This document shows positions 1 through 64,000 of a DNA stretch of 64,000 nucleotides, one piece after another. The notes beneath the pieces were generated by a model. It ran no database searches and was not told the DNA's origin. It worked only from the letters and a program-made list of their open reading frames with translations. Each line of letters begins with the position of its first letter. Positions within the stretch are counted from its first letter, which is position 1. The stretch covers positions 1,736,001-1,800,000 of the forward strand of contig NZ_CP027295.1 of NCBI RefSeq assembly GCF_005490785.1, written 5' to 3'. The DNA is from Brachybacterium sp. SGAir0954 (lineage in GTDB: Bacteria; Actinomycetota; Actinomycetes; Actinomycetales; Dermabacteraceae). The position numbers were made by a program, and so were the translations under genes.

Positions 1-1
1 C

Positions 2-577
2 CCGCAGGGCGTGCAGATCACCGGCTTCAAGGCACCCACCCGGGCGGAGAAGCGCCACGACTTCCTCTGGCGCATCCGCAAGCGCGTGCCCGGCCCCGGC
101 ATGATCGGCGTCTTCGACCGCTCCCACTACGAGGACGTGCTCATCCACCGCGTGCACGGCTGGGCCGACGGCAACGAGATCCGCCACCGGTACGCCGCGA
201 TCAACGCCTTCGAGAAGGAGCTCGTCGAGGCCGGGACGACGGTCGTCAAGGTCATGCTCCACCTCTCCCACGCGGAGCAGGGCGAGCGGCTCATGGAGCG
301 GCTCGAGCGCCCGGACAAGCACTGGAAGTACAACCCCGGCGACGTCGACGAGCGGCTGCGCTGGGAGGAGTACATGGACGCCTACGACAAGGCGCTCGCG
401 GCGACCTCCACCGAGGCGGCCCCTTGGCACGTGGTCCCCGCGGACCGCAAGTGGTACGCGCGGATCGCCGTGCAGCAGCTGCTGCTCGACGCCCTGCAGG
501 GGATCGACCCGCAGTGGCCCGCGGCGGACTTCGACATCCGCGGCGAGCTCGAGCGTCTCACGGCGACCCTCGACTGA
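2..577 (+). CDS. ppk2: Polyphosphate kinase 2 family protein, C-terminal part (5' end outside window)
   Basis: This is the last 191 residues of a PPK2-family enzyme, which transfers phosphate between polyphosphate and nucleotides. The frame is open from base 2, so the first in-frame GTG at 11 is internal and not a start; the N-terminal part with the Walker A loop lies upstream of the window. Visible family motifs are FDRSHYEDVLIHRVHGW (the Walker B/lid region), a Lys-Trp-Lys segment (KHWKYNPGDVDERLRWEEY) and APWHVVPADRKWYARIAV near the end. These match single-domain PPK2 enzymes. Direction (nucleoside diphosphate or monophosphate kinase) cannot be told from this fragment. It stands alone, followed by a 66-nt gap to tpx. 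Confidence 0.93.
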   Translation, partial: PQGVQITGFKAPTRAEKRHDFLWRIRKRVPGPGMIGVFDRSHYEDVLIHRVHGWADGNEIRHRYAAINAFEKELVEAGTTVVKVMLHLSHAEQGERLMERLERPDKHWKYNPGDVDERLRWEEYMDAYDKALAATSTEAAPWHVVPADRKWYARIAVQQLLLDALQGIDPQWPAADFDIRGELERLTATLD

Positions 578-643
578 CGGGTCCGGGCAGGGTGGGCGCG
601 GAGCCGGCTTGAGGTTCCCCCGCACGGGGGTGAGGATGGGGGC

Positions 644-1141
644 ATGGCTTCCATCACCTTCAAGAACACCCCCGTGACCACCGTCGGTGAGCTCCCCGCC
701 GTCGGCTCCGCCCTGCCCGCCTTCGAGCTCGTGGGCCAGGACCTCGCCCCCGTCTCGAGCGCGGACCTCGCCGGCAAGCGCATCGTGCTGAACATCTTCC
801 CGTCGCTCGACACCGGCACCTGCGCCCTGTCCGTGCGCGCCTTCAACGAGATCGCCGCCGGCCTCGAGGACACCGTCGTCGTCTGCGCCTCGAAGGACCT
901 CCCCTTCGCGCAGGCCCGCTTCTGCGGCGCCGAGGGCATCGAGAACGTCGTCACCGGCTCCGCCTTCCGCTCCTCCTTCGGCGAGGACTTCGGCGTCACC
1001 ATGCAGGACGGCCCGCTCGCCGGCCTGCTCTCCCGCGCGGTCGTCATCGCCGACGCCGACGGCACCGTCACCTACACCGAGCAGGTGGCCGAGGTCTCCG
1101 AGGAGCCCGACTACGAGGCCGCGAAGGCCGCCCTCGCCTGA
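644..1141 (+). CDS. tpx: Thiol peroxidase (atypical 2-Cys peroxiredoxin)
   Basis: A 165-residue peroxiredoxin that reduces hydrogen peroxide and alkyl hydroperoxides in the cytosol using thioredoxin. Length is normal for Tpx (about 165-168). The peroxidatic Cys is Cys60 in FPSLDTGTCALSVRAFN and the resolving Cys is Cys94 in ARFCGAEGIENV, the same spacing as in E. coli Tpx (61/95). The active-site motif reads DTGTC instead of the usual DTPTC, so the nearly invariant Pro of the TxxC loop is Gly here. The ATG start follows a GAGGATGGGGGC stretch. The next gene starts 1 nt after the stop codon, so tpx and the DUF488 gene are probably cotranscribed. Confidence 0.95.
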   Translation: MASITFKNTPVTTVGELPAVGSALPAFELVGQDLAPVSSADLAGKRIVLNIFPSLDTGTCALSVRAFNEIAAGLEDTVVVCASKDLPFAQARFCGAEGIENVVTGSAFRSSFGEDFGVTMQDGPLAGLLSRAVVIADADGTVTYTEQVAEVSEEPDYEAAKAALA

Positions 1142-1142
1142 C

Positions 1143-1526
1143 ATGGAGATCGATCTCGAGCGCGTGCGGGACGTGCTGGACGACGGCGGCGCCGCGGCCG
1201 GCACGTCCCGCGTGCTCGTGGACCGACTGTGGCCGCGCGGGGTGCGCAAGGACCGCCTCGTGCACGACCGCTGGGACAAGGACGTCGCCCCCAGCACGGA
1301 GCTGCGCACGGCTTTCCACGGCGGGGACCTGGGCTTCGAGGCGTTCGCGGAGCGCTACCGTGCCGAGCTCGCGGAGAGCGGCGCCGCCGAGGCGCTGCTC
1401 TCCGCCGCCCGGGAGGCCGGGACGGAGCGCCTGAGCCTCCTCTACGCCGCGGCCGACGCCGAGCACAACCACGCCCTCGTGCTGCGCGAGGTGCTCGAGG
1501 AGACGCAGGGCTCCCGGGACGCCTGA
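1143..1526 (+). CDS. DUF488 family protein (YeaO-like)
   Basis: A 127-residue protein with the DUF488 signatures: RVLVDRLWPRGVRKD near residue 24, a Trp-Asp-Lys-Asp-Val-Ala-Pro-Ser-Thr-Glu-Leu block (WDKDVAPSTEL) near 45, a FxxRYxxEL segment, and a C-terminal LLYAAADAEHNHALVL. No biochemical function is established for the family. It starts 1 nt after tpx, so it is probably made from the same mRNA, which suggests a stress or redox context by position only. The family sequence usually has ARD at the C-terminal motif where this one has AAD. Complete and unbroken. Confidence 0.9.
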   Translation: MEIDLERVRDVLDDGGAAAGTSRVLVDRLWPRGVRKDRLVHDRWDKDVAPSTELRTAFHGGDLGFEAFAERYRAELAESGAAEALLSAAREAGTERLSLLYAAADAEHNHALVLREVLEETQGSRDA

Positions 1527-1548
1527 GCACCCCCGCCGTGGCCGGCGG

Positions 1549-1554
1549 TAGGGT
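1549..1554 (+). promoter_or_regulatory. -10-like hexamer TAGGGT giving a probable leaderless mRNA
   Basis: TAGGGT ends 9 nt before the GTG start of the TauE/SafE gene at 1563. That spacing places transcription initiation at or next to the start codon. No good -35 is visible. Inference from spacing only. Confidence 0.4.
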
Positions 1555-1562
1555 CAGCGGCC

Positions 1563-2351
1563 GTGGATCCCCTCTCCCTGCTCGTCCTGCTGATCATGGG
1601 CACCCTCGCGGGCGCCATCAACGCGGCCGTGGGCTCGGGGTCCCTGCTGACCCTCCCCGTGCTGCTAGCCCTTGGGATCCCGCCGGGCACGGCCGTGCGC
1701 ACCAACACGATCGGCATCCTCTTCTCGACGATCGGCTCGGTCACCGGGTACCGCCGCGAGATCGCCGCCGAGGGCCGCGCCCTGGTCCCGCTGATCGTCA
1801 CGACGGCCGTGCTCGCCGCGACCGGCTCCGTGCTGCTGCTGCTCTCGCCCTCGGACGCGCTCGACGTGGTGGTGCCCGTCCTCATCGTGCTCGCGCTGCT
1901 GCTCGTCGTCCTCCAGAAGCCCATCACCCGGGCGATCGCCGCCCGACGCGCCGGCCGCGTGAGCGCGGAGCACTCCGGCAGCCCGTACCGCTCCCCGCCG
2001 CTGCTCGCGGCGATGGGCGGCGCCTCCGTCTACGGCGGGTACTTCACCGCCGCCCAGGGGATCCTCTACCTCGGCGTGCTCGGCGCCATCACGGGCAGGC
2101 CGATGGGCGAGGTCAACCACGTGAAGAACCTCGCGAGCCTCGTGGTCAACGCCGCCGCGGCCACGGTCTACCTCGTGGCGCACGTCGTGCTCGGCGTCGA
2201 GATCGTGTGGATCGCGACCGCCGCGATCGCCGTGGGCGCCCTGCTGGGCGGCTACTTCGGGGCGCGCCTCGCGAAGAAGCTGCCCGAGGGCGTGCTGCGC
2301 GGGATCATCGTCCTCGTCGCGATCGTGGCCCTCGTGCGGCAGGTGCTCTGA
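1563..2351 (+). CDS. Sulfite exporter TauE/SafE family membrane protein
   Basis: A 262-residue polytopic membrane protein. It has the two-part TauE/SafE layout: an N-terminal block beginning with a small-residue helix (MGTLAGAINAAVGSGSLLTLPVLL) with the GAINAAVGSGS loop typical of the family and VRTNTIGILFSTIGSVTGYRRE, and a second block with GASVYGGYFTAAQGILYLGVLG and VNHVKNLASLVVNAAA. About seven to eight hydrophobic segments are visible. Family members export or import small sulfur-containing or carboxylate anions; the substrate here is unknown. The GTG start is chosen because it precedes the first membrane helix directly and a -10-like box lies 9 nt upstream. It converges with the hydrolase gene on the other strand. 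Confidence 0.9.
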   Translation: MDPLSLLVLLIMGTLAGAINAAVGSGSLLTLPVLLALGIPPGTAVRTNTIGILFSTIGSVTGYRREIAAEGRALVPLIVTTAVLAATGSVLLLLSPSDALDVVVPVLIVLALLLVVLQKPITRAIAARRAGRVSAEHSGSPYRSPPLLAAMGGASVYGGYFTAAQGILYLGVLGAITGRPMGEVNHVKNLASLVVNAAAATVYLVAHVVLGVEIVWIATAAIAVGALLGGYFGARLAKKLPEGVLRGIIVLVAIVALVRQVL

Positions 2352-2378
2352 GCCCCGAGCCCGCCCCTCCGGCGGCGC

Positions 2379-3167
2379 TCACCGAAGGAAGGGCAGGACC
2401 TCCGCCAGCACGGGCTCCGCGGGGCTGAGCGTGCCGCCGTGGGTGCGGCCCGGCAGCTCCACGAAGCGGGCCCCGGGGATCACCGCGGCGGACTCCCGGG
2501 ACTCCTCGCAGCGCGGGTGGTCGTCCCCGCCGGCCATCCACAGCGACGGGACCGCGAGCGCGCGCAGGTCCTCCTCGGGGATCGCGGGGGTCGCATCGGT
2601 CGCGGCGAGCAGGGCCGCCATCGCGGCCGGGTCCGCGGCGAGGAACGCCGCCCGGGTCGCCGCCCCCCGGCGGGAGGTGACCTCGGGGCCCAGGCCCTGC
2701 TCGGCGCAGAACTCCTCCATGCCGTGCTCGCGCACCGAGTCGATCACGCCCGGGTAGAACACCTGGTCGACGGCGCCGTGCTGGGCGGCAGCGCTCCCGC
2801 CGAGGCTCACCAGGCGGGTCACCCGTTCCGGGTGGCGCAGCGCCGCGGTGAGCGCGACCCTCGCGCCGAGCGAGTAGCCCACGAGCGCGGCACGGTCGAT
2901 CCCCTCCGCGTCGAGCACGGCGATGAGGTCGGCGACGAAGGCGTCCTGGGTGTACGCGGCGGGATCGTCGGGCTTCCCGGAGCGGCCGTGGCCGCGGAGG
3001 TCCACCCGGATCACCCGGTGCTCCGCCGCGAGCGGGGCGAGGTAGCCGAGGCCCCGCCAGATCGCGCGGGAGAGCACCGATCCGTGCAGCAGCACCACCG
3101 GCGATCCCGCGCCGGTCACGTCGTAGCGCAGGTCGATGCAATCGACGGGGGAGGGGATGACGGGCAC
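2379..3167 (-). CDS. Alpha/beta hydrolase
   Basis: A 262-residue cytosolic alpha/beta-hydrolase-fold protein. The oxyanion-hole motif LLHGS is at residues 26-30, [13 protein letters not shown] at 56-68, the nucleophile Ser99 sits in the elbow GYSLG, and the catalytic His is probably His243 in PGRTHGG near the C-terminus. The substrate cannot be deduced; the sequence resembles the broad 3-oxoadipate-enol-lactonase/esterase-like group. It starts with GTG ([16 protein letters not shown]). It lies downstream of icd on the same strand, but a 15-bp hairpin lies between them, so it may need its own promoter. Confidence 0.88.
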
Positions 3168-3188
3168 GGAGGATCCTTCCGGGACGGA

Positions 3189-3221
3189 CCTGCCGGCCGG
3201 CCCGAGGGGCCGGCCGGCAGG
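3189..3221 (-). terminator. Perfect 15-bp hairpin after icd
   Basis: The arms 3189-3203 and 3207-3221 are perfectly complementary, built around repeated GGCCGG units, with a 3-nt loop. It lies 18 nt past the icd stop codon in the direction of transcription. There is no T-run, as is common for actinobacterial hairpin terminators. It may stop or reduce transcription from icd into the hydrolase gene. Confidence 0.75.
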
Positions 3222-3239
3222 CCTGAGGGGAGCGGGCGG

Positions 3240-5520
<2,281 letters not shown>

Positions 5521-5656
5521 TAATCGACAGCGCCTGGGCGGGGCCTCGGCGCCCGTCGGTCCGGACATGCCCACGGTACGGGAGCGGAGGAGCACGCGGG
5601 AGGGCTCGGCCGGGACCGAGGGCCGGGCTCCTCGGCCGGGCACCGGGCGCCGCTCC

Positions 5657-5662
5657 TAGACT
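5657..5662 (+). promoter_or_regulatory. -10-like box TAGACT of hisD, probable leaderless start
   Basis: TAGACT ends 8 nt before the hisD ATG, so the predicted transcript would begin at about the start codon. No purine-rich ribosome site precedes the ATG (ggcgccc), which fits a leaderless message. No clear -35. Confidence 0.5.
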
Positions 5663-5669
5663 GGCGCCC

Positions 5670-7007
5670 ATGCCTGATCCCGCTCCCTTCCTCTCCGTCC
5701 TCGACCTGCGCGAGCGCAGCCTCAGCGCCGCGGAGCTCAGCGCCGCGCTGCCCCGCGCCGAGCTCGACGTCGAGGCCGCCGCCGCGGCGGTGCGCCCCGT
5801 CGTCGAGGACGTCGCCGCCCGCGGCGCCGCCGCCGTGCTCGACGCCTCCGAGCGCTTCGACGGGATCCGGCCGGAGCATCTGCGCGTGCCCGCCGCCGCG
5901 ATCGAGCAAGCCCTCGCGGAGCTCGACCCGGCGATCCGCACCGCCCTCGAGGAGTCGATCGCGCGCGTGCGCGCCGTGGACTCCGCCCAGCGCCGGCCCG
6001 ACGAGCGCGTCGAGGTGGTCCCCGGCGGCACCGTCACCCAGCGCTGGGTGCCCGTGCGCCGCGTGGGCCTGTACGTGCCGGGCGGCCGCGCCGTGCTCCC
6101 GAGCTCCGTGATCATGAACGTCGTCCCGGCGCAGGTCGCCGGGGTGCGGCAGATCGTCCTCGCCTCCCCGCCGCAGAAGGAGCGCGGGGGCCTCCCGGAC
6201 CCCACGATCCTCGCCGCGTGCGCGCTGCTCGGCGTCACCGAGGTGATCGCCGCGGGCGGCGCCCAGGCGATCGCCCTGCTCGCCCACGGCGCGGAGGACC
6301 TCGGCGACGGCCGCGGCCTCGACGCGGTGGACATGATCACCGGTCCCGGCAACGTCTACGTCGCCGCCGCGAAGCGCCTCGTGCGCGGGCGGGTCGGCAT
6401 CGACGCGGAGGCCGGCCCCACGGAGATCGCGATCCTCGCGGACGCCGAGGCGCACCCCGCCTACGTCGCCGCGGACCTCATCTCCCAGGCCGAGCACGAC
6501 CCGATGGCCGCGAGCGTGCTCGTCACCGATGCACCGGAGCTCGTCGACGCCGTCGAGGCGGAGCTCGCGGAGCAGGTCGCGCAGGCCCCGCGCGCCGATC
6601 TGATCGCCGAGGCGCTGCGCGGCGAGCAGAGCGGCGTCGTGCTCGTGCGGGACGTCGAACAGGGGATCGAGGTCGTCGACTCCTACGGCGCCGAGCACCT
6701 CGAGATCCACACCGCGGAGGCCGCCGAGGTGGCCGCCCGGGTCACGAACGCGGGCGCCGTGTTCGTGGGCCCGCACGCGCCGGTGAGCCTCGGCGACTAC
6801 GCGGCCGGCTCCAACCATGTGCTGCCCACCGGCGGCAGCGCGCGGTTCGGCGGCGGGCTCGGCGTGCAGACCTTCCTGCGCGGGATCCACGTCGTCGACT
6901 ACGACGAGGCCGCGCTGAAGAGCGCCCGGCACGCCGCGACCACGCTCGCCGCCGCCGAGGGGCTGCCCGCGCACGGGCGCGCGATCGACATCCGCTTCGA
7001 GCGCTGA
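5670..7007 (+). CDS. hisD: Histidinol dehydrogenase
   Basis: A 445-residue zinc enzyme that catalyses the last two steps of histidine synthesis, histidinol to histidine with two NAD+. The core motifs are present in order: [55 protein letters not shown] (metal-ligand and catalytic region), AEHLEIHT, and [17 protein letters not shown] followed by ARFGGGLGV. Length is normal. The ATG start is preceded by a -10-like box and not a ribosome site. In many actinobacteria hisD is directly followed by hisC; here hisC lies 6.1 kb further on, behind a sugar-uptake cassette and two minus-strand genes, and a hairpin terminator follows hisD. Confidence 0.98.
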
Positions 7008-7072
7008 GCAGGGCGGGGGCGAGGCGCCCTCGCCGCTCCGGAGCGGTCCGGAGAATTCGGACACCTGACACC

Positions 7073-7101
7073 GGGCCGGGGAGTTGTGGGCTCCCCGGCC
7101 C
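7073..7101 (+). terminator. Hairpin terminator after hisD
   Basis: The arms 7073-7083 (GGGCCGGGGAG) and 7091-7101 (CTCCCCGGCCC) form a perfect 11-bp stem with a 7-nt loop, 65 nt past the hisD stop. It separates hisD from the sugar-uptake operon. No T-run. Confidence 0.7.
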
Positions 7102-7122
7102 TGCGCTACCGTTGCCGCTTGA

Positions 7123-7136
7123 TGTAAGCGCTTCCA
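7123..7136. promoter_or_regulatory. LacI-family operator in front of the sugar ABC operon
   Basis: TGTAAGCGCTTCCA is a near-palindrome with the central AAGCGCTT core typical of LacI/GalR regulator sites (CRE-like consensus TGNAANCGNTTNCA). It lies 60 nt before the start codon of the binding-protein gene and just downstream of a possible -35 TTGCCG (7112-7117). Repression relieved by an imported sugar is inferred. No LacI-type gene is in the window. Confidence 0.75.
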
Positions 7137-7195
7137 TACGTGAGGCGCCGGCGCCGCGGGCCCCTCCCGACGGCGCCCCGGACGAAGGAGTCACC

Positions 7196-8482
7196 ATGGA
7201 TCGCCTCTCCCGCCGCGCGTTCACCGGCCTCGGCGTCACCGCCACCGCCGCCCTCGCCGCCTCCTGCGGCCGGCCCGACGCCGGCACCTCCGCCGGCGCC
7301 TCCGCGAGCGCCGAGCCCCTCGTCGACGGTCCCGCGACCGGCAGCCTCACCGTCTGGGCCATGGGCGCCGAGGGCGAGAAGCTCCCCGAGCTGCTCAAGG
7401 GCTTCCAGGAGCAGAACCCCGACGTCACCGTCGAGGTCACCCCCGTGCCCTGGGACAGCGCGCACGACAAGTTCACCTCCGCGATCGCCGCCGGCACCGC
7501 CCCCGACGTCGCCCAGGTGGGCTCCACCTGGATGGCCGAGTTCGTGGGCCTGGACGCCCTCGAACCCACCCCCTCCGAGATCGCGACCGACGACTACTTC
7601 GCCGGCGCGATCGACTCCGTCACCGTCGACGGCACCGTCTACGGGGTGCCCTGGTACGTCGAGACCCGCGTCGTCTTCTACCGCAAGGACCTCGCCGAGA
7701 AGGCCGGCATCACCGAGCCGCCCACCGACTGGGAGGGCCTGCTCGCCCTCGCCCAGGCCTTCCAGCAGAAGGCCGACGCCACCTGGGGCATCGCCCTCCA
7801 GCCCGGCGGCCAGGGATCCTGGCAGAGCCTCATGCCGCTCATCTGGTCGAACGGCGGCAACGTCGTCGACGAGGCCGGCACCGCGTTCACCTTCGAGTCC
7901 GCCCCCAACGAGGAGGCGCTCGCCTACTACCAGTCCTACTTCACCGAGAAGGTCGCCAACCCCGCCCCGGCGGACGGCGTCACCGAGCAGGACTTCGTCT
8001 CCGGCTCGGTCCCCATGTTCATCTCCGGCCCGTGGATGATGAGCGCCGTCGAGGCGCTCGGCGGGGGCGGCTTCGCCGACAAGTACGGCGTCTTCGTCAT
8101 GCCGCAGAAGGAGACCAGCGCGAGCTTCCTCGGCGGCGCGAACCTCGGCGTCTTCCAGGGCACGAAGAACCGCGACGCCGCCTGGAAGCTCGTCCAGCAC
8201 CTCTCCACCCCCGAGGTGCAGGTCGAGTGGTTCGGCCTCTCCACGGACCTCCCCTCCCTCCAGAAGGGCTGGGAGGACAAGGCCGTCGCCGCGAACGAGA
8301 AGTTCGAGGTGTTCCGGAAGCAGCTCGACACCGCCCTCGCCCCGCCCGTCATCGGCACCTGGGAACAGGTCGCCGCGAAGTTCGACGCGCAGATCGAGGA
8401 GGTCTGCAAGAACGGCCTCGCCCCCGCGGACGCGCTGGCGACCACCCAGTCCGAGGCCCAGGGCATCGGCACCGGGGCCTGA
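7196..8482 (+). CDS. Sugar ABC transporter substrate-binding lipoprotein
   Basis: A 428-residue family-1 extracellular solute-binding protein of the carbohydrate uptake (CUT1) type. The N-terminus MDRLSRRAFTGLGVTATAAL has a twin-arginine motif (SRRAF), and Cys23 in LAASCGRP fits a lipobox, so it is probably a Tat-exported lipoprotein on the outer face of the membrane. The mature part shows GSLTVWAMGAEGEKLPELLKGF, GTAPDVAQVGSTWMAEF and YGVPWYVETRVVFYRKDL, typical of maltose/oligosaccharide-binding relatives. AAGGAGTCACC precedes the ATG. It is the first gene of an operon with two permease genes and a glycoside-hydrolase-like gene, so an oligosaccharide ligand is likely. No ATPase is encoded nearby; a shared MsiK-type ATPase elsewhere is expected. 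Confidence 0.93.
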   Translation: MDRLSRRAFTGLGVTATAALAASCGRPDAGTSAGASASAEPLVDGPATGSLTVWAMGAEGEKLPELLKGFQEQNPDVTVEVTPVPWDSAHDKFTSAIAAGTAPDVAQVGSTWMAEFVGLDALEPTPSEIATDDYFAGAIDSVTVDGTVYGVPWYVETRVVFYRKDLAEKAGITEPPTDWEGLLALAQAFQQKADATWGIALQPGGQGSWQSLMPLIWSNGGNVVDEAGTAFTFESAPNEEALAYYQSYFTEKVANPAPADGVTEQDFVSGSVPMFISGPWMMSAVEALGGGGFADKYGVFVMPQKETSASFLGGANLGVFQGTKNRDAAWKLVQHLSTPEVQVEWFGLSTDLPSLQKGWEDKAVAANEKFEVFRKQLDTALAPPVIGTWEQVAAKFDAQIEEVCKNGLAPADALATTQSEAQGIGTGA

Positions 8483-8483
8483 G

Positions 8484-9419
8484 ATGACGAGCTCCACCGC
8501 GCCGGCGCCGGCCTCCGCCTCCGCCCCCGCCCGCCGCCGCTCGCGCCGCGGCGGTGCGGAGGCCCGGGCCGGGCTGCTGCTGGCCCTGCCCTTCGTGGTC
8601 CTCTTCCTCGTGTTCACGGCCTGGCCGGTGCTGCAGTCGATGATCATGTCCTTCACGGACATGCGGATCTCCGACATCCGCAGCCCCTTCGCCGTGAACT
8701 TCGTGGGCCTGCAGAACTACCTCACCGCCTTCGAGGACCCGGTGTTCCGCCGCGCGGCCCTCAACACCGCCGTCTTCGTGCTGCTTGGCGTGCCGCTGAC
8801 GATCATCGCCGGGCTCGCCGCCGCGATCGCCCTGGACAAGGGCGTCGGGAAGCTCCGGGCCGTGTTCCGGGTCGGCTTCTACACCCCCGTCATCACCTCG
8901 ATCGTCGCGGTCGCCGTGGTCTGGCGCTTCCTCCTCCAGCCCGAGAACGGCCTCGTCAACACCGTGCTCGGCTGGGTCGGGATCGACGGCCTGCACTGGC
9001 TCGGCGACCAGCGCACCGCGCTGCTCTCGCTCGTGATCATGGCGGTGTGGCGCAACTTCGGCACCTCGATGGTCATCTTCCTCGCGGGCCTGCAGGCCGT
9101 GGACCGCCAGCTCCACGAGGCCGCCGCGCTCGACGGCGCGAACGCCTGGCAGCGCTTCCGCAGCATCACGGTCCCCTCGATCCGCCCCACGCTGCTCTTC
9201 GTGCTCGTGACGACGTCGATCGGCTACCTGCAGTTCTTCGAGGAGCCCTTCGTCATGACGAACGGCGGGCCGCTCAACTCGACGATCTCCGCCTCGATGT
9301 ACACCTACAGCCAGTTCGGCTTCGGCAACTACGGGGTCGCGGGCGCCATGGCGTACCTGACCTTCCTCGTCATCGCGATCGTCACCCTCGTCCAGTTCCG
9401 CCTCATGAGGGAGAAGTGA
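8484..9419 (+). CDS. Sugar ABC transporter permease (MalF type)
   Basis: A 311-residue membrane protein, one of two permeases of a CUT1 sugar importer. About six membrane segments follow a charged Ala/Arg-rich N-terminus (first helix LLLALPFVVLFLVFTAWPVLQ). The ATPase-coupling EAA loop is seen as LHEAAALDGANAWQRFRSITVPSIRP, close to the consensus EAAxxDGAxxxxxxxxIxxPxxxP. It starts 1 nt after the binding-protein stop and its own stop overlaps the start of the second permease gene (TGATG), so the three are translationally coupled. Confidence 0.94.
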   Translation: MTSSTAPAPASASAPARRRSRRGGAEARAGLLLALPFVVLFLVFTAWPVLQSMIMSFTDMRISDIRSPFAVNFVGLQNYLTAFEDPVFRRAALNTAVFVLLGVPLTIIAGLAAAIALDKGVGKLRAVFRVGFYTPVITSIVAVAVVWRFLLQPENGLVNTVLGWVGIDGLHWLGDQRTALLSLVIMAVWRNFGTSMVIFLAGLQAVDRQLHEAAALDGANAWQRFRSITVPSIRPTLLFVLVTTSIGYLQFFEEPFVMTNGGPLNSTISASMYTYSQFGFGNYGVAGAMAYLTFLVIAIVTLVQFRLMREK

Positions 9420-10237
9420 TGATCGAACGTCGCCGCCCCGTCCTGACGTACATCGTCCTCACCGTCTTCCTGCTCCTGGTCATCACGCCTTTCGTGTGGA
9501 TGATCCTCGGCAGCCTCAAGACCCAGGGGGAGCTGCTGCGCACCCCGCCCACCTGGTGGCCCGAGCAGCCCACGCTGGACAACTTCCGCCGCCTGTTCGA
9601 GCGGCCCTTCGGGCGCTACTTCACCAACTCCGCCGTCGTCGCCGTGGTCGTCACCGCCGGCAACCTCGTGCTCAGCTCGATGTTCGGCTATGCCCTCGCG
9701 CACCTGCGCTTCCCGGGCAAGAGGATCCTCTTCGGCATCGTGCTCGCGTGCCTCATGATCCCGGGACTCGTCACCTTCATCCCGCAGTACGTGCTCGTGG
9801 TGAACATGGGGCTCGCCAACACGATCCCTGCGCTGATCCTGCCGTTCCTCGTGCAGCCGTTCAGCGTGTTCCTCATGCGCCAGTTCTTCCTCGGCATCCC
9901 GCGCGAGCTGCTCGAGGCGGGACGGATCGACGGCGTGGGGGAGATCGCGATCTTCTTCCGGATCTACCTCCCGCTCGCGGGCCCCGCCTTCGCGACCCTC
10001 GGAATCCTCACGTTCCTGGGCTCCTGGAACAACTTCCTGTGGCCCCTCGTGGTCTCCTCCTCGGAGAGCACGTACACCCTGCCCGTCGCCCTCGCCCTCA
10101 TCTCGACCGGTCAGAACGAGACGGACTACGGGCTGCTGCTCGCGGGCGCCACGCTCATCGTGCTGCCGATCCTCGTAGTCTTCCTCTTCTTCCAGCGCCA
10201 CTTCATCCAGGGCATCGCCACGACCGGCATCAAGTGA
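9419..10237 (+). CDS. Sugar ABC transporter permease (MalG type)
   Basis: A 272-residue membrane protein, partner permease in the same importer. The start ATG overlaps the stop of the upstream permease; a longer open frame upstream is a shadow of that gene. Six membrane helices are apparent, beginning VLTYIVLTVFLLLVITPFVW. The EAA loop is LLEAGRIDGVGEIAIFFRIYLPLAGP. The C-terminus FFQRHFIQGIATTGIK is a hallmark of MalG-type permeases (QRyfvxGltxGAvK). It is followed by a strong hairpin and then the glycoamylase-like gene. Confidence 0.94.
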   Translation: MIERRRPVLTYIVLTVFLLLVITPFVWMILGSLKTQGELLRTPPTWWPEQPTLDNFRRLFERPFGRYFTNSAVVAVVVTAGNLVLSSMFGYALAHLRFPGKRILFGIVLACLMIPGLVTFIPQYVLVVNMGLANTIPALILPFLVQPFSVFLMRQFFLGIPRELLEAGRIDGVGEIAIFFRIYLPLAGPAFATLGILTFLGSWNNFLWPLVVSSSESTYTLPVALALISTGQNETDYGLLLAGATLIVLPILVVFLFFQRHFIQGIATTGIK

Positions 10238-10241
10238 TCCC

Positions 10242-10278
10242 CCGGGGCCGACGGGGACCCCGTCTCCGTCGGCCCCGG
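10242..10278 (+). terminator. Hairpin between the permease gene and the glycoamylase-like gene
   Basis: CCGGGGCCGACGG (10242-10254) pairs perfectly with CCGTCGGCCCCGG (10266-10278), giving a 13-bp stem with an 11-nt loop. It starts 5 nt after the permease stop. It may be a terminator, or an mRNA-stabilising element that lowers expression of the downstream enzyme relative to the transporter. Confidence 0.6.
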
Positions 10279-10392
10279 TCGTCGGCCCCCGGGCCGGCAC
10301 CCGGTCGTCCGGCCCCGGGCGACCGTCCGTCCCCTCCGGCAGCAGGACCCGCCGGTGCACCACCCCAGACGACGACGTCGAAGGAGCACCCC

Positions 10393-12042
10393 GTGCACGC
10401 CGCATCCCCCCGCCCCGACCGCCGCCCCGCCTTCCCCTGGCAGGGCACCGACCGCGCCGCGCCCGGACCGGGCCGTTCCGAGCGCGCCCACGCCGCCCCC
10501 GGGCGCCTCACCCGCCGGGGCATGCTCGGCGCCGTCCCGCTGCTCGGCGCCGGGGGAGCCCTCGCCGCCGCGGCGCCCGCCTCTGCCGCTCCCCCCGCAC
10601 CCGCGGCACCGGCCGCCCCCCGCGCGGAGGAGCGGGAGCGGACCCTGCGCCGCTGGGCCGCGGACACGTGGCGCTCCCTCGACGCCATGACCCACCCCGG
10701 CACCGGCCTCGCCGCGGACAACATCGGCGCGGACCTCGCCACCCGCTCCGGCTACACCTCGCCCACGAACATCGGCGGCCTGCTCTGGTCCACGCTCGTG
10801 GCCCGCGAGCTGGGACTCATCACCCCCGGCGAGTCCCGCCGCCGCGTCGCCCGCACGCTGCGCACCCTCGCCGCGATGGAGCGCCACGAGCCGTCGGGCA
10901 TGTACGTCAACTGGTACGACGAGGCCGACGGGTCGATCCTGCGCACCTGGCCCGGCTCCGGCGACGTGGTCGTCCCCTTCGTCTCGAGCGTCGACATGGG
11001 CTGGCTGGGCGCCGCCCTGCGCGTCGTCGCCGAGGCGGACCCCTCGAACCGTCGCGCCGCCCGCGCGCTGGCCGACGCCATGCGCTGGGACGTCTTCCTG
11101 GACCGCGAGGTCGAGGCGCAGCCCGGGCAGGTCGTCGGCGGGTTCTGGCTCGAGGACCCGTCCCGGGACGGCGTCACCGCCTCCGCCCCCTGGAACGGGG
11201 TGGGCGGCGAGGACGTCTGGTACCACGCGACCCACCACTACGACACGGCCGTCTCCGAGGCGCGCATGGTCACCTACCTCGGGATCGCCGCGGGGCAGCT
11301 CCCCGCGGGCGTCTACTTCACGACCTTCCGCACCTTCCCGCCGGACTGGACCTGGCCCGAGACGGCGCCGGTCGGGGAGTGGGCCACGTACGAGGGCGTC
11401 GACGTCTTCGAGGGCGCGCACCCCTACCGCGGCATGCACGTCGTGCCCGGCTGGGGCGGCTCCATGTTCGAGGAGCTCATGCCGGACCTCTTCGTCCCCG
11501 AGGCGGAGTGGGCCCCGGACAGCTGGGGCGTGAACCACCCGCTCCACGTGCGCGCCCAGCGCGAGCACGGGCTCGACGAGGCCGGCTACGGCTACTGGGG
11601 CTTCTCCCCGAGCTCCGACCCGCACGCCGGGTACCGCGAGTACGGCGTCGACGCGCTCGGGCTGAACCCCACCGGCTACTTCTCCGACGCCGCCGGCACC
11701 GACTGGCACGCCGGCGAGGACTATCCCCGCGGCCTCGACGGGGTCGTCACCCCGCACGCCGCGGCGCTCGCCCTCCAGTACGAGCCCGAGGCCGCCTTCG
11801 CGAACCTCTCCCGGATCGAGACGGAGCTCGGCGCCTACGGGGAGGGCGGCTTCCACGACGCCGTCGCCGTGGGCACGGGCGTGCGCGCGGAGCGGCACCT
11901 CTCCCTGGACCAGTCGATGATCATGGGGGCGCTCGGCAACGTGCTGCTCGGCGGGATCCTCCACGACTGGTTCGGGAGGCCCGCCGTCGAGGAGGCGCTG
12001 CGGCCCGTCATCGCGCAGGAGCGCTTCGGCGCAGCGGGCTGA
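10393..12042 (+). CDS. Tat-exported glycoamylase-like / GH144-type enzyme (PF10091-like)
   Basis: A 549-residue secreted enzyme. The GTG start is chosen because GAAGGAG lies 6 nt upstream (10380-10386). The N-terminus contains a twin-arginine signal (LTRRGMLGAVPLLGAGG) ending near PASAAPPAPAAP. The mature part matches the glycoamylase-like domain: SPTNIGGLLWSTLVARELG near residue 123, YVNWYDEADGS, VSSVDMGWLGAALR, WGGSMFEELMPDLF at about 354, YGYWGFSPSSDP, VVTPHAAALALQYEP and DQSMIMGALGNVL. Families with this fold include GH144 endo-beta-1,2-glucanases and the glucanase-like part of cyclic beta-1,2-glucan synthases, so an exported beta-1,2-glucan-degrading enzyme feeding the adjacent importer is a reasonable inference; other oligosaccharides are possible. 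Confidence 0.85.
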   Translation: MHAASPRPDRRPAFPWQGTDRAAPGPGRSERAHAAPGRLTRRGMLGAVPLLGAGGALAAAAPASAAPPAPAAPAAPRAEERERTLRRWAADTWRSLDAMTHPGTGLAADNIGADLATRSGYTSPTNIGGLLWSTLVARELGLITPGESRRRVARTLRTLAAMERHEPSGMYVNWYDEADGSILRTWPGSGDVVVPFVSSVDMGWLGAALRVVAEADPSNRRAARALADAMRWDVFLDREVEAQPGQVVGGFWLEDPSRDGVTASAPWNGVGGEDVWYHATHHYDTAVSEARMVTYLGIAAGQLPAGVYFTTFRTFPPDWTWPETAPVGEWATYEGVDVFEGAHPYRGMHVVPGWGGSMFEELMPDLFVPEAEWAPDSWGVNHPLHVRAQREHGLDEAGYGYWGFSPSSDPHAGYREYGVDALGLNPTGYFSDAAGTDWHAGEDYPRGLDGVVTPHAAALALQYEPEAAFANLSRIETELGAYGEGGFHDAVAVGTGVRAERHLSLDQSMIMGALGNVLLGGILHDWFGRPAVEEALRPVIAQERFGAAG

Positions 12043-12072
12043 CCTCGCCCCGCTGTGAGGTCGTGGCGCCTC

Positions 12073-12576
12073 TCAGCCGCCGAGGACCCGCAGGTCGATC
12101 GTGATCCGCCGCGCCGCGCCGTCCTCCCGGCGGTCGACGGTGAGCAGGACGCGGTCGCCCTGCGCGGGCCGGCTCGCCGCGGCCTCCTCCGGCGGGAGGT
12201 GCAGCGGCGGTCCGGTGACGGAGGCCGGATCGACGTCCACGACCCAGCGGTGGCACCGCCACGGCGGGCCGGGGGTGCCGTGCGGGGCGGCCTCGTGCTC
12301 GCCCTCGTCGCGGAGCGTCGTGACGAGCGCGCCGCGGCCGAGGGTGAGGGACGGCGAGAGCAGCCACAGCCGGGCGAGCTCGTTCCGGCCGGTGACGTCG
12401 AGCTCGACCCCGGCGGGGTCGTCCTCGACGGTCACCGTCGTGGTCGCGTCGACCGCCGCGGCGGTGACGGCGGGGAAGGCGATGATCCCGTGACCGCCCT
12501 CGTCCACCTCCTCGGGGGACAGGGCGCGATCGCGGCGCGTGTCGCCGGTGTCGACGCAGAACTCGCCGTGCAGCAC
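12073..12576 (-). CDS. Hypothetical protein
   Basis: A 167-residue predicted cytosolic protein from a GTG (LHGEFCVDTGDTRRDRALSP). I do not recognise a family. It has no signal peptide or membrane helix; the composition is mixed hydrophilic with beta-like stretches (VDATTTVTVEDDPAGVELDV and DRVLLTVDRREDGAARRITI). It lies 8 nt downstream of the DUF3054 gene on the same strand, so the two are probably cotranscribed. Alternative frames here are less protein-like. The exact start is uncertain because the open frame extends far upstream. Confidence 0.55.
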   Translation of the reverse strand: MLHGEFCVDTGDTRRDRALSPEEVDEGGHGIIAFPAVTAAAVDATTTVTVEDDPAGVELDVTGRNELARLWLLSPSLTLGRGALVTTLRDEGEHEAAPHGTPGPPWRCHRWVVDVDPASVTGPPLHLPPEEAAASRPAQGDRVLLTVDRREDGAARRITIDLRVLGG

Positions 12577-12584
12577 GGGGCGCC

Positions 12585-12977
12585 TCAGGCGGTGGGCTCG
12601 GGCTCCACGGGGGCGGGGCGGCGCTCGGCGCGGGTCGCCCACAGGGCGACGGCGCGCCAGCCGAGCATGAGCACCCCGGTGAAGATGGCGGAGACGATCA
12701 CGAAGGACACCTCGGTGCCTGCCCCGAAGAGGGTGCGCACGGCCATCGCGGTGACGATCGTGATCGCCCAGATCATCACGCCGTGCGGCCACAGCCGGAA
12801 CGGGTGCCGCCAGGCCCGCAGCACGAGGTGCCCCAGCAGGGTGCCCAGCGCGTAGGGCCAGCCCACCTGGGCGATGTTCTCCATGGAGAGCGAGAGGTCG
12901 TGCTGGAACAGTCCGATCGCCACGAACAGCAGGATCACGAGGAGATCGGCCACCAGGGCACCGAAGGAGCGGAACAT
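12585..12977 (-). CDS. DUF3054 family membrane protein
   Basis: A 130-residue small membrane protein with about four hydrophobic segments: [50 protein letters not shown] and [24 protein letters not shown]. The pattern, with the conserved WPYALG and W(R/P)HG blocks, matches DUF3054 proteins of actinobacteria and haloarchaea. No function is known. The ATG is preceded by a G-rich stretch. The open frame continues upstream across the strand-opposed hisC region, but this ATG directly precedes the first membrane helix. Confidence 0.85.
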
Positions 12978-13103
12978 CCCCCCAGGGTAGCCACGTGCTC
13001 GGTGCGGGGACGGGGACGGAGGGCCCCGCACGGTGTGGGACGTGCCGCATCGCGCGGCGGCGACGGGGCCCGGACGACCCCCTCCGCACGGCCGGTGGAC
13101 CTC

Positions 13104-13109
13104 TACCAT
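13104..13109 (+). promoter_or_regulatory. -10-like box TACCAT of hisC, probable leaderless start
   Basis: TACCAT ends 7 nt before the hisC ATG at 13116, which would place the transcript start on the start codon. No ribosome-binding site is evident (tggagcc). This would be the promoter of the hisCB-X-H-Y-priA operon. Confidence 0.5.
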
Positions 13110-13115
13110 GGAGCC

Positions 13116-14288
13116 ATGCCCGTCGACACCCCTCAGGACCAGGCCGTGCCTGCGTCCCTCTCCAGCACGGCGCGCCCCGGCATCCCGGCGCGACGCGACG
13201 ACCTCGCGGGGGAGGAGCCCTACGGCGCTCCCCAGATCGACGTGGCCCATCTGCTGAACGTCAACGAGAACCCCTTCGGGCCCTCGGCCGCGCTCGCCGC
13301 GGACATGGGCGCCGCGGTCGCCGAGGCCGCCGCGGGCCTGCACCGCTACCCGGACCGCGAGTTCACGGCCCTGCGCGAGGACCTCGCGGCCTATCTCGCC
13401 GCCGAGTCCGGCATCCCCGCCCCGCCGGCGGAGACCGTGTGGGCCGCGAACGGCTCCAACGAGGTCATGCACCAGCTGCTGCTCGCCTACGGCGGGCCCG
13501 GGCGCACGGCCCTCGGCTTCACCCCGCACTACTCGATGTACCCCGAGTACGCGCGGGACACCTTCACCCGCTGGGTCACCGCGGAGCGCGGGCCCGCCCC
13601 GGACTTCGCCCTGACCGCCGCGCAGGTCACCGCGGCGATCGCCGAGCACCGGCCGCAGATCCTCGTGCTCACGAGCCCCAACAACCCCACCGGCACCGCC
13701 CTCGACCCCGCCGTCGTGCGCGCCGCCGCGGAGGCCATGCTCGCCGCGGGCGGGCTGCTCGTCGTCGACGAGGCCTACGGGGAGTTCCGCCGCGACGGCG
13801 TCCCGAGCGCCCTCGAGCTGCTGCCCGAGTTCGCGAACCTCGTCGTCACCCGCACCATGTCGAAGGCCTTCGCGCTCGCCGGCGGCCGGATCGGCTACCT
13901 CGTCGCGGATCCCGCGATCGTGGACGGCGTGCGGATCGTGCGCCTGCCCTACCACCTCTCCGCCGTCACCCAGGCCGTCGCCCGCACCGCCCTCGCCCAC
14001 CGCGAGGAGCTGCTCTCCCAGGTGGCGACGCTGCGGGAGGAGCGGGACGCGCTCGCCGCCCATCTCACGGAGCGCGGCCACGTCGTCGCCCCGTCGGACG
14101 CCAACTTCATCTTCTTCCAGCCCCTCCTGCGCACCGCCGCGGACCGCCACGCGGTGTGGCAGGCGCTGCTCGATCGCGACGTGCTGATCCGCGAGGTGGG
14201 GCCGCAGCCCTGGCTTCGGGTCTCGATCGGCACCCCGGAGGACAACGCCGCATTCCGCACCGCCCTCGAGGAGGCAGACCCCCGATGA
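13116..14288 (+). CDS. hisC: Histidinol-phosphate aminotransferase
   Basis: A 390-residue fold-type I PLP aminotransferase that converts imidazole acetol phosphate to histidinol phosphate. Motifs: [20 protein letters not shown] near residue 45, [41 protein letters not shown], and the PLP Lys250 in [30 protein letters not shown] marks the C-terminal carboxylate-binding Arg. Length is normal, with a longer than usual N-terminal tail. The stop codon overlaps the hisB start (ATGA). Confidence 0.97.
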
Positions 14289-14905
14289 CCACCGCCCCCG
14301 CGCGTCCCGCGCGCACCGCGAGCATCACCCGCACCACCCGCGAGTCGAGCATCGAGCTGAGCCTCGACCTCGACGGCACCGGCCAGGTGGACGTGTCCAC
14401 CTCCGTGCCCTTCTTCGACCACATGCTCACCGCGCTCGCCACCCACGCGCGCTTCGACCTCACCGTGCGCGCCACCGGCGACACCCACATCGACGTGCAC
14501 CACACCGTCGAGGACACGGCGATCGTGCTGGGCCAGGCGCTGCGCGAGGCGCTCGGCGACAAGAAGGGCATCGCCCGCTTCGGCGACGCGATGGTCCCGC
14601 TCGACGAGGCGCTCGCGCAGGCCGTCGTGGACCTCTCCGGCCGCCCCTACTGCGTGCACACCGGGGAGAGCGAGGCCCAGGCCCTGCACCTCATCGGCGG
14701 CCACTTCACCGGCTCGCTGACCCGCCACGTGCTCGAGTCCATCGCCCACCACGCCGCGATCTGCCTGCACGTGCGCGTGCTCGCCGGCCGCGATCCCCAC
14801 CATGTCGTAGAGGCCCAGTTCAAGGCACTCGCCCGTGCGCTCCGCGCGGCCTGCGCCTTCGACGACCGCGTCCTCGACGTCCCCTCCACGAAGGGAGCCC
14901 TGTGA
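14285..14905 (+). CDS. hisB: Imidazoleglycerol-phosphate dehydratase
   Basis: A 206-residue monofunctional dehydratase, step 6 of histidine synthesis; the histidinol-phosphatase domain seen in enterobacterial HisB is absent, as usual in actinobacteria. Mn-binding motifs are present as duplicated His/Glu clusters: [19 protein letters not shown] and [13 protein letters not shown] followed by [16 protein letters not shown]. The N-terminal signature [21 protein letters not shown] is intact. It overlaps hisC by 4 nt and the following gene by 4 nt (GTGA). Confidence 0.98.
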
Positions 14906-15510
14906 CCACCGCCGACCGACCCGACCCCCAGCAGCCCGAGGAGAACCCCTCCGGCGACGGCTCCCACGACATCGACGCCGAGTTCGCGCGGCTCACCGCG
15001 GGCCTCGGCCTCGGCGACGAGCCGCTGACCGTCGACGACGTGCTCGCCGAGTCCGCCGAGGAGGAGGAGCCCGCGATCGCCGTGGTCGCGACCTCCGTCG
15101 CCTCCGCGAAGGCGCTCGCGGGCGCGATCCGCCTGGGCCGCGAGGCCCGCACCGACGGGATCGACATCCCCGGCGGCACCCGCACCCTCGACACCGAGAC
15201 CGGCGCGATCGCCGTGGGCGAGCTCAAGGAGCAGCTCGCCCACGACCTCGCCGCGATCACCTCCACCGCCCTGCAGCGCACCGGCCTGGTGCTCTTCTGG
15301 CGCCGCGGGGACCGCATGACCGCGACCCGCTACAAGGCGGGGGAGCGCGGCGAGGACGTCTCGCCCGCGATCGTGCTCGGCGCCGTCGCGGACGAGGTCG
15401 AGCAGCTGCTGCTGGGCGCCCTCACCCTCGACGAGCTCGGCGAGGGCATCGACCCCTCGACGCTCACGCGCAACGAGGCGCTCTCCTGGATCTCGAAGAA
15501 GAAGCGCTGA
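14902..15510 (+). CDS. Hypothetical protein within the his operon
   Basis: A 202-residue predicted soluble protein. The N-terminal 40 residues are acidic and Pro/Glu-rich ([20 protein letters not shown]), followed by a region with [20 protein letters not shown], a helix-rich middle, and a C-terminal [20 protein letters not shown]. No catalytic motif or membrane segment is visible and I do not recognise the family. Its GTG start overlaps the hisB stop and its stop overlaps the hisH start by 1 nt (TGATG), so it is translated together with the histidine enzymes. That placement between hisB and hisH suggests a lineage-specific accessory role, but this is only positional. Confidence 0.8.
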
Positions 15511-16184
15511 TGACGACCGCTCCTGAGGTCGTGGTCCTCGACCACGGCTCCGGCAACGTGCGCTCCGTGGTGCGCGCCCTCGAGGCCGCCGGTGCGCACG
15601 TGCAGCTCACCGCGGACCGCGAGGCGGCCCTCGCGGCCGACGGCCTCGTCGTCCCCGGCGTGGGCGCCTATGCGGCGACCATGGAGCAGGTGCTCGCCGT
15701 GGGCGGCGACCGGATCGTCGAGCGCCGCCTCGCGGGCGGCCTGCCGGTGCTCGGCATCTGCGTGGGCCTGCAGATCATGTTCGCCGCCGGCACCGAGCAC
15801 GGGGTGCGCAGCAAGGGCCTGGACCAGTGGCCCGGCGAGGTCACCCGGCTCGAGGCGGAGATCGTCCCGCACATGGGCTGGAACACCGTCGAGAGCCCCG
15901 AGGGCTCCGTCCTGTTCGACGGCGTCGCCGAGGAGCGCTTCTACTTCGTGCACTCCTACGCGGCCCGCAGCTGGGAGCTCGACAGCATCGGCCCCCTGAC
16001 CCCGCCGCTGGTGACCTGGGCGGAGCACGGCGGCGACCGCTTCGTCGCCGCCGTCGAGAACGGCGCGCTCACCGCGACCCAGTTCCACCCCGAGAAGTCC
16101 GGCGCGGCGGGCGCGCGCCTGCTGCGCAACTGGCTCGCGGCCCTCCCGCGCCGCGGGGCCGGGGACGAGGGGACCGCCCCGTGA
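15510..16184 (+). CDS. hisH: Imidazole glycerol phosphate synthase, glutaminase subunit
   Basis: A 224-residue class I glutamine amidotransferase that supplies ammonia to HisF. The catalytic triad is visible: Cys84 in GICVGLQIMF, His193 and Glu195 in QFHPEKSG. Other family signatures are VLDHGSGNVRSVVRALEAAG at the start, VVPGVGAYAATM, and VPHMGWNTVES with FYFVHSYA. hisF, its partner, is not in this window and is probably elsewhere, since the genes after priA are unrelated. It overlaps both neighbours (1 and 4 nt). Confidence 0.97.
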   Translation: MTTAPEVVVLDHGSGNVRSVVRALEAAGAHVQLTADREAALAADGLVVPGVGAYAATMEQVLAVGGDRIVERRLAGGLPVLGICVGLQIMFAAGTEHGVRSKGLDQWPGEVTRLEAEIVPHMGWNTVESPEGSVLFDGVAEERFYFVHSYAARSWELDSIGPLTPPLVTWAEHGGDRFVAAVENGALTATQFHPEKSGAAGARLLRNWLAALPRRGAGDEGTAP

Positions 16185-16339
16185 TCCTCGCCTTCCTCAT
16201 GCTCTTCGCGGGCGGCCTGCTGCTCGGCGGCGCCTGGTCCTTCCTCCGCTCGAAGAAGCCGCTGTGGTCCGTCATCGCCCTCGCGGTGGTGGGCCTGGTG
16301 TGCCTGGGCGTCTCGATCTGGCGCATCCAGACCGGCTGA
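16181..16339 (+). CDS. Small membrane protein in the his operon
   Basis: A 52-residue protein with two membrane helices: [18 protein letters not shown], then a basic [11 protein letters not shown] loop, then [19 protein letters not shown]. The GTG start overlaps the hisH stop codon (GTGA), so translational coupling is likely. Small two-helix proteins of this kind sit between hisH and hisA in a number of actinobacteria; the function is unknown. The positive loop between the helices predicts that both termini face outside. Confidence 0.78.
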
Positions 16340-16400
16340 CCGCCGCCCCTGCCGCCCCACCGTTCCTCACCCCCACAGTCCTGACCAGGAGACACCCCTC

Positions 16401-17135
16401 ATGACCGCTCCCGTGCTCGAACTCCTCCCCGCCGTCGACGTGCAGGGAGGCCAGGCCGTGCGCCTGGTCCAGGGCGAGGCCGGCTCCGAGACCGCCTACG
16501 GCGCCCCGCTCGAGGCCGCGCTCGGCTTCCAGGAGGGCGGCGCCCGCTGGCTCCACCTCGTGGACCTCGACGCCGCCTTCGGCCGCGGCAGCAACGCCTC
16601 GCTGCTCGCGGAGGTCGTCGCCGCCGTGGACATGAACGTCGAGCTCTCCGGCGGCATCCGGGACGACGAGTCCCTCGCCGCGGCCCTCGCGACCGGCTGC
16701 CGCCGCGTCAACCTCGGCACCGCGGCCCTCGAGAACCCGGACTGGACCGCGGAGATCCTCGCCGAGCACGGCGACCGCATCGCCGTCGGCCTCGACGTGC
16801 GCGGCACGACCCTCGCCGCCCGCGGCTGGACCCGCGACGGCGGTGACCTCTGGGAGACCCTCGAGCGCCTCGACGCCGCCGGCTGCCAGCGCTACGTCGT
16901 CACCGACGTCACCAAGGACGGCACCCTCCAGGGGCCCAACGTCGACCTGCTGCGCGAGGTCTGCTCCCGCACCGAGGCGAAGGTCGTCGCCTCCGGCGGC
17001 ATCTCCTCCCTCGCGGACCTCGAGGCGCTGCGCGGGCTCGTCGCCGACGGCGTCGAAGGGGCGATCGTCGGCAAGGCCCTCTACGCCGGCGCCTTCACCC
17101 TGCCCGAGGCGCTCGACGTCGCGGGGCGGGCGTGA
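16401..17135 (+). CDS. priA: Phosphoribosyl isomerase A (bifunctional HisA/TrpF)
   Basis: A 244-residue (beta/alpha)8 barrel. It isomerises ProFAR in histidine synthesis and, in actinobacteria that lack trpF, also phosphoribosyl anthranilate in tryptophan synthesis. Catalytic acids are Asp13 in [15 protein letters not shown] and Asp169 in [15 protein letters not shown], with phosphate-binding loops SGGIRDDES and [11 protein letters not shown] and the C-terminal [13 protein letters not shown]. The start N-terminus and length match PriA better than enterobacterial HisA. AGGAG lies 9 nt upstream of the ATG. Bifunctionality is inferred from taxonomy. Confidence 0.93.
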
Positions 17136-17947
17136 CCTCGCCCCAGGACCCCGCGACGAGCCCCGCCCGTCGGGACCTCCCGGCCCACTTCGTCGAGAAG
17201 TCCCCGCTCACCGACACCGCCGGGGTCTCCTGGAAGGGCCGCGACTACACCGTGAGCCCCTTCCCGGGGGACGACGGCTCCACCCCGGCCGACGTCGCCG
17301 CCGCCCTCGCCGCGCACCGCGCGGGGGAGGACCCGCACCGGCGTGCGCTTGTCGCCGCGATCGCCGGCTCCCGGCTGCTCGTGCCGATCATGGCCGTCGC
17401 GACCGAGGAGGGCGAGACCGCCCACGGCCTCACCGGGGACAACGGCGCGGACATGGCCATGGTCTCGCTGACCGCGCCGGACGGCTCCCGCGTGCTGCCC
17501 GTCTTCACCTCGGCCGCGGCGCTCTCCGCCTGGCGCCGTGAGGCGCGGCCCGTGCCCGTGCTCGCCGCCCAGGCCGCGCAGGCAGCGGTCCAGGAGGGGT
17601 GCACGTCGCTGCTGCTGGACGCCTCGGCTCCCGAGGACGACGGCGGGCCGATCCCGCTGCCGCGCTCCGTGCTGTGGGCGCTCGCCCAGGGCCGCACGTG
17701 GATCCCGCCCCACGAGGATCCCGAGCTCGCGGCCGAGCTCGACGCGATCGCGGCCGCCGTCCCCTCCGTGCTCGCGCTCGCCGCGACCCCGGGGGAGCGC
17801 ACCGAGGTCGTGCTCCGGGTGCGGCTCGAGGACGGCCTGGACCGGGACGGCGTGCAGGCGGTCGTCACCGATCTCTCCGCCCGCCTGGGGGCCTCGACCC
17901 TCGTCGCGGAGCGGATCTCCTCGCTCACCCTGGCCCTGGGACGGTAG
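17132..17947 (+). CDS. SseB family protein
   Basis: A 271-residue soluble protein. The central part (about residues 68-150: [20 protein letters not shown], then [31 protein letters not shown]) matches the SseB N-terminal domain, and a C-terminal module begins near [20 protein letters not shown]. The domain name comes from an enterobacterial enhancer of serine sensitivity, but no biochemical role is known. In actinobacteria SseB-like genes commonly follow priA. The GTG start overlaps the priA stop by 4 nt. The MFS gene begins right after its stop. Confidence 0.88.
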
Positions 17948-19276
17948 ATGGACGCCTATCGCCGGGTGCTCGCGGCGCCCGGCGTGGCGGGCGTGCTCCT
18001 GCTCGGGTTCCTCGCCCGCATCCCGTTCTCCACGCTGGGCCTGCTGCTGACCCTCCACTGCGTGCGCACCCTGGACCGCTCCTACCTCGAGGCGGGCCTC
18101 GTCGTCACGGCGACGACGATCGGCACCGCGATCTCCTCCCCGTGGCGCGGCCGGCTCGTGGACACCAAGGGCCTGCGCCGGGCCGTGCTGCCCTCGATCC
18201 TCGTGCAGTCCGTCGCCGTGGTCGCCATGGCCTTCGCCCCCTTCGAGGCGGTGCTCGTGCTCGCGCTGATCGGCGGGCTGTTCGGGCTCCCGGTCTGGGC
18301 GATCGTCCGCACCTCGCTGTCCGTGCTCGTGCCGGCGACGCTGCGCCGCAGCGCCTTCGCCCTCGACTCGGTGTTCACCGAGCTGGCGTTCATGATCGGC
18401 CCGGCCGCCGTGACCCTCGCCGCGCTCGCCGCGGGCACCCGGGCGAGCCTCGTGGTCGTCGGCGTCCTCGTCGCCCTCGCCGGCATCGGCATGGCCGTGA
18501 CGAACCCGCCCACCCGGAGCGACCAGCTCATGCTGCCCGCGCGGCTGCCGGCCCCGCTCGAGGCTGCGGAGGGCGCCGTCCTCGCCCAGCAGGAGCTGCT
18601 CGCCGAGCGCCGGGTCGCGGAGGACCTGCGCACGGGCCAGATCCCGGTGATCGCCCCGGGACAGGGTGACCCCGGGAAGACCGCCGCACGCCGCGCCCTG
18701 CTCACGGCCGGGGGACTGTCGGTGCTGCTCGCGACCGCGACGGGCTCCCTCGTCCTCACCGCGACGGACCTCTCGATCGTCGCGATCCTCGACGAGCGTG
18801 GCCTCGCGGCGATGATCGCCGGGATGATGGCGCTGTGGTGCGCGGGCAGCCTCGTGGGCGGCCTCGTCTACGGCGCGATGAGCCGTGGGCTCGACCCGCT
18901 GTGGGTGCTGCTGGGCCTCGGGGCGCTCTCGCTCCCGGTCGCCGTCACCGCCTCGGGGGACCTGCTCCTGCTCGCGGTGACGATCACCCTCGCGGGGCTG
19001 TTCATCGCCCCCATGATCACGGCGACAGGAGAGGCGATCGCGCAGCTCGTGCCGGAGGCCGTGCGCGGGGAGGCGATGGGCTGGCACGGCACCGCGATGA
19101 CCGTCGGCGCCGCCGCGGGCTCCCCCGTGGTGGGGGCCGTCATCGACGGGGCCGGCCCGGCCTGGGGCGTGGGCGCCGCGGGAGCGGTCGCGCTCCTCGT
19201 CGCGCTCGCGGCGCTGCTCGCCCGGCGGGTGCGGCGCTCCCGGCGACGGGGTCGCTGGGAGGCCGCCGCCGGCTGA
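17948..19276 (+). CDS. Major facilitator superfamily transporter
   Basis: A 442-residue polytopic protein with about 12 membrane helices in two halves separated by a hydrophilic loop (about residues 190-240, LPAPLEAAEGAVLAQQELLAE). The loop after helix 2-3 has RGRLVDTKGLRRAVLPSI, a variant of the MFS signature GxLaDrxGrR. ATG follows the sseB stop codon with no gap, so it is coupled to the end of the his operon. Substrate unknown; export of a metabolite or drug is typical for this group. Confidence 0.9.
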   Translation: MDAYRRVLAAPGVAGVLLLGFLARIPFSTLGLLLTLHCVRTLDRSYLEAGLVVTATTIGTAISSPWRGRLVDTKGLRRAVLPSILVQSVAVVAMAFAPFEAVLVLALIGGLFGLPVWAIVRTSLSVLVPATLRRSAFALDSVFTELAFMIGPAAVTLAALAAGTRASLVVVGVLVALAGIGMAVTNPPTRSDQLMLPARLPAPLEAAEGAVLAQQELLAERRVAEDLRTGQIPVIAPGQGDPGKTAARRALLTAGGLSVLLATATGSLVLTATDLSIVAILDERGLAAMIAGMMALWCAGSLVGGLVYGAMSRGLDPLWVLLGLGALSLPVAVTASGDLLLLAVTITLAGLFIAPMITATGEAIAQLVPEAVRGEAMGWHGTAMTVGAAAGSPVVGAVIDGAGPAWGVGAAGAVALLVALAALLARRVRRSRRRGRWEAAAG

Positions 19277-19291
19277 GGCGGTGGGGCGGGG

Positions 19292-19660
19292 TCAGGAGAT
19301 CCGGCCGGTCCACTTCTCGCCCGGGGCCTCGCCCGGCGCATCGGGGAAGGGCAGTGCCTCGGCGAAGGCGAGCTGCAGCGAGCGCAGACCGTCGCGCAGG
19401 GAGCGGGCGTGCTCGTTGCCGATCTCGGGAGCCGCCGCGACGACGAGCCCGGCGAGCGCGGTGATGAGCTTGCGGGCCTCGGAGAGGTCCTTGTGGCCGG
19501 CCTCCTCCTCGTCCTCGCCGAGCCCGACCTTCACCGCGGCGGCGCTCATGAGGTGCACGCAGGAGCTCGTGATGATCTCGACGGCGGCGACGTCGGCGAT
19601 GTCGCGCAGTGCCTGCGCGGCGAGCTCGTCCTCGGTGGTGGGGTGCTGCTGCTCGGTCAT
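19292..19660 (-). CDS. DUF1844 family protein
   Basis: A 122-residue soluble protein. It has the DUF1844 core: ALRDIADVAAVEIITSSCVHLMSAAAVKVGL followed by DLSEARKLITALAGLVVAAAP. An acidic segment and a C-terminal Pro/Gly tail are present. The ATG is chosen because AAAGGA lies 6 nt upstream; a longer frame exists but runs through low-quality sequence. In actinobacteria this gene regularly lies next to infC, as it does here, but no function is established. Confidence 0.9.
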   Translation of the reverse strand: MTEQQHPTTEDELAAQALRDIADVAAVEIITSSCVHLMSAAAVKVGLGEDEEEAGHKDLSEARKLITALAGLVVAAAPEIGNEHARSLRDGLRSLQLAFAEALPFPDAPGEAPGEKWTGRIS

Positions 19661-19731
19661 GGGGGTCCTTTCGGGGTCAGCGGGGGAGTGCGCGGGTCGG
19701 ACGTGAATCGGGTGCGGTGGGGGAGCGGGGC

Positions 19732-20571
19732 TCATCCGCCGAGCGGCAGCGTGCCCCGGCCCACCTCGGGGGCGGAGGAGAAGGCGAGGTCGAGCCCGGT
19801 GGCCTCGGTGCCCGCGGGGACGTCGAAGACGCCGTGGTAGACGGCGGTCTCGCCCGCGCCCACCGTGCCGAAGGCCTCGGAATCCGCGACGAGCGCCCGG
19901 TTCGCCTCCTCGGAGACGGGATAGCGGTCGCCCGCGGCGGAGACCAGCTCCATGGTGCCACCGCCGGAGCTCACCAGGAGCGGGGCCTCGCCGTCGTTCG
20001 TCATCTCGACGGTCACGACGACGAACTCGCCCTCGGGCTCGATCCGGCCGGAGGCGTCGCCCACGGAGCGCACGCCGACCTCGGTGGAGACCTCGCGGAA
20101 GGTCGCGGGGCCCAGGGCGACCGTCCCCGTCGCCGCGGCACTCGCGGCCGGGTCGGAGCTCGCGGTCGCCGCGTCCTCCCCGCCGCCGGTCAGGGCGCGA
20201 ACGGCGAGGATCCCGCCGCCGGTCAGCACCGCGAGCAGGAGCACGGCGGAGACGGCGATCGCGGCGATCCGGAGGCCGCGGCCGGAGCGGGGGGCGGGCT
20301 CGTCGGCGACGGGGAGGGCGGGGGCGCGGTGGGAGCGGAGCGGGGCGACGGCGGGCGCGGGGAACCCTTCGGGCACGGGGCGCAGCACGGCGCGCGGGGA
20401 GGTCGGGGCGGGCGGCTCCGCGGCGCCATCGGCGCGGGAGTCGGCCGCGGGGGCATCAGCGGCGCCGGGGGCCTCGGAGCTGCCGGAGGCGTCGTCGGAG
20501 CCGTAGTCGTAGCTGTGGGGTGCCGCGCCGGCGTCCTCCCCGGGCGTGGGATCATGGTCCGTGGTGTCCAC
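19732..20571 (-). CDS. Membrane-anchored DUF4352-like protein
   Basis: A 279-residue type II membrane protein. Residues 1-100 are disordered and Asp/Ala/Pro-rich, a single helix follows (LRIAAIAVSAVLLLAVLTGGGILAVRAL, about 100-127), and an extracellular beta domain at about 145-279 has EFVVVTVEMTNDGEAPLLVS and YPVSEEANRALVADSEAFG, the pattern of DUF4352-type telomere-repeat-binding-like domains found in actinobacterial surface proteins. The GTG start is tentative. It is transcribed divergently from infC. Function unknown. Confidence 0.78.
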   Translation of the reverse strand: MDTTDHDPTPGEDAGAAPHSYDYGSDDASGSSEAPGAADAPAADSRADGAAEPPAPTSPRAVLRPVPEGFPAPAVAPLRSHRAPALPVADEPAPRSGRGLRIAAIAVSAVLLLAVLTGGGILAVRALTGGGEDAATASSDPAASAAATGTVALGPATFREVSTEVGVRSVGDASGRIEPEGEFVVVTVEMTNDGEAPLLVSSGGGTMELVSAAGDRYPVSEEANRALVADSEAFGTVGAGETAVYHGVFDVPAGTEATGLDLAFSSAPEVGRGTLPLGG

Positions 20572-20634
20572 CGGTGCTCCTCGTCCTCGCGGCGCGGGCG
20601 TCCCCCTGCGCGATGCACATCACCCAGGACCCCC

Positions 20635-20662
20635 TGGACGCGGCGCTCTGCCCTGCTAGGAT
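20635..20662 (+). promoter_or_regulatory. Predicted promoter of infC-rpmI-rplT
   Basis: A -35-like TGGACG (20635-20640) and a -10-like TAGGAT (20657-20662) are separated by 16 nt. Transcription from about 20669 would make a 5' leader of some 240 nt containing several hairpins, including the terminator-like stem just before infC. Confidence 0.6.
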
Positions 20663-20668
20663 AGACGA

Positions 20669-20911
20669 CCGGAACATGTCTTCGGTCTGTCCGTCCCGTT
20701 CGGGATGGAGGGGCCGGGCAGTCCTCAAGTGGAGTCCCTCCCACCTCGTGGCCACCGTCCCGAGCGCAATGCGCCGGGCGACCGTCACCGGGTCAGTACC
20801 AGACCGGCCCTCACGGGTCGGCCGGCGTTCACGCGCCATGGTGTCGGGGCCTCCGCAGGAGCGGGGGCCCTTTTCTCATGTTCCGTGTCGACACCGAGGT
20901 GAGGAGCCACC
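20669..20911 (+). promoter_or_regulatory. Structured infC leader (putative attenuation leader)
   Basis: About 243 nt without a supported gene between the predicted transcript start and infC. It holds small hairpins (for example around TCCCGTTCGGGA at 20695-20706) and ends in a terminator-type stem. Leaders of infC-rpmI-rplT operons in other bacteria bind L20 or attenuate transcription; the same role is inferred here without a recognised consensus. Confidence 0.6.
20847..20874 (+). terminator. Rho-independent terminator/attenuator before infC
   Basis: GGGCCTCCGC (20847-20856) pairs with GCGGGGGCCC (20861-20870), 10 bp with one G-U pair and an AGGA loop, directly followed by TTTT. It lies 38 nt upstream of the infC start, inside its own leader. 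Position and T-run indicate regulated premature termination. Confidence 0.8.
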
Positions 20912-21541
20912 ATCAGCGAACAGCGCATCAACGGTCAGATCAAGGTCCCCAAGGTCCTCCTGGTCGGCCCCAACGGCGAGCAGGTCGGGATCGTCCGCGT
21001 CGAGGACGCCCTGCGACTCGCCCAGGAAGCCGATCTGGATCTGGTGGAGGTCGCCCAGGGCGCCAATCCGCCTGTTGCGCGGCTCATGGATTACGGCAAG
21101 TTCAAGTACGAAGCCAACATGAAGGCCCGCGAGTCGCGGAAGAACCAGGCCAACACCGTCCAGAAGGAAATCCGGATGGGCCTGAAGATCGACAAGCACG
21201 ACTACGAGACCAAGCGTCGCAACGTCGAGAAGTTCCTCAACGGTGGCGACAAGGTCAAGGTCATGATCCGTTTCCGCGGTCGTGAGCAGTCCCGACCGGA
21301 GATGGGCATCAAGCTGCTCGGTCGCATGGCGGAGGACGTCGCCGAGCTCGGTTTCGTCGAGTCGCACCCGCGACAGGACGGCCGCACGATGGTGATGGTC
21401 CTCGGACCCCACAAGAAGAAGGCCCAGGCGATGGCCGAGGCGCGCAAGCGTCGCACCGACGCCGAGAAGGCCGAGAGCAACTCGTCGAAGCAGGCCGAGG
21501 CGCCTGCCGAGGACGTCGCGCCCACCGGCGACGAGTCCTGA
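20912..21541 (+). CDS. infC: Translation initiation factor IF-3 with a non-canonical AUC start codon
   Basis: A 209-residue factor that binds the 30S subunit and checks start-codon choice. The conserved N-terminus [19 protein letters not shown] begins directly after ATC at 20912. An in-frame TGA lies at 20900-20902, with only GGA GCC ACC between, so no ATG, GTG or TTG is available; the next in-frame GTG (21044) would delete 44 conserved residues. The ribosome site GAGGAG is well placed. IF-3 discriminates against such starts, so the AUC start should give autoregulation as with AUU in E. coli. Core motifs [10 protein letters not shown] and [15 protein letters not shown] are intact; the C-terminal 25 residues are a polar tail. 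Confidence 0.96.
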
Positions 21542-21566
21542 GACAGCACGAAGGAGACAAGGCACC

Positions 21567-21761
21567 ATGCCGAAGAACAAGACCCACTCGGGCACCAAGA
21601 AGCGCATCCGCGTCACCGGCTCCGGCAAGCTCATGCGGGAGAAGGCGAACGCTCGCCACCTCCTCGAGCACAAGAGCTCGACCCGCAAGCGCCGTCTCGG
21701 GAACGACACCGATGTGGCCAAGGCGGACGTCAAGCGCATGAAGAAGCTGCTCGGCCGCTGA
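21567..21761 (+). CDS. rpmI: 50S ribosomal protein L35
   Basis: A 64-residue basic protein of the large subunit with the family signature [20 protein letters not shown] and [19 protein letters not shown]. Full length. AAGGAG lies upstream. It is in the usual infC-rpmI-rplT order, 25 nt after infC. Confidence 0.98.
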
Positions 21762-21823
21762 ACCTCCTCGCGGGAGGAGAGTTCCCGCAGCACTGAACTC
21801 ACATACCAGCGAAGGAGAATCAC

Positions 21824-22204
21824 GTGGCACGCGTGAAGCGGGCGGTCAACGCCCATAAGAAGCGTCGGGAAATCCTCGAGCAGGCCAGCGGCTACCGCGG
21901 TCAGCGCTCGCGCCTGTACCGCAAGGCGAAGGAGCAGGTCCTGCACTCGCAGACCTACAACTTCCGCGACCGCAAGAAGAACAAGGGCAACTTCCGCCAG
22001 CTCTGGATCCAGCGCATCAACGCTGCGGCCCGTGCGAACGGCATGACCTACAACCGCTTCATCCAGGGCCTCGGGCTCGCGGGTGTCGAGGTCGACCGCC
22101 GCATGCTCGCCGAGCTCGCCGTGAACGACGCGCCGGCCTTCGCCGCGCTCGTCGAGGTCGCCAAGGGCGCGCTGCCCGAGGACGTCAACGCCCCCGCGGC
22201 CTGA
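21824..22204 (+). CDS. rplT: 50S ribosomal protein L20
   Basis: A 126-residue large-subunit protein with [20 protein letters not shown] and the central [20 protein letters not shown] motif, followed by [23 protein letters not shown] start, preceded by GAAGGAGAA. L20 is an assembly factor for the 50S subunit and in several bacteria represses its own operon by binding the leader mRNA. Confidence 0.98.
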
Positions 22205-22214
22205 CTCCACCAGC

Positions 22215-23105
22215 GTGAACCCCGAGCGCCCGGACCAGTCCCCGATCACCTCGCCCCGCTCCGAGCGGGTGCGGCGGATCGCGGCACTGTCCGGGCGCTC
22301 CGCGCGTCGCAAGCAGGGGCACCTCCGCGTCGAGGGCCCCCAGGCCGTCCGCTCCCTGCTCGCCGAGCGCCCGGAGCTCGCGCTCGAGCTCTTCCTCACC
22401 GCCCGCGCCGCCGAGGACCATCCCGAGCTGGCGCGGCTCGCCGCGGCGGCCGGTGTCCCGACCCGCGAGGTCGACGAGACGCTCATCCGTGCCATGACCC
22501 GCGAGCCCGGCGGCGGGGAGGGCCAGGACCGCCCCGAGAGCGGTGCCGCGGGCGCCGTCTCGCCCCAGGGTGCGATCGCCGTGGCCCGCCTCCCCGAGGA
22601 GAGCGCCGGCGCGGCCCTCGCCGCGATCGCCGCGCTGCCCGCCGAGGGGCCGCTCACCGCGGTCGTCCTGCACGAGGTGCGGGACCCCGGGAACGTCGGC
22701 ACCCTGCTGCGCACGGCAGACGCCGCCGGCGCGGACCTCGTGCTGCTCACCCGCACGAGCGCGGACCCGTACTCCCCGAAGGCCGTCCGCGCCGCCGTCG
22801 GCAGCACCTTCCACCTCCCCGTGATCGCCGGCGCCGTGGCCCCCGCCCTGCTGGACGCCCTCGCCGGCCGGGGGATCACCGCCACCGCGACGAGCGGCTA
22901 CGCGAGCACGGACCTGTTCGAGGCGGAGCTGCCCGAGCGGATCGCCTGGATCCTCGGCAACGAGGCCCGCGGGCTCGACGAGGCCACCCTCGCCGCCGCC
23001 CCGCTCGCCGTGCGGATCCCGCTGGCCGGTCACGCCGAATCGCTCAACGTGCACACCGCCGCGACGGTGTGCCTCTTCGAGACCCTCCGCCGCCGAACCC
23101 GATGA
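22215..23105 (+). CDS. TrmH/SpoU-family RNA methyltransferase
   Basis: A 296-residue SPOUT-class 2'-O-methyltransferase. An N-terminal substrate-binding domain (about 1-115, with SGRSARRKQGHLRVEGPQAV) precedes the catalytic knot domain with VLHEVRDPGNVGTLLRTADA (motif 1), WILGNEARGLDEATL (motif 2) and VRIPLAGHAESLNVHTAATV (motif 3, with the SAM-binding knot). The target is probably 23S rRNA or tRNA; it cannot be set from the sequence. It begins 10 nt after rplT, in the order rplT-trmH-like that is common in Gram-positive bacteria. pheST follows further on. Confidence 0.92.
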   Translation: MNPERPDQSPITSPRSERVRRIAALSGRSARRKQGHLRVEGPQAVRSLLAERPELALELFLTARAAEDHPELARLAAAAGVPTREVDETLIRAMTREPGGGEGQDRPESGAAGAVSPQGAIAVARLPEESAGAALAAIAALPAEGPLTAVVLHEVRDPGNVGTLLRTADAAGADLVLLTRTSADPYSPKAVRAAVGSTFHLPVIAGAVAPALLDALAGRGITATATSGYASTDLFEAELPERIAWILGNEARGLDEATLAAAPLAVRIPLAGHAESLNVHTAATVCLFETLRRRTR

Positions 23106-23121
23106 AGGCGCCCACAGCCCG

Positions 23122-25215
23122 ATGAGCCCGAACCCCGCCGCAGCCTCGCCCCGCAACCGCGACGGCGGCCGCACCCTCCCCACTCCGCTCGCGGTCCCGG
23201 TCCTGCTCGCTCTGACGATCGCCGTGGCCCTGCTGGGGATCATCGCGACCGGCGCCGCCGCGCCGAACTCCCTCGTCCCGGCCTCGGGCCTGGTCACCTG
23301 GGGGATCCCCGCCGTGCGCGGCCTGCACCACCTGGGCCTGCTGCTCGCGGTGGGCGCCGGCGGGACCGCCGTGCTCCTGCAGCCCGGGCCCTCCCGCGCC
23401 GAGGTGCGCTCCCTGGGCGGCGGCCGCGGCCGGACCGTGCGCCTCGCCGCCGCCGGCGCCGGCCTGTGGGCCCTCTCCGCCCTCGCCCTCGTCCCTCTCG
23501 GCGGTCTCGAGGCGGCCGGCGCGGGGACCGATCTCGACGTCTGGCAGATCGCGCTCGGCGCGGACCTCGGCCGGATCCAGCTCGCCGTCGCGATCCTCGC
23601 CGGGTTCTCGGCCCTCCTCGGGCTGCTCGCCCGCAGCACCGTCGGCGCCGCCTGGGCGCTCGCGGCCGCGGGCCTCGGCGTCGCCGCCGTCGGCCTCGAG
23701 GGTCATGCCGGGGCGAGCCTGGACCACACCAACGCCGTCAACGCGATGGTGCTGCACCTCCTCGGCGTCTCGGTGTGGGCCGGCGGCCTGCTCGCGATCT
23801 CCCTGATCGCGCCGAGGCTGCCGGACGCCGAGCTCGCCGTCGTCGTGCGCCGCTTCTCCCCGTGGGCGCTCGCTGCGGTGGTCGTGCTCGCCCTCAGCGG
23901 CCTGGTCAACGCCTCGATCCGGCTCGACGGGCCCGGCGAGCTGCTCACCACGGCCTACGGTCGCGTGCTGCTGCTGAAGACGGTGCTGCTCATGGGGCTC
24001 GCCGCGCTCGGCGCCGCCCAGCGGCGGCGCCTCGGGGAGCGGCTGCGGTTCCGCCACCTCGCCCTCACCGAGGGCGTCATGCTCGCCGTCGTCATCGGGG
24101 CGTCGATCGCGCTGGGCCGCACCGCCCCGCCCGTCCCGCAGACCGTCCCGCTCGTCGGCGACCTGCGCCGCCTCGCGCTCGTGGGCTACCTGCCGCCCAC
24201 CACGCCCCTGGACCCGGCCGCCCTGGTCACCGTCTGGCACCCGGACTGGGGCAGCGTCATCATCGCCGCCGCGATGGCCGGGCTCTACCTCGCGGGTGTC
24301 GTGCGCCTGCGCCGCCGCGGCGACTCCTGGCCGCTGCTGCGCACCGCGCTCTGGCTTGCCGGCTGCCTCGCCCTCGTGTGGGTGATGAACGGGGGCGCCG
24401 CCGCGTGGGGCCGCTACCGCTTCGACGCGCACATGGTCCAGCACATGGCGATGATGATGATCGTGCCGCCGCTGTGGGTGCTCGGCGGCCCGGTCACGCT
24501 GCTCTCCCGCGCCGTCGCGCCCCGCACCGACGGCTCCCGCGGCCTGCGCGAGTGGGTGCTCGCGGCGCTCCACTCCGGGTACTCGCGCATCGTCTCGAGC
24601 CCGCCCGTGGCCGGGCTGCTCTTCGCCGGCTCGCTCGTCGTCTTCTACTTCACCCCGCTGTTCGAGCTGTCGATGCGCACCCACGTGGGCCACGTCGCGA
24701 TGACCGTGCACTTCCTGCTCGCCGGGTACCTCTTCGCCTGGGTGCTCATCGGCGTGGACCCGGCGCAGAAGCCGATCAACCCGGTCCTCAAGCTCATCAC
24801 GCTGCTCGTCACCCTCGCCTTCCACGCCTTCTTCGGCATCGCCCTGTACTCGGCGACCTGGATCGTGGCGCAGGACTGGTACACCGAGCTGGGGCTCTAC
24901 GCGCCCGCGCAGCTCGAGCTGATCCAGGCCCGCGGCGCCTCGATCATGTGGGCCGTCTCCGAGATCCCGACGGTGCTCTACGCGATCCTCCTGGTGCTCC
25001 AGTGGATCCGTTCGGAGGACCGCCGCGCCCGGCAGTACGACCGCAAGGCCGAGCGCGACGGCGGCGCCGAGCTCGCCGCGTACAACGCGTACCTCGCGGG
25101 GCTCCAGGGCGGGGCCCCGTCCGACGGGGACCAGGCCGACGCGACGGCGCCCGCCCCCGACCCGGCCGCCTCCGCGCGGGAGGACGGCGGGCCCGGGACG
25201 GGCGCCGGGAGCTGA
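23122..25215 (+). CDS. CopD-CtaG fusion: copper resistance / cytochrome c oxidase assembly membrane protein
   Basis: A 697-residue polytopic protein made of two modules. Residues about 20-340 form a CopD-like domain with about eight helices (GLHHLGLLLAVGAGGTAVLL, GHAGASLDHTNAVNAMVLHLLGVSVWAGGLL with conserved His, and LVNASIRL). Residues about 370-640 form a CtaG (caa3 assembly) domain with RFDAHMVQHMAMMMIVPPLW, MRTHVGHVAMTVHFLLAGYLF and FFGIALYSATWIV, rich in conserved His. The tail is hydrophilic and disordered. Fused proteins of this type are common in Micrococcales and are thought to carry copper to the oxidase; direct proof for this group is limited. Confidence 0.92.
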   Translation: MSPNPAAASPRNRDGGRTLPTPLAVPVLLALTIAVALLGIIATGAAAPNSLVPASGLVTWGIPAVRGLHHLGLLLAVGAGGTAVLLQPGPSRAEVRSLGGGRGRTVRLAAAGAGLWALSALALVPLGGLEAAGAGTDLDVWQIALGADLGRIQLAVAILAGFSALLGLLARSTVGAAWALAAAGLGVAAVGLEGHAGASLDHTNAVNAMVLHLLGVSVWAGGLLAISLIAPRLPDAELAVVVRRFSPWALAAVVVLALSGLVNASIRLDGPGELLTTAYGRVLLLKTVLLMGLAALGAAQRRRLGERLRFRHLALTEGVMLAVVIGASIALGRTAPPVPQTVPLVGDLRRLALVGYLPPTTPLDPAALVTVWHPDWGSVIIAAAMAGLYLAGVVRLRRRGDSWPLLRTALWLAGCLALVWVMNGGAAAWGRYRFDAHMVQHMAMMMIVPPLWVLGGPVTLLSRAVAPRTDGSRGLREWVLAALHSGYSRIVSSPPVAGLLFAGSLVVFYFTPLFELSMRTHVGHVAMTVHFLLAGYLFAWVLIGVDPAQKPINPVLKLITLLVTLAFHAFFGIALYSATWIVAQDWYTELGLYAPAQLELIQARGASIMWAVSEIPTVLYAILLVLQWIRSEDRRARQYDRKAERDGGAELAAYNAYLAGLQGGAPSDGDQADATAPAPDPAASAREDGGPGTGAGS

Positions 25216-25222
25216 GCGGGCC

Positions 25223-25843
25223 TCAGAGCCAGTCGCCGCGGGCGCGCTCCTGCTCCTCGCCGATCGTGGTGTCGTCGCCGTGACCGGTGTGCACCACCGT
25301 CGCGGGATCCATGACGAACAGGCGCTCCCGGATCGACTCCTCGATGGTGTCGCGGGAGGAGAACGAGCGGCCGGTCGCACCCGGGCCGCCCTGGAACAGG
25401 GTGTCGCCGGTCATGACGGCCTGCAGCTGGTCGAGGTGGTAGCAGGTCGAGCCGGGGGAGTGGCCCGGCGTGTGCACCGCCTCGATGTCCACACCTGCGA
25501 CGGTGAACATGTCCCCGTCCTCGACGTCGGCGTCCCAGGGCAGGTCGCCGTGGGTGAGCTTCCACAGCTCGGCGTCGGCCGGGTTCAGCAGCAGCGGCGC
25601 CTCGAGCGCCTCGGAGAGCTCCGGGGCGAAGCGCACGTGGTCGTCGTGGGCGTGGGTGAGCAGGATGCCCACGCACTCCCGCTCGCCCACGAGGCGCACG
25701 ATCGCCTCGACGTCGTGCGGGGCGTCGAAGACGACGCACTGCTCGTCGTCGCCCAGCACCCACACGTTGTTGTCGACGTCGAAGGTCTCCCCGTCGAGCG
25801 TGAAGGTGCCGGAGACGACGGTCCGCTCGAGCCGCGCGGTCAT
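25223..25843 (-). CDS. Metallo-beta-lactamase-fold hydrolase, S-formylmycothiol hydrolase-like
   Basis: A 206-residue glyoxalase II-like MBL-fold enzyme. The zinc motif THAHDDH (residues about 63-69) is present, with a later metal His in [14 protein letters not shown], Asp in [17 protein letters not shown], and the C-terminal [13 protein letters not shown]. Its ATG start overlaps the stop codon of the mycothiol-dependent formaldehyde dehydrogenase gene upstream (ATGA). In actinobacteria this partner is assumed to hydrolyse the S-formylmycothiol product to formate; that assignment rests on context. Confidence 0.9.
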
Positions 25844-26940
25844 CGTCCGATCACCGCCACGGTGCGCAGCGTGCCGCCCTCGTGGAGGGAGTCCAGCGCC
25901 GTGTCCACACCGGCGAGGTCCGTGCGGCCGGTGACGAAGCGGTCCAGCGGCAGTCGCCCCTGCAGGAACAGGTCGGTGAGGTAGGGGAAGTCCCGCTCGG
26001 GGAGGCAGTCCCCGTACCAGGAGGACTTCAGCGAGCCGCCGCGACCGAACACGTCCAGCAGCGGGAGCGTGAGCTCCACGCCCGGCCGCGGCACGCCCAC
26101 GAGGACGACGCGGCCGGCGAGATCGCGCGCGTAGAAGGCGGTCTCGTAGGTCTGCGGGATGCCGACGGCGTCGATGACGACGTCCGCGCCGAAACCGCCC
26201 GTGAGCTCTTGCACCTTCTCCGCCACCTCCTGCGGGGAGAGGCCCTGCGTGGCGAGGGTGTGGGTGGCGCCGAGCTCGCTCGCCGCGGCGAGCTTCTTTT
26301 CGTCGACGTCGAGGCCGATGATCGTCGTGGCGCCCGCGAGCTTCGCGCCGGCGATCGCGGCGCAGCCCACGCCGCCCAGGCCGATCACGGCGACGCTCTC
26401 GCCGCGCTGGACCTGGCCGGTGTTCATCGCGGCGCCGAGGCCCGCCATGACGCCGCAGCCCAGCAGGCCGGCGACCTCGGCGGGGGCGTCCTCGGAGACC
26501 TTGGTGCATTGGCCCTCGTGGACGAGCGTCTTCTCCGCGAAGGAGCCGATGCCGAGCGCGGGGGTGAGCTCGGTGCCGTCGGTGAGGGTCATCTTCTGCG
26601 AGGCGTTGTGGGTGGCGAAGCAGTACTGCGGCACGCCCTTCCTGCACGCGCGGCACTCGCCGCACACGGCGCGCCAGTTCAGCACGACGTAGTCGCCGAC
26701 CTCGACGTGGGTCACGGCCTCGCCGACGACGGACACGCGGCCGGCGGACTCGTGGCCCAGCAGGAACGGGAACTCGTCGTTGATGCCGCCGTCGCGGTAG
26801 GCGAGGTCGGTGTGGCACACACCGGTCGCCTCGATGTCGACGATCACGTCGTGCGGGCCGGGGTCGGGGATGACGATGTCGACGAGCTCGGCGGGCGCCT
26901 TCTCGGCGCGGGCGATGACGCCCTTCACGGTCGTGGGCAC
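25840..26940 (-). CDS. mscR: S-(hydroxymethyl)mycothiol dehydrogenase
   Basis: A 366-residue zinc-dependent class III-type alcohol dehydrogenase that oxidises the formaldehyde-mycothiol adduct with NAD+. Catalytic zinc ligands are Cys42 ([14 protein letters not shown]) and the GHESAGRV Glu/His pair; the structural zinc site is [15 protein letters not shown]. The Rossmann motif is [20 protein letters not shown]. Mycothiol-type features include [14 protein letters not shown] and [20 protein letters not shown] start. It forms a two-gene operon with the MBL-fold hydrolase. Mycothiol use supports the actinobacterial assignment. Confidence 0.93.
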
Positions 26941-27038
26941 GGGGATGCTCCTTCAGCAGTGGTCGGGCTTGCCGTCCCAGGCTAGCGGGGAGCGGGGGCC
27001 GGGGCGGGCGCCGTGGCCCGACGCCCGTGCATCCCTCC

Positions 27039-27044
27039 TAGAAT
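27039..27044 (+). promoter_or_regulatory. -10 box TAGAAT of pheST
   Basis: TAGAAT lies 63 nt before the pheS GTG, predicting a leader of about 56 nt. The -35 region is unclear. The leader shows no recognisable T-box. Confidence 0.55.
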
Positions 27045-27106
27045 GGTCCGCGGTGCCCGCCTCGCGGCCGGCGCCTCCCGAGCACCCCAGGACGAAAGCG
27101 AACCCC

Positions 27107-28213
27107 GTGTCAGAGACGAACCCCGCGCCCGGCGGGCCCGCGATCGACGAGCAGGCGATCACCGCCGCCGTCGACGCCGCGCTCGCCGCGATCGCCGCGG
27201 CCCCGGACACCGCGACCCTCAAGCAGGTGCGCATCGACCACGTGGGCGACGCGAGCGTGCTGAGCACCGCGAACCGCGCGATCAAGGACCTCCCCAAGGA
27301 CCAGAAGGCCGCCGCGGGCAAGCTCGTGGGCCAGGGCAAGGGCCGCGTCCAGCAGGCCCTCGCCGCCCGTCAGGGCGAGCTCGCCGCCGCCGAGGAGGAG
27401 GCCGCGCTCGCGGCCGAGACCGTGGACATGACCCTGCCCACGGACCGCCGCCCCCGCGGCGCCGCGCACCCGCTGAGCACGCTCACCGACCGCATCGAGG
27501 ACTTCTTCGTCGGCATCGGCTGGGAGATCGCGGAGGGCCCCGAGGCGGAGTCCTCCTGGCTGAACTTCGACGCCCTGAACGCGGATCCCGAGCACCCCTC
27601 CCGCTCGCTGCAGGACTCCATCTACCTCGCGCCCGAGGGGTCCGGCATGCTGCTGCGCACGCAGACCTCGCCGGTGCAGGTCCGGGCCATGCTCGAGCGC
27701 GGCGCCCCGCTGTACGTCGCGTGCCCCGGGACCGTCTACCGGGCCGACGAGATCGACGCGACCCACTCGCCCGTCTTCCACCAGGTCGAGGGTCTCGCGA
27801 TCGACAAGGGCCTGACGATGGCGAACCTCGTCGGCACGCTCGACGCCTTCGCCGCGCACCTCTTCGGCGGGGCGCCCGTGACGCGCCTGCGCCCCAACCA
27901 CTTCCCCTTCACGGAGCCGAGCGCGGAGATGGACTTCCGCTGCTTCTCGTGCGACGCGCGTCTGGGCCTGGACCACGACGCGGACCCGGAGTGCCGGGTC
28001 TGCGGTGGCACCGGCTGGATCGAGATGGGCGGCTGCGGCATGGTCCACCCGAACGTGCTCCGCGCGGCCGGCGTGGACCCCGAGGAGTACCAGGGCTTCG
28101 CCTTCGGCCTGGGCATCGAGCGCATCCTCATGCTGCGCAACAGCGTCGCCGACATGCGCGACATGGTGGAGGGCGACGTCCGCTTCTCCCAGCACTACGG
28201 GACGGAGATCTGA
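27107..28213 (+). CDS. pheS: Phenylalanyl-tRNA synthetase alpha subunit
   Basis: A 368-residue class II synthetase subunit. The N-terminal coiled-coil that grips tRNA covers about residues 1-95, followed by HPLSTLTDRIEDFFVGIGWE, motif 2 (RTQTSPVQVRAML and CPGTVYRADEIDATHSPVFH) and motif 3 (FAFGLGIERILMLRN). A Cys-rich insertion, DFRCFSCDARLG through CRVCGGTGWIEMGGCGMVHP, is typical of bacterial PheS. The GTG start is placed by homology of the N-terminus (SETNPAPGG) and no closer start fits. pheT starts 1 nt after its stop codon. Confidence 0.97.
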   Translation: MSETNPAPGGPAIDEQAITAAVDAALAAIAAAPDTATLKQVRIDHVGDASVLSTANRAIKDLPKDQKAAAGKLVGQGKGRVQQALAARQGELAAAEEEAALAAETVDMTLPTDRRPRGAAHPLSTLTDRIEDFFVGIGWEIAEGPEAESSWLNFDALNADPEHPSRSLQDSIYLAPEGSGMLLRTQTSPVQVRAMLERGAPLYVACPGTVYRADEIDATHSPVFHQVEGLAIDKGLTMANLVGTLDAFAAHLFGGAPVTRLRPNHFPFTEPSAEMDFRCFSCDARLGLDHDADPECRVCGGTGWIEMGGCGMVHPNVLRAAGVDPEEYQGFAFGLGIERILMLRNSVADMRDMVEGDVRFSQHYGTEI

Positions 28214-28214
28214 C

Positions 28215-30806
28215 ATGCCTCGCATTCCCCTGACCTGGCTCGCCGAGCACACCACCCTCCCCGAGGGCACCGGCGCCCAGCAGGTCGCGACCGACCTCTC
28301 CCGCGTGGGCCTCGAGGAGGAGGCGATCTTCGGCGCGCAGGTGACCGGCCCCCTCGTGGTGGGCCGCGTGCTCGAGCTCGTCAAGGAGCCGCAGAAGAAC
28401 GGCAAGACCATCAACTGGGTGCGCGTCGACGTCGGCCCCGAGCACAACGAGGACCTCGACGACCCGAAGGACCCGCAGCCCGGGCAGGAGCGCCCCAGCC
28501 GTGGGATCATCTGCGGCGCGCACAACTTCGTCGAGGGCGACCTCGTCGTCGTCTCCCTGCCCGGCACCGTGCTCCCCGGCGACTTCGCGATCGCCGCGCG
28601 GAAGACCTACGGCCACACCTCCGACGGCATGATCTGCTCGGGCGACGAGCTGGGCCTGGGCCCGGACCCCGACGGCGAGGACGGCATCATCGTCCTCGGC
28701 CGCGGGCACGCGAAGGGCCTCACCGGCGAACCCGGCGACGACGCGATCGCCCTGCTGGGCCTCGCCGACGAGGTCGTCGAGATCAACGTGACCCCGGACC
28801 GCGGCTACTGCTTCTCGATGCGCGGCGTGGCCCGCGAGTACTCCCACGCGACCGGCGCCGCCTACACCGACCCGGCGCTCGCCGTCGAGGTCCCCGCCGC
28901 GAGCGGGACCGGCGTCGCGGTCGAGCGCCGTGACGACGCCCCGCTCCGCGGCGCCGAGGGATGCACCCGCTTCGTGGCCCTCGAGGTCACCGGTGTGGAC
29001 CCCTCCGCACAGACCCCGCGCTGGATGGCCCGCCGCCTCACCCTCGCCGGCATGCGCCCGATCTCCCTGATCGTCGACGTCACGAACTACGTGATGCTCG
29101 ACCTCGGCCAGCCGCTCCACGCCTACGACGCGGCGAAGCTGAGCGCGCCGATCGTCGTGCGCCGCGCCCGGGCGGGGGAGAAGCTCACGACCCTCGACGA
29201 CGTGGAGCGCACCCTCGACCCCGAGGACCTGCTCATCACCGACGGGGCGGACGCCTCGCGCGTGCTCGGCCTCGCCGGCGTCATGGGCGGCGCCTCCACC
29301 GAGGTCTCCGCGAGCACCACCGACATCGTCCTGGAGGCCGCGACCTTCGATCCCGTGAGCGTGGCCCGCACCGCGCGCCGCCACCGCCTCCCCTCCGAGG
29401 CCTCCAAGCGCTTCGAGCGCGGCGTGGACCCGCGGCTGCCGCTGATCGCGGCGACCCGGGCGGCGCAGCTGATCGTCGAGCACGGCGGCGGCACGATCGC
29501 CCGCGAGGTCACCGACGACGGCACCGTCACGGACCCCGCCCCGATCCGCCTCGCTGCAGACGCGGCCGAGCGCCTCGTCGGCATCCCCTACACGGCGGAG
29601 CAGGTGCGCGGGAGCCTCGAGCAGATCGGCTGCGCCGTCGAGCCCGACGGCGAGGACCACCTCGTGGTCACCCCGCCGTCCTGGCGGCCGGACCTCCTCC
29701 TCGCCGAGGACCTCGTCGAGGAGATCGCCCGCCTCGTGGGCTACGCGGAGATCCCCTCCGTGCTGCCCACCGCCCCCGGGGGCCGCGGCCTCACCGTCGC
29801 GCAGCGCGCCCGCCGCTCCGCGCAGCGCGCCCTCGCCGAGGCCGGCCTCGTCGAGGTCAAGGTCTCCCCGTTCGTGCCGGCGGACGTGCACGACACGCTC
29901 CGCTACCCGGCCGACGACGAGCGCCGCCGGGCCGTGCGCCTGCTGAACCCGCTCGCCGAGGACGAGCCGCTGCTGCGCACCTCGATGCTGCAGAGCCTGC
30001 TCCCCACGGCGCGGCGCAACCTGGGCCGCGGCGAGGAGTCCGTCGCGATCTTCCAGCGGGGCTCCGTGTTCCGCGCATCCGGCGGCGGCGCCGCACCGGT
30101 GCCCGCCCCGGCGACGCGTCCCAGCGAGGCGGAGCTCGCGGCGATCGCCGCGGCGCTGCCGGAGCAGACCTCCGTCCTCGGCGCCGTGCAGGGCGGGCCC
30201 TCCGGCCCGGACTCCTGGCAGGGAGCCCCCGAGGCGTGGGGCTGGACCGATGCGCTCGACCTCGCCCGCCGGGCCGCGGCTGCGGTGGGCGCCGAGCTCG
30301 AAGTGCGCCAGCGGGAGATCGCCCCGCTGCACCCGGGCCGCGGTGCCGAGCTGCGCGTCCTCACCTCCGCGGGCGACTCCGTCGTCGTGGGTCTCGCGGG
30401 TGAGCTGCACCCTGCCGTGATCAAGGCGTTCGGTCTGCCCGCGCGCACCGCCGCGTTCGAGCTCGACATCGAGGCGGTCATCGCCTCGGCCCCCGCCGTG
30501 GTGCTGGCCGCACCGGTGCCCACCTTCCCGCCGGCGAAGGAGGACTTCGCCTTCGTGGTGGAGGAGTCCGTGCCGGCGAGCGCCGTCGAGGCCGCGATCC
30601 TCGTGGGCGCGGGCGATCTCGCCGAGCGCGTCCACCTGTTCGACGTCTTCACCGGCGAGCAGGTCGGCGAGGGCCGCAAGTCGCTCGCCTTCGCGGTGCG
30701 ACTGCGCTCCGCCGAGGGGACCCTCGGCGCGAAGCAGATCGGCGCCGTGCGCGAGAGCATCGTGGCGGCGGTCGCGAGCGCCGTCGGCGGTGAGCTGCGC
30801 GCCTGA
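28215..30806 (+). CDS. pheT: Phenylalanyl-tRNA synthetase beta subunit
   Basis: An 863-residue subunit. Order of modules: N-terminal MPRIPLTWLAEHT, an OB-fold tRNA-binding domain (about 40-170, with GVVGRVLEL-like LVVGRVLELVK and IICGAHNFVEGDLVVVSLPG), the B3/B4 editing domain (CTRFVALEVTGV, RPISLIVDVTNYVMLDLGQP, followed by LHAYDAAKL), the B5 domain, a catalytic-like core (RLVGYAEIPSVLPTAPGGRG and EAGLVEVKVSPFV), and a C-terminal FDX-ACB domain (PTFPPAKEDFAFVVEE). Length is normal. Coupled to pheS with a 1-nt gap. An inverted repeat follows the stop. Confidence 0.97.
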   Translation: MPRIPLTWLAEHTTLPEGTGAQQVATDLSRVGLEEEAIFGAQVTGPLVVGRVLELVKEPQKNGKTINWVRVDVGPEHNEDLDDPKDPQPGQERPSRGIICGAHNFVEGDLVVVSLPGTVLPGDFAIAARKTYGHTSDGMICSGDELGLGPDPDGEDGIIVLGRGHAKGLTGEPGDDAIALLGLADEVVEINVTPDRGYCFSMRGVAREYSHATGAAYTDPALAVEVPAASGTGVAVERRDDAPLRGAEGCTRFVALEVTGVDPSAQTPRWMARRLTLAGMRPISLIVDVTNYVMLDLGQPLHAYDAAKLSAPIVVRRARAGEKLTTLDDVERTLDPEDLLITDGADASRVLGLAGVMGGASTEVSASTTDIVLEAATFDPVSVARTARRHRLPSEASKRFERGVDPRLPLIAATRAAQLIVEHGGGTIAREVTDDGTVTDPAPIRLAADAAERLVGIPYTAEQVRGSLEQIGCAVEPDGEDHLVVTPPSWRPDLLLAEDLVEEIARLVGYAEIPSVLPTAPGGRGLTVAQRARRSAQRALAEAGLVEVKVSPFVPADVHDTLRYPADDERRRAVRLLNPLAEDEPLLRTSMLQSLLPTARRNLGRGEESVAIFQRGSVFRASGGGAAPVPAPATRPSEAELAAIAAALPEQTSVLGAVQGGPSGPDSWQGAPEAWGWTDALDLARRAAAAVGAELEVRQREIAPLHPGRGAELRVLTSAGDSVVVGLAGELHPAVIKAFGLPARTAAFELDIEAVIASAPAVVLAAPVPTFPPAKEDFAFVVEESVPASAVEAAILVGAGDLAERVHLFDVFTGEQVGEGRKSLAFAVRLRSAEGTLGAKQIGAVRESIVAAVASAVGGELRA

Positions 30807-30816
30807 GCCGACGGCT

Positions 30817-30868
30817 CGCCGGGCGGTGGGGCGGTTCGATCTCCGAGGTGCCGCCCGGCCGCCCGGCG
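30817..30868 (+). terminator. Possible hairpin terminator after pheT
   Basis: CGCCGGGCGG (30817-30826) can pair with CCGCCCGGCG (30859-30868), 10 bp, with a 32-nt GC-rich loop that can fold further. It lies 11 nt after the pheT stop and before the argC promoter. No T-run. Confidence 0.4.
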
Positions 30869-30891
30869 GGCGCAGGGTCGAGCCGCTCGAC

Positions 30892-30928
30892 TTGGGAGAA
30901 CATGCAGCAGTGTGTATACAATTGCCTC
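30892..30928 (+). promoter_or_regulatory. argC promoter and putative ArgR box; leaderless transcript predicted
   Basis: An AT-rich island in GC-rich sequence: a -35-like TTGGGA (30892-30897) and overlapping -10 candidates TATACA (30915-30920) and TACAAT (30917-30922). The latter ends 7 nt before the chosen argC ATG. CATGCAGCAGTGTGTATAC (30901-30919) resembles actinobacterial ARG boxes of the CATGCA type and overlaps the promoter, as expected for ArgR repression. The box assignment is tentative. Confidence 0.6.
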
Positions 30929-32044
30929 ATGTCTGCCGAGTCCGCTCCCGCCGTCGTCCCGACCCCCGCCGCCCCGGCGGGCCGTCGCCTGCGGGCCGCG
31001 ATCGTCGGCGCCTCCGGCTACGCGGGCGGTGAGGCCCTGCGCCTGCTCTCCCAGCACCCGCTCGTGGAGGTCACCACGCTCACCGCGCACTCGAGCGCGG
31101 GCCGGCACCTCTCCGAGATCGCGCCCCACATCGACCTCGGCGCCGACCTCGTGCTCCAGGAGACCACGGTCGAGGTCCTGCGCGGCCACGACGTCGTCGT
31201 CCTCGCCCTGCCCCACGGCGAGTCCGGCCGGATCAGTGCCGCGCTGCGCGCCGAGGACCCGGACGTGCTCGTCCTCGACCTCGGCGCGGACCACCGCCTC
31301 GAGAGCGCCGAGGACTGGGCGGAGTACTACGGCACCGAGCACGCGGGCACCTGGACCTACGGCATGCCCGAGCTCCCGCTCGCCGCCGGTCCGAGCCAGC
31401 GCGAGCTGCTCACCGGTGCCCGCGAGATCGCCGTCCCCGGCTGCAACGCGACCGCCGTCTCCCTCGCGCTCGTCCCGCTCGTGCGGTCCGGGCTCGTGGA
31501 CGCCACCGCTCTCTCCGCGGTGCTGCCCGTCGGCTACTCCGGCGCCGGGCGCAGCCCCAAGCAGCACCTGCTGCTCACGGAGGCCGGCGGCGGCGCCCGG
31601 CCCTACGGCGTGGGCGGCACGCACCGTCACATCCCGGAGATCCTCCAGAACCTGCGCCGCGCCGCGGGCGAGGACCCGTCGCGGCGCCTCACCTTCACCC
31701 CCGTGCTCGTGCCCTTCAGCCGCGGGATCCTCGCCGTGTGCAACGCCCCGGTCGCCGAGGGGACGACGACGCCGGACCTGCTCGCCGCCCTCGACGGCGA
31801 CTACGGCTCCGAGCACTTCGTGACCGTGCTGCCCGAGGGCGTCGTCCCCGCGACCCAGGAGGTCGTCGGTGCGAACACCCTGCGCGTGGGCGCCGCGGTG
31901 GACCGCCGCAGCGGCCAGGCCACCGTCATCGCCGCGATCGACAACCTCGTCAAGGGCACCGCCGGCGCGGCGATCCAGTCGATGAACCTCGCCCTCGGCC
32001 TGCCCGAGACGACGGGCCTCGTCCGCACCGCGCTCGCCCCCTGA
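30929..32044 (+). CDS. argC: N-acetyl-gamma-glutamyl-phosphate reductase
   Basis: A 371-residue NADPH enzyme, third step of arginine synthesis. The Rossmann motif is [18 protein letters not shown] near residue 23; the catalytic Cys is in [13 protein letters not shown]; the second substrate motif is HIPEIL with [14 protein letters not shown]. The ATG at 30929 is preferred because a TACAAT box ends 7 nt before it, giving a leaderless mRNA; an in-frame ATG at 30902 would fall upstream of the predicted transcript start. First gene of the argCJBDFR operon. Confidence 0.96.
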
Positions 32045-32106
32045 TCCCGCCGGCCCCCGGGCCCGCCGATCCCGAACCACCGCTCCACCCCGCGAAGGAC
32101 CACATC

Positions 32107-33276
32107 GTGTCGATCACCCGCCCCCTGGGATTCCGCGCCGCCGGCCTCGCCGCCGGCATCAAGGCCAACGGCCGGCGCGACCTCGCGCTCGTCGTCAACG
32201 ACGGCCCGCGCGACACCGCCGCCGCCGTGTTCACGAGCAACCGCGTGCAGGCCGCGCCCGTGCTGTGGTCCCGCCAGGCCGTCGCGGACGGCCGCGCCCG
32301 CGCGGTGGTCCTCAACTCCGGCGGCGCGAACGCCTGCACCGGACCCGAGGGCTTCGCGGACACCCACCGCACCGCCGAGCACCTCGCGGGCGCCCTCGAC
32401 GTCTCCGCGCAGGACGTTCTCGTCTGCTCCACCGGGCTGATCGGCGAGCGCCTGCCCATGGAGCCGCTGCTCGCCGGGGCCAGCGCCGCCGTCGACGCGC
32501 TCGACGCCGGCGAGCAGGCGGACGCCACCGCCGCGCAGGCGATCATGACCACCGACACCGTCCCCAAGACCGCCGAGGTCGTGCTGCCCTCGGGCGTCGT
32601 CGTCGGCGGCATCGCCAAGGGCGCGGGCATGCTCGCCCCCCAGCTCGCGACCATGCTCGTCGTGCTCACCACCGATGCGGACGTCGACGCCGCCACCGCC
32701 CAGGAGGCGCTCGCCGCGGCGACCCGCACCACCTTCGACCGGGTCGACTCCGACGCCTGCATGTCCACCAACGACACCGTCATCCTGCTGGCCTCCGGGG
32801 CGAGCGGCACAGCGGTGGACGCGGCGGAGCTCGGCGAGGCCGTGCGCGCCGTGAGCGCCGACCTCGCCCGCCAGCTCGTGGCCGACGCCGAGGGTGCGAG
32901 CCACGACGTGCACGTCGTGGTCCGCTCCGCGAGCAGCGAGGACGCCGCGCTCGCCGTGGCCCGCGAGATCGCCCGCTCGAGCCTGGTGAAGACCGCGATC
33001 TTCGGCAACGACCCCAACTGGGGCCGGATCGTCTCCGCCGCCGGCTGCGTGCCCGAGGCGGTCGCCCCCTTCGACGTCACAGACCTCTCCGTCAGCGTCA
33101 ACGGCGTCGAGGTGTGCCGCGGCGGGGGAGCCCACCGCGACCGCTCCGAGGTGGACATGACCCCGCGGGAGACCGTCATCGAGGTGGACCTCGGGGCGGG
33201 CGCCGCGGAGGCGGACATCTGGACCAACGACCTCACCCACGCCTACGTCGAAGAGAACAGCGCGTACTCCTCATGA
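32107..33276 (+). CDS. argJ: Bifunctional ornithine acetyltransferase / N-acetylglutamate synthase
   Basis: A 389-residue autoprocessing enzyme that moves acetyl groups from N-acetylornithine to glutamate, so the pathway runs in the cyclic form. The self-cleavage site is in [20 protein letters not shown], with Thr182 as the predicted nucleophile and new N-terminus of the beta chain. Other motifs are [25 protein letters not shown] and [15 protein letters not shown]. The GTG start follows GCGAAGGACCACATC. The stop overlaps argB (ATGA). Whether it can also use acetyl-CoA cannot be read from sequence. Confidence 0.96.
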
Positions 33277-34218
33277 GCGGCACCATCGCATCGACGGGCA
33301 AGAACCCCCTCACGGAGCTGACCCCCGCGCAGGAGGGCGCCCGCGCCAAGTCCGAGATCCTCATCGAGGCGCTGCCCTGGATGCAGCGCTTCGCGGGGAA
33401 GATCGTCGTCGTCAAGTACGGCGGCAACGCGATGATCGACGAGGAGCTGCGTCGCGCCTTCGCGGCGGACGTCGTCTTCATGCGCCAGGCCGGCATCCAC
33501 GTGGTCGTCGTCCACGGCGGCGGCCCCCAGATCAACGCCATGCTGCAGCGCGTCGGCATCGACTCGGAGTTCCGGGCCGGCCTGCGCGTGACCGACGACG
33601 AGACGATGGACGTGGTCCGCATGGTCCTCGTCGGCAAGGTCGGCCGGGAGCTCGTGGGCCTCATCAACGGCCACGGCCCCTCCGCGATCGGCATGTCCGG
33701 GGAGGACGCCCGGCTCTTCTCCGCCGTCCGCCGCGGCGCCGTCGTCGACGGCGAGCAGGTGGACCTGGGCCACGTCGGCGCGGTGACGCAGGTGCGTCCC
33801 GAGTCGATCCAGGACCTGCTGGACGCCGGGAGGATCCCGGTGGTCTCCTCGATCGCCCCGGAGATCGACGAGGACGGCGAGCCGACGGGCGCCGTGCTCA
33901 ACATCAACGCCGACCTCGCCGCGGCCGCGCTCGCCGCGGGTCTCGACGCCGAGAAGCTGGTGGTCCTCACCGACGTCGAGGGCCTGTACCGGGACTGGCC
34001 GGACCGCGACTCCCTCATCCCGGAGATCGCCGCGAGCGAGCTGAAGGGCATGCTGCCCGCGCTCACCGCGGGCATGATCCCCAAGGCGGAGTCGCTGCTG
34101 GACGCCGTGGACGCCGGCGTGCGCACGGCCGCGATGATCGACGGCAGGATCGCCCACGCCCTCCTGCTCGAGGTGTTCACCGACAAGGGCGTGGGCACGA
34201 TGGTGAGGAGGGACGACT

Positions 34219-34226
<8 letters not shown>
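33273..34226 (+). CDS. argB: Acetylglutamate kinase
   Basis: A 317-residue amino-acid kinase that phosphorylates N-acetylglutamate, the step usually inhibited by arginine. Motifs are [71 protein letters not shown] and [17 protein letters not shown]. The extended N-terminal helix ([20 protein letters not shown]) is the segment that builds the arginine-sensitive hexamer in this enzyme class, so feedback inhibition is likely. It overlaps argJ by 4 nt and argD by 8 nt. Confidence 0.97.
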
Positions 34227-37005
<2,779 letters not shown>

Positions 37006-37081
37006 CCCTGTCGCCCGCCCTGCCCCGCGGCTCGACATGCATGACCAGAACGACCGGAACCACCCCCAAGGAGCATCACCC

Positions 37082-39759
<2,678 letters not shown>

Positions 39760-39799
39760 GCTGCGCGGCCGCGTCCCGCTGACGCACCGCCGTCCCACC

Positions 39800-39837
39800 G
39801 CCGACGGGCGTCGACCTCCGGGTCGGCGCCCGTCGGC
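39800..39837 (+). terminator. 17-bp hairpin terminator after argH
   Basis: The arms 39800-39816 and 39821-39837 pair along 17 positions (one G-U), loop TCCG. Located 40 nt past the argH stop. No T-run, but the stem is long and GC-rich. Confidence 0.8.
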
Positions 39838-39978
39838 CGTCCTCGCTCTCCTCCTCGGCGTTCGCCTCCCGGCGGCACCGCGCGCGAAATGCCGTCGCGC
39901 CCCGGTCCGGGCCTGGGGGACAATGGACCGCGGCGCCCGATCGGGCGCCGACAGCAAACCTGGAGAGGAACCTGATCG

Positions 39979-41247
39979 ATGCAGACCGTCCTGGACGACC
40001 TCGACTGGCGAGGACTCGTCGTGCAGACCACCGGGCGCGAGGCGCTCGGCAGCGCTCTGGCGGACGGACCGATCAGCCTCTATTGCGGCTTCGACCCGAC
40101 CGCCGCCTCCCTGCACGTCGGCCACCTGACCCAGGTGCTCACGATGCGCCGCTTCCAGCTCGCGGGACATCGGCCCTTCGCCCTCGTGGGCGGGGCGACG
40201 GGTCTGATCGGCGACCCGCGGATGTCCGGGGAGCGCGTCCTGAACGACGAGTCGGTCGTCGCCGGCTGGGTGGAGTCGCTGCGCGGGCAGATCTCCCGCT
40301 TCCTCGACCTCGAGGGGGAGTTCGGCGTGCAGATGGTCAACAACCTCGACTGGATCGGAGAGATGAGCGCCCTGCAGTTCCTGCGGGACATCGGCAAGCA
40401 CTACCGCATGGGGACGATGCTCGCGAAGGAGACGGTCGCGCGCCGGCTCGCGAGCGACGAGGGCATCAGCTACACGGAGTTCAGCTACCAGGTGCTCCAG
40501 GGCACCGATTACCTGGAGCTGCACCGTCGCCACGGCGTCACCCTGCAGTACGGGGGCAACGACCAGTGGGGGAACCTGCTCTCGGGCGTGGACCTCATCC
40601 ACAAGGTCGAGGGCCACGACGCCCACGCGATGACCACCCCGCTCGTCACCAAGGCTGACGGCACGAAGTTCGGCAAGAGCGAGGGCGGGGCGATCTGGCT
40701 GGACGCGGAGCTGACGAGCCCGTACGCCTTCCACCAGTTCTGGCTGAACGCGGCCGACGCCGACGTCATGAACTACCTGCGGTTCTTCACGTTCCGTGAG
40801 CGGGAGGAGCTCGCCGAGCTCGAGCAGGCGACGCTCGAGGCGCCGCATCGTCGCGCGGCGCAGAAGCTCCTCGCCCAGGACATGACGACCCTCGTGCACG
40901 GGCAGGGGGCGACGGACCAGGCCGAGGCCGCCGCAGCTGTCCTGTTCGGCAAGGGGGACGTGCGCTCCCTGGACGAGCCGACGGTCCGCGCGATCGCCGG
41001 CGAGCTGCCCGGCGCCGAGCTCCCGGGTCACACGCCGCTCGTGGACGCGTTCATCGCCGCGGGGATCGTCGACTCCAAGGGCGCCGCCCGACGCGGGGCC
41101 GACGAGGGCGGTCTCTCGGTGAACGGCGAGAAGATCGCGACCGATCAGCTGACCGGAGAGATCGGCGCGCTGTCCCCGCTCCCCGGTGGCCACCTGCTCC
41201 TGCGGCGCGGCCGCAAGAGCGCGGCGATGGTCCGCCTCGCCGGCTGA
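39979..41247 (+). CDS. tyrS: Tyrosyl-tRNA synthetase
   Basis: A 422-residue class I synthetase. The HIGH motif appears as HVGH in AASLHVGHLTQVLTMRRFQ; the KMSKS motif is KFGKS in DGTKFGKSEGGAIWLD; tyrosine and ATP residues lie in YCGFDPTAASLH, YQVLQGTDYLEL and QYGGNDQWGNLLSG. The C-terminal region ends with an S4 RNA-binding domain (SKGAARRGADEGGLSVNGEK). The ATG follows GGAGAGGAA. A -10-like GACAAT is at 39919-39924. No tyrosine T-box is apparent. A 19-bp hairpin follows. Confidence 0.97.
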   Translation: MQTVLDDLDWRGLVVQTTGREALGSALADGPISLYCGFDPTAASLHVGHLTQVLTMRRFQLAGHRPFALVGGATGLIGDPRMSGERVLNDESVVAGWVESLRGQISRFLDLEGEFGVQMVNNLDWIGEMSALQFLRDIGKHYRMGTMLAKETVARRLASDEGISYTEFSYQVLQGTDYLELHRRHGVTLQYGGNDQWGNLLSGVDLIHKVEGHDAHAMTTPLVTKADGTKFGKSEGGAIWLDAELTSPYAFHQFWLNAADADVMNYLRFFTFREREELAELEQATLEAPHRRAAQKLLAQDMTTLVHGQGATDQAEAAAAVLFGKGDVRSLDEPTVRAIAGELPGAELPGHTPLVDAFIAAGIVDSKGAARRGADEGGLSVNGEKIATDQLTGEIGALSPLPGGHLLLRRGRKSAAMVRLAG

Positions 41248-41265
41248 TCGCGGTCACCACCTTCT

Positions 41266-41307
41266 GGACGCCCTCGTCCGCACCCACCGGTGCGGGCGGG
41301 GGCGTCC
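41266..41307 (+). terminator. 19-bp hairpin terminator after tyrS
   Basis: The arms 41266-41284 and 41289-41307 pair along all 19 positions (two G-U pairs), loop CACC, starting 19 nt after the tyrS stop. It is the longest simple hairpin seen in the window and isolates the rrn operon from tyrS transcription. No T-run. Confidence 0.82.
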
Positions 41308-41571
41308 GTCGTCGGTGTGATGCGGTGCGGTGCGGTGCCGGCCGTGCGCCGACCGGGGGAGAGCATCCGCGGAACAGTGCCCGGCGAGGGTGGACGGCTC
41401 CGCGGATAGCACGACGAGGTACCCGCCCGCACTTTTTGTCGCCCCGACGTGAGGCCACTCTCAAGGCTAGGTCACATCCACGTGAGCAAGGGATGACGCA
41501 AAGCCAGGAAAGTGACCCTGACCTGCACGGATGACCTCTACGCCGGGTGAATCGGGGGTGAACGATGCGGT

Positions 41572-41600
41572 TTGACGCCCCGCTCCGGTGCCCGTAATGT
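41572..41600 (+). promoter_or_regulatory. rrn promoter P1
   Basis: TTGACG (41572-41577) and TAATGT (41595-41600) are separated by the ideal 17 nt. This is the best sigma-70-like match in the window and lies 442 nt before the mature 16S. Confidence 0.75.
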
Positions 41601-41778
41601 TTTCTCTTGTCAGCGCGACGGACGCCGAGACGGACGCACCGCCCCCCGAGAGGGAGCGGGGACGGACGAGGAGGCCGACGGAGCACGGGCCCGATCCTCT
41701 CGAGGATCGGCCGCACGGAGCGGGACACGGAGGGATCGCAGCGCGATCAGGAAGTGACCCGGACCACGCGGGTCGGAG

Positions 41779-41807
41779 TTGCGAAGGCCCCGAGGAACTG
41801 CTAGAGT
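41779..41807 (+). promoter_or_regulatory. rrn promoter P2
   Basis: TTGCGA (41779-41784) and TAGAGT (41802-41807) are separated by 17 nt. Tandem promoters are common in front of rRNA operons. Confidence 0.65.
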
Positions 41808-42041
41808 AGTGACTCGCGCCGGAACGACGACGAGACAGAGTCGCCGAGCGGTCCATCCGAACGGCGCAGCACCTCGAAGTCCCACCGTCAGCGGTGTGGT
41901 GCCGATGTGTGCGTGTTGCTTGATATCTCAATAGCGTGTCTATTTGTTGATGCCAATATTTGATTGGCAGAATATACGGATGATTAGCAGTTACATGCTG
42001 GTTGTTTGTTTTTTTGTCAGGTTTATAGTTTTTCATGTTTT

Positions 42042-46985
<4,944 letters not shown>

Positions 46986-47006
46986 TCAAAGTTTTTGTTT
47001 GCTGGT

Positions 47007-47040
47007 GTTCGCGTCCACTGTGTGGTTCTGGAGAAGCAAC
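47007..47040 (+). other. 3' arm of the pre-23S processing stem
   Basis: Complementary to 43857-43890 as described there. It lies 21 nt past the estimated 23S end and before 5S, where the RNase III stem is expected. Confidence 0.85.
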
Positions 47041-47100
47041 TCCTGCCACTGCGTCCCCTGGTCGGGGGTGTGGTTGGTCAGGGCTGGTTGGTCTCGCCGT

Positions 47101-47219
47101 GTTACGGCGGTCATAGCATCGAGGAAACGCCCGGTTCCATTCCGAACCCGGAAGCTAAGCTCGATTGCGCCGATGGTACTGCACTCGGGAGGGTGTGGGA
47201 GAGTAGGTCGCCGCCGGAC
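47101..47219 (+). rRNA. rrf: 5S ribosomal RNA
   Basis: About 119 nt. It has GTTACGGCGGTCATAGC at the 5' end, AAACGCCCGGTTCCATTCCG in the first internal loop, AACCCGGAAGCTAAGC, and GCCGATGGTACTGCACTCGG; the 3' end GGTCGCCGCCGGAC pairs with the 5' end. Last gene of the rrn operon. Confidence 0.97.
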
Positions 47220-47228
47220 ATCTTCATC

Positions 47229-47297
47229 GGGAAGGGTGGAGGACGTCGCTGGGGTGCTCGTGAGAGTGTCTCGCCGTCCCCCGCCCTTCCCTTTTTT
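47229..47297 (+). terminator. rrn operon terminator
   Basis: GGGAAGGG (47229-47236) pairs with CCCTTCCC (47284-47291), followed directly by six T (47292-47297). The 47-nt loop can form inner stems. It lies 10 nt after 5S. This is the clearest T-run terminator in the window. The rest of the 331-nt gap to the next gene (47298-47550) shows only a promoter candidate. Confidence 0.85.
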
Positions 47298-47441
47298 CAT
47301 GCCCCATTGCAGGTCGAGGCGTCCGGAGAGTACTCACGTCGTCGCCTGCACGTCTTCGACGCACCGTGTCAGTGCGCGAGCAGGCGTGTGGCGTTGGCCC
47401 GCTCGGGACCATGCGCTCGGGGCGCGAGGTGCCACGCCGGG

Positions 47442-47447
47442 TAGACT
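47442..47447 (+). promoter_or_regulatory. -10 box TAGACT of the polyprenyl synthase gene
   Basis: TAGACT lies 104 nt upstream of the ATG, predicting a leader of about 97 nt. No clear -35 at the right distance. Confidence 0.4.
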
Positions 47448-47550
47448 TCAGCGGCGCACCGGGGGCAGGAACGCCCCTCGCGTCGGGCCTCGGCCCGCCA
47501 CCGTTCTTCGTCCGTCGGTCCGCCGGCGAGCGCCGACCCTCAGGAGAGCC

Positions 47551-48561
47551 ATGCCGTCCTCGCTGCCGGCCGTTCCCGACATCGACGACGTGATCGCGGA
47601 TCGCATCGTCGAGCGCCTCGTCGAGGTGGAGGAGCAGCTTCGTCAGTCCGTGGCCACGAGCGACGACATGGTGCGGTGGACGGGCAGGCACCTCATGGAC
47701 GCCGGCGGCAAGCGCGTGCGTCCCATGCTGACGCTTCTCGCCGCCTCCCTCGGGGACGTCGACGCGGCGGGCGTGGTCGACGCGGCCGTGCTCGTCGAGC
47801 TCACGCACCTCGCGAGCCTGTACCACGACGACGTCATGGATTCCGCGACGACCCGGCGCGGCGCCCGCAGTGCGCACGCGATCTGGGGCAACAACGTCGC
47901 CATCCTCACCGGCGACTTCCTGTTCGCCCGTGCGAGCGGGCTGAGCGCGAGCATCGGCACCGAGGCCGTGCGTCTGCACTCCCACACCTTCGAGCGCCTG
48001 TGCCTGGGGCAGCTGCACGAGACCGTCGGCCCCACCGAGAAGGACGATCCCTTCGAGCACTACATCTCCGTGCTCGCGGACAAGACCGCCTCGCTGCTCG
48101 CCCTCGCCGGCCAGCTCGGCGCCCTCCTCGGCGGTGCGGGGGAGAGCGCGGCGGAGATCATGCGCCGTTACGGCGAGAAGGTCGGTGTCGCCTTCCAGCT
48201 CGCCGATGACGTCCTCGACCTCGCGAGCGACGCGGGCACGAGCGGGAAGACCCCCGGGATCGACCTCCGTGAGGGCGTGCCGACCATGCCGACCCTCATC
48301 GTGCGCCGGCGGGCCGCCCAAGCCCCCCAGGACGAGCGCACCGCTGAGATCGTCCGTCGGCTCGACGGCGACCTCGAGGACGACGCCGAGCTCGGTGCGC
48401 TCGTCGCGCTGCTGCGGGAGGACCCGGCGCTCGAGGAGACCCGTCAGCTCGCCGAGCGCACCGCGGCGGAGGCCATCGCCGTGCTCGAGGAGCTTCCCGA
48501 GGGGTCGGTCCGTGAGGCCCTCATCACGTTCACCTCGACCCTGGTGCAGCGTCGCCGCTGA
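47551..48561 (+). CDS. Long-chain trans-polyprenyl diphosphate synthase (menaquinone side chain)
   Basis: A 336-residue all-helical prenyltransferase. The first Asp-rich motif is DDVMD in LASLYHDDVMDSATTRRG and the second is DDVLD in FQLADDVLDLASDAG; GGKRVRP near residue 53 binds diphosphate, and GKTPGIDLREGVPTMP follows the second motif. Such enzymes in actinobacteria make the C35-C45 tail for menaquinone (HepT/GrcC-like). The small residues before the first motif fit a long-chain product; the exact length is not readable. ATG with AGGAGAG upstream. It starts right after the rrn operon and stands alone. Confidence 0.93.
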   Translation: MPSSLPAVPDIDDVIADRIVERLVEVEEQLRQSVATSDDMVRWTGRHLMDAGGKRVRPMLTLLAASLGDVDAAGVVDAAVLVELTHLASLYHDDVMDSATTRRGARSAHAIWGNNVAILTGDFLFARASGLSASIGTEAVRLHSHTFERLCLGQLHETVGPTEKDDPFEHYISVLADKTASLLALAGQLGALLGGAGESAAEIMRRYGEKVGVAFQLADDVLDLASDAGTSGKTPGIDLREGVPTMPTLIVRRRAAQAPQDERTAEIVRRLDGDLEDDAELGALVALLREDPALEETRQLAERTAAEAIAVLEELPEGSVREALITFTSTLVQRRR

Positions 48562-48644
48562 GCCCGGACCAGGCCCTCCTCCCGCGGGGGACCGTCCCTG
48601 CCCAGGTGGGGCGCGTTGTGGACACATGGCGCTGAACGCGGCCT

Positions 48645-48675
48645 TTGAGTACCCTGATCGGGTCGTGCATACGGT
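48645..48675 (+). promoter_or_regulatory. Candidate promoter of the giant surface-protein gene cluster
   Basis: TTGAGT (48645-48650) and TACGGT (48670-48675) are 19 nt apart, or 17 nt if CATACG (48668-48673) is the -10. The 286-nt gap 48562-48847 otherwise holds nothing recognisable. It would give a leader of about 165 nt. Confidence 0.4.
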
Positions 48676-48847
48676 GGTCCGAGCCCGGGGGAGGTCCTGA
48701 CCGGTCGACCGGACCCACAGGGTCGGTCGCCCGCACAGCGCCCGCCTCGGTGCGGAGGCCCGGTGCGGTTCCCCGGAGTTCCGCCCGTCCTCAGCACAGG
48801 TGCTCCGCGTCCACGACTCTCGAGCGAGTCTTCATGGGGGAACGAGC

Positions 48848-51800
48848 ATGTCCGTCGACACCGGTGCGATCCGCCGTCGCCGTCGAACCGGCGCGATCTC
48901 CGCCGCGGTCCTGGCGATCGCCTCGCTCGTCATCACGGGGTTCGCGATCCACCACCCTGGACTGAGCTCCTCCGTGGTCGACGTCAACAACGGCGGGGTC
49001 TGGGTCACCAACCGCCACGAGGGCCTCATGGGCCGCCTCAACGTCGACGCGCAGGAGCTCGACGCCCGCATCGCACAGACAGGCGACGACCTCGGACTGC
49101 TGCAGTCCGGCTACGACGTCATCGAGACCGGTCCGCGCGGTTTCACGCCCATCAACACCGAGGGCCTCTCCCGCGGCGGCGTCGTCGAGCTCGCCACGGG
49201 CAGCCAGGTGAAGCTCGGCGGGGACCGCGTCGCGATCGCCTCCCCGGACGGCAAGGTCTGGGTCATGTCCCCGGACGAGGCCGCCGCCTTCACCCCCTCC
49301 GGCGCGGATCCCGTCTACGAGTCCCAGGGCACGCCTCCGCGCATCGCGGTGAGCACCGAGGGCACCGTGTTCGTCCTCGACGGCGACCAGCTGCTCACCT
49401 TCCCCCGCGAGCCCAACACGCGCAACACCAAGAAGGTCGCCCGCAAGCCGGTCACGATCAGCGGCGTCTCGTCCAAGCCGGAGTCCCTCCAGCTGTCGAC
49501 CGTCGGCGAGGAGCCGGTCATCCTCGACGCGGAGAACCAGCTGCTGCGCCTGGGAACCAAGGGCAAGGACGTGAGCCTCGTCGACCAGGGGGTCGCCTCC
49601 CTCGAGGACGCCAAGCTCCAGCAGCAGAGCACCGAGTCCGACCAGGTGGCCGTCGCCACCGCCGATGCGCTGTTCCTCGTCCCCCTCGGCGGCGGTGACC
49701 CGCAGAAGATCCCCGCCGGCGGCAACGGTGAGCCGACGGAGCCGGCACAGGCCAAGGGCTGCGCCTACGGGGCCTGGTCCGCCTCGAACCGCTACGTGCG
49801 TGCCTGTGAGGGTCAGGAGCCCGTGCCCGAGGCGGTCCCGGACACGCACGGGGGCGAGGAGCTCACCCTTCGCGTGAATCATGACCTCGTGGTCCTCAAC
49901 GACCAGGAGTTCGGCCTCTCCTGGATGATCGCCGAGCAGATGCAGGTCGTCGACGACTGGGTCATCACCCAGGACATCGAGACCAGCACGGCGAAGGAGA
50001 AGGAGAAGGAGACGCTCACGACCACGATCACCAACGTGGCCGCCGAGCGCGACAAGGAGAACCGCAAGCCCACCGCGAACGTCGACGAGTTCGGCGTGCG
50101 CGCCGGCCAGAGCATCGTGCTGCCGGTCGTGCGCAACGACACCGACCCCGACGGCGACGTGCTCACCGTCGGCGTGAAGGGTCGCGGGCCGTCGATCGGG
50201 ACCGTGACACCCATCGAGGGGGACACCCAGCTGCAGGTGGACGTCGCGGACGACGCCACCGGCTCCCAGACCTTCGCCTACACGGCGGACGACGGCCGCG
50301 GCGGCACGGACACGGCGACCGTGACGCTGAACGTCGTCCCGGAGGGCGAGAACTCCGCCCCCCGGCCCGCCGAGGACCGCCTCACCAAGGTGCAGGTGCG
50401 CTCCGGCGAGTCCGTCTCGCTCAACATCCTCCCGTACTGGGAGGACCCCGACGGGGACGCCTTCTACCTCTCCAACGCCACCATGGAGCCGGAGGACATC
50501 GTCTCCTTCACCCCGGACGGCCGCCTCACGATCAACGACGCGGGCCTCACGACGGGGAAGAAGGAGGTCACCCTCCAGGTCCGCGACGAGAACGGCGAGG
50601 TGGGGGAGGGGACCCTCGAGATCGAGGCCGTCGCGGACGCCGACCTCACCCCGATCACGACCGCGGACCACGTCAGCATCGTCCAGGGCCGCTCCGCGAC
50701 GATCAAGCCGCTCGCCAACGACCTCAACCCCAACGGCGGCGACCTCGAGCTCACGAACGTCTCGAAGGACGACCGCCTCGAGATCGACCCCGCGCTCGAG
50801 GCCGGCACCGTCAAGGTCTCCGGACAGGAGCCCGGCACCTATTACCTCGACTACGCGGTCGCCTCGAGCGGCACCACCGAGACCTCGCCGGGCGTGATCC
50901 GTGTGGACGTGCTGCCCGAGAGCTCCGAGGAGCTCGTGCCCGTCGCCGTGGACGACATGGGCACCGTCACCACCGGCACCGAGACCCTCATCGACCCGCT
51001 GCAGAACGACGTGGACCCCACCGGCGGCGTGCTCGTGGTCAACGGTGTGGACGTCCCCGAGGGCAGCGGGCTGAAGGCGACGGTCGTCGGCCACAGCCTG
51101 CTGCGGATCGAGGCGGAGCCCGGGGCCGAGGTCACGGGCCGTCCCGTGCCGCTCACCTACCACGTCGCGAACTCCGCCGGTCGGAGCGAGGGCACGGCCC
51201 GTGTCATGCTCGCCCAGACCGACACCCAGTTCGCGAACCCCGTCACCGTCCCCGACCGCGCGACGGTCCGCGCGGGGGACATGGTGCTCATCGACGCCCT
51301 CGACAACGACTCCTCGCCCACCGGCTCCGACCTCACCGTCGAGAAGCTCCTGGACACCGAGAGCGCCGACGCGAAGGGACGTCTCGAGGTCACCGAGGAC
51401 AGGATCCGCTATCTCGCGGACCCGGGCACGAGCGGCGAGGTCACGCTCACCTACCAGGTGATCGACGAGACCGGCCGCCGTGGATCCGCACGGGTGACGA
51501 TCTCGATCATCGCCGAGGACGCCGCGAACACCCCACCGCGGCCGGAGAACCTCACCGCCCGGACCGTCTCCGGCACACCGGTGCGGATCCCCGTGCGCAC
51601 CACCGGGGTGGACCCCGACGGCGACTCCGTCATCATCACCGGCATCGCCTCCCCGGCACCCTCGCTCGGCGAGGTCACCGAGACCACCGGCGAGTGGATC
51701 GAGTACACCCCGCACGACGGCGCGACCGGCACGGACCGCTTCCGCTATCAGGTGATGGATCGCAGCGGCGCCGTCGGCACCGCCGAGGTGCAGGTCGGCA

Positions 51801-54800
51801 TCGCCGCCCCGAGCGAGCAGAACCAGCCCCCGTACGCCGTCAACGACACGGTCGAGGTGCAGCCGGGCCGCGACGTCCAGGTCCCGGTGCTCGCCAACGA
51901 CACCGACCCCGAGGGGGCGCCGCTCTCCGTGGACGCCGGCCAGGTGGAGGCGATCAGCGAGATCGAGGTCGCGCCCCAGGAGGAGTCCCCCGAGGGCATG
52001 GTCACCGTGACCACCCCCGAGGAGCCCGGCACCCACACCGTGCAGTACGCCGCGAGCGACGGCCAGCTCTCCAGCACCGGGACGATCACCGTCAAGGTGA
52101 ACCCCGACGCGCCGCTGCTCGCCCCGATCGCCCGCGACGACTTCGTCTCCCCGGACGACGCCCTCGACCCCGAGATCGAGTACGTGGACGTCGACGTGAG
52201 GGCGAACGACGCCGACCCGGACGGTGCGACCACCGACCTCGAGGTGACCCTGCCCGACGGCGCGCCCGAGGGCACGCAGGCCCGCGACGACGGCACCGTG
52301 CGCGTCACCCCGCAGGAGGAGCAGCAGCGCATCCGCTACCGCGTCGAGGACCCGGACGGCCTCGAGGCCTACGGCTACATCTGGGTGCCGGGCACCGCGA
52401 AGCAGCCCCCCGTGTGGGTGGGCGAGCCGGTCACCGTCGACTTCGAGGGCGAGGCCAGCATCGACCTCTCGAGCCCCGAGAACGTGCGCGTGCGCCCCGG
52501 CGCCGAGGCCGCGACGATCACCGACGCCGAGAGCGTCTCCGCGGACCACGCCGACGGCTCGCAGCTCGTCACGGACGCCTCGACGATCACCTACCGCCCC
52601 GCCGCGGGCTTCTCCGGCCAGGACACCGTGTCGGTCGAGGTCTCCGACGGCGCGAGCGGGGACGCGACCGCGGCGACCGCGACACTCGCCATCCCGATCG
52701 AGGTGAAGCCCTCGACGGAGAAGGAGGAGAACCTCCCGCCCACCTTCCAGGGCGCCTCGCTGCGGGTCGAGCAGGGCGAGTCCTCGCCCCCCGTGGACCT
52801 CTCGGCCGGCGCGGAGGACCCCGAGGGGGACGAGCTCGAGTACGCCCTCGCCGCCGTGCCGGAGGGCAAGGGCGTCGACGTCGCGCTCGAGGGCAGCACG
52901 CTCACCGCGACGGCGTCGACGACGGCCGTCAAGGGGACGATCATCGACGTGCCCGTCACGGTCACCGACGGCAGCCACGACCCTGTCACGGCCTCCGTGC
53001 AGGTCAACGTCACCGGGTCGAACCGGCCGCTGATCTCCGCCGGCCTCGACACCGCGACGATCGACGCGGGGAAGACCGGCACGGTCGACGTGCTCGCCAA
53101 CGACTCCAACCCCTTCGAGGACGGGAAGCGGACGATCGAGAGCGCCCGGGCGACCGCGGGCGAGGGGAAGGCCGAGGCCAAGGGCGACCAGGTCGAGATC
53201 TCCCCGGACGCCGGCTTCCACGGCACCCTCACCGTGGAGTACGCGGTGCTCGACGACACCGGCGACCCCGACCGCCGCGTCACCGGCGAGGTCCGCGTGA
53301 CCGTGCGGGACGTGCCGAAGGCGCCGTCGGCCCCGCGCATCGGCGAGGTGGGCGACGGCAGCGTCGAGCTGAGGTTCTCCGCCGGGGACGACAACGGCGC
53401 CCCGATCACCGGGTACACCGTGACCCCCGCGGGCGGATCGGCGAAGCCGACGCAGTGCCCCGCGACCTCGTGCACGATCACCGGGCTCGCCAACGACACC
53501 GAGTACACCTTCCGGGTCACCGCCACCAACGAGGTGGGGGAGTCGGAGCCGTCCGTCGCCTCCGCCAAGGCTCGGCCGGACGTGAAGCCGGAGAAGCCCG
53601 CCGCGCCCTCCGCCGAGCGCGGTGACACCCGCCTCGGCGTGACATGGTCCGCCCCCGAGAACCGCGGTTCCGCGATCCAGTCCTACGACGTGCAGATCCA
53701 GGACACCGCGACCGGGCAGACGGAGGCCGTGAACGTCGAGGGCGGCGCGACCACGCACGAGTTCTCCGAGCTCACCAACGGCACCGACTACCGCTTCCGG
53801 GTGCGCGCCATGAACCTCGCCGACGACCCCTCGGACTGGTCCGCCTGGTCCGCCCCCGAGCACCCGGCCGGCAAGCCCGGCAAGCCCGGCGGGAAGATGG
53901 AGGCCTCGCGCGTCAACGATCCGATCGGCGGCGGCGTGACCGTCACCTGGCCCGCGATGACCACCGCCGAGTCCAACGGCGAGCCGATCACGCAGTACGT
54001 GATCACCGCCTCCGGCGGGCAGGAGAAGACCGTCACGGCGCGGAGCGGCACGAACTCGTACACCTTCCGCGGCCTCGACGAGGACACCGAGTACTCCTTC
54101 ACCTACACCGGCGTGAACTCGGTGGGCACGGGCACCTCCGCCTCGGCGGCCTCGAACAAGGTCGTGCCCTGGGCGAAGCCCGAGGCACCGGGGAAGGTGA
54201 CCGCGAAGCTGCCGGACGAGGGGAAGGGCGCCGGTCCCAACGGACGCGTGGACGTCTCCTGGGAGAAGGCCGACGGCGGCGGCACACGGGTCAAGGACTA
54301 CGTGGTCAGCTGGTCCGGGAAGACGAAGATCGTGGACGCCTCGCAGAACTCGACCCGGATCGAGGGGCTGACGAACGGGAAGGCCTACACCTTCACCGTC
54401 AAGGCGCGGAACCGCTTCGAGGGCGGCGAGAGCGACTACTCGAAGGCGTCCAACAGCGTCACCCCGTACACGACGCCCGCGGCGCCGAGCGTCTCCGCCG
54501 CTCCCGGCAGCTGCTCCGGCAGCTCCTGCTCGGTCACCTTCTCCTCCTCCGCCAACGGCAGCGGCGGGGCGGACCCGGTGACCCTCACCTGCAGCATCGA
54601 CGGCGGTGCGTTCGGCGACTGCCCGGGCTCGGTGAGCGGCTCGAGCGGGCAGAAGCACACGATCACGGTGCGGGCGAGGAACCGCGGCGGGCTCGTCAGC
54701 GAGGCGAGCGCCGAGGCGAACGCCCCGACCGCGACGCCCACCCCGAGCGTCTCGGGCGAGGGGACCGTGGGCGACGCGAGCCATGAGAAGGGCTGCACGA

Positions 54801-55090
54801 CGAGACGCGGCTGCTACTACATCGACTTCACGGTCTCGGGCCTCGATCCGAACACGACCTACACCTACTGCGTGAAGGGTGAGGGCCTCGCCGGCGGGAA
54901 CTGCTGGTACCCCACGACCGACGGCAGCACCGCCACCACCGGGACCCTGACCACGGACGGCAACGGCAGGTGGCAGCTGCACGGCGACGGCCGGAAGCCC
55001 TACTGGGGCAATCCCAACAAGGCCGTCTGGATCTGGGTCGAGAAGGATGGGAGGTCCGCCGACTCCAACAAGGTCTATCCGGTGAAGTGA
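48848..55090 (+). CDS. Giant membrane-anchored surface protein: cadherin-like repeats plus fibronectin type III domains
   Basis: A 2080-residue protein. The Arg-rich start (AIRRRRRTG) and one helix (about 15-34) make a type II anchor, leaving the rest outside. Residues 40-395 look beta-propeller-like (VVDVNNGGVWVTNRHEGLMG, EGTVFVLDGDQLLTF). From about 405 to 1490 there are about 11 tandem cadherin-like/BIG_9 repeats of about 98 residues, several with NDTDPDGD-type acidic loops that may bind calcium. Five fibronectin III domains follow (about 1490-1965), then a 115-residue domain with Cys pairs (EKGCTTRRGCYYIDF, TYTYCVKGEG and AGGNCWYP). ATG chosen because the anchor follows. First gene of a cluster with MoxR, DUF58, transglutaminase-like, FHA and PP2C genes. 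Function unknown; adhesion or envelope matrix is inferred. Confidence 0.9.
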   Translation: MSVDTGAIRRRRRTGAISAAVLAIASLVITGFAIHHPGLSSSVVDVNNGGVWVTNRHEGLMGRLNVDAQELDARIAQTGDDLGLLQSGYDVIETGPRGFTPINTEGLSRGGVVELATGSQVKLGGDRVAIASPDGKVWVMSPDEAAAFTPSGADPVYESQGTPPRIAVSTEGTVFVLDGDQLLTFPREPNTRNTKKVARKPVTISGVSSKPESLQLSTVGEEPVILDAENQLLRLGTKGKDVSLVDQGVASLEDAKLQQQSTESDQVAVATADALFLVPLGGGDPQKIPAGGNGEPTEPAQAKGCAYGAWSASNRYVRACEGQEPVPEAVPDTHGGEELTLRVNHDLVVLNDQEFGLSWMIAEQMQVVDDWVITQDIETSTAKEKEKETLTTTITNVAAERDKENRKPTANVDEFGVRAGQSIVLPVVRNDTDPDGDVLTVGVKGRGPSIGTVTPIEGDTQLQVDVADDATGSQTFAYTADDGRGGTDTATVTLNVVPEGENSAPRPAEDRLTKVQVRSGESVSLNILPYWEDPDGDAFYLSNATMEPEDIVSFTPDGRLTINDAGLTTGKKEVTLQVRDENGEVGEGTLEIEAVADADLTPITTADHVSIVQGRSATIKPLANDLNPNGGDLELTNVSKDDRLEIDPALEAGTVKVSGQEPGTYYLDYAVASSGTTETSPGVIRVDVLPESSEELVPVAVDDMGTVTTGTETLIDPLQNDVDPTGGVLVVNGVDVPEGSGLKATVVGHSLLRIEAEPGAEVTGRPVPLTYHVANSAGRSEGTARVMLAQTDTQFANPVTVPDRATVRAGDMVLIDALDNDSSPTGSDLTVEKLLDTESADAKGRLEVTEDRIRYLADPGTSGEVTLTYQVIDETGRRGSARVTISIIAEDAANTPPRPENLTARTVSGTPVRIPVRTTGVDPDGDSVIITGIASPAPSLGEVTETTGEWIEYTPHDGATGTDRFRYQVMDRSGAVGTAEVQVGIAAPSEQNQPPYAVNDTVEVQPGRDVQVPVLANDTDPEGAPLSVDAGQVEAISEIEVAPQEESPEGMVTVTTPEEPGTHTVQYAASDGQLSSTGTITVKVNPDAPLLAPIARDDFVSPDDALDPEIEYVDVDVRANDADPDGATTDLEVTLPDGAPEGTQARDDGTVRVTPQEEQQRIRYRVEDPDGLEAYGYIWVPGTAKQPPVWVGEPVTVDFEGEASIDLSSPENVRVRPGAEAATITDAESVSADHADGSQLVTDASTITYRPAAGFSGQDTVSVEVSDGASGDATAATATLAIPIEVKPSTEKEENLPPTFQGASLRVEQGESSPPVDLSAGAEDPEGDELEYALAAVPEGKGVDVALEGSTLTATASTTAVKGTIIDVPVTVTDGSHDPVTASVQVNVTGSNRPLISAGLDTATIDAGKTGTVDVLANDSNPFEDGKRTIESARATAGEGKAEAKGDQVEISPDAGFHGTLTVEYAVLDDTGDPDRRVTGEVRVTVRDVPKAPSAPRIGEVGDGSVELRFSAGDDNGAPITGYTVTPAGGSAKPTQCPATSCTITGLANDTEYTFRVTATNEVGESEPSVASAKARPDVKPEKPAAPSAERGDTRLGVTWSAPENRGSAIQSYDVQIQDTATGQTEAVNVEGGATTHEFSELTNGTDYRFRVRAMNLADDPSDWSAWSAPEHPAGKPGKPGGKMEASRVNDPIGGGVTVTWPAMTTAESNGEPITQYVITASGGQEKTVTARSGTNSYTFRGLDEDTEYSFTYTGVNSVGTGTSASAASNKVVPWAKPEAPGKVTAKLPDEGKGAGPNGRVDVSWEKADGGGTRVKDYVVSWSGKTKIVDASQNSTRIEGLTNGKAYTFTVKARNRFEGGESDYSKASNSVTPYTTPAAPSVSAAPGSCSGSSCSVTFSSSANGSGGADPVTLTCSIDGGAFGDCPGSVSGSSGQKHTITVRARNRGGLVSEASAEANAPTATPTPSVSGEGTVGDASHEKGCTTRRGCYYIDFTVSGLDPNTTYTYCVKGEGLAGGNCWYPTTDGSTATTGTLTTDGNGRWQLHGDGRKPYWGNPNKAVWIWVEKDGRSADSNKVYPVK

Positions 55091-55150
55091 CCGCCTCCCC
55101 GCGCCGTACCGCCCCCGACCACCCCACTCCGACCCCGAGGTGCTGACCCC

Positions 55151-56125
55151 ATGAGCATGACCCCCGAACAGGCCCGCTGGTTCTCCGACACCTTCGACAA
55201 GCTCGTGCAGAGCGTCGGCCAGGCGGTGATCGGGAAGAACGAGGTGGTGCGCCTCGTGCTCACCGCGATGATGGCGCCCGGCCACGTGCTGCTCGAGGAC
55301 GCGCCCGGCACCGGCAAGACCTCGCTCGCCCGTTCCATCGCGGCGACCGTGCAGGGCTCGAGCGCGCGCATCCAGTTCACCCCGGACCTCCTGCCCTCGG
55401 ACGTCACCGGCGTGACGATCTACGACCAGACGAGCAAGCAGTTCGAGTTCCACCGCGGCCCCGTCTTCGCGAACGTCGTCCTCGCCGACGAGATCAACCG
55501 CGCGTCCCCGAAGACCCAGTCCGCGATGCTCGAGGTCATGGAGGAGGGGCGGGTGACCGTGGATGGCGTCACCCATGAGGTGGGCAGCCCCTTCATGGTC
55601 ATCGCGACCCAGAACCCGATCGAGCAGGCGGGCACCTATCGCCTGCCCGAGGCGCAGCTGGACCGCTTCCTCATGAAGACCTCCCTCGGCTACCCCGACC
55701 ACGCCTCGAGCGTCCAGATCCTCCAGGGCGCCTCGGTGCGCGACCGCAGCGCCCAGCTCGCCCCACGGATCTCCCTGCAGGCCGTGAACGACATGACCCA
55801 GCTCGCCTCGACCGTCCACGTGGACCCGGCGGTCCTCGAGTACGTCTCCCGCCTCATGGAGGAGACCCGTCTCGCACCCGAGGTGCGGGTCGGCGTCTCC
55901 ATCCGCGGCGCGCTCGCGCTCATGCGCGCCGTGAAGGTATGGGCCGCGGTCAACGGCCGCCACTACGTCATCCCCGACGACGTCAAGCACCTCGTCGAGC
56001 AAGTCTGGCTGCACCGTTTCGTGCTCGACCCCGAGGCGGAGTTCGCGGGCACCACTGCGAAGACGGTCATGACGAAGATCCTCAGCGAGGTGGCGCCTCC
56101 GCAGGCGCGTCAGCAGACCGCATGA
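55151..56125 (+). CDS. MoxR-family AAA+ ATPase
   Basis: A 324-residue ATPase. Walker A is EDAPGTGKTSLARS near residue 52, Walker B is VVLADEINRASPKTQSAMLE, sensor 1 lies in MVIATQNPIEQAGTYRLPEA, and the lid has RVGVSIRGALALMRAVK. MoxR proteins act as chaperone-like ATPases that, with VWA or DUF58 proteins, activate or assemble partners. Its stop overlaps the DUF58 gene start (ATGA), fixing that pairing. It begins 60 nt after the giant surface-protein gene. Confidence 0.95.
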   Translation: MSMTPEQARWFSDTFDKLVQSVGQAVIGKNEVVRLVLTAMMAPGHVLLEDAPGTGKTSLARSIAATVQGSSARIQFTPDLLPSDVTGVTIYDQTSKQFEFHRGPVFANVVLADEINRASPKTQSAMLEVMEEGRVTVDGVTHEVGSPFMVIATQNPIEQAGTYRLPEAQLDRFLMKTSLGYPDHASSVQILQGASVRDRSAQLAPRISLQAVNDMTQLASTVHVDPAVLEYVSRLMEETRLAPEVRVGVSIRGALALMRAVKVWAAVNGRHYVIPDDVKHLVEQVWLHRFVLDPEAEFAGTTAKTVMTKILSEVAPPQARQQTA

Positions 56126-57495
56126 ACGTCGACACCTCGCTGCCCCAGGACACGGCCGACGCGAAGGCCGCCCGCCGGGAGTCCCGCCGACGCCGACGGA
56201 GCTCCGGGCCCACGGACCCCCGCGGCGGCGCGCCCGCCCCGCAGGGCGCCGTCCAGGGCGACGGCGAGAACCCGGAGGCGGAGCCCACCGGCGCCGCGAG
56301 GATCCGCTCTCGCCTCGCCCGCCTCTGGCGGAGGCGGATCCGACCGGTGCTCGGCGTCGTCTCGCCGATCGGTTGGGCGGTGCTCGGCGTCGCCGTCGCG
56401 GCCTGGACGGCGGGCCTCCTGCTCCACGTCACCGAGCTGAACGTGCTCGCCCTCGTGCTCACCGTCCCGCTCGTGATCGCGGCGGCCTTCGTGCTGGGGC
56501 GCGCGAACTACCGGGTGACCCTCGACCTCCAGAGCCACCGGGTGGTGGTGGGGACGCGCGCCGTCGGCCGCGTCGAGGTCGCCAACCCCACCCAGCGGCT
56601 CATCCTCCCCTCGCGGATCGAGCTCGCCGTCGGCGCCGCCACCGCCCAGTTCCTCGTCCCGCGCCTCGCCCCCGAGCAGACGCACGAGGAGCTCTTCGCC
56701 GTCCCCACCCGCCGACGCGCCGTGCTCGTCGTCGGCCCCGTCCGCTCCGTGCGCGACGACCCGCTGTCCCTCATGCGCCGCCAGGTGACGTGGGCCCGCT
56801 CCCAGGAGCTGTACGTGCACCCGCGCACCGTGCGCCTCGACGAGGCGGCGAGCGGCTTCCTCCGCGACCTCGAGGGCACCCCGTCCTCGGACCTCTCGAG
56901 CTCCGACATCGCCTTCCACGCCCTGCGCGACTACGTGCCCGGGGACGACCGCCGCCACGTGCACTGGCGCACGACGGCGCGCACCGGGAAGCTCATGGTG
57001 CGGCAGTTCGAGGAGACCCGGCGCTCCCACGTCGTCGTCGCGCTCGACGACCTCCGCGACCACTACAGCGGCGAGGACGAGTTCGAGCTCGCCGTCTCCG
57101 CCGCCGCCTCGATCTCCGCCCAGACCTTCCGGGAGGAGAAGGAGCTGACCGCCTTCACCGTCACCGCGAACCAGCGCACCGCCGCGTACCGCCCGCTCAT
57201 GGACGACTACACCGAGCTCGAGCTGCGCGCCGGCCGCCAGGGGCTCCACGAGCTCGGGCAGAAGGCCGCCGACCTCGCCCCGAACGCCTCCGCCGTCATG
57301 CTCGTCGTCGGTGCCCACGCCACCGCCCGGGAGCTGAACGCGGCGGCCACCCAGCTGCCGCTCGGCGTGCTCGCCGTCGCGATCCGCTGCGTGGACGGCG
57401 CCGAGGTGCGCCGCTCCGCGATCGGCGGCCTCGACGTGGTGACCCTCGGCGCCCTCGACGACCTCCCCAAGGCCCTCCGGGCGGTGGGCCGATGA
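56122..57495 (+). CDS. DUF58 domain membrane protein
   Basis: A 457-residue protein. Residues 1-70 are charged and disordered, with two close membrane helices at about 75-122 (VLGVVSPIGWAVLGVAVAAW and LNVLALVLTVPLVIAAAFVL). A beta-rich region follows, then the DUF58 signature around residue 265: ALRDYVPGDDRRHVHWRTTA, RTGKLMVRQFEETRRSHVVV, and a VWA-like C-terminal domain with VALDDLRDHYSGEDEFELAV (a DxxxS-like MIDAS is not complete). DUF58 proteins pair with MoxR. Overlaps the neighbours by 4 nt on both sides. Confidence 0.94.
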   Translation: MNVDTSLPQDTADAKAARRESRRRRRSSGPTDPRGGAPAPQGAVQGDGENPEAEPTGAARIRSRLARLWRRRIRPVLGVVSPIGWAVLGVAVAAWTAGLLLHVTELNVLALVLTVPLVIAAAFVLGRANYRVTLDLQSHRVVVGTRAVGRVEVANPTQRLILPSRIELAVGAATAQFLVPRLAPEQTHEELFAVPTRRRAVLVVGPVRSVRDDPLSLMRRQVTWARSQELYVHPRTVRLDEAASGFLRDLEGTPSSDLSSSDIAFHALRDYVPGDDRRHVHWRTTARTGKLMVRQFEETRRSHVVVALDDLRDHYSGEDEFELAVSAAASISAQTFREEKELTAFTVTANQRTAAYRPLMDDYTELELRAGRQGLHELGQKAADLAPNASAVMLVVGAHATARELNAAATQLPLGVLAVAIRCVDGAEVRRSAIGGLDVVTLGALDDLPKALRAVGR

Positions 57496-60143
57496 GCGCC
57501 GCCGCCCGCGCCCGTGCGCCGCGCTCCCGCAGCCTCTTCTCCGAGGTGCCGATGCGCCGTCACGTCATCGACCTCGCGGTCCTGCTCGTCCTGTTCGTGT
57601 TCGCCCTGGTCGGATTCCAGCCCGTCTACGGGGGAGCGCAGTACCTGGTCACCGGTGTGCTCGGGATCCTGCTCGGCATGCTCATCGCCGTGATCGGCGC
57701 GCAGTGGCGCTGTGGCCCGCTGCGGATCACCGCCCTGCTGATCGGGGTCTACCTCCTGCTCGGCGCCATGGTCGCGGCGCCCACCCACGCGCTCTGGGGC
57801 GTGGTCCCCACCCCGGCCGCGCTGCTCGAGCTGCTCAGGGCGCCGGTGGCGACCTGGAAGTCCGTGCTCACCGTCGCCCCGCCGGTGGGCACCGCGCAGG
57901 GCGTGCTCGGCGTCGTCTGGATCAGCACCCTGCTGCTGAGCCTGCTGGGCTCCACGATCGTGCTGCGCACGCGCGCCGTCGTCGCCGCCTGGCTGTTCCC
58001 GATCGCCCTGCTCGCGGTGACGATCGTCTTCGGGACGACCGAGGCCTTCGCGCCCGTGATCCGGGCCGTCCCCTTCGCGATCCTCTCCGTCGCGTGGCTG
58101 ACCTGGCGCTTCGAGAGCGATCGCCTCGCCGGGGCCCGCTCGACGATCATCTCCGACTCCACCGGCACGGTGAGCCCCGGATCCTGGCGCAACCCCGTGC
58201 TGCGCCGCCGTGTGGTGGGCGGCGCGGTGATCCTCGCGCTCGCCGGCGGCGTCGCGATCGGCGCGCAATCCCTCCTGGACCCGCCGGAGGGTGCGGGCCG
58301 CACCGCGCTGCGCGACGAGATCACCCCGCCCTTCGACCCCCGCGAGTACGTCTCCCCGCTCGCGGAGTTCCGGGGCTACTACAAGTCCCAGCGCGATACC
58401 GAGCTGTTCTCCGCGACCGGGCTGGCGGGCGGGGAGTACGTGCGGCTGGCCTCCCTGGACCGGTACGACGCCCAGGTCTACAACGTCGCGAGCTCGACCT
58501 CCAAGAACAGCGCCTCGGGCGCGTTCGTGCGCACCGCGAGCGGCGTGGACCTCCACGAGGGGACGAGCGCCCAGGCGACGAGCACCGTCACGATCGGCGC
58601 CTACACGGGGGTCTGGATGCCGACCGTCGGCAGCCGCACGGATCGCATCGACCTCGGTGACCTCACCCCGAGCCGTGAGGGGGACGTGGCCGAGAACCTG
58701 TTCCTCAACGAGCGCAGCGGCACGGCCGTCAACGCCTCGGGCATGGTCACGGGGGACACCTACACGCTCTCCTACGAGCCGTACACGCCGCCCACCGCGG
58801 AGGATCGACGCAGCGCCACGTTCGCCGACGTCGAGCTGCCCGAGAACCCGGAGCTCGATCCCCGGATCAGGGAGCTCGCCGAGGACTGGGCGGGGACCTC
58901 GGCCTCCGACTACGAGCGCTTCGCGAACCTCTCCCGCCAGATCAAGGCGGATGCCTTCTACTCCCACGGCGTGGACGACGACGACGCCGCCTCGCCCTCG
59001 GGCCATGGCGTCATGCGCCTCCAGGACATGCTCGAGGACCCCTCCTTCGAGGAGGGGAAGGCCGACGCGCGTCCCAAGGGCCCCATCGGTGACGAGGAGC
59101 AGTTCGCGGCGCTCACCGCCGTCATGGCCCGCGAGATCGGGATCCCGGCGCGGGTCGTCATGGGCTTCCAGGTCCCCGAGGACGCCTCGGGCACCGTCTC
59201 GATCACGGGCGAGGACGTCACCGCCTGGGTCGAGGTGGACTTCGAGAAGCTGGGCTGGGTGCGCTTCGATCCCGCCCCCGAGGAGGACGAGGACCCCACC
59301 CAGCCCCAGCCCAAGGAGGTGGACAAGCCGCTGCCGCAGGTCGCCCAGCCCCCGCCGCCCCCGGCCGAGCCGCCGAGCCCGCCGCCCGGCGCGATGAGCG
59401 ACGACGCGGACGACGAGGAGGACGAGCAGGACGAGACCCTCTCCTGGGGCGTCTACGTGCTCCTCGGCGTCTCTCCGTTCCTCCTGATCGGGCTCGTGCT
59501 CACGTCGATCGTGGTCGCCAAGGTGGTGCGCCGCCGTCGGCGGAGGAACCGGGACTCGCTGCCGGCACGGGTCGACGGCGGGTGGCAGGAGATCCTCGAC
59601 CAGGTCACGGATCTCGGCACGCGCCCGGACCCGCGGATGACGCGGCAGGAGATCGCCGCGACCCTCGACGCCGCGGCGATCCCCGCAGGGGCGCCAGGTG
59701 CGGCAGGCCCCGGGGGCACGGGGACCGGGGTCGGTGCGAGGGCGCTCGCGGCGACCGCGGACCGCGTGGTCTTCGGACCGGACGACGTCCCCGCCGCCGC
59801 AGTGGACGCCTACTGGGACGACGTCCAGGGGACCCGGCGCGCGCTCGTCGCGGCGGCCCCGCGGCGTCGCCGCCTCCGTGCGCTGTTCTCGCTGCGCTCG
59901 TTCCGGCGCGGCCCGCGGGAGTCGGCTCTCGAGCGCCGCTCCGAGCGGGCCCGGGTCCGTGCCCGTGCCGCCGCGGACCGCCGTGGGGCCGAGCTCCGAC
60001 GCCGCCGGGCCGCCCCCGGCTCCCGCCCCGCCACCGGGGGCGGCGCGCTGACACCCCAGAACCTGCTCCCGGCGGTGCGAGGATTCCTCTCCCGCCGCGC
60101 CGGGCGGATCCCGAGAGCGCCGAGGAAGGGCGATCGACGATGA
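57492..60143 (+). CDS. Transglutaminase-like membrane protein with a degenerate catalytic triad
   Basis: An 883-residue protein of the TgpA architecture. About six to seven helices lie in residues 20-270, followed by an extracellular region and a transglutaminase-like core at about 525-600, an acidic/Pro-rich linker, a last helix (VYVLLGVSPFLLIGLVLTSI, about 653-672) and a basic cytosolic tail. In active enzymes the core reads GxC..FA, HAWVE and D; here it reads GDEEQFAALTAVMA, DVTAWVEVDFEKLGWVRFD, so the Cys position is Glu535 and the His position is Thr577, with only Asp593 kept. It should be catalytically dead and act as a binding or structural domain. ATGA overlaps join it to both neighbours. 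Confidence 0.9.
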   Translation: MSAAARARAPRSRSLFSEVPMRRHVIDLAVLLVLFVFALVGFQPVYGGAQYLVTGVLGILLGMLIAVIGAQWRCGPLRITALLIGVYLLLGAMVAAPTHALWGVVPTPAALLELLRAPVATWKSVLTVAPPVGTAQGVLGVVWISTLLLSLLGSTIVLRTRAVVAAWLFPIALLAVTIVFGTTEAFAPVIRAVPFAILSVAWLTWRFESDRLAGARSTIISDSTGTVSPGSWRNPVLRRRVVGGAVILALAGGVAIGAQSLLDPPEGAGRTALRDEITPPFDPREYVSPLAEFRGYYKSQRDTELFSATGLAGGEYVRLASLDRYDAQVYNVASSTSKNSASGAFVRTASGVDLHEGTSAQATSTVTIGAYTGVWMPTVGSRTDRIDLGDLTPSREGDVAENLFLNERSGTAVNASGMVTGDTYTLSYEPYTPPTAEDRRSATFADVELPENPELDPRIRELAEDWAGTSASDYERFANLSRQIKADAFYSHGVDDDDAASPSGHGVMRLQDMLEDPSFEEGKADARPKGPIGDEEQFAALTAVMAREIGIPARVVMGFQVPEDASGTVSITGEDVTAWVEVDFEKLGWVRFDPAPEEDEDPTQPQPKEVDKPLPQVAQPPPPPAEPPSPPPGAMSDDADDEEDEQDETLSWGVYVLLGVSPFLLIGLVLTSIVVAKVVRRRRRRNRDSLPARVDGGWQEILDQVTDLGTRPDPRMTRQEIAATLDAAAIPAGAPGAAGPGGTGTGVGARALAATADRVVFGPDDVPAAAVDAYWDDVQGTRRALVAAAPRRRRLRALFSLRSFRRGPRESALERRSERARVRARAAADRRGAELRRRRAAPGSRPATGGGALTPQNLLPAVRGFLSRRAGRIPRAPRKGDRR

Positions 60144-62077
60144 ACCAGACCCGATACTGCAGCACCTGCGGCGCGCTGCTCTCGGAGGGGGCGGCCGTGT
60201 GCGGCGAGTGCGGCGCCCGCTATCAGGCCTCCCCGTACGAGCGCCGCGCCACGGACGCACCCGATGCCTGGTCGCCGTCGCCGCGCGCCCGTTCCCGTGA
60301 CCTCGGTCAGGAGGAGTCCGGCCCCGCGGAGGAGGAGGGAATCCAGATCCTCTCCCGCGAGGACCTCGCTCCGCGTGAGGCCGGGGCCACGACGATGCGG
60401 GGTGCGGACCAGTACGATCGGCGGATGGTCACACAGCCCGGAACGCAGCCCGGCGGGGACCCCGGCGCCTCGCCCGTCTACGGTTCCCCCGCTCCCGCTC
60501 CCGCACCCGTCTCCGCGACCCCGGGGGAGGGCGGCCCCGCCGCTCTCGAGCCCCCGCTGGACGGCTGCGTGTCCGCACCCGCCGCCAAGCGCCTGCTCGC
60601 CGCGATCGTCGACGGCGTGATCCACGGCGTCGTCCTCGTGCCGCTGATCATCGGCATCGTCCTGATCGCGACCCAGGAGTCGCCCGGCACCCTCGCCGCG
60701 GTGCTCACCGGGATCGGCGTCGCCCTGCCCGTCGCCTATGCCGTGGTGATCATCTGGCTGCACGGAGCGAAGGGCTTCACCCCCGGCAAGCTCGCCCTCG
60801 GCCTGCGCACGGCGCGGGTCTCGGAGGGCGGCCGCCTCGGCTTCCTGCGCTCCCTGGGCCGCGCGCTCCTGTACCGCCTGTTCCCGCTGCTCTTCGCGCT
60901 GTCGATCTTCCTGGACCCGCGCGGCACCCTGCGCGGCTTCCACGACCGCGTGGTGGACTCGGTCGTGGTCGACGTGAAGGCGGGCCGCGACCCCCTGCGT
61001 CCCCGTGCCGACGACTTCGAGCGCCGCAGCGACGAGGAGTACCTCGGGGCGCCCTCCGTCGCCGTCGACGCCCATGACAACCTCCTCGCCGCGCCCGGTG
61101 CCGCATGGTCGGGCGGCGTCCCGTCGGCGCCGTCCGCGCAGCCCGCCGGGGCGCCGGGGGCCGCCGACGCCCTGTGGTCGCCGCCGTCGGCCCCTGCGGC
61201 TCCCGCGCCCGAGGCGGCCCCGTCGAGCGGTCCCTCGGCCGCGCCCGCGGAGCAGTGGGGCCCTCCTGCTCCCGCGGCCTCGGCACCTGTGGATCAGCCG
61301 CCCGTGAGCTCCGCACCCTCCGGCGCCGGTCACGAGTCCTGGGCTCCGTCCGCGCCTTCGGCCCCCGCGCAGGCGGAGCAACCGGCTCCCGCCTGGGGTC
61401 CGCCGCCCTCGACGGAGCAGCCCGTCCCGCCGGCCGAGCCCGCACAGCCCGCCTCGCCGGTCCAGCCGGCTCAGCCGGCCCAGTTCTTCCCGTCCGCTCC
61501 GCCGGCACAGCCCGCCGCCGGGTACGCGCCCCCGCCCCAGGAGTCCTTCGCCCCGGCGCCGGTCCCGGAGCAGTCCGGCGACATCACGGGCGACGCCTGG
61601 GCCGCGCAGCCCGCGGTCGACGGCCCTGCCGAGGCGGAGACCGCCGTCGGCGCCGACGAGGTCGACGAGCAGACCCGCATGACCTCCCCGGTCGGCGAGG
61701 ACCTGGGTGACCTCGAGGCGACCCGCATCTCCGCCGTCTCCCTGCCGCCCGTGCACCGTGCCCTGCTCACCGTCGACGACGGCACCGAGCACCGGCTCGA
61801 CCGCACGACGGTCCTGGGCCGCAACCCGAGCGCCGAGGAGGGCGAGGCGGGCGTGGTGCTGCCGGACCCCACGCGCTCGATCTCCAAGACCCACCTGCGG
61901 GTGGAGCCGACGGCGGAGGGCGTCACCGTCACGGACCTCGGCTCGACCAACGGCTCCGCGATCCTCCTCCAGGACGGCACGCGCGAGGCGCTGGTCCCGC
62001 ACACCGCCACCGAGGTCCCCGCGGGGGCGCGCGTGGGCATCGGCGACCGCTGGCTCACCGTGGAGAGGGAGCAGTGA
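60140..62077 (+). CDS. Zinc-ribbon / RDD / FHA domain membrane protein
   Basis: A 645-residue multi-domain protein. Cys7, Cys10, Cys21 and Cys24 (YCSTCGALLSEGAAVCGECG) form an N-terminal zinc ribbon. Residues about 146-280 are an RDD membrane domain (AKRLLAAIVDGVIHGVVLVP, and later KGFTPGKLALGLRTARV). A Pro/Ala-rich disordered linker of about 210 residues follows. The C-terminal FHA domain (about 535-645) keeps the phosphothreonine-binding residues: Arg in VLGRNPS, SKTHLRVE (Ser, His) and Asn in GSTNGS. It should therefore bind a phosphothreonine partner inside the cell. Overlaps both neighbours by 4 nt. Confidence 0.93.
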   Translation: MNQTRYCSTCGALLSEGAAVCGECGARYQASPYERRATDAPDAWSPSPRARSRDLGQEESGPAEEEGIQILSREDLAPREAGATTMRGADQYDRRMVTQPGTQPGGDPGASPVYGSPAPAPAPVSATPGEGGPAALEPPLDGCVSAPAAKRLLAAIVDGVIHGVVLVPLIIGIVLIATQESPGTLAAVLTGIGVALPVAYAVVIIWLHGAKGFTPGKLALGLRTARVSEGGRLGFLRSLGRALLYRLFPLLFALSIFLDPRGTLRGFHDRVVDSVVVDVKAGRDPLRPRADDFERRSDEEYLGAPSVAVDAHDNLLAAPGAAWSGGVPSAPSAQPAGAPGAADALWSPPSAPAAPAPEAAPSSGPSAAPAEQWGPPAPAASAPVDQPPVSSAPSGAGHESWAPSAPSAPAQAEQPAPAWGPPPSTEQPVPPAEPAQPASPVQPAQPAQFFPSAPPAQPAAGYAPPPQESFAPAPVPEQSGDITGDAWAAQPAVDGPAEAETAVGADEVDEQTRMTSPVGEDLGDLEATRISAVSLPPVHRALLTVDDGTEHRLDRTTVLGRNPSAEEGEAGVVLPDPTRSISKTHLRVEPTAEGVTVTDLGSTNGSAILLQDGTREALVPHTATEVPAGARVGIGDRWLTVEREQ

Positions 62078-62952
62078 TCGACCGCTCCCTCTCGGACCCG
62101 GACGCGCAGGGCACCATCCGCGTGGTCTCCTCGGCGACCACGCACGTGGGGCACGTGCGCGCCACGAACGAGGACAGCATGCTCGCCCACCCGCCGATCT
62201 TCCTGGTCGCCGACGGCATGGGCGGGCACAACGCCGGCGAGGTCGCGAGCGCGATCACCGTCGAGGAGTTCGAGCGCCTCACGCTGCAGGAGAACGTGAG
62301 CGTCGAGCAGCTCGGCGACGCGCTGACCTCCGCCGGGGACCGCATCGCTGCCCTCACCGGCGAGGCGCAGCAGGGTGCCGGGACCACCGTCGCCCTCGTC
62401 GCGTCGATGGTCCTGGACGGCGTGGGCTACTGGGTGGTGCTGAACCTCGGCGACTCCCGTGTGTACCGCCTCTCGGGAGAGATCTTCGAGCAGGTCAGCG
62501 TGGACCACTCCGTGGTCCAGGAGCTCATGGACCGCGGTGACCTCACTCCGGCAGAGGCGGAGGTCCATCCGTACCGGCACATGGTCACGCGCGCCCTGGG
62601 CGCCGGCCCGGACTCCGAGCCCGACTACTGGCTGATCCCGGCGGAGGTCGGCGATCGCATGCTCATCTGCTCCGACGGCCTGACCAACGAGGTCGAGGAC
62701 GCGTCGATCGAGCGCGCGCTGCGCAGCCCGCGGGACGTGCGGACGATCGGCGAGGACCTCGTCCGGCTCGCGCTGGACGCCGGCGGCCGCGACAACGTGA
62801 GCGTCGTGATCGTCGAGGCCGTGGAGATCCTGGGCCTGTCGCTGCCCCCGGAGTCCACGGCGGACCTCCCCGGGGAGGACACCGACGAGCACGAGATCGA
62901 CGAGGACACGCTGCCCCGCGGTCTCGAGCGCGAGGCCGGCGAGGGACGATGA
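62074..62952 (+). CDS. PP2C-family Ser/Thr protein phosphatase
   Basis: A 292-residue phosphatase. The metal-binding motifs are present: VGHVRATNEDSMLA, FLVADGMGGHNAGEVAS, VVLNLGDSRVYRL, SVDHSVVQELMDRGDLT, MLICSDGLTNEVEDA and GRDNVSVVIVE. The C-terminal 50 residues are acidic and disordered. It probably removes phosphate from threonines recognised by the FHA protein encoded just upstream. No Ser/Thr kinase gene is in the window; one may lie beyond the right edge. GTG start overlapping the FHA gene stop. Confidence 0.95.
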   Translation: MIDRSLSDPDAQGTIRVVSSATTHVGHVRATNEDSMLAHPPIFLVADGMGGHNAGEVASAITVEEFERLTLQENVSVEQLGDALTSAGDRIAALTGEAQQGAGTTVALVASMVLDGVGYWVVLNLGDSRVYRLSGEIFEQVSVDHSVVQELMDRGDLTPAEAEVHPYRHMVTRALGAGPDSEPDYWLIPAEVGDRMLICSDGLTNEVEDASIERALRSPRDVRTIGEDLVRLALDAGGRDNVSVVIVEAVEILGLSLPPESTADLPGEDTDEHEIDEDTLPRGLEREAGEGR

Positions 62953-64000
62953 GCGGAACCGGGGGCGAGGGAGCGGCGAGCACGGGCACCGGGGACGGCC
63001 CCGCGCCGCTGCTCGGGGCCGGGATCTGGGTGCAGAACGGGCCGGCGACGCTCGTCGTGCGCGAGCGCGGCTGGATCGTCCTCGTGCCAGGCACCCGCAA
63101 GGAGGTCATCGAGGCCGCGTGGAGCGTCCTCGGCGAGGACGCGGTCGACGGCGACACCCTGCTGCCCCGGACCGCGGAGCTCGCGGGCCTCGAGGGGCCG
63201 GAGAAGATCCCGGCGATCCTCTTCGCCCTCGTCAGCGGGAGCTCGGCGCAGCTGGGCGTGAAGGGACGGACCCTGCTCTCGCTCCACGACGCCGACGGCG
63301 CACGGCAGCTCGAGGGCGCCGACGGCGAGCTGCGCAGCGCGAGCGCCGAGGGCCTCGAGCGGATCGCCTTCGGCGACCTCCCTCCCGAGGATCCGACGGG
63401 AGTCCTGCGGATCGGGACCGGGGTCATGCGCACCAAGGGCTTCGTGCACATGCTCGTGGACCCGGCCGCGCTCCCGGACGAGCGTCGGGCCCGTCTTGCC
63501 GCGCAGGTCGAGAAGGACGGTCGTTCGATCGAGTCCGAGGAGTCGAAGGCGAAGCGGGCCGCGGCCCCGGCGCCTGCTCGGCCCGCGGCGTCCTCGAGCT
63601 CCTCGACCCCCGTGAGGAAGCCCGCCGCGGCCACCCGCAAGCCGGGGGAGATGCCTCCCTCGATCGCCGGACGCGGCGGCTCCTCCTCTCGGTCCTCGCG
63701 GACCGAGCCCGAGGCGCCGCGCGGCCCCAGCGTGTTCGACGGGCTGTTCGGCGGTGACGCGCCGGCTCCCGCCGCGGCGACCCCGGCCGCAGCCCCGGAC
63801 CCCGTGGCCCCGGCAGCCGAGAGGTGGGTGTCCGAGCCCACCCCGGCAGCGGCGCCCGCGCCCGCGCCCGAGACCCTGGCGGTCGGGACCCCTGTCCCCG
63901 AGACCCCGGTGGCGGAGAGCGCCGAGGCCGAGGCCCCCACCCCCGCCGTGGAGTCGGCGCCGGCCGCCGCCCCGACACCCTCTCCGGCACTCGCAGCCTC
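62949..64000 (+). CDS. Conserved cluster protein, probably FHA-type, truncated by the window edge
   Basis: At least 350 residues without a stop codon up to base 64000. Residues about 24-185 form a folded domain starting LGAGIWVQNGPATLVVRERG and ending near RIGTGVMRTKGFVHMLVDPA. From about 190 the sequence turns into Ala/Pro/Glu-rich, low-complexity linker with SVFDGLFGGD in it. Proteins with this N-terminal domain in comparable actinobacterial clusters often end in an FHA domain, which would lie outside the window; that is inference. The ATG overlaps the PP2C gene stop (ATGA), so it belongs to the same operon. Confidence 0.85.
   Translation, partial: MSGTGGEGAASTGTGDGPAPLLGAGIWVQNGPATLVVRERGWIVLVPGTRKEVIEAAWSVLGEDAVDGDTLLPRTAELAGLEGPEKIPAILFALVSGSSAQLGVKGRTLLSLHDADGARQLEGADGELRSASAEGLERIAFGDLPPEDPTGVLRIGTGVMRTKGFVHMLVDPAALPDERRARLAAQVEKDGRSIESEESKAKRAAAPAPARPAASSSSSTPVRKPAAATRKPGEMPPSIAGRGGSSSRSSRTEPEAPRGPSVFDGLFGGDAPAPAAATPAAAPDPVAPAAERWVSEPTPAAAPAPAPETLAVGTPVPETPVAESAEAEAPTPAVESAPAAAPTPSPALAA

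Follow-up and report, generated by a model that had tools for sequence, protein, structure and literature searches.

Which codon starts infC in Brachybacterium sp. SGAir0954, and what controls the synthesis of its product, IF3? The question is raised by a reading frame in which the first canonical initiation codon (ATG, GTG or TTG) appears well inside the protein. We analysed a stretch of 64,000 nucleotides (the window) from this genome, which consists of one contig of 3.41 Mb, and compared its infC region with those of related bacteria.

The initiation codon of infC in the window

The frame that leads into infC reads TGA (20900-20902) GGA GCC ACC ATC (20912-20914) AGC GAA CAG CGC ATC AAC GGT CAG ATC AAG; the features of the region are collected in Table 1. 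A preliminary description of this DNA had reported an in-frame stop at 20900-20902, which our reading of the frame bore out, and had named the ATC at 20912 as the only possible start. The second claim stood in part: no ATG, GTG or TTG occurs before residue 45, but there are further in-frame ATC codons at 20927 and 20936. Since both lie far from the Shine-Dalgarno sequence, the ATC at 20912 is the only well-placed candidate and not strictly the only codon. The first canonical codon in the infC frame is the GTG at 21044 (ORF 21044-21541, 165 amino acids), in agreement with the earlier expectation that gene callers restricted to canonical codons would truncate the gene to this position. The product of the longer frame matched the Pfam domain IF3_N with 104.3 bits, above the cut-off (window 20927-21133), and this was the sole match in the genome; 39 of the 69 residues matching IF3_N would be lost with a start at GTG 21044. 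The two genes that follow infC in Table 1 are those which we take to be rpmI, from the motif MPKNKTHSG, and rplT, from the motif MARVKR.

Table 1. Features of the infC region, in window coordinates
Feature	Position	Strand	Basis or remarks
Possible promoter CTGGAC-N17-TAGGAT, transcription start expected near 20669	20634..20662	+	sequence reading, inference
Conserved infC leader element (hairpins H1 and H2)	20715..20801	+	model R2, 29.3 bits, E 3.4e-4
H1: GGAG (20731-34) with CUCC (20738-41), flanks AAGU and CACC	20731..20741	+	
H2: ACCU...GGGU stem with inner stem	20743..20793	+	
Terminator-like hairpin in leader	20846..20871	+	5' arm can alternatively pair with the 5' arm of H1
Shine-Dalgarno region AGGUGAGGAG	20897..20906	+	3' end of the window 16S rRNA is GGATCACCTCCTTTCT
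In-frame TGA upstream of infC	20900..20902	+	frame reading
infC initiation codon ATC	20912..20914	+	frame and alignment of relatives
infC (IF3), 209 codons plus stop	20912..21541	+	ORF list, Pfam match
rpmI (L35), ATG start	21567..21761	+	ORF list
rplT (L20), GTG start	21824..22204	+	ORF list

Within the genus, infC was matched 37 times in 38 genomes, and 32 loci were used for the comparison. All columns of the ATC had zero entropy in these loci. Over codons 2-15 of infC the entropy was 0.01, 0.03 and 0.36 bits at codon positions 1, 2 and 3, respectively, whereas in the region from -60 to -24 it was about 1.5 bits at each of the three positions. Because variation over codons 2-15 is almost confined to third positions and shows no such pattern upstream, the conservation of coding begins at the ATC. 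Both the anatomy of the locus and the conservation of this codon are direct observations.

Two other ways of making this protein were weighed against a start at AUC. Ribosomes could initiate at an upstream ATG or GTG in another frame and then shift into that of infC, and the ATG at 20878 indeed opens an ORF of 135 amino acids that overlaps infC; this ATG is, however, missing from many leaders of the genus, and the region from -60 to 0 lacks any codon-position pattern, which leaves a frameshifted start very improbable. The GTG at 21044, being the first canonical codon in the frame, could instead be the true start, with the first 44 codons untranslated. Yet codons 2-44 are conserved at the protein level within the genus and account for more than half of the IF3_N match, and we find a start at this GTG scarcely credible. 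Judged by the frame and the alignment of relatives, AUC at 20912 was confirmed as the predicted start of infC in this bacterium. The annotation is corrected in consequence: gene callers that accept only canonical codons drop the first 44 residues of this IF3.

Start codons of infC across Actinomycetes and beyond

We assembled 328 loci with the 5' region of infC, 275 of which were counted as members of the class Actinomycetes and 53 as members of other classes of the phylum; membership was assigned by kinship and, for 80 loci, by similarity. One locus (L001) proved to be the same gene as another (L002) and was dropped, leaving 274 class loci, 269 of them distinct over 300 bases. Matches were obtained in 115 of 119 genomes searched for the order, 191 of 197 for the class and 195 of 198 for the phylum. 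The loci taken at these levels are a subset that includes hand-picked ones for spread over genera, not every match. Escherichia coli (L338) served as the comparison locus.

At the aligned position, the 269 distinct class loci have ATC (252), ATT (14), ATA (1), GTC (1) or GCC (1), and none has ATG, GTG or TTG. A Shine-Dalgarno motif precedes all 269 assigned starts, mostly by 4-7 nt, but the motif had been used in assigning them and so gives no independent support. Between the upstream stop and the ATC, an in-frame canonical codon is absent in 28 of the 31 distinct genus loci and in 106 of the 269 distinct class loci; the remaining loci carry one, and their start is not fixed by the frame alone. 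Such a codon lies within 12 codons upstream of the start in 50 of the 269 loci, and in six of them (L048, L088, L091, L136, L298 and L309) it is accompanied by a Shine-Dalgarno-like motif. On the downstream side, the first canonical codon falls at residues 7-19 in 173 of the 269 loci. With early downstream canonical codons this common, a lack of such codons can establish the start by itself only for genes such as that of the window, whose first one comes at residue 45.

The neighbouring genes of the same loci behave differently. Among the 162 class loci long enough to include them, rpmI starts with ATG in 108 and with GTG in 6 (not found in 48), and rplT with GTG in 107 and ATG in 26, besides one CAC that is a pattern artefact (not found in 28). 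As rpmI and rplT are canonical in loci where infC never is, the avoidance is special to infC. The use of ATC rather than ATT can be put down largely to G+C content, since internal isoleucine codons are mostly ATC as well (770 of 927). On a quick tree (78 residues; 319 loci, 274 from the class and 45 others) the infC codon changed at least 24 times, and none of the 274 class rows has a canonical codon. The zero count is valid for the class only, because other-class loci were labelled, by eye, only when they showed a non-canonical candidate: 45 were, the start not being forced in 12 of them, and the other 8 of the 53, several with in-frame canonical codons, were not. The retention, throughout the sampled class, of an infC start of the kind that IF3 discriminates against argues for selection. 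The AUC start is the common actinomycete arrangement, and the window is a further case of a documented trait.

Individual loci depart from this arrangement in ways worth recording. L136, from the same order as the window, keeps the ATC and has an in-frame ATG two codons upstream with a Shine-Dalgarno-like motif; its start may have turned canonical. In L309 (Lentzea sp.) the aligned site is GCC and an in-frame ATG stands ten codons upstream, directly after a TGA; here the start may have moved. In L208 (family f93, same class) infC apparently starts with GTC (AAGGAGCACAAAGTCAGC).

A more consistent departure was found in a family of another class of the same phylum (f29). Seventeen of its genomes were searched, one of which gave no match and one a fragment only. 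In the 15 genomes with an N-terminus (L072, L074, L076, L077, L078, L080, L082, L083, L209 from the genome of L330, L329 and L331-L335), the sequence up to and including the start codon of infC is TGC GGG GTC in 12 and TGC GGG GTA in 3 (L080, L331 and L333), GTC or GTA being the initiation codon. These starts sit behind a long AGGAGGTGA-like Shine-Dalgarno sequence, with an in-frame stop shortly upstream, and in all 15 genomes no canonical codon occurs from that stop to the sixth residue; in L074 that residue is encoded by TTG, at a distance of 27 nt from the Shine-Dalgarno sequence. GTC was also seen in L211 (family f68) and in L214 (family f64), the anchor codon of L214 being GTG. The GUC and GUA families would be natural cases of still poorer starts on the very gene that polices such codons.

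A structured leader RNA upstream of infC

The region upstream of infC is itself conserved. Folding of 20680-20940 gave a z-score of -3.66, and the 32 aligned leaders of the genus share an invariant block, AAGUGGAG...UCCCACCU, which in the window lies 185 nt upstream of the ATC. A loose pattern of this block was found in 140 of the 274 class loci, and 65 of these 140 were used to build a covariance model, R1. The model scored the leader element of the window with 41.1 bits, the same sequence (L002) being among its 65 training rows. Applied to 100 class loci without the pattern, R1 gave 74 matches at E<=1, 73 of them in the leader on the infC strand; the one in L150 falls within infC, in antisense orientation. 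A two-hairpin structure was drawn from the 74 rows, including the wrong one of L150, and a second model, R2, was made from them.

The consensus of the 74 rows has H1 as GGAG/CUCC and H2 as ACCYG/YRGGU with an inner stem. Pairing cells amounted to 82.7%, against 78.4% for shuffled columns, with none of the 500 shuffles reaching the observed value, and at most 58.1% when the structure was slid. These figures should be read knowing that the structure comes from those very rows and that kinship is not corrected for in the shuffles. Of the 14 pairs, 8 change on both sides. The pairing GGAG/CUCC of H1 holds in 98.6% of cells. Another form of H1, GUGG/CCAC with a bulged C, was rejected as the general one, its second pair being broken in 69 of the 72 rows with letters.

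R2 matched 99 of 100 class loci in a first set (80 at E<=0.01) and 79 of 80 in a second (70 at E<=0.01), and recovered 23 of the 26 loci missed by R1, six loci being also in the 100-locus set. Some of the named loci come from genomes that were already represented, and the sets are to that extent dependent on one another. Taken together, the searches placed a match in the leader of 269 of the 274 class loci at E<=1 per search; two further weak R2 matches, in L319 and L290, lie outside the leader. At this threshold no match in the leader was obtained for L147, L150, L184, L196 and L320, four of which gave a weak leader-placed candidate (10.1-15.0 bits) when filters were turned off, and L147 none. 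In the window, the leader element is the only R2 match up to E 10 in the 64 kb. Both the conservation of this leader and its pairing are observed directly. Thirty infA loci contained nothing credible, the best score being 13.3 bits. In the 53 loci from other classes R1 had one match (L081, E 0.98). R2 gave six weak ones, all leader-placed (L227, L226, L230, L244, L225 and L248; best L227, E 0.006), and these suggest that the element could have an older origin.

A consensus promoter scan of the window found no promoter, and a TAGGATA-like box, as in the possible promoter of Table 1, recurs in many leaders of the genus. A strict terminator scan was positive in 1 of 31 leaders from the genus, against 0.6 expected from shuffles, and in 53 of 238 from the rest of the class, against 10.8 expected. 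An uninterrupted stem of at least 8 pairs, with no U-run demanded, was present in 32 of 32 (11.0 expected) and 169 of 222 (77.5 expected), respectively. The U-run of the genus terminator is weak.

Both arms of H1 have alternative partners. Its 3' arm, CUCCCACCU (20738-20746), is complementary to the Shine-Dalgarno sequence at 20897-20906, and over 31 genus loci this pairing had a mean of -12.7 kcal/mol against -6.4 in shuffled sequences, with 1.1% of shuffles as good. Its 5' arm pairs with the downstream leader at a mean of -16.1 against -12.4 kcal/mol in the same 31 loci (4.8% of shuffles as good), and five of six genus examples have the terminator-like hairpin's 5' arm as the partner. In the rest of the class, shuffles were as good in 28% of cases for the 5' arm (219 loci) and 27% for the 3' arm (220 loci). 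As a class-wide feature the alternative pairings were accordingly set aside, being strong in the genus and modest elsewhere, and the switch may therefore differ between lineages.

The relation of the element to catalogued RNAs was examined with Rfam. The window leader had no match at the gathering threshold; up to E 10 it gave six matches, all at chance level and to unrelated families. Scr1601 (RF02830) gave none at gathering in the window and none up to E 10, and the L20 leader family gave none at gathering and none up to E 10 in 20640-20930. In Streptomyces-type loci, RF02830 covers the leader element and runs to a U-run before infC, ending 89 nt before the gene in L266. Across 15 chosen loci, Scr1601 scored above threshold in 8 and below it in 3, and was without a match at E<=0.1 in 4 (L067, L069, L321 and L002).

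Two features elsewhere in the window may be noted here. A complete rRNA operon (16S, 23S, 5S) lies at 42042-47219. Its 23S rRNA contains CUAAGUGG at position about 1101 (45019-45026), which resembles CAAGUGG of the leader and stands in a region that we take to be near the L20 site; R2 does not match the window 23S rRNA, and we treat the likeness as no more than a lead.

Proposed feedback by IF3 and attenuation, and comparison with known systems

IF3 makes initiation complexes unstable unless the codon is AUG, GUG or UUG, so translation of infC would be expected to fall as IF3 rises. In this organism, infC would be translated from AUC at 20912 behind its Shine-Dalgarno sequence, and an increase in IF3 would lower that translation, closing a negative feedback loop through the start codon. 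The leader would add a second level, with H1 and the terminator on one side and the read-through pairings on the other. H1 and H2 would be stabilised by one of the operon's own products, with L20 the likeliest by the example of Bacillus subtilis, and we infer that the leader is most likely a cis-acting attenuator that senses this product. That an AUC start with negative feedback by IF3, held by selection, is combined with such an attenuator upstream is what we consider probable, and with good confidence.

The AUC might also be merely a weak start that keeps IF3 constantly low without any feedback, since a non-canonical codon lowers initiation at any level of IF3. Staphylococcus aureus reporters with other non-canonical starts indeed reached about 10% of AUG in poor medium (PMC13009471). 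Against this stand the control of E. coli infC by IF3 through AUU and the repression by IF3 of the GTC start of Streptomyces sigR (both in PMC5472188), and we regard a weak start alone as unlikely. The feedback reading of the infC start fits the ATT of E. coli, the statement made on Streptomyces infC and the class-wide absence of canonical codons at this site. As to the leader, it might be mainly a separate small RNA without control of infC, the way Rfam files Scr1601, which was found in Streptomyces coelicolor as a small RNA with confirmed expression (PMC8388888). In Streptomyces ambofaciens, Scr1601 fell among the UTRs (PMC8388888). The matches in the class lie upstream of infC on the same strand, apart from that in L150 and the extra weak ones in L319 and L290; the infA loci gave nothing credible; and Scr1601 stops ahead of infC, at a U-run, which is how a leader transcript cut short would end. 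The infC 5' UTR of Mycobacterium tuberculosis, moreover, is 326 nt long and more abundant than the coding sequence, with a UTR/CDS ratio that is 2.6 in exponential phase and 4.9 in the stationary phase (PMC3207917). The same paper aligned it with the infA UTR and cited L20 control in B. subtilis as an analogy. An infC leader that ends prematurely would account for the Scr1601 and M. tuberculosis observations together, and we hold a separate small RNA to be unlikely.

A wider form of the cis-acting leader can be proposed more tentatively. An infC leader of this kind could be cis-regulatory in nearly all Actinomycetes, with Scr1601 as its Streptomyces branch and a switch between H1 with the terminator and the pairing of the two H1 arms with the 5' arm of the terminator and with the Shine-Dalgarno sequence, set by L20 or by IF3, on top of the AUC feedback, and family f29, a sister lineage, could have gone further, to GUC and GUA; it may be so, and we lean slightly against the proposal as a whole. 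If true, the leader would provide operon-level control of IF3, L35 and L20 in Actinomycetes, and a catalogued small RNA, Scr1601, would become an mRNA leader. In the available portions of the open-licence literature we recognised no account of a class-wide Actinomycetes infC leader or of infC with a GTC or GTA start. Further work is better spent on the leader RNA and the GTC/GTA family than on the start codon, which is ordinary for the class.

Several known systems resemble the one in the window. E. coli MG1655 infC begins with ATT and shares with it a non-canonical AUH start and the downstream rpmI, whereas the codon here is AUC, the gene is preceded by a structured leader and the feedback would be the same by analogy. 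Streptomyces infC was reported to start with ATC, so that IF3 autoregulates its own translation, and to be misannotated in most Streptomyces species (PMC5472188); the Streptomyces loci of our set have the identical codon at the aligned place, and only the genus differs. Non-canonical infC starts are also documented in S. aureus (AUA; PMC13009471), Xanthomonas (ATT; PMC5559785) and B. subtilis (ATT; PMC6097659). The reading of the AUC as a feedback device is thus not new, and it is incomplete, as the conserved structured leader probably also controls the operon. Streptomyces sigR, to the knowledge of its authors the first documented gene with a GTC start, likewise has a non-canonical start behind a long Shine-Dalgarno sequence and is resembled by the GTC infC of family f29, but it encodes a sigma factor (PMC5472188). 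RF02830 Scr1601 overlaps the leader element in Streptomyces, while it is filed as a small RNA and has no match in the window. In B. subtilis, infC-rpmI-rplT is under an L20-controlled attenuator (PMC10931766), and a structured leader with a terminator before infC of the same operon is common to both systems. Like the L20 leaders of Firmicutes, that of the window precedes infC-rpmI-rplT and has a terminator, if with the weak U-run of its genus; it differs in having no Rfam L20-leader match, and L20 as the ligand is here a proposal made by analogy with B. subtilis.
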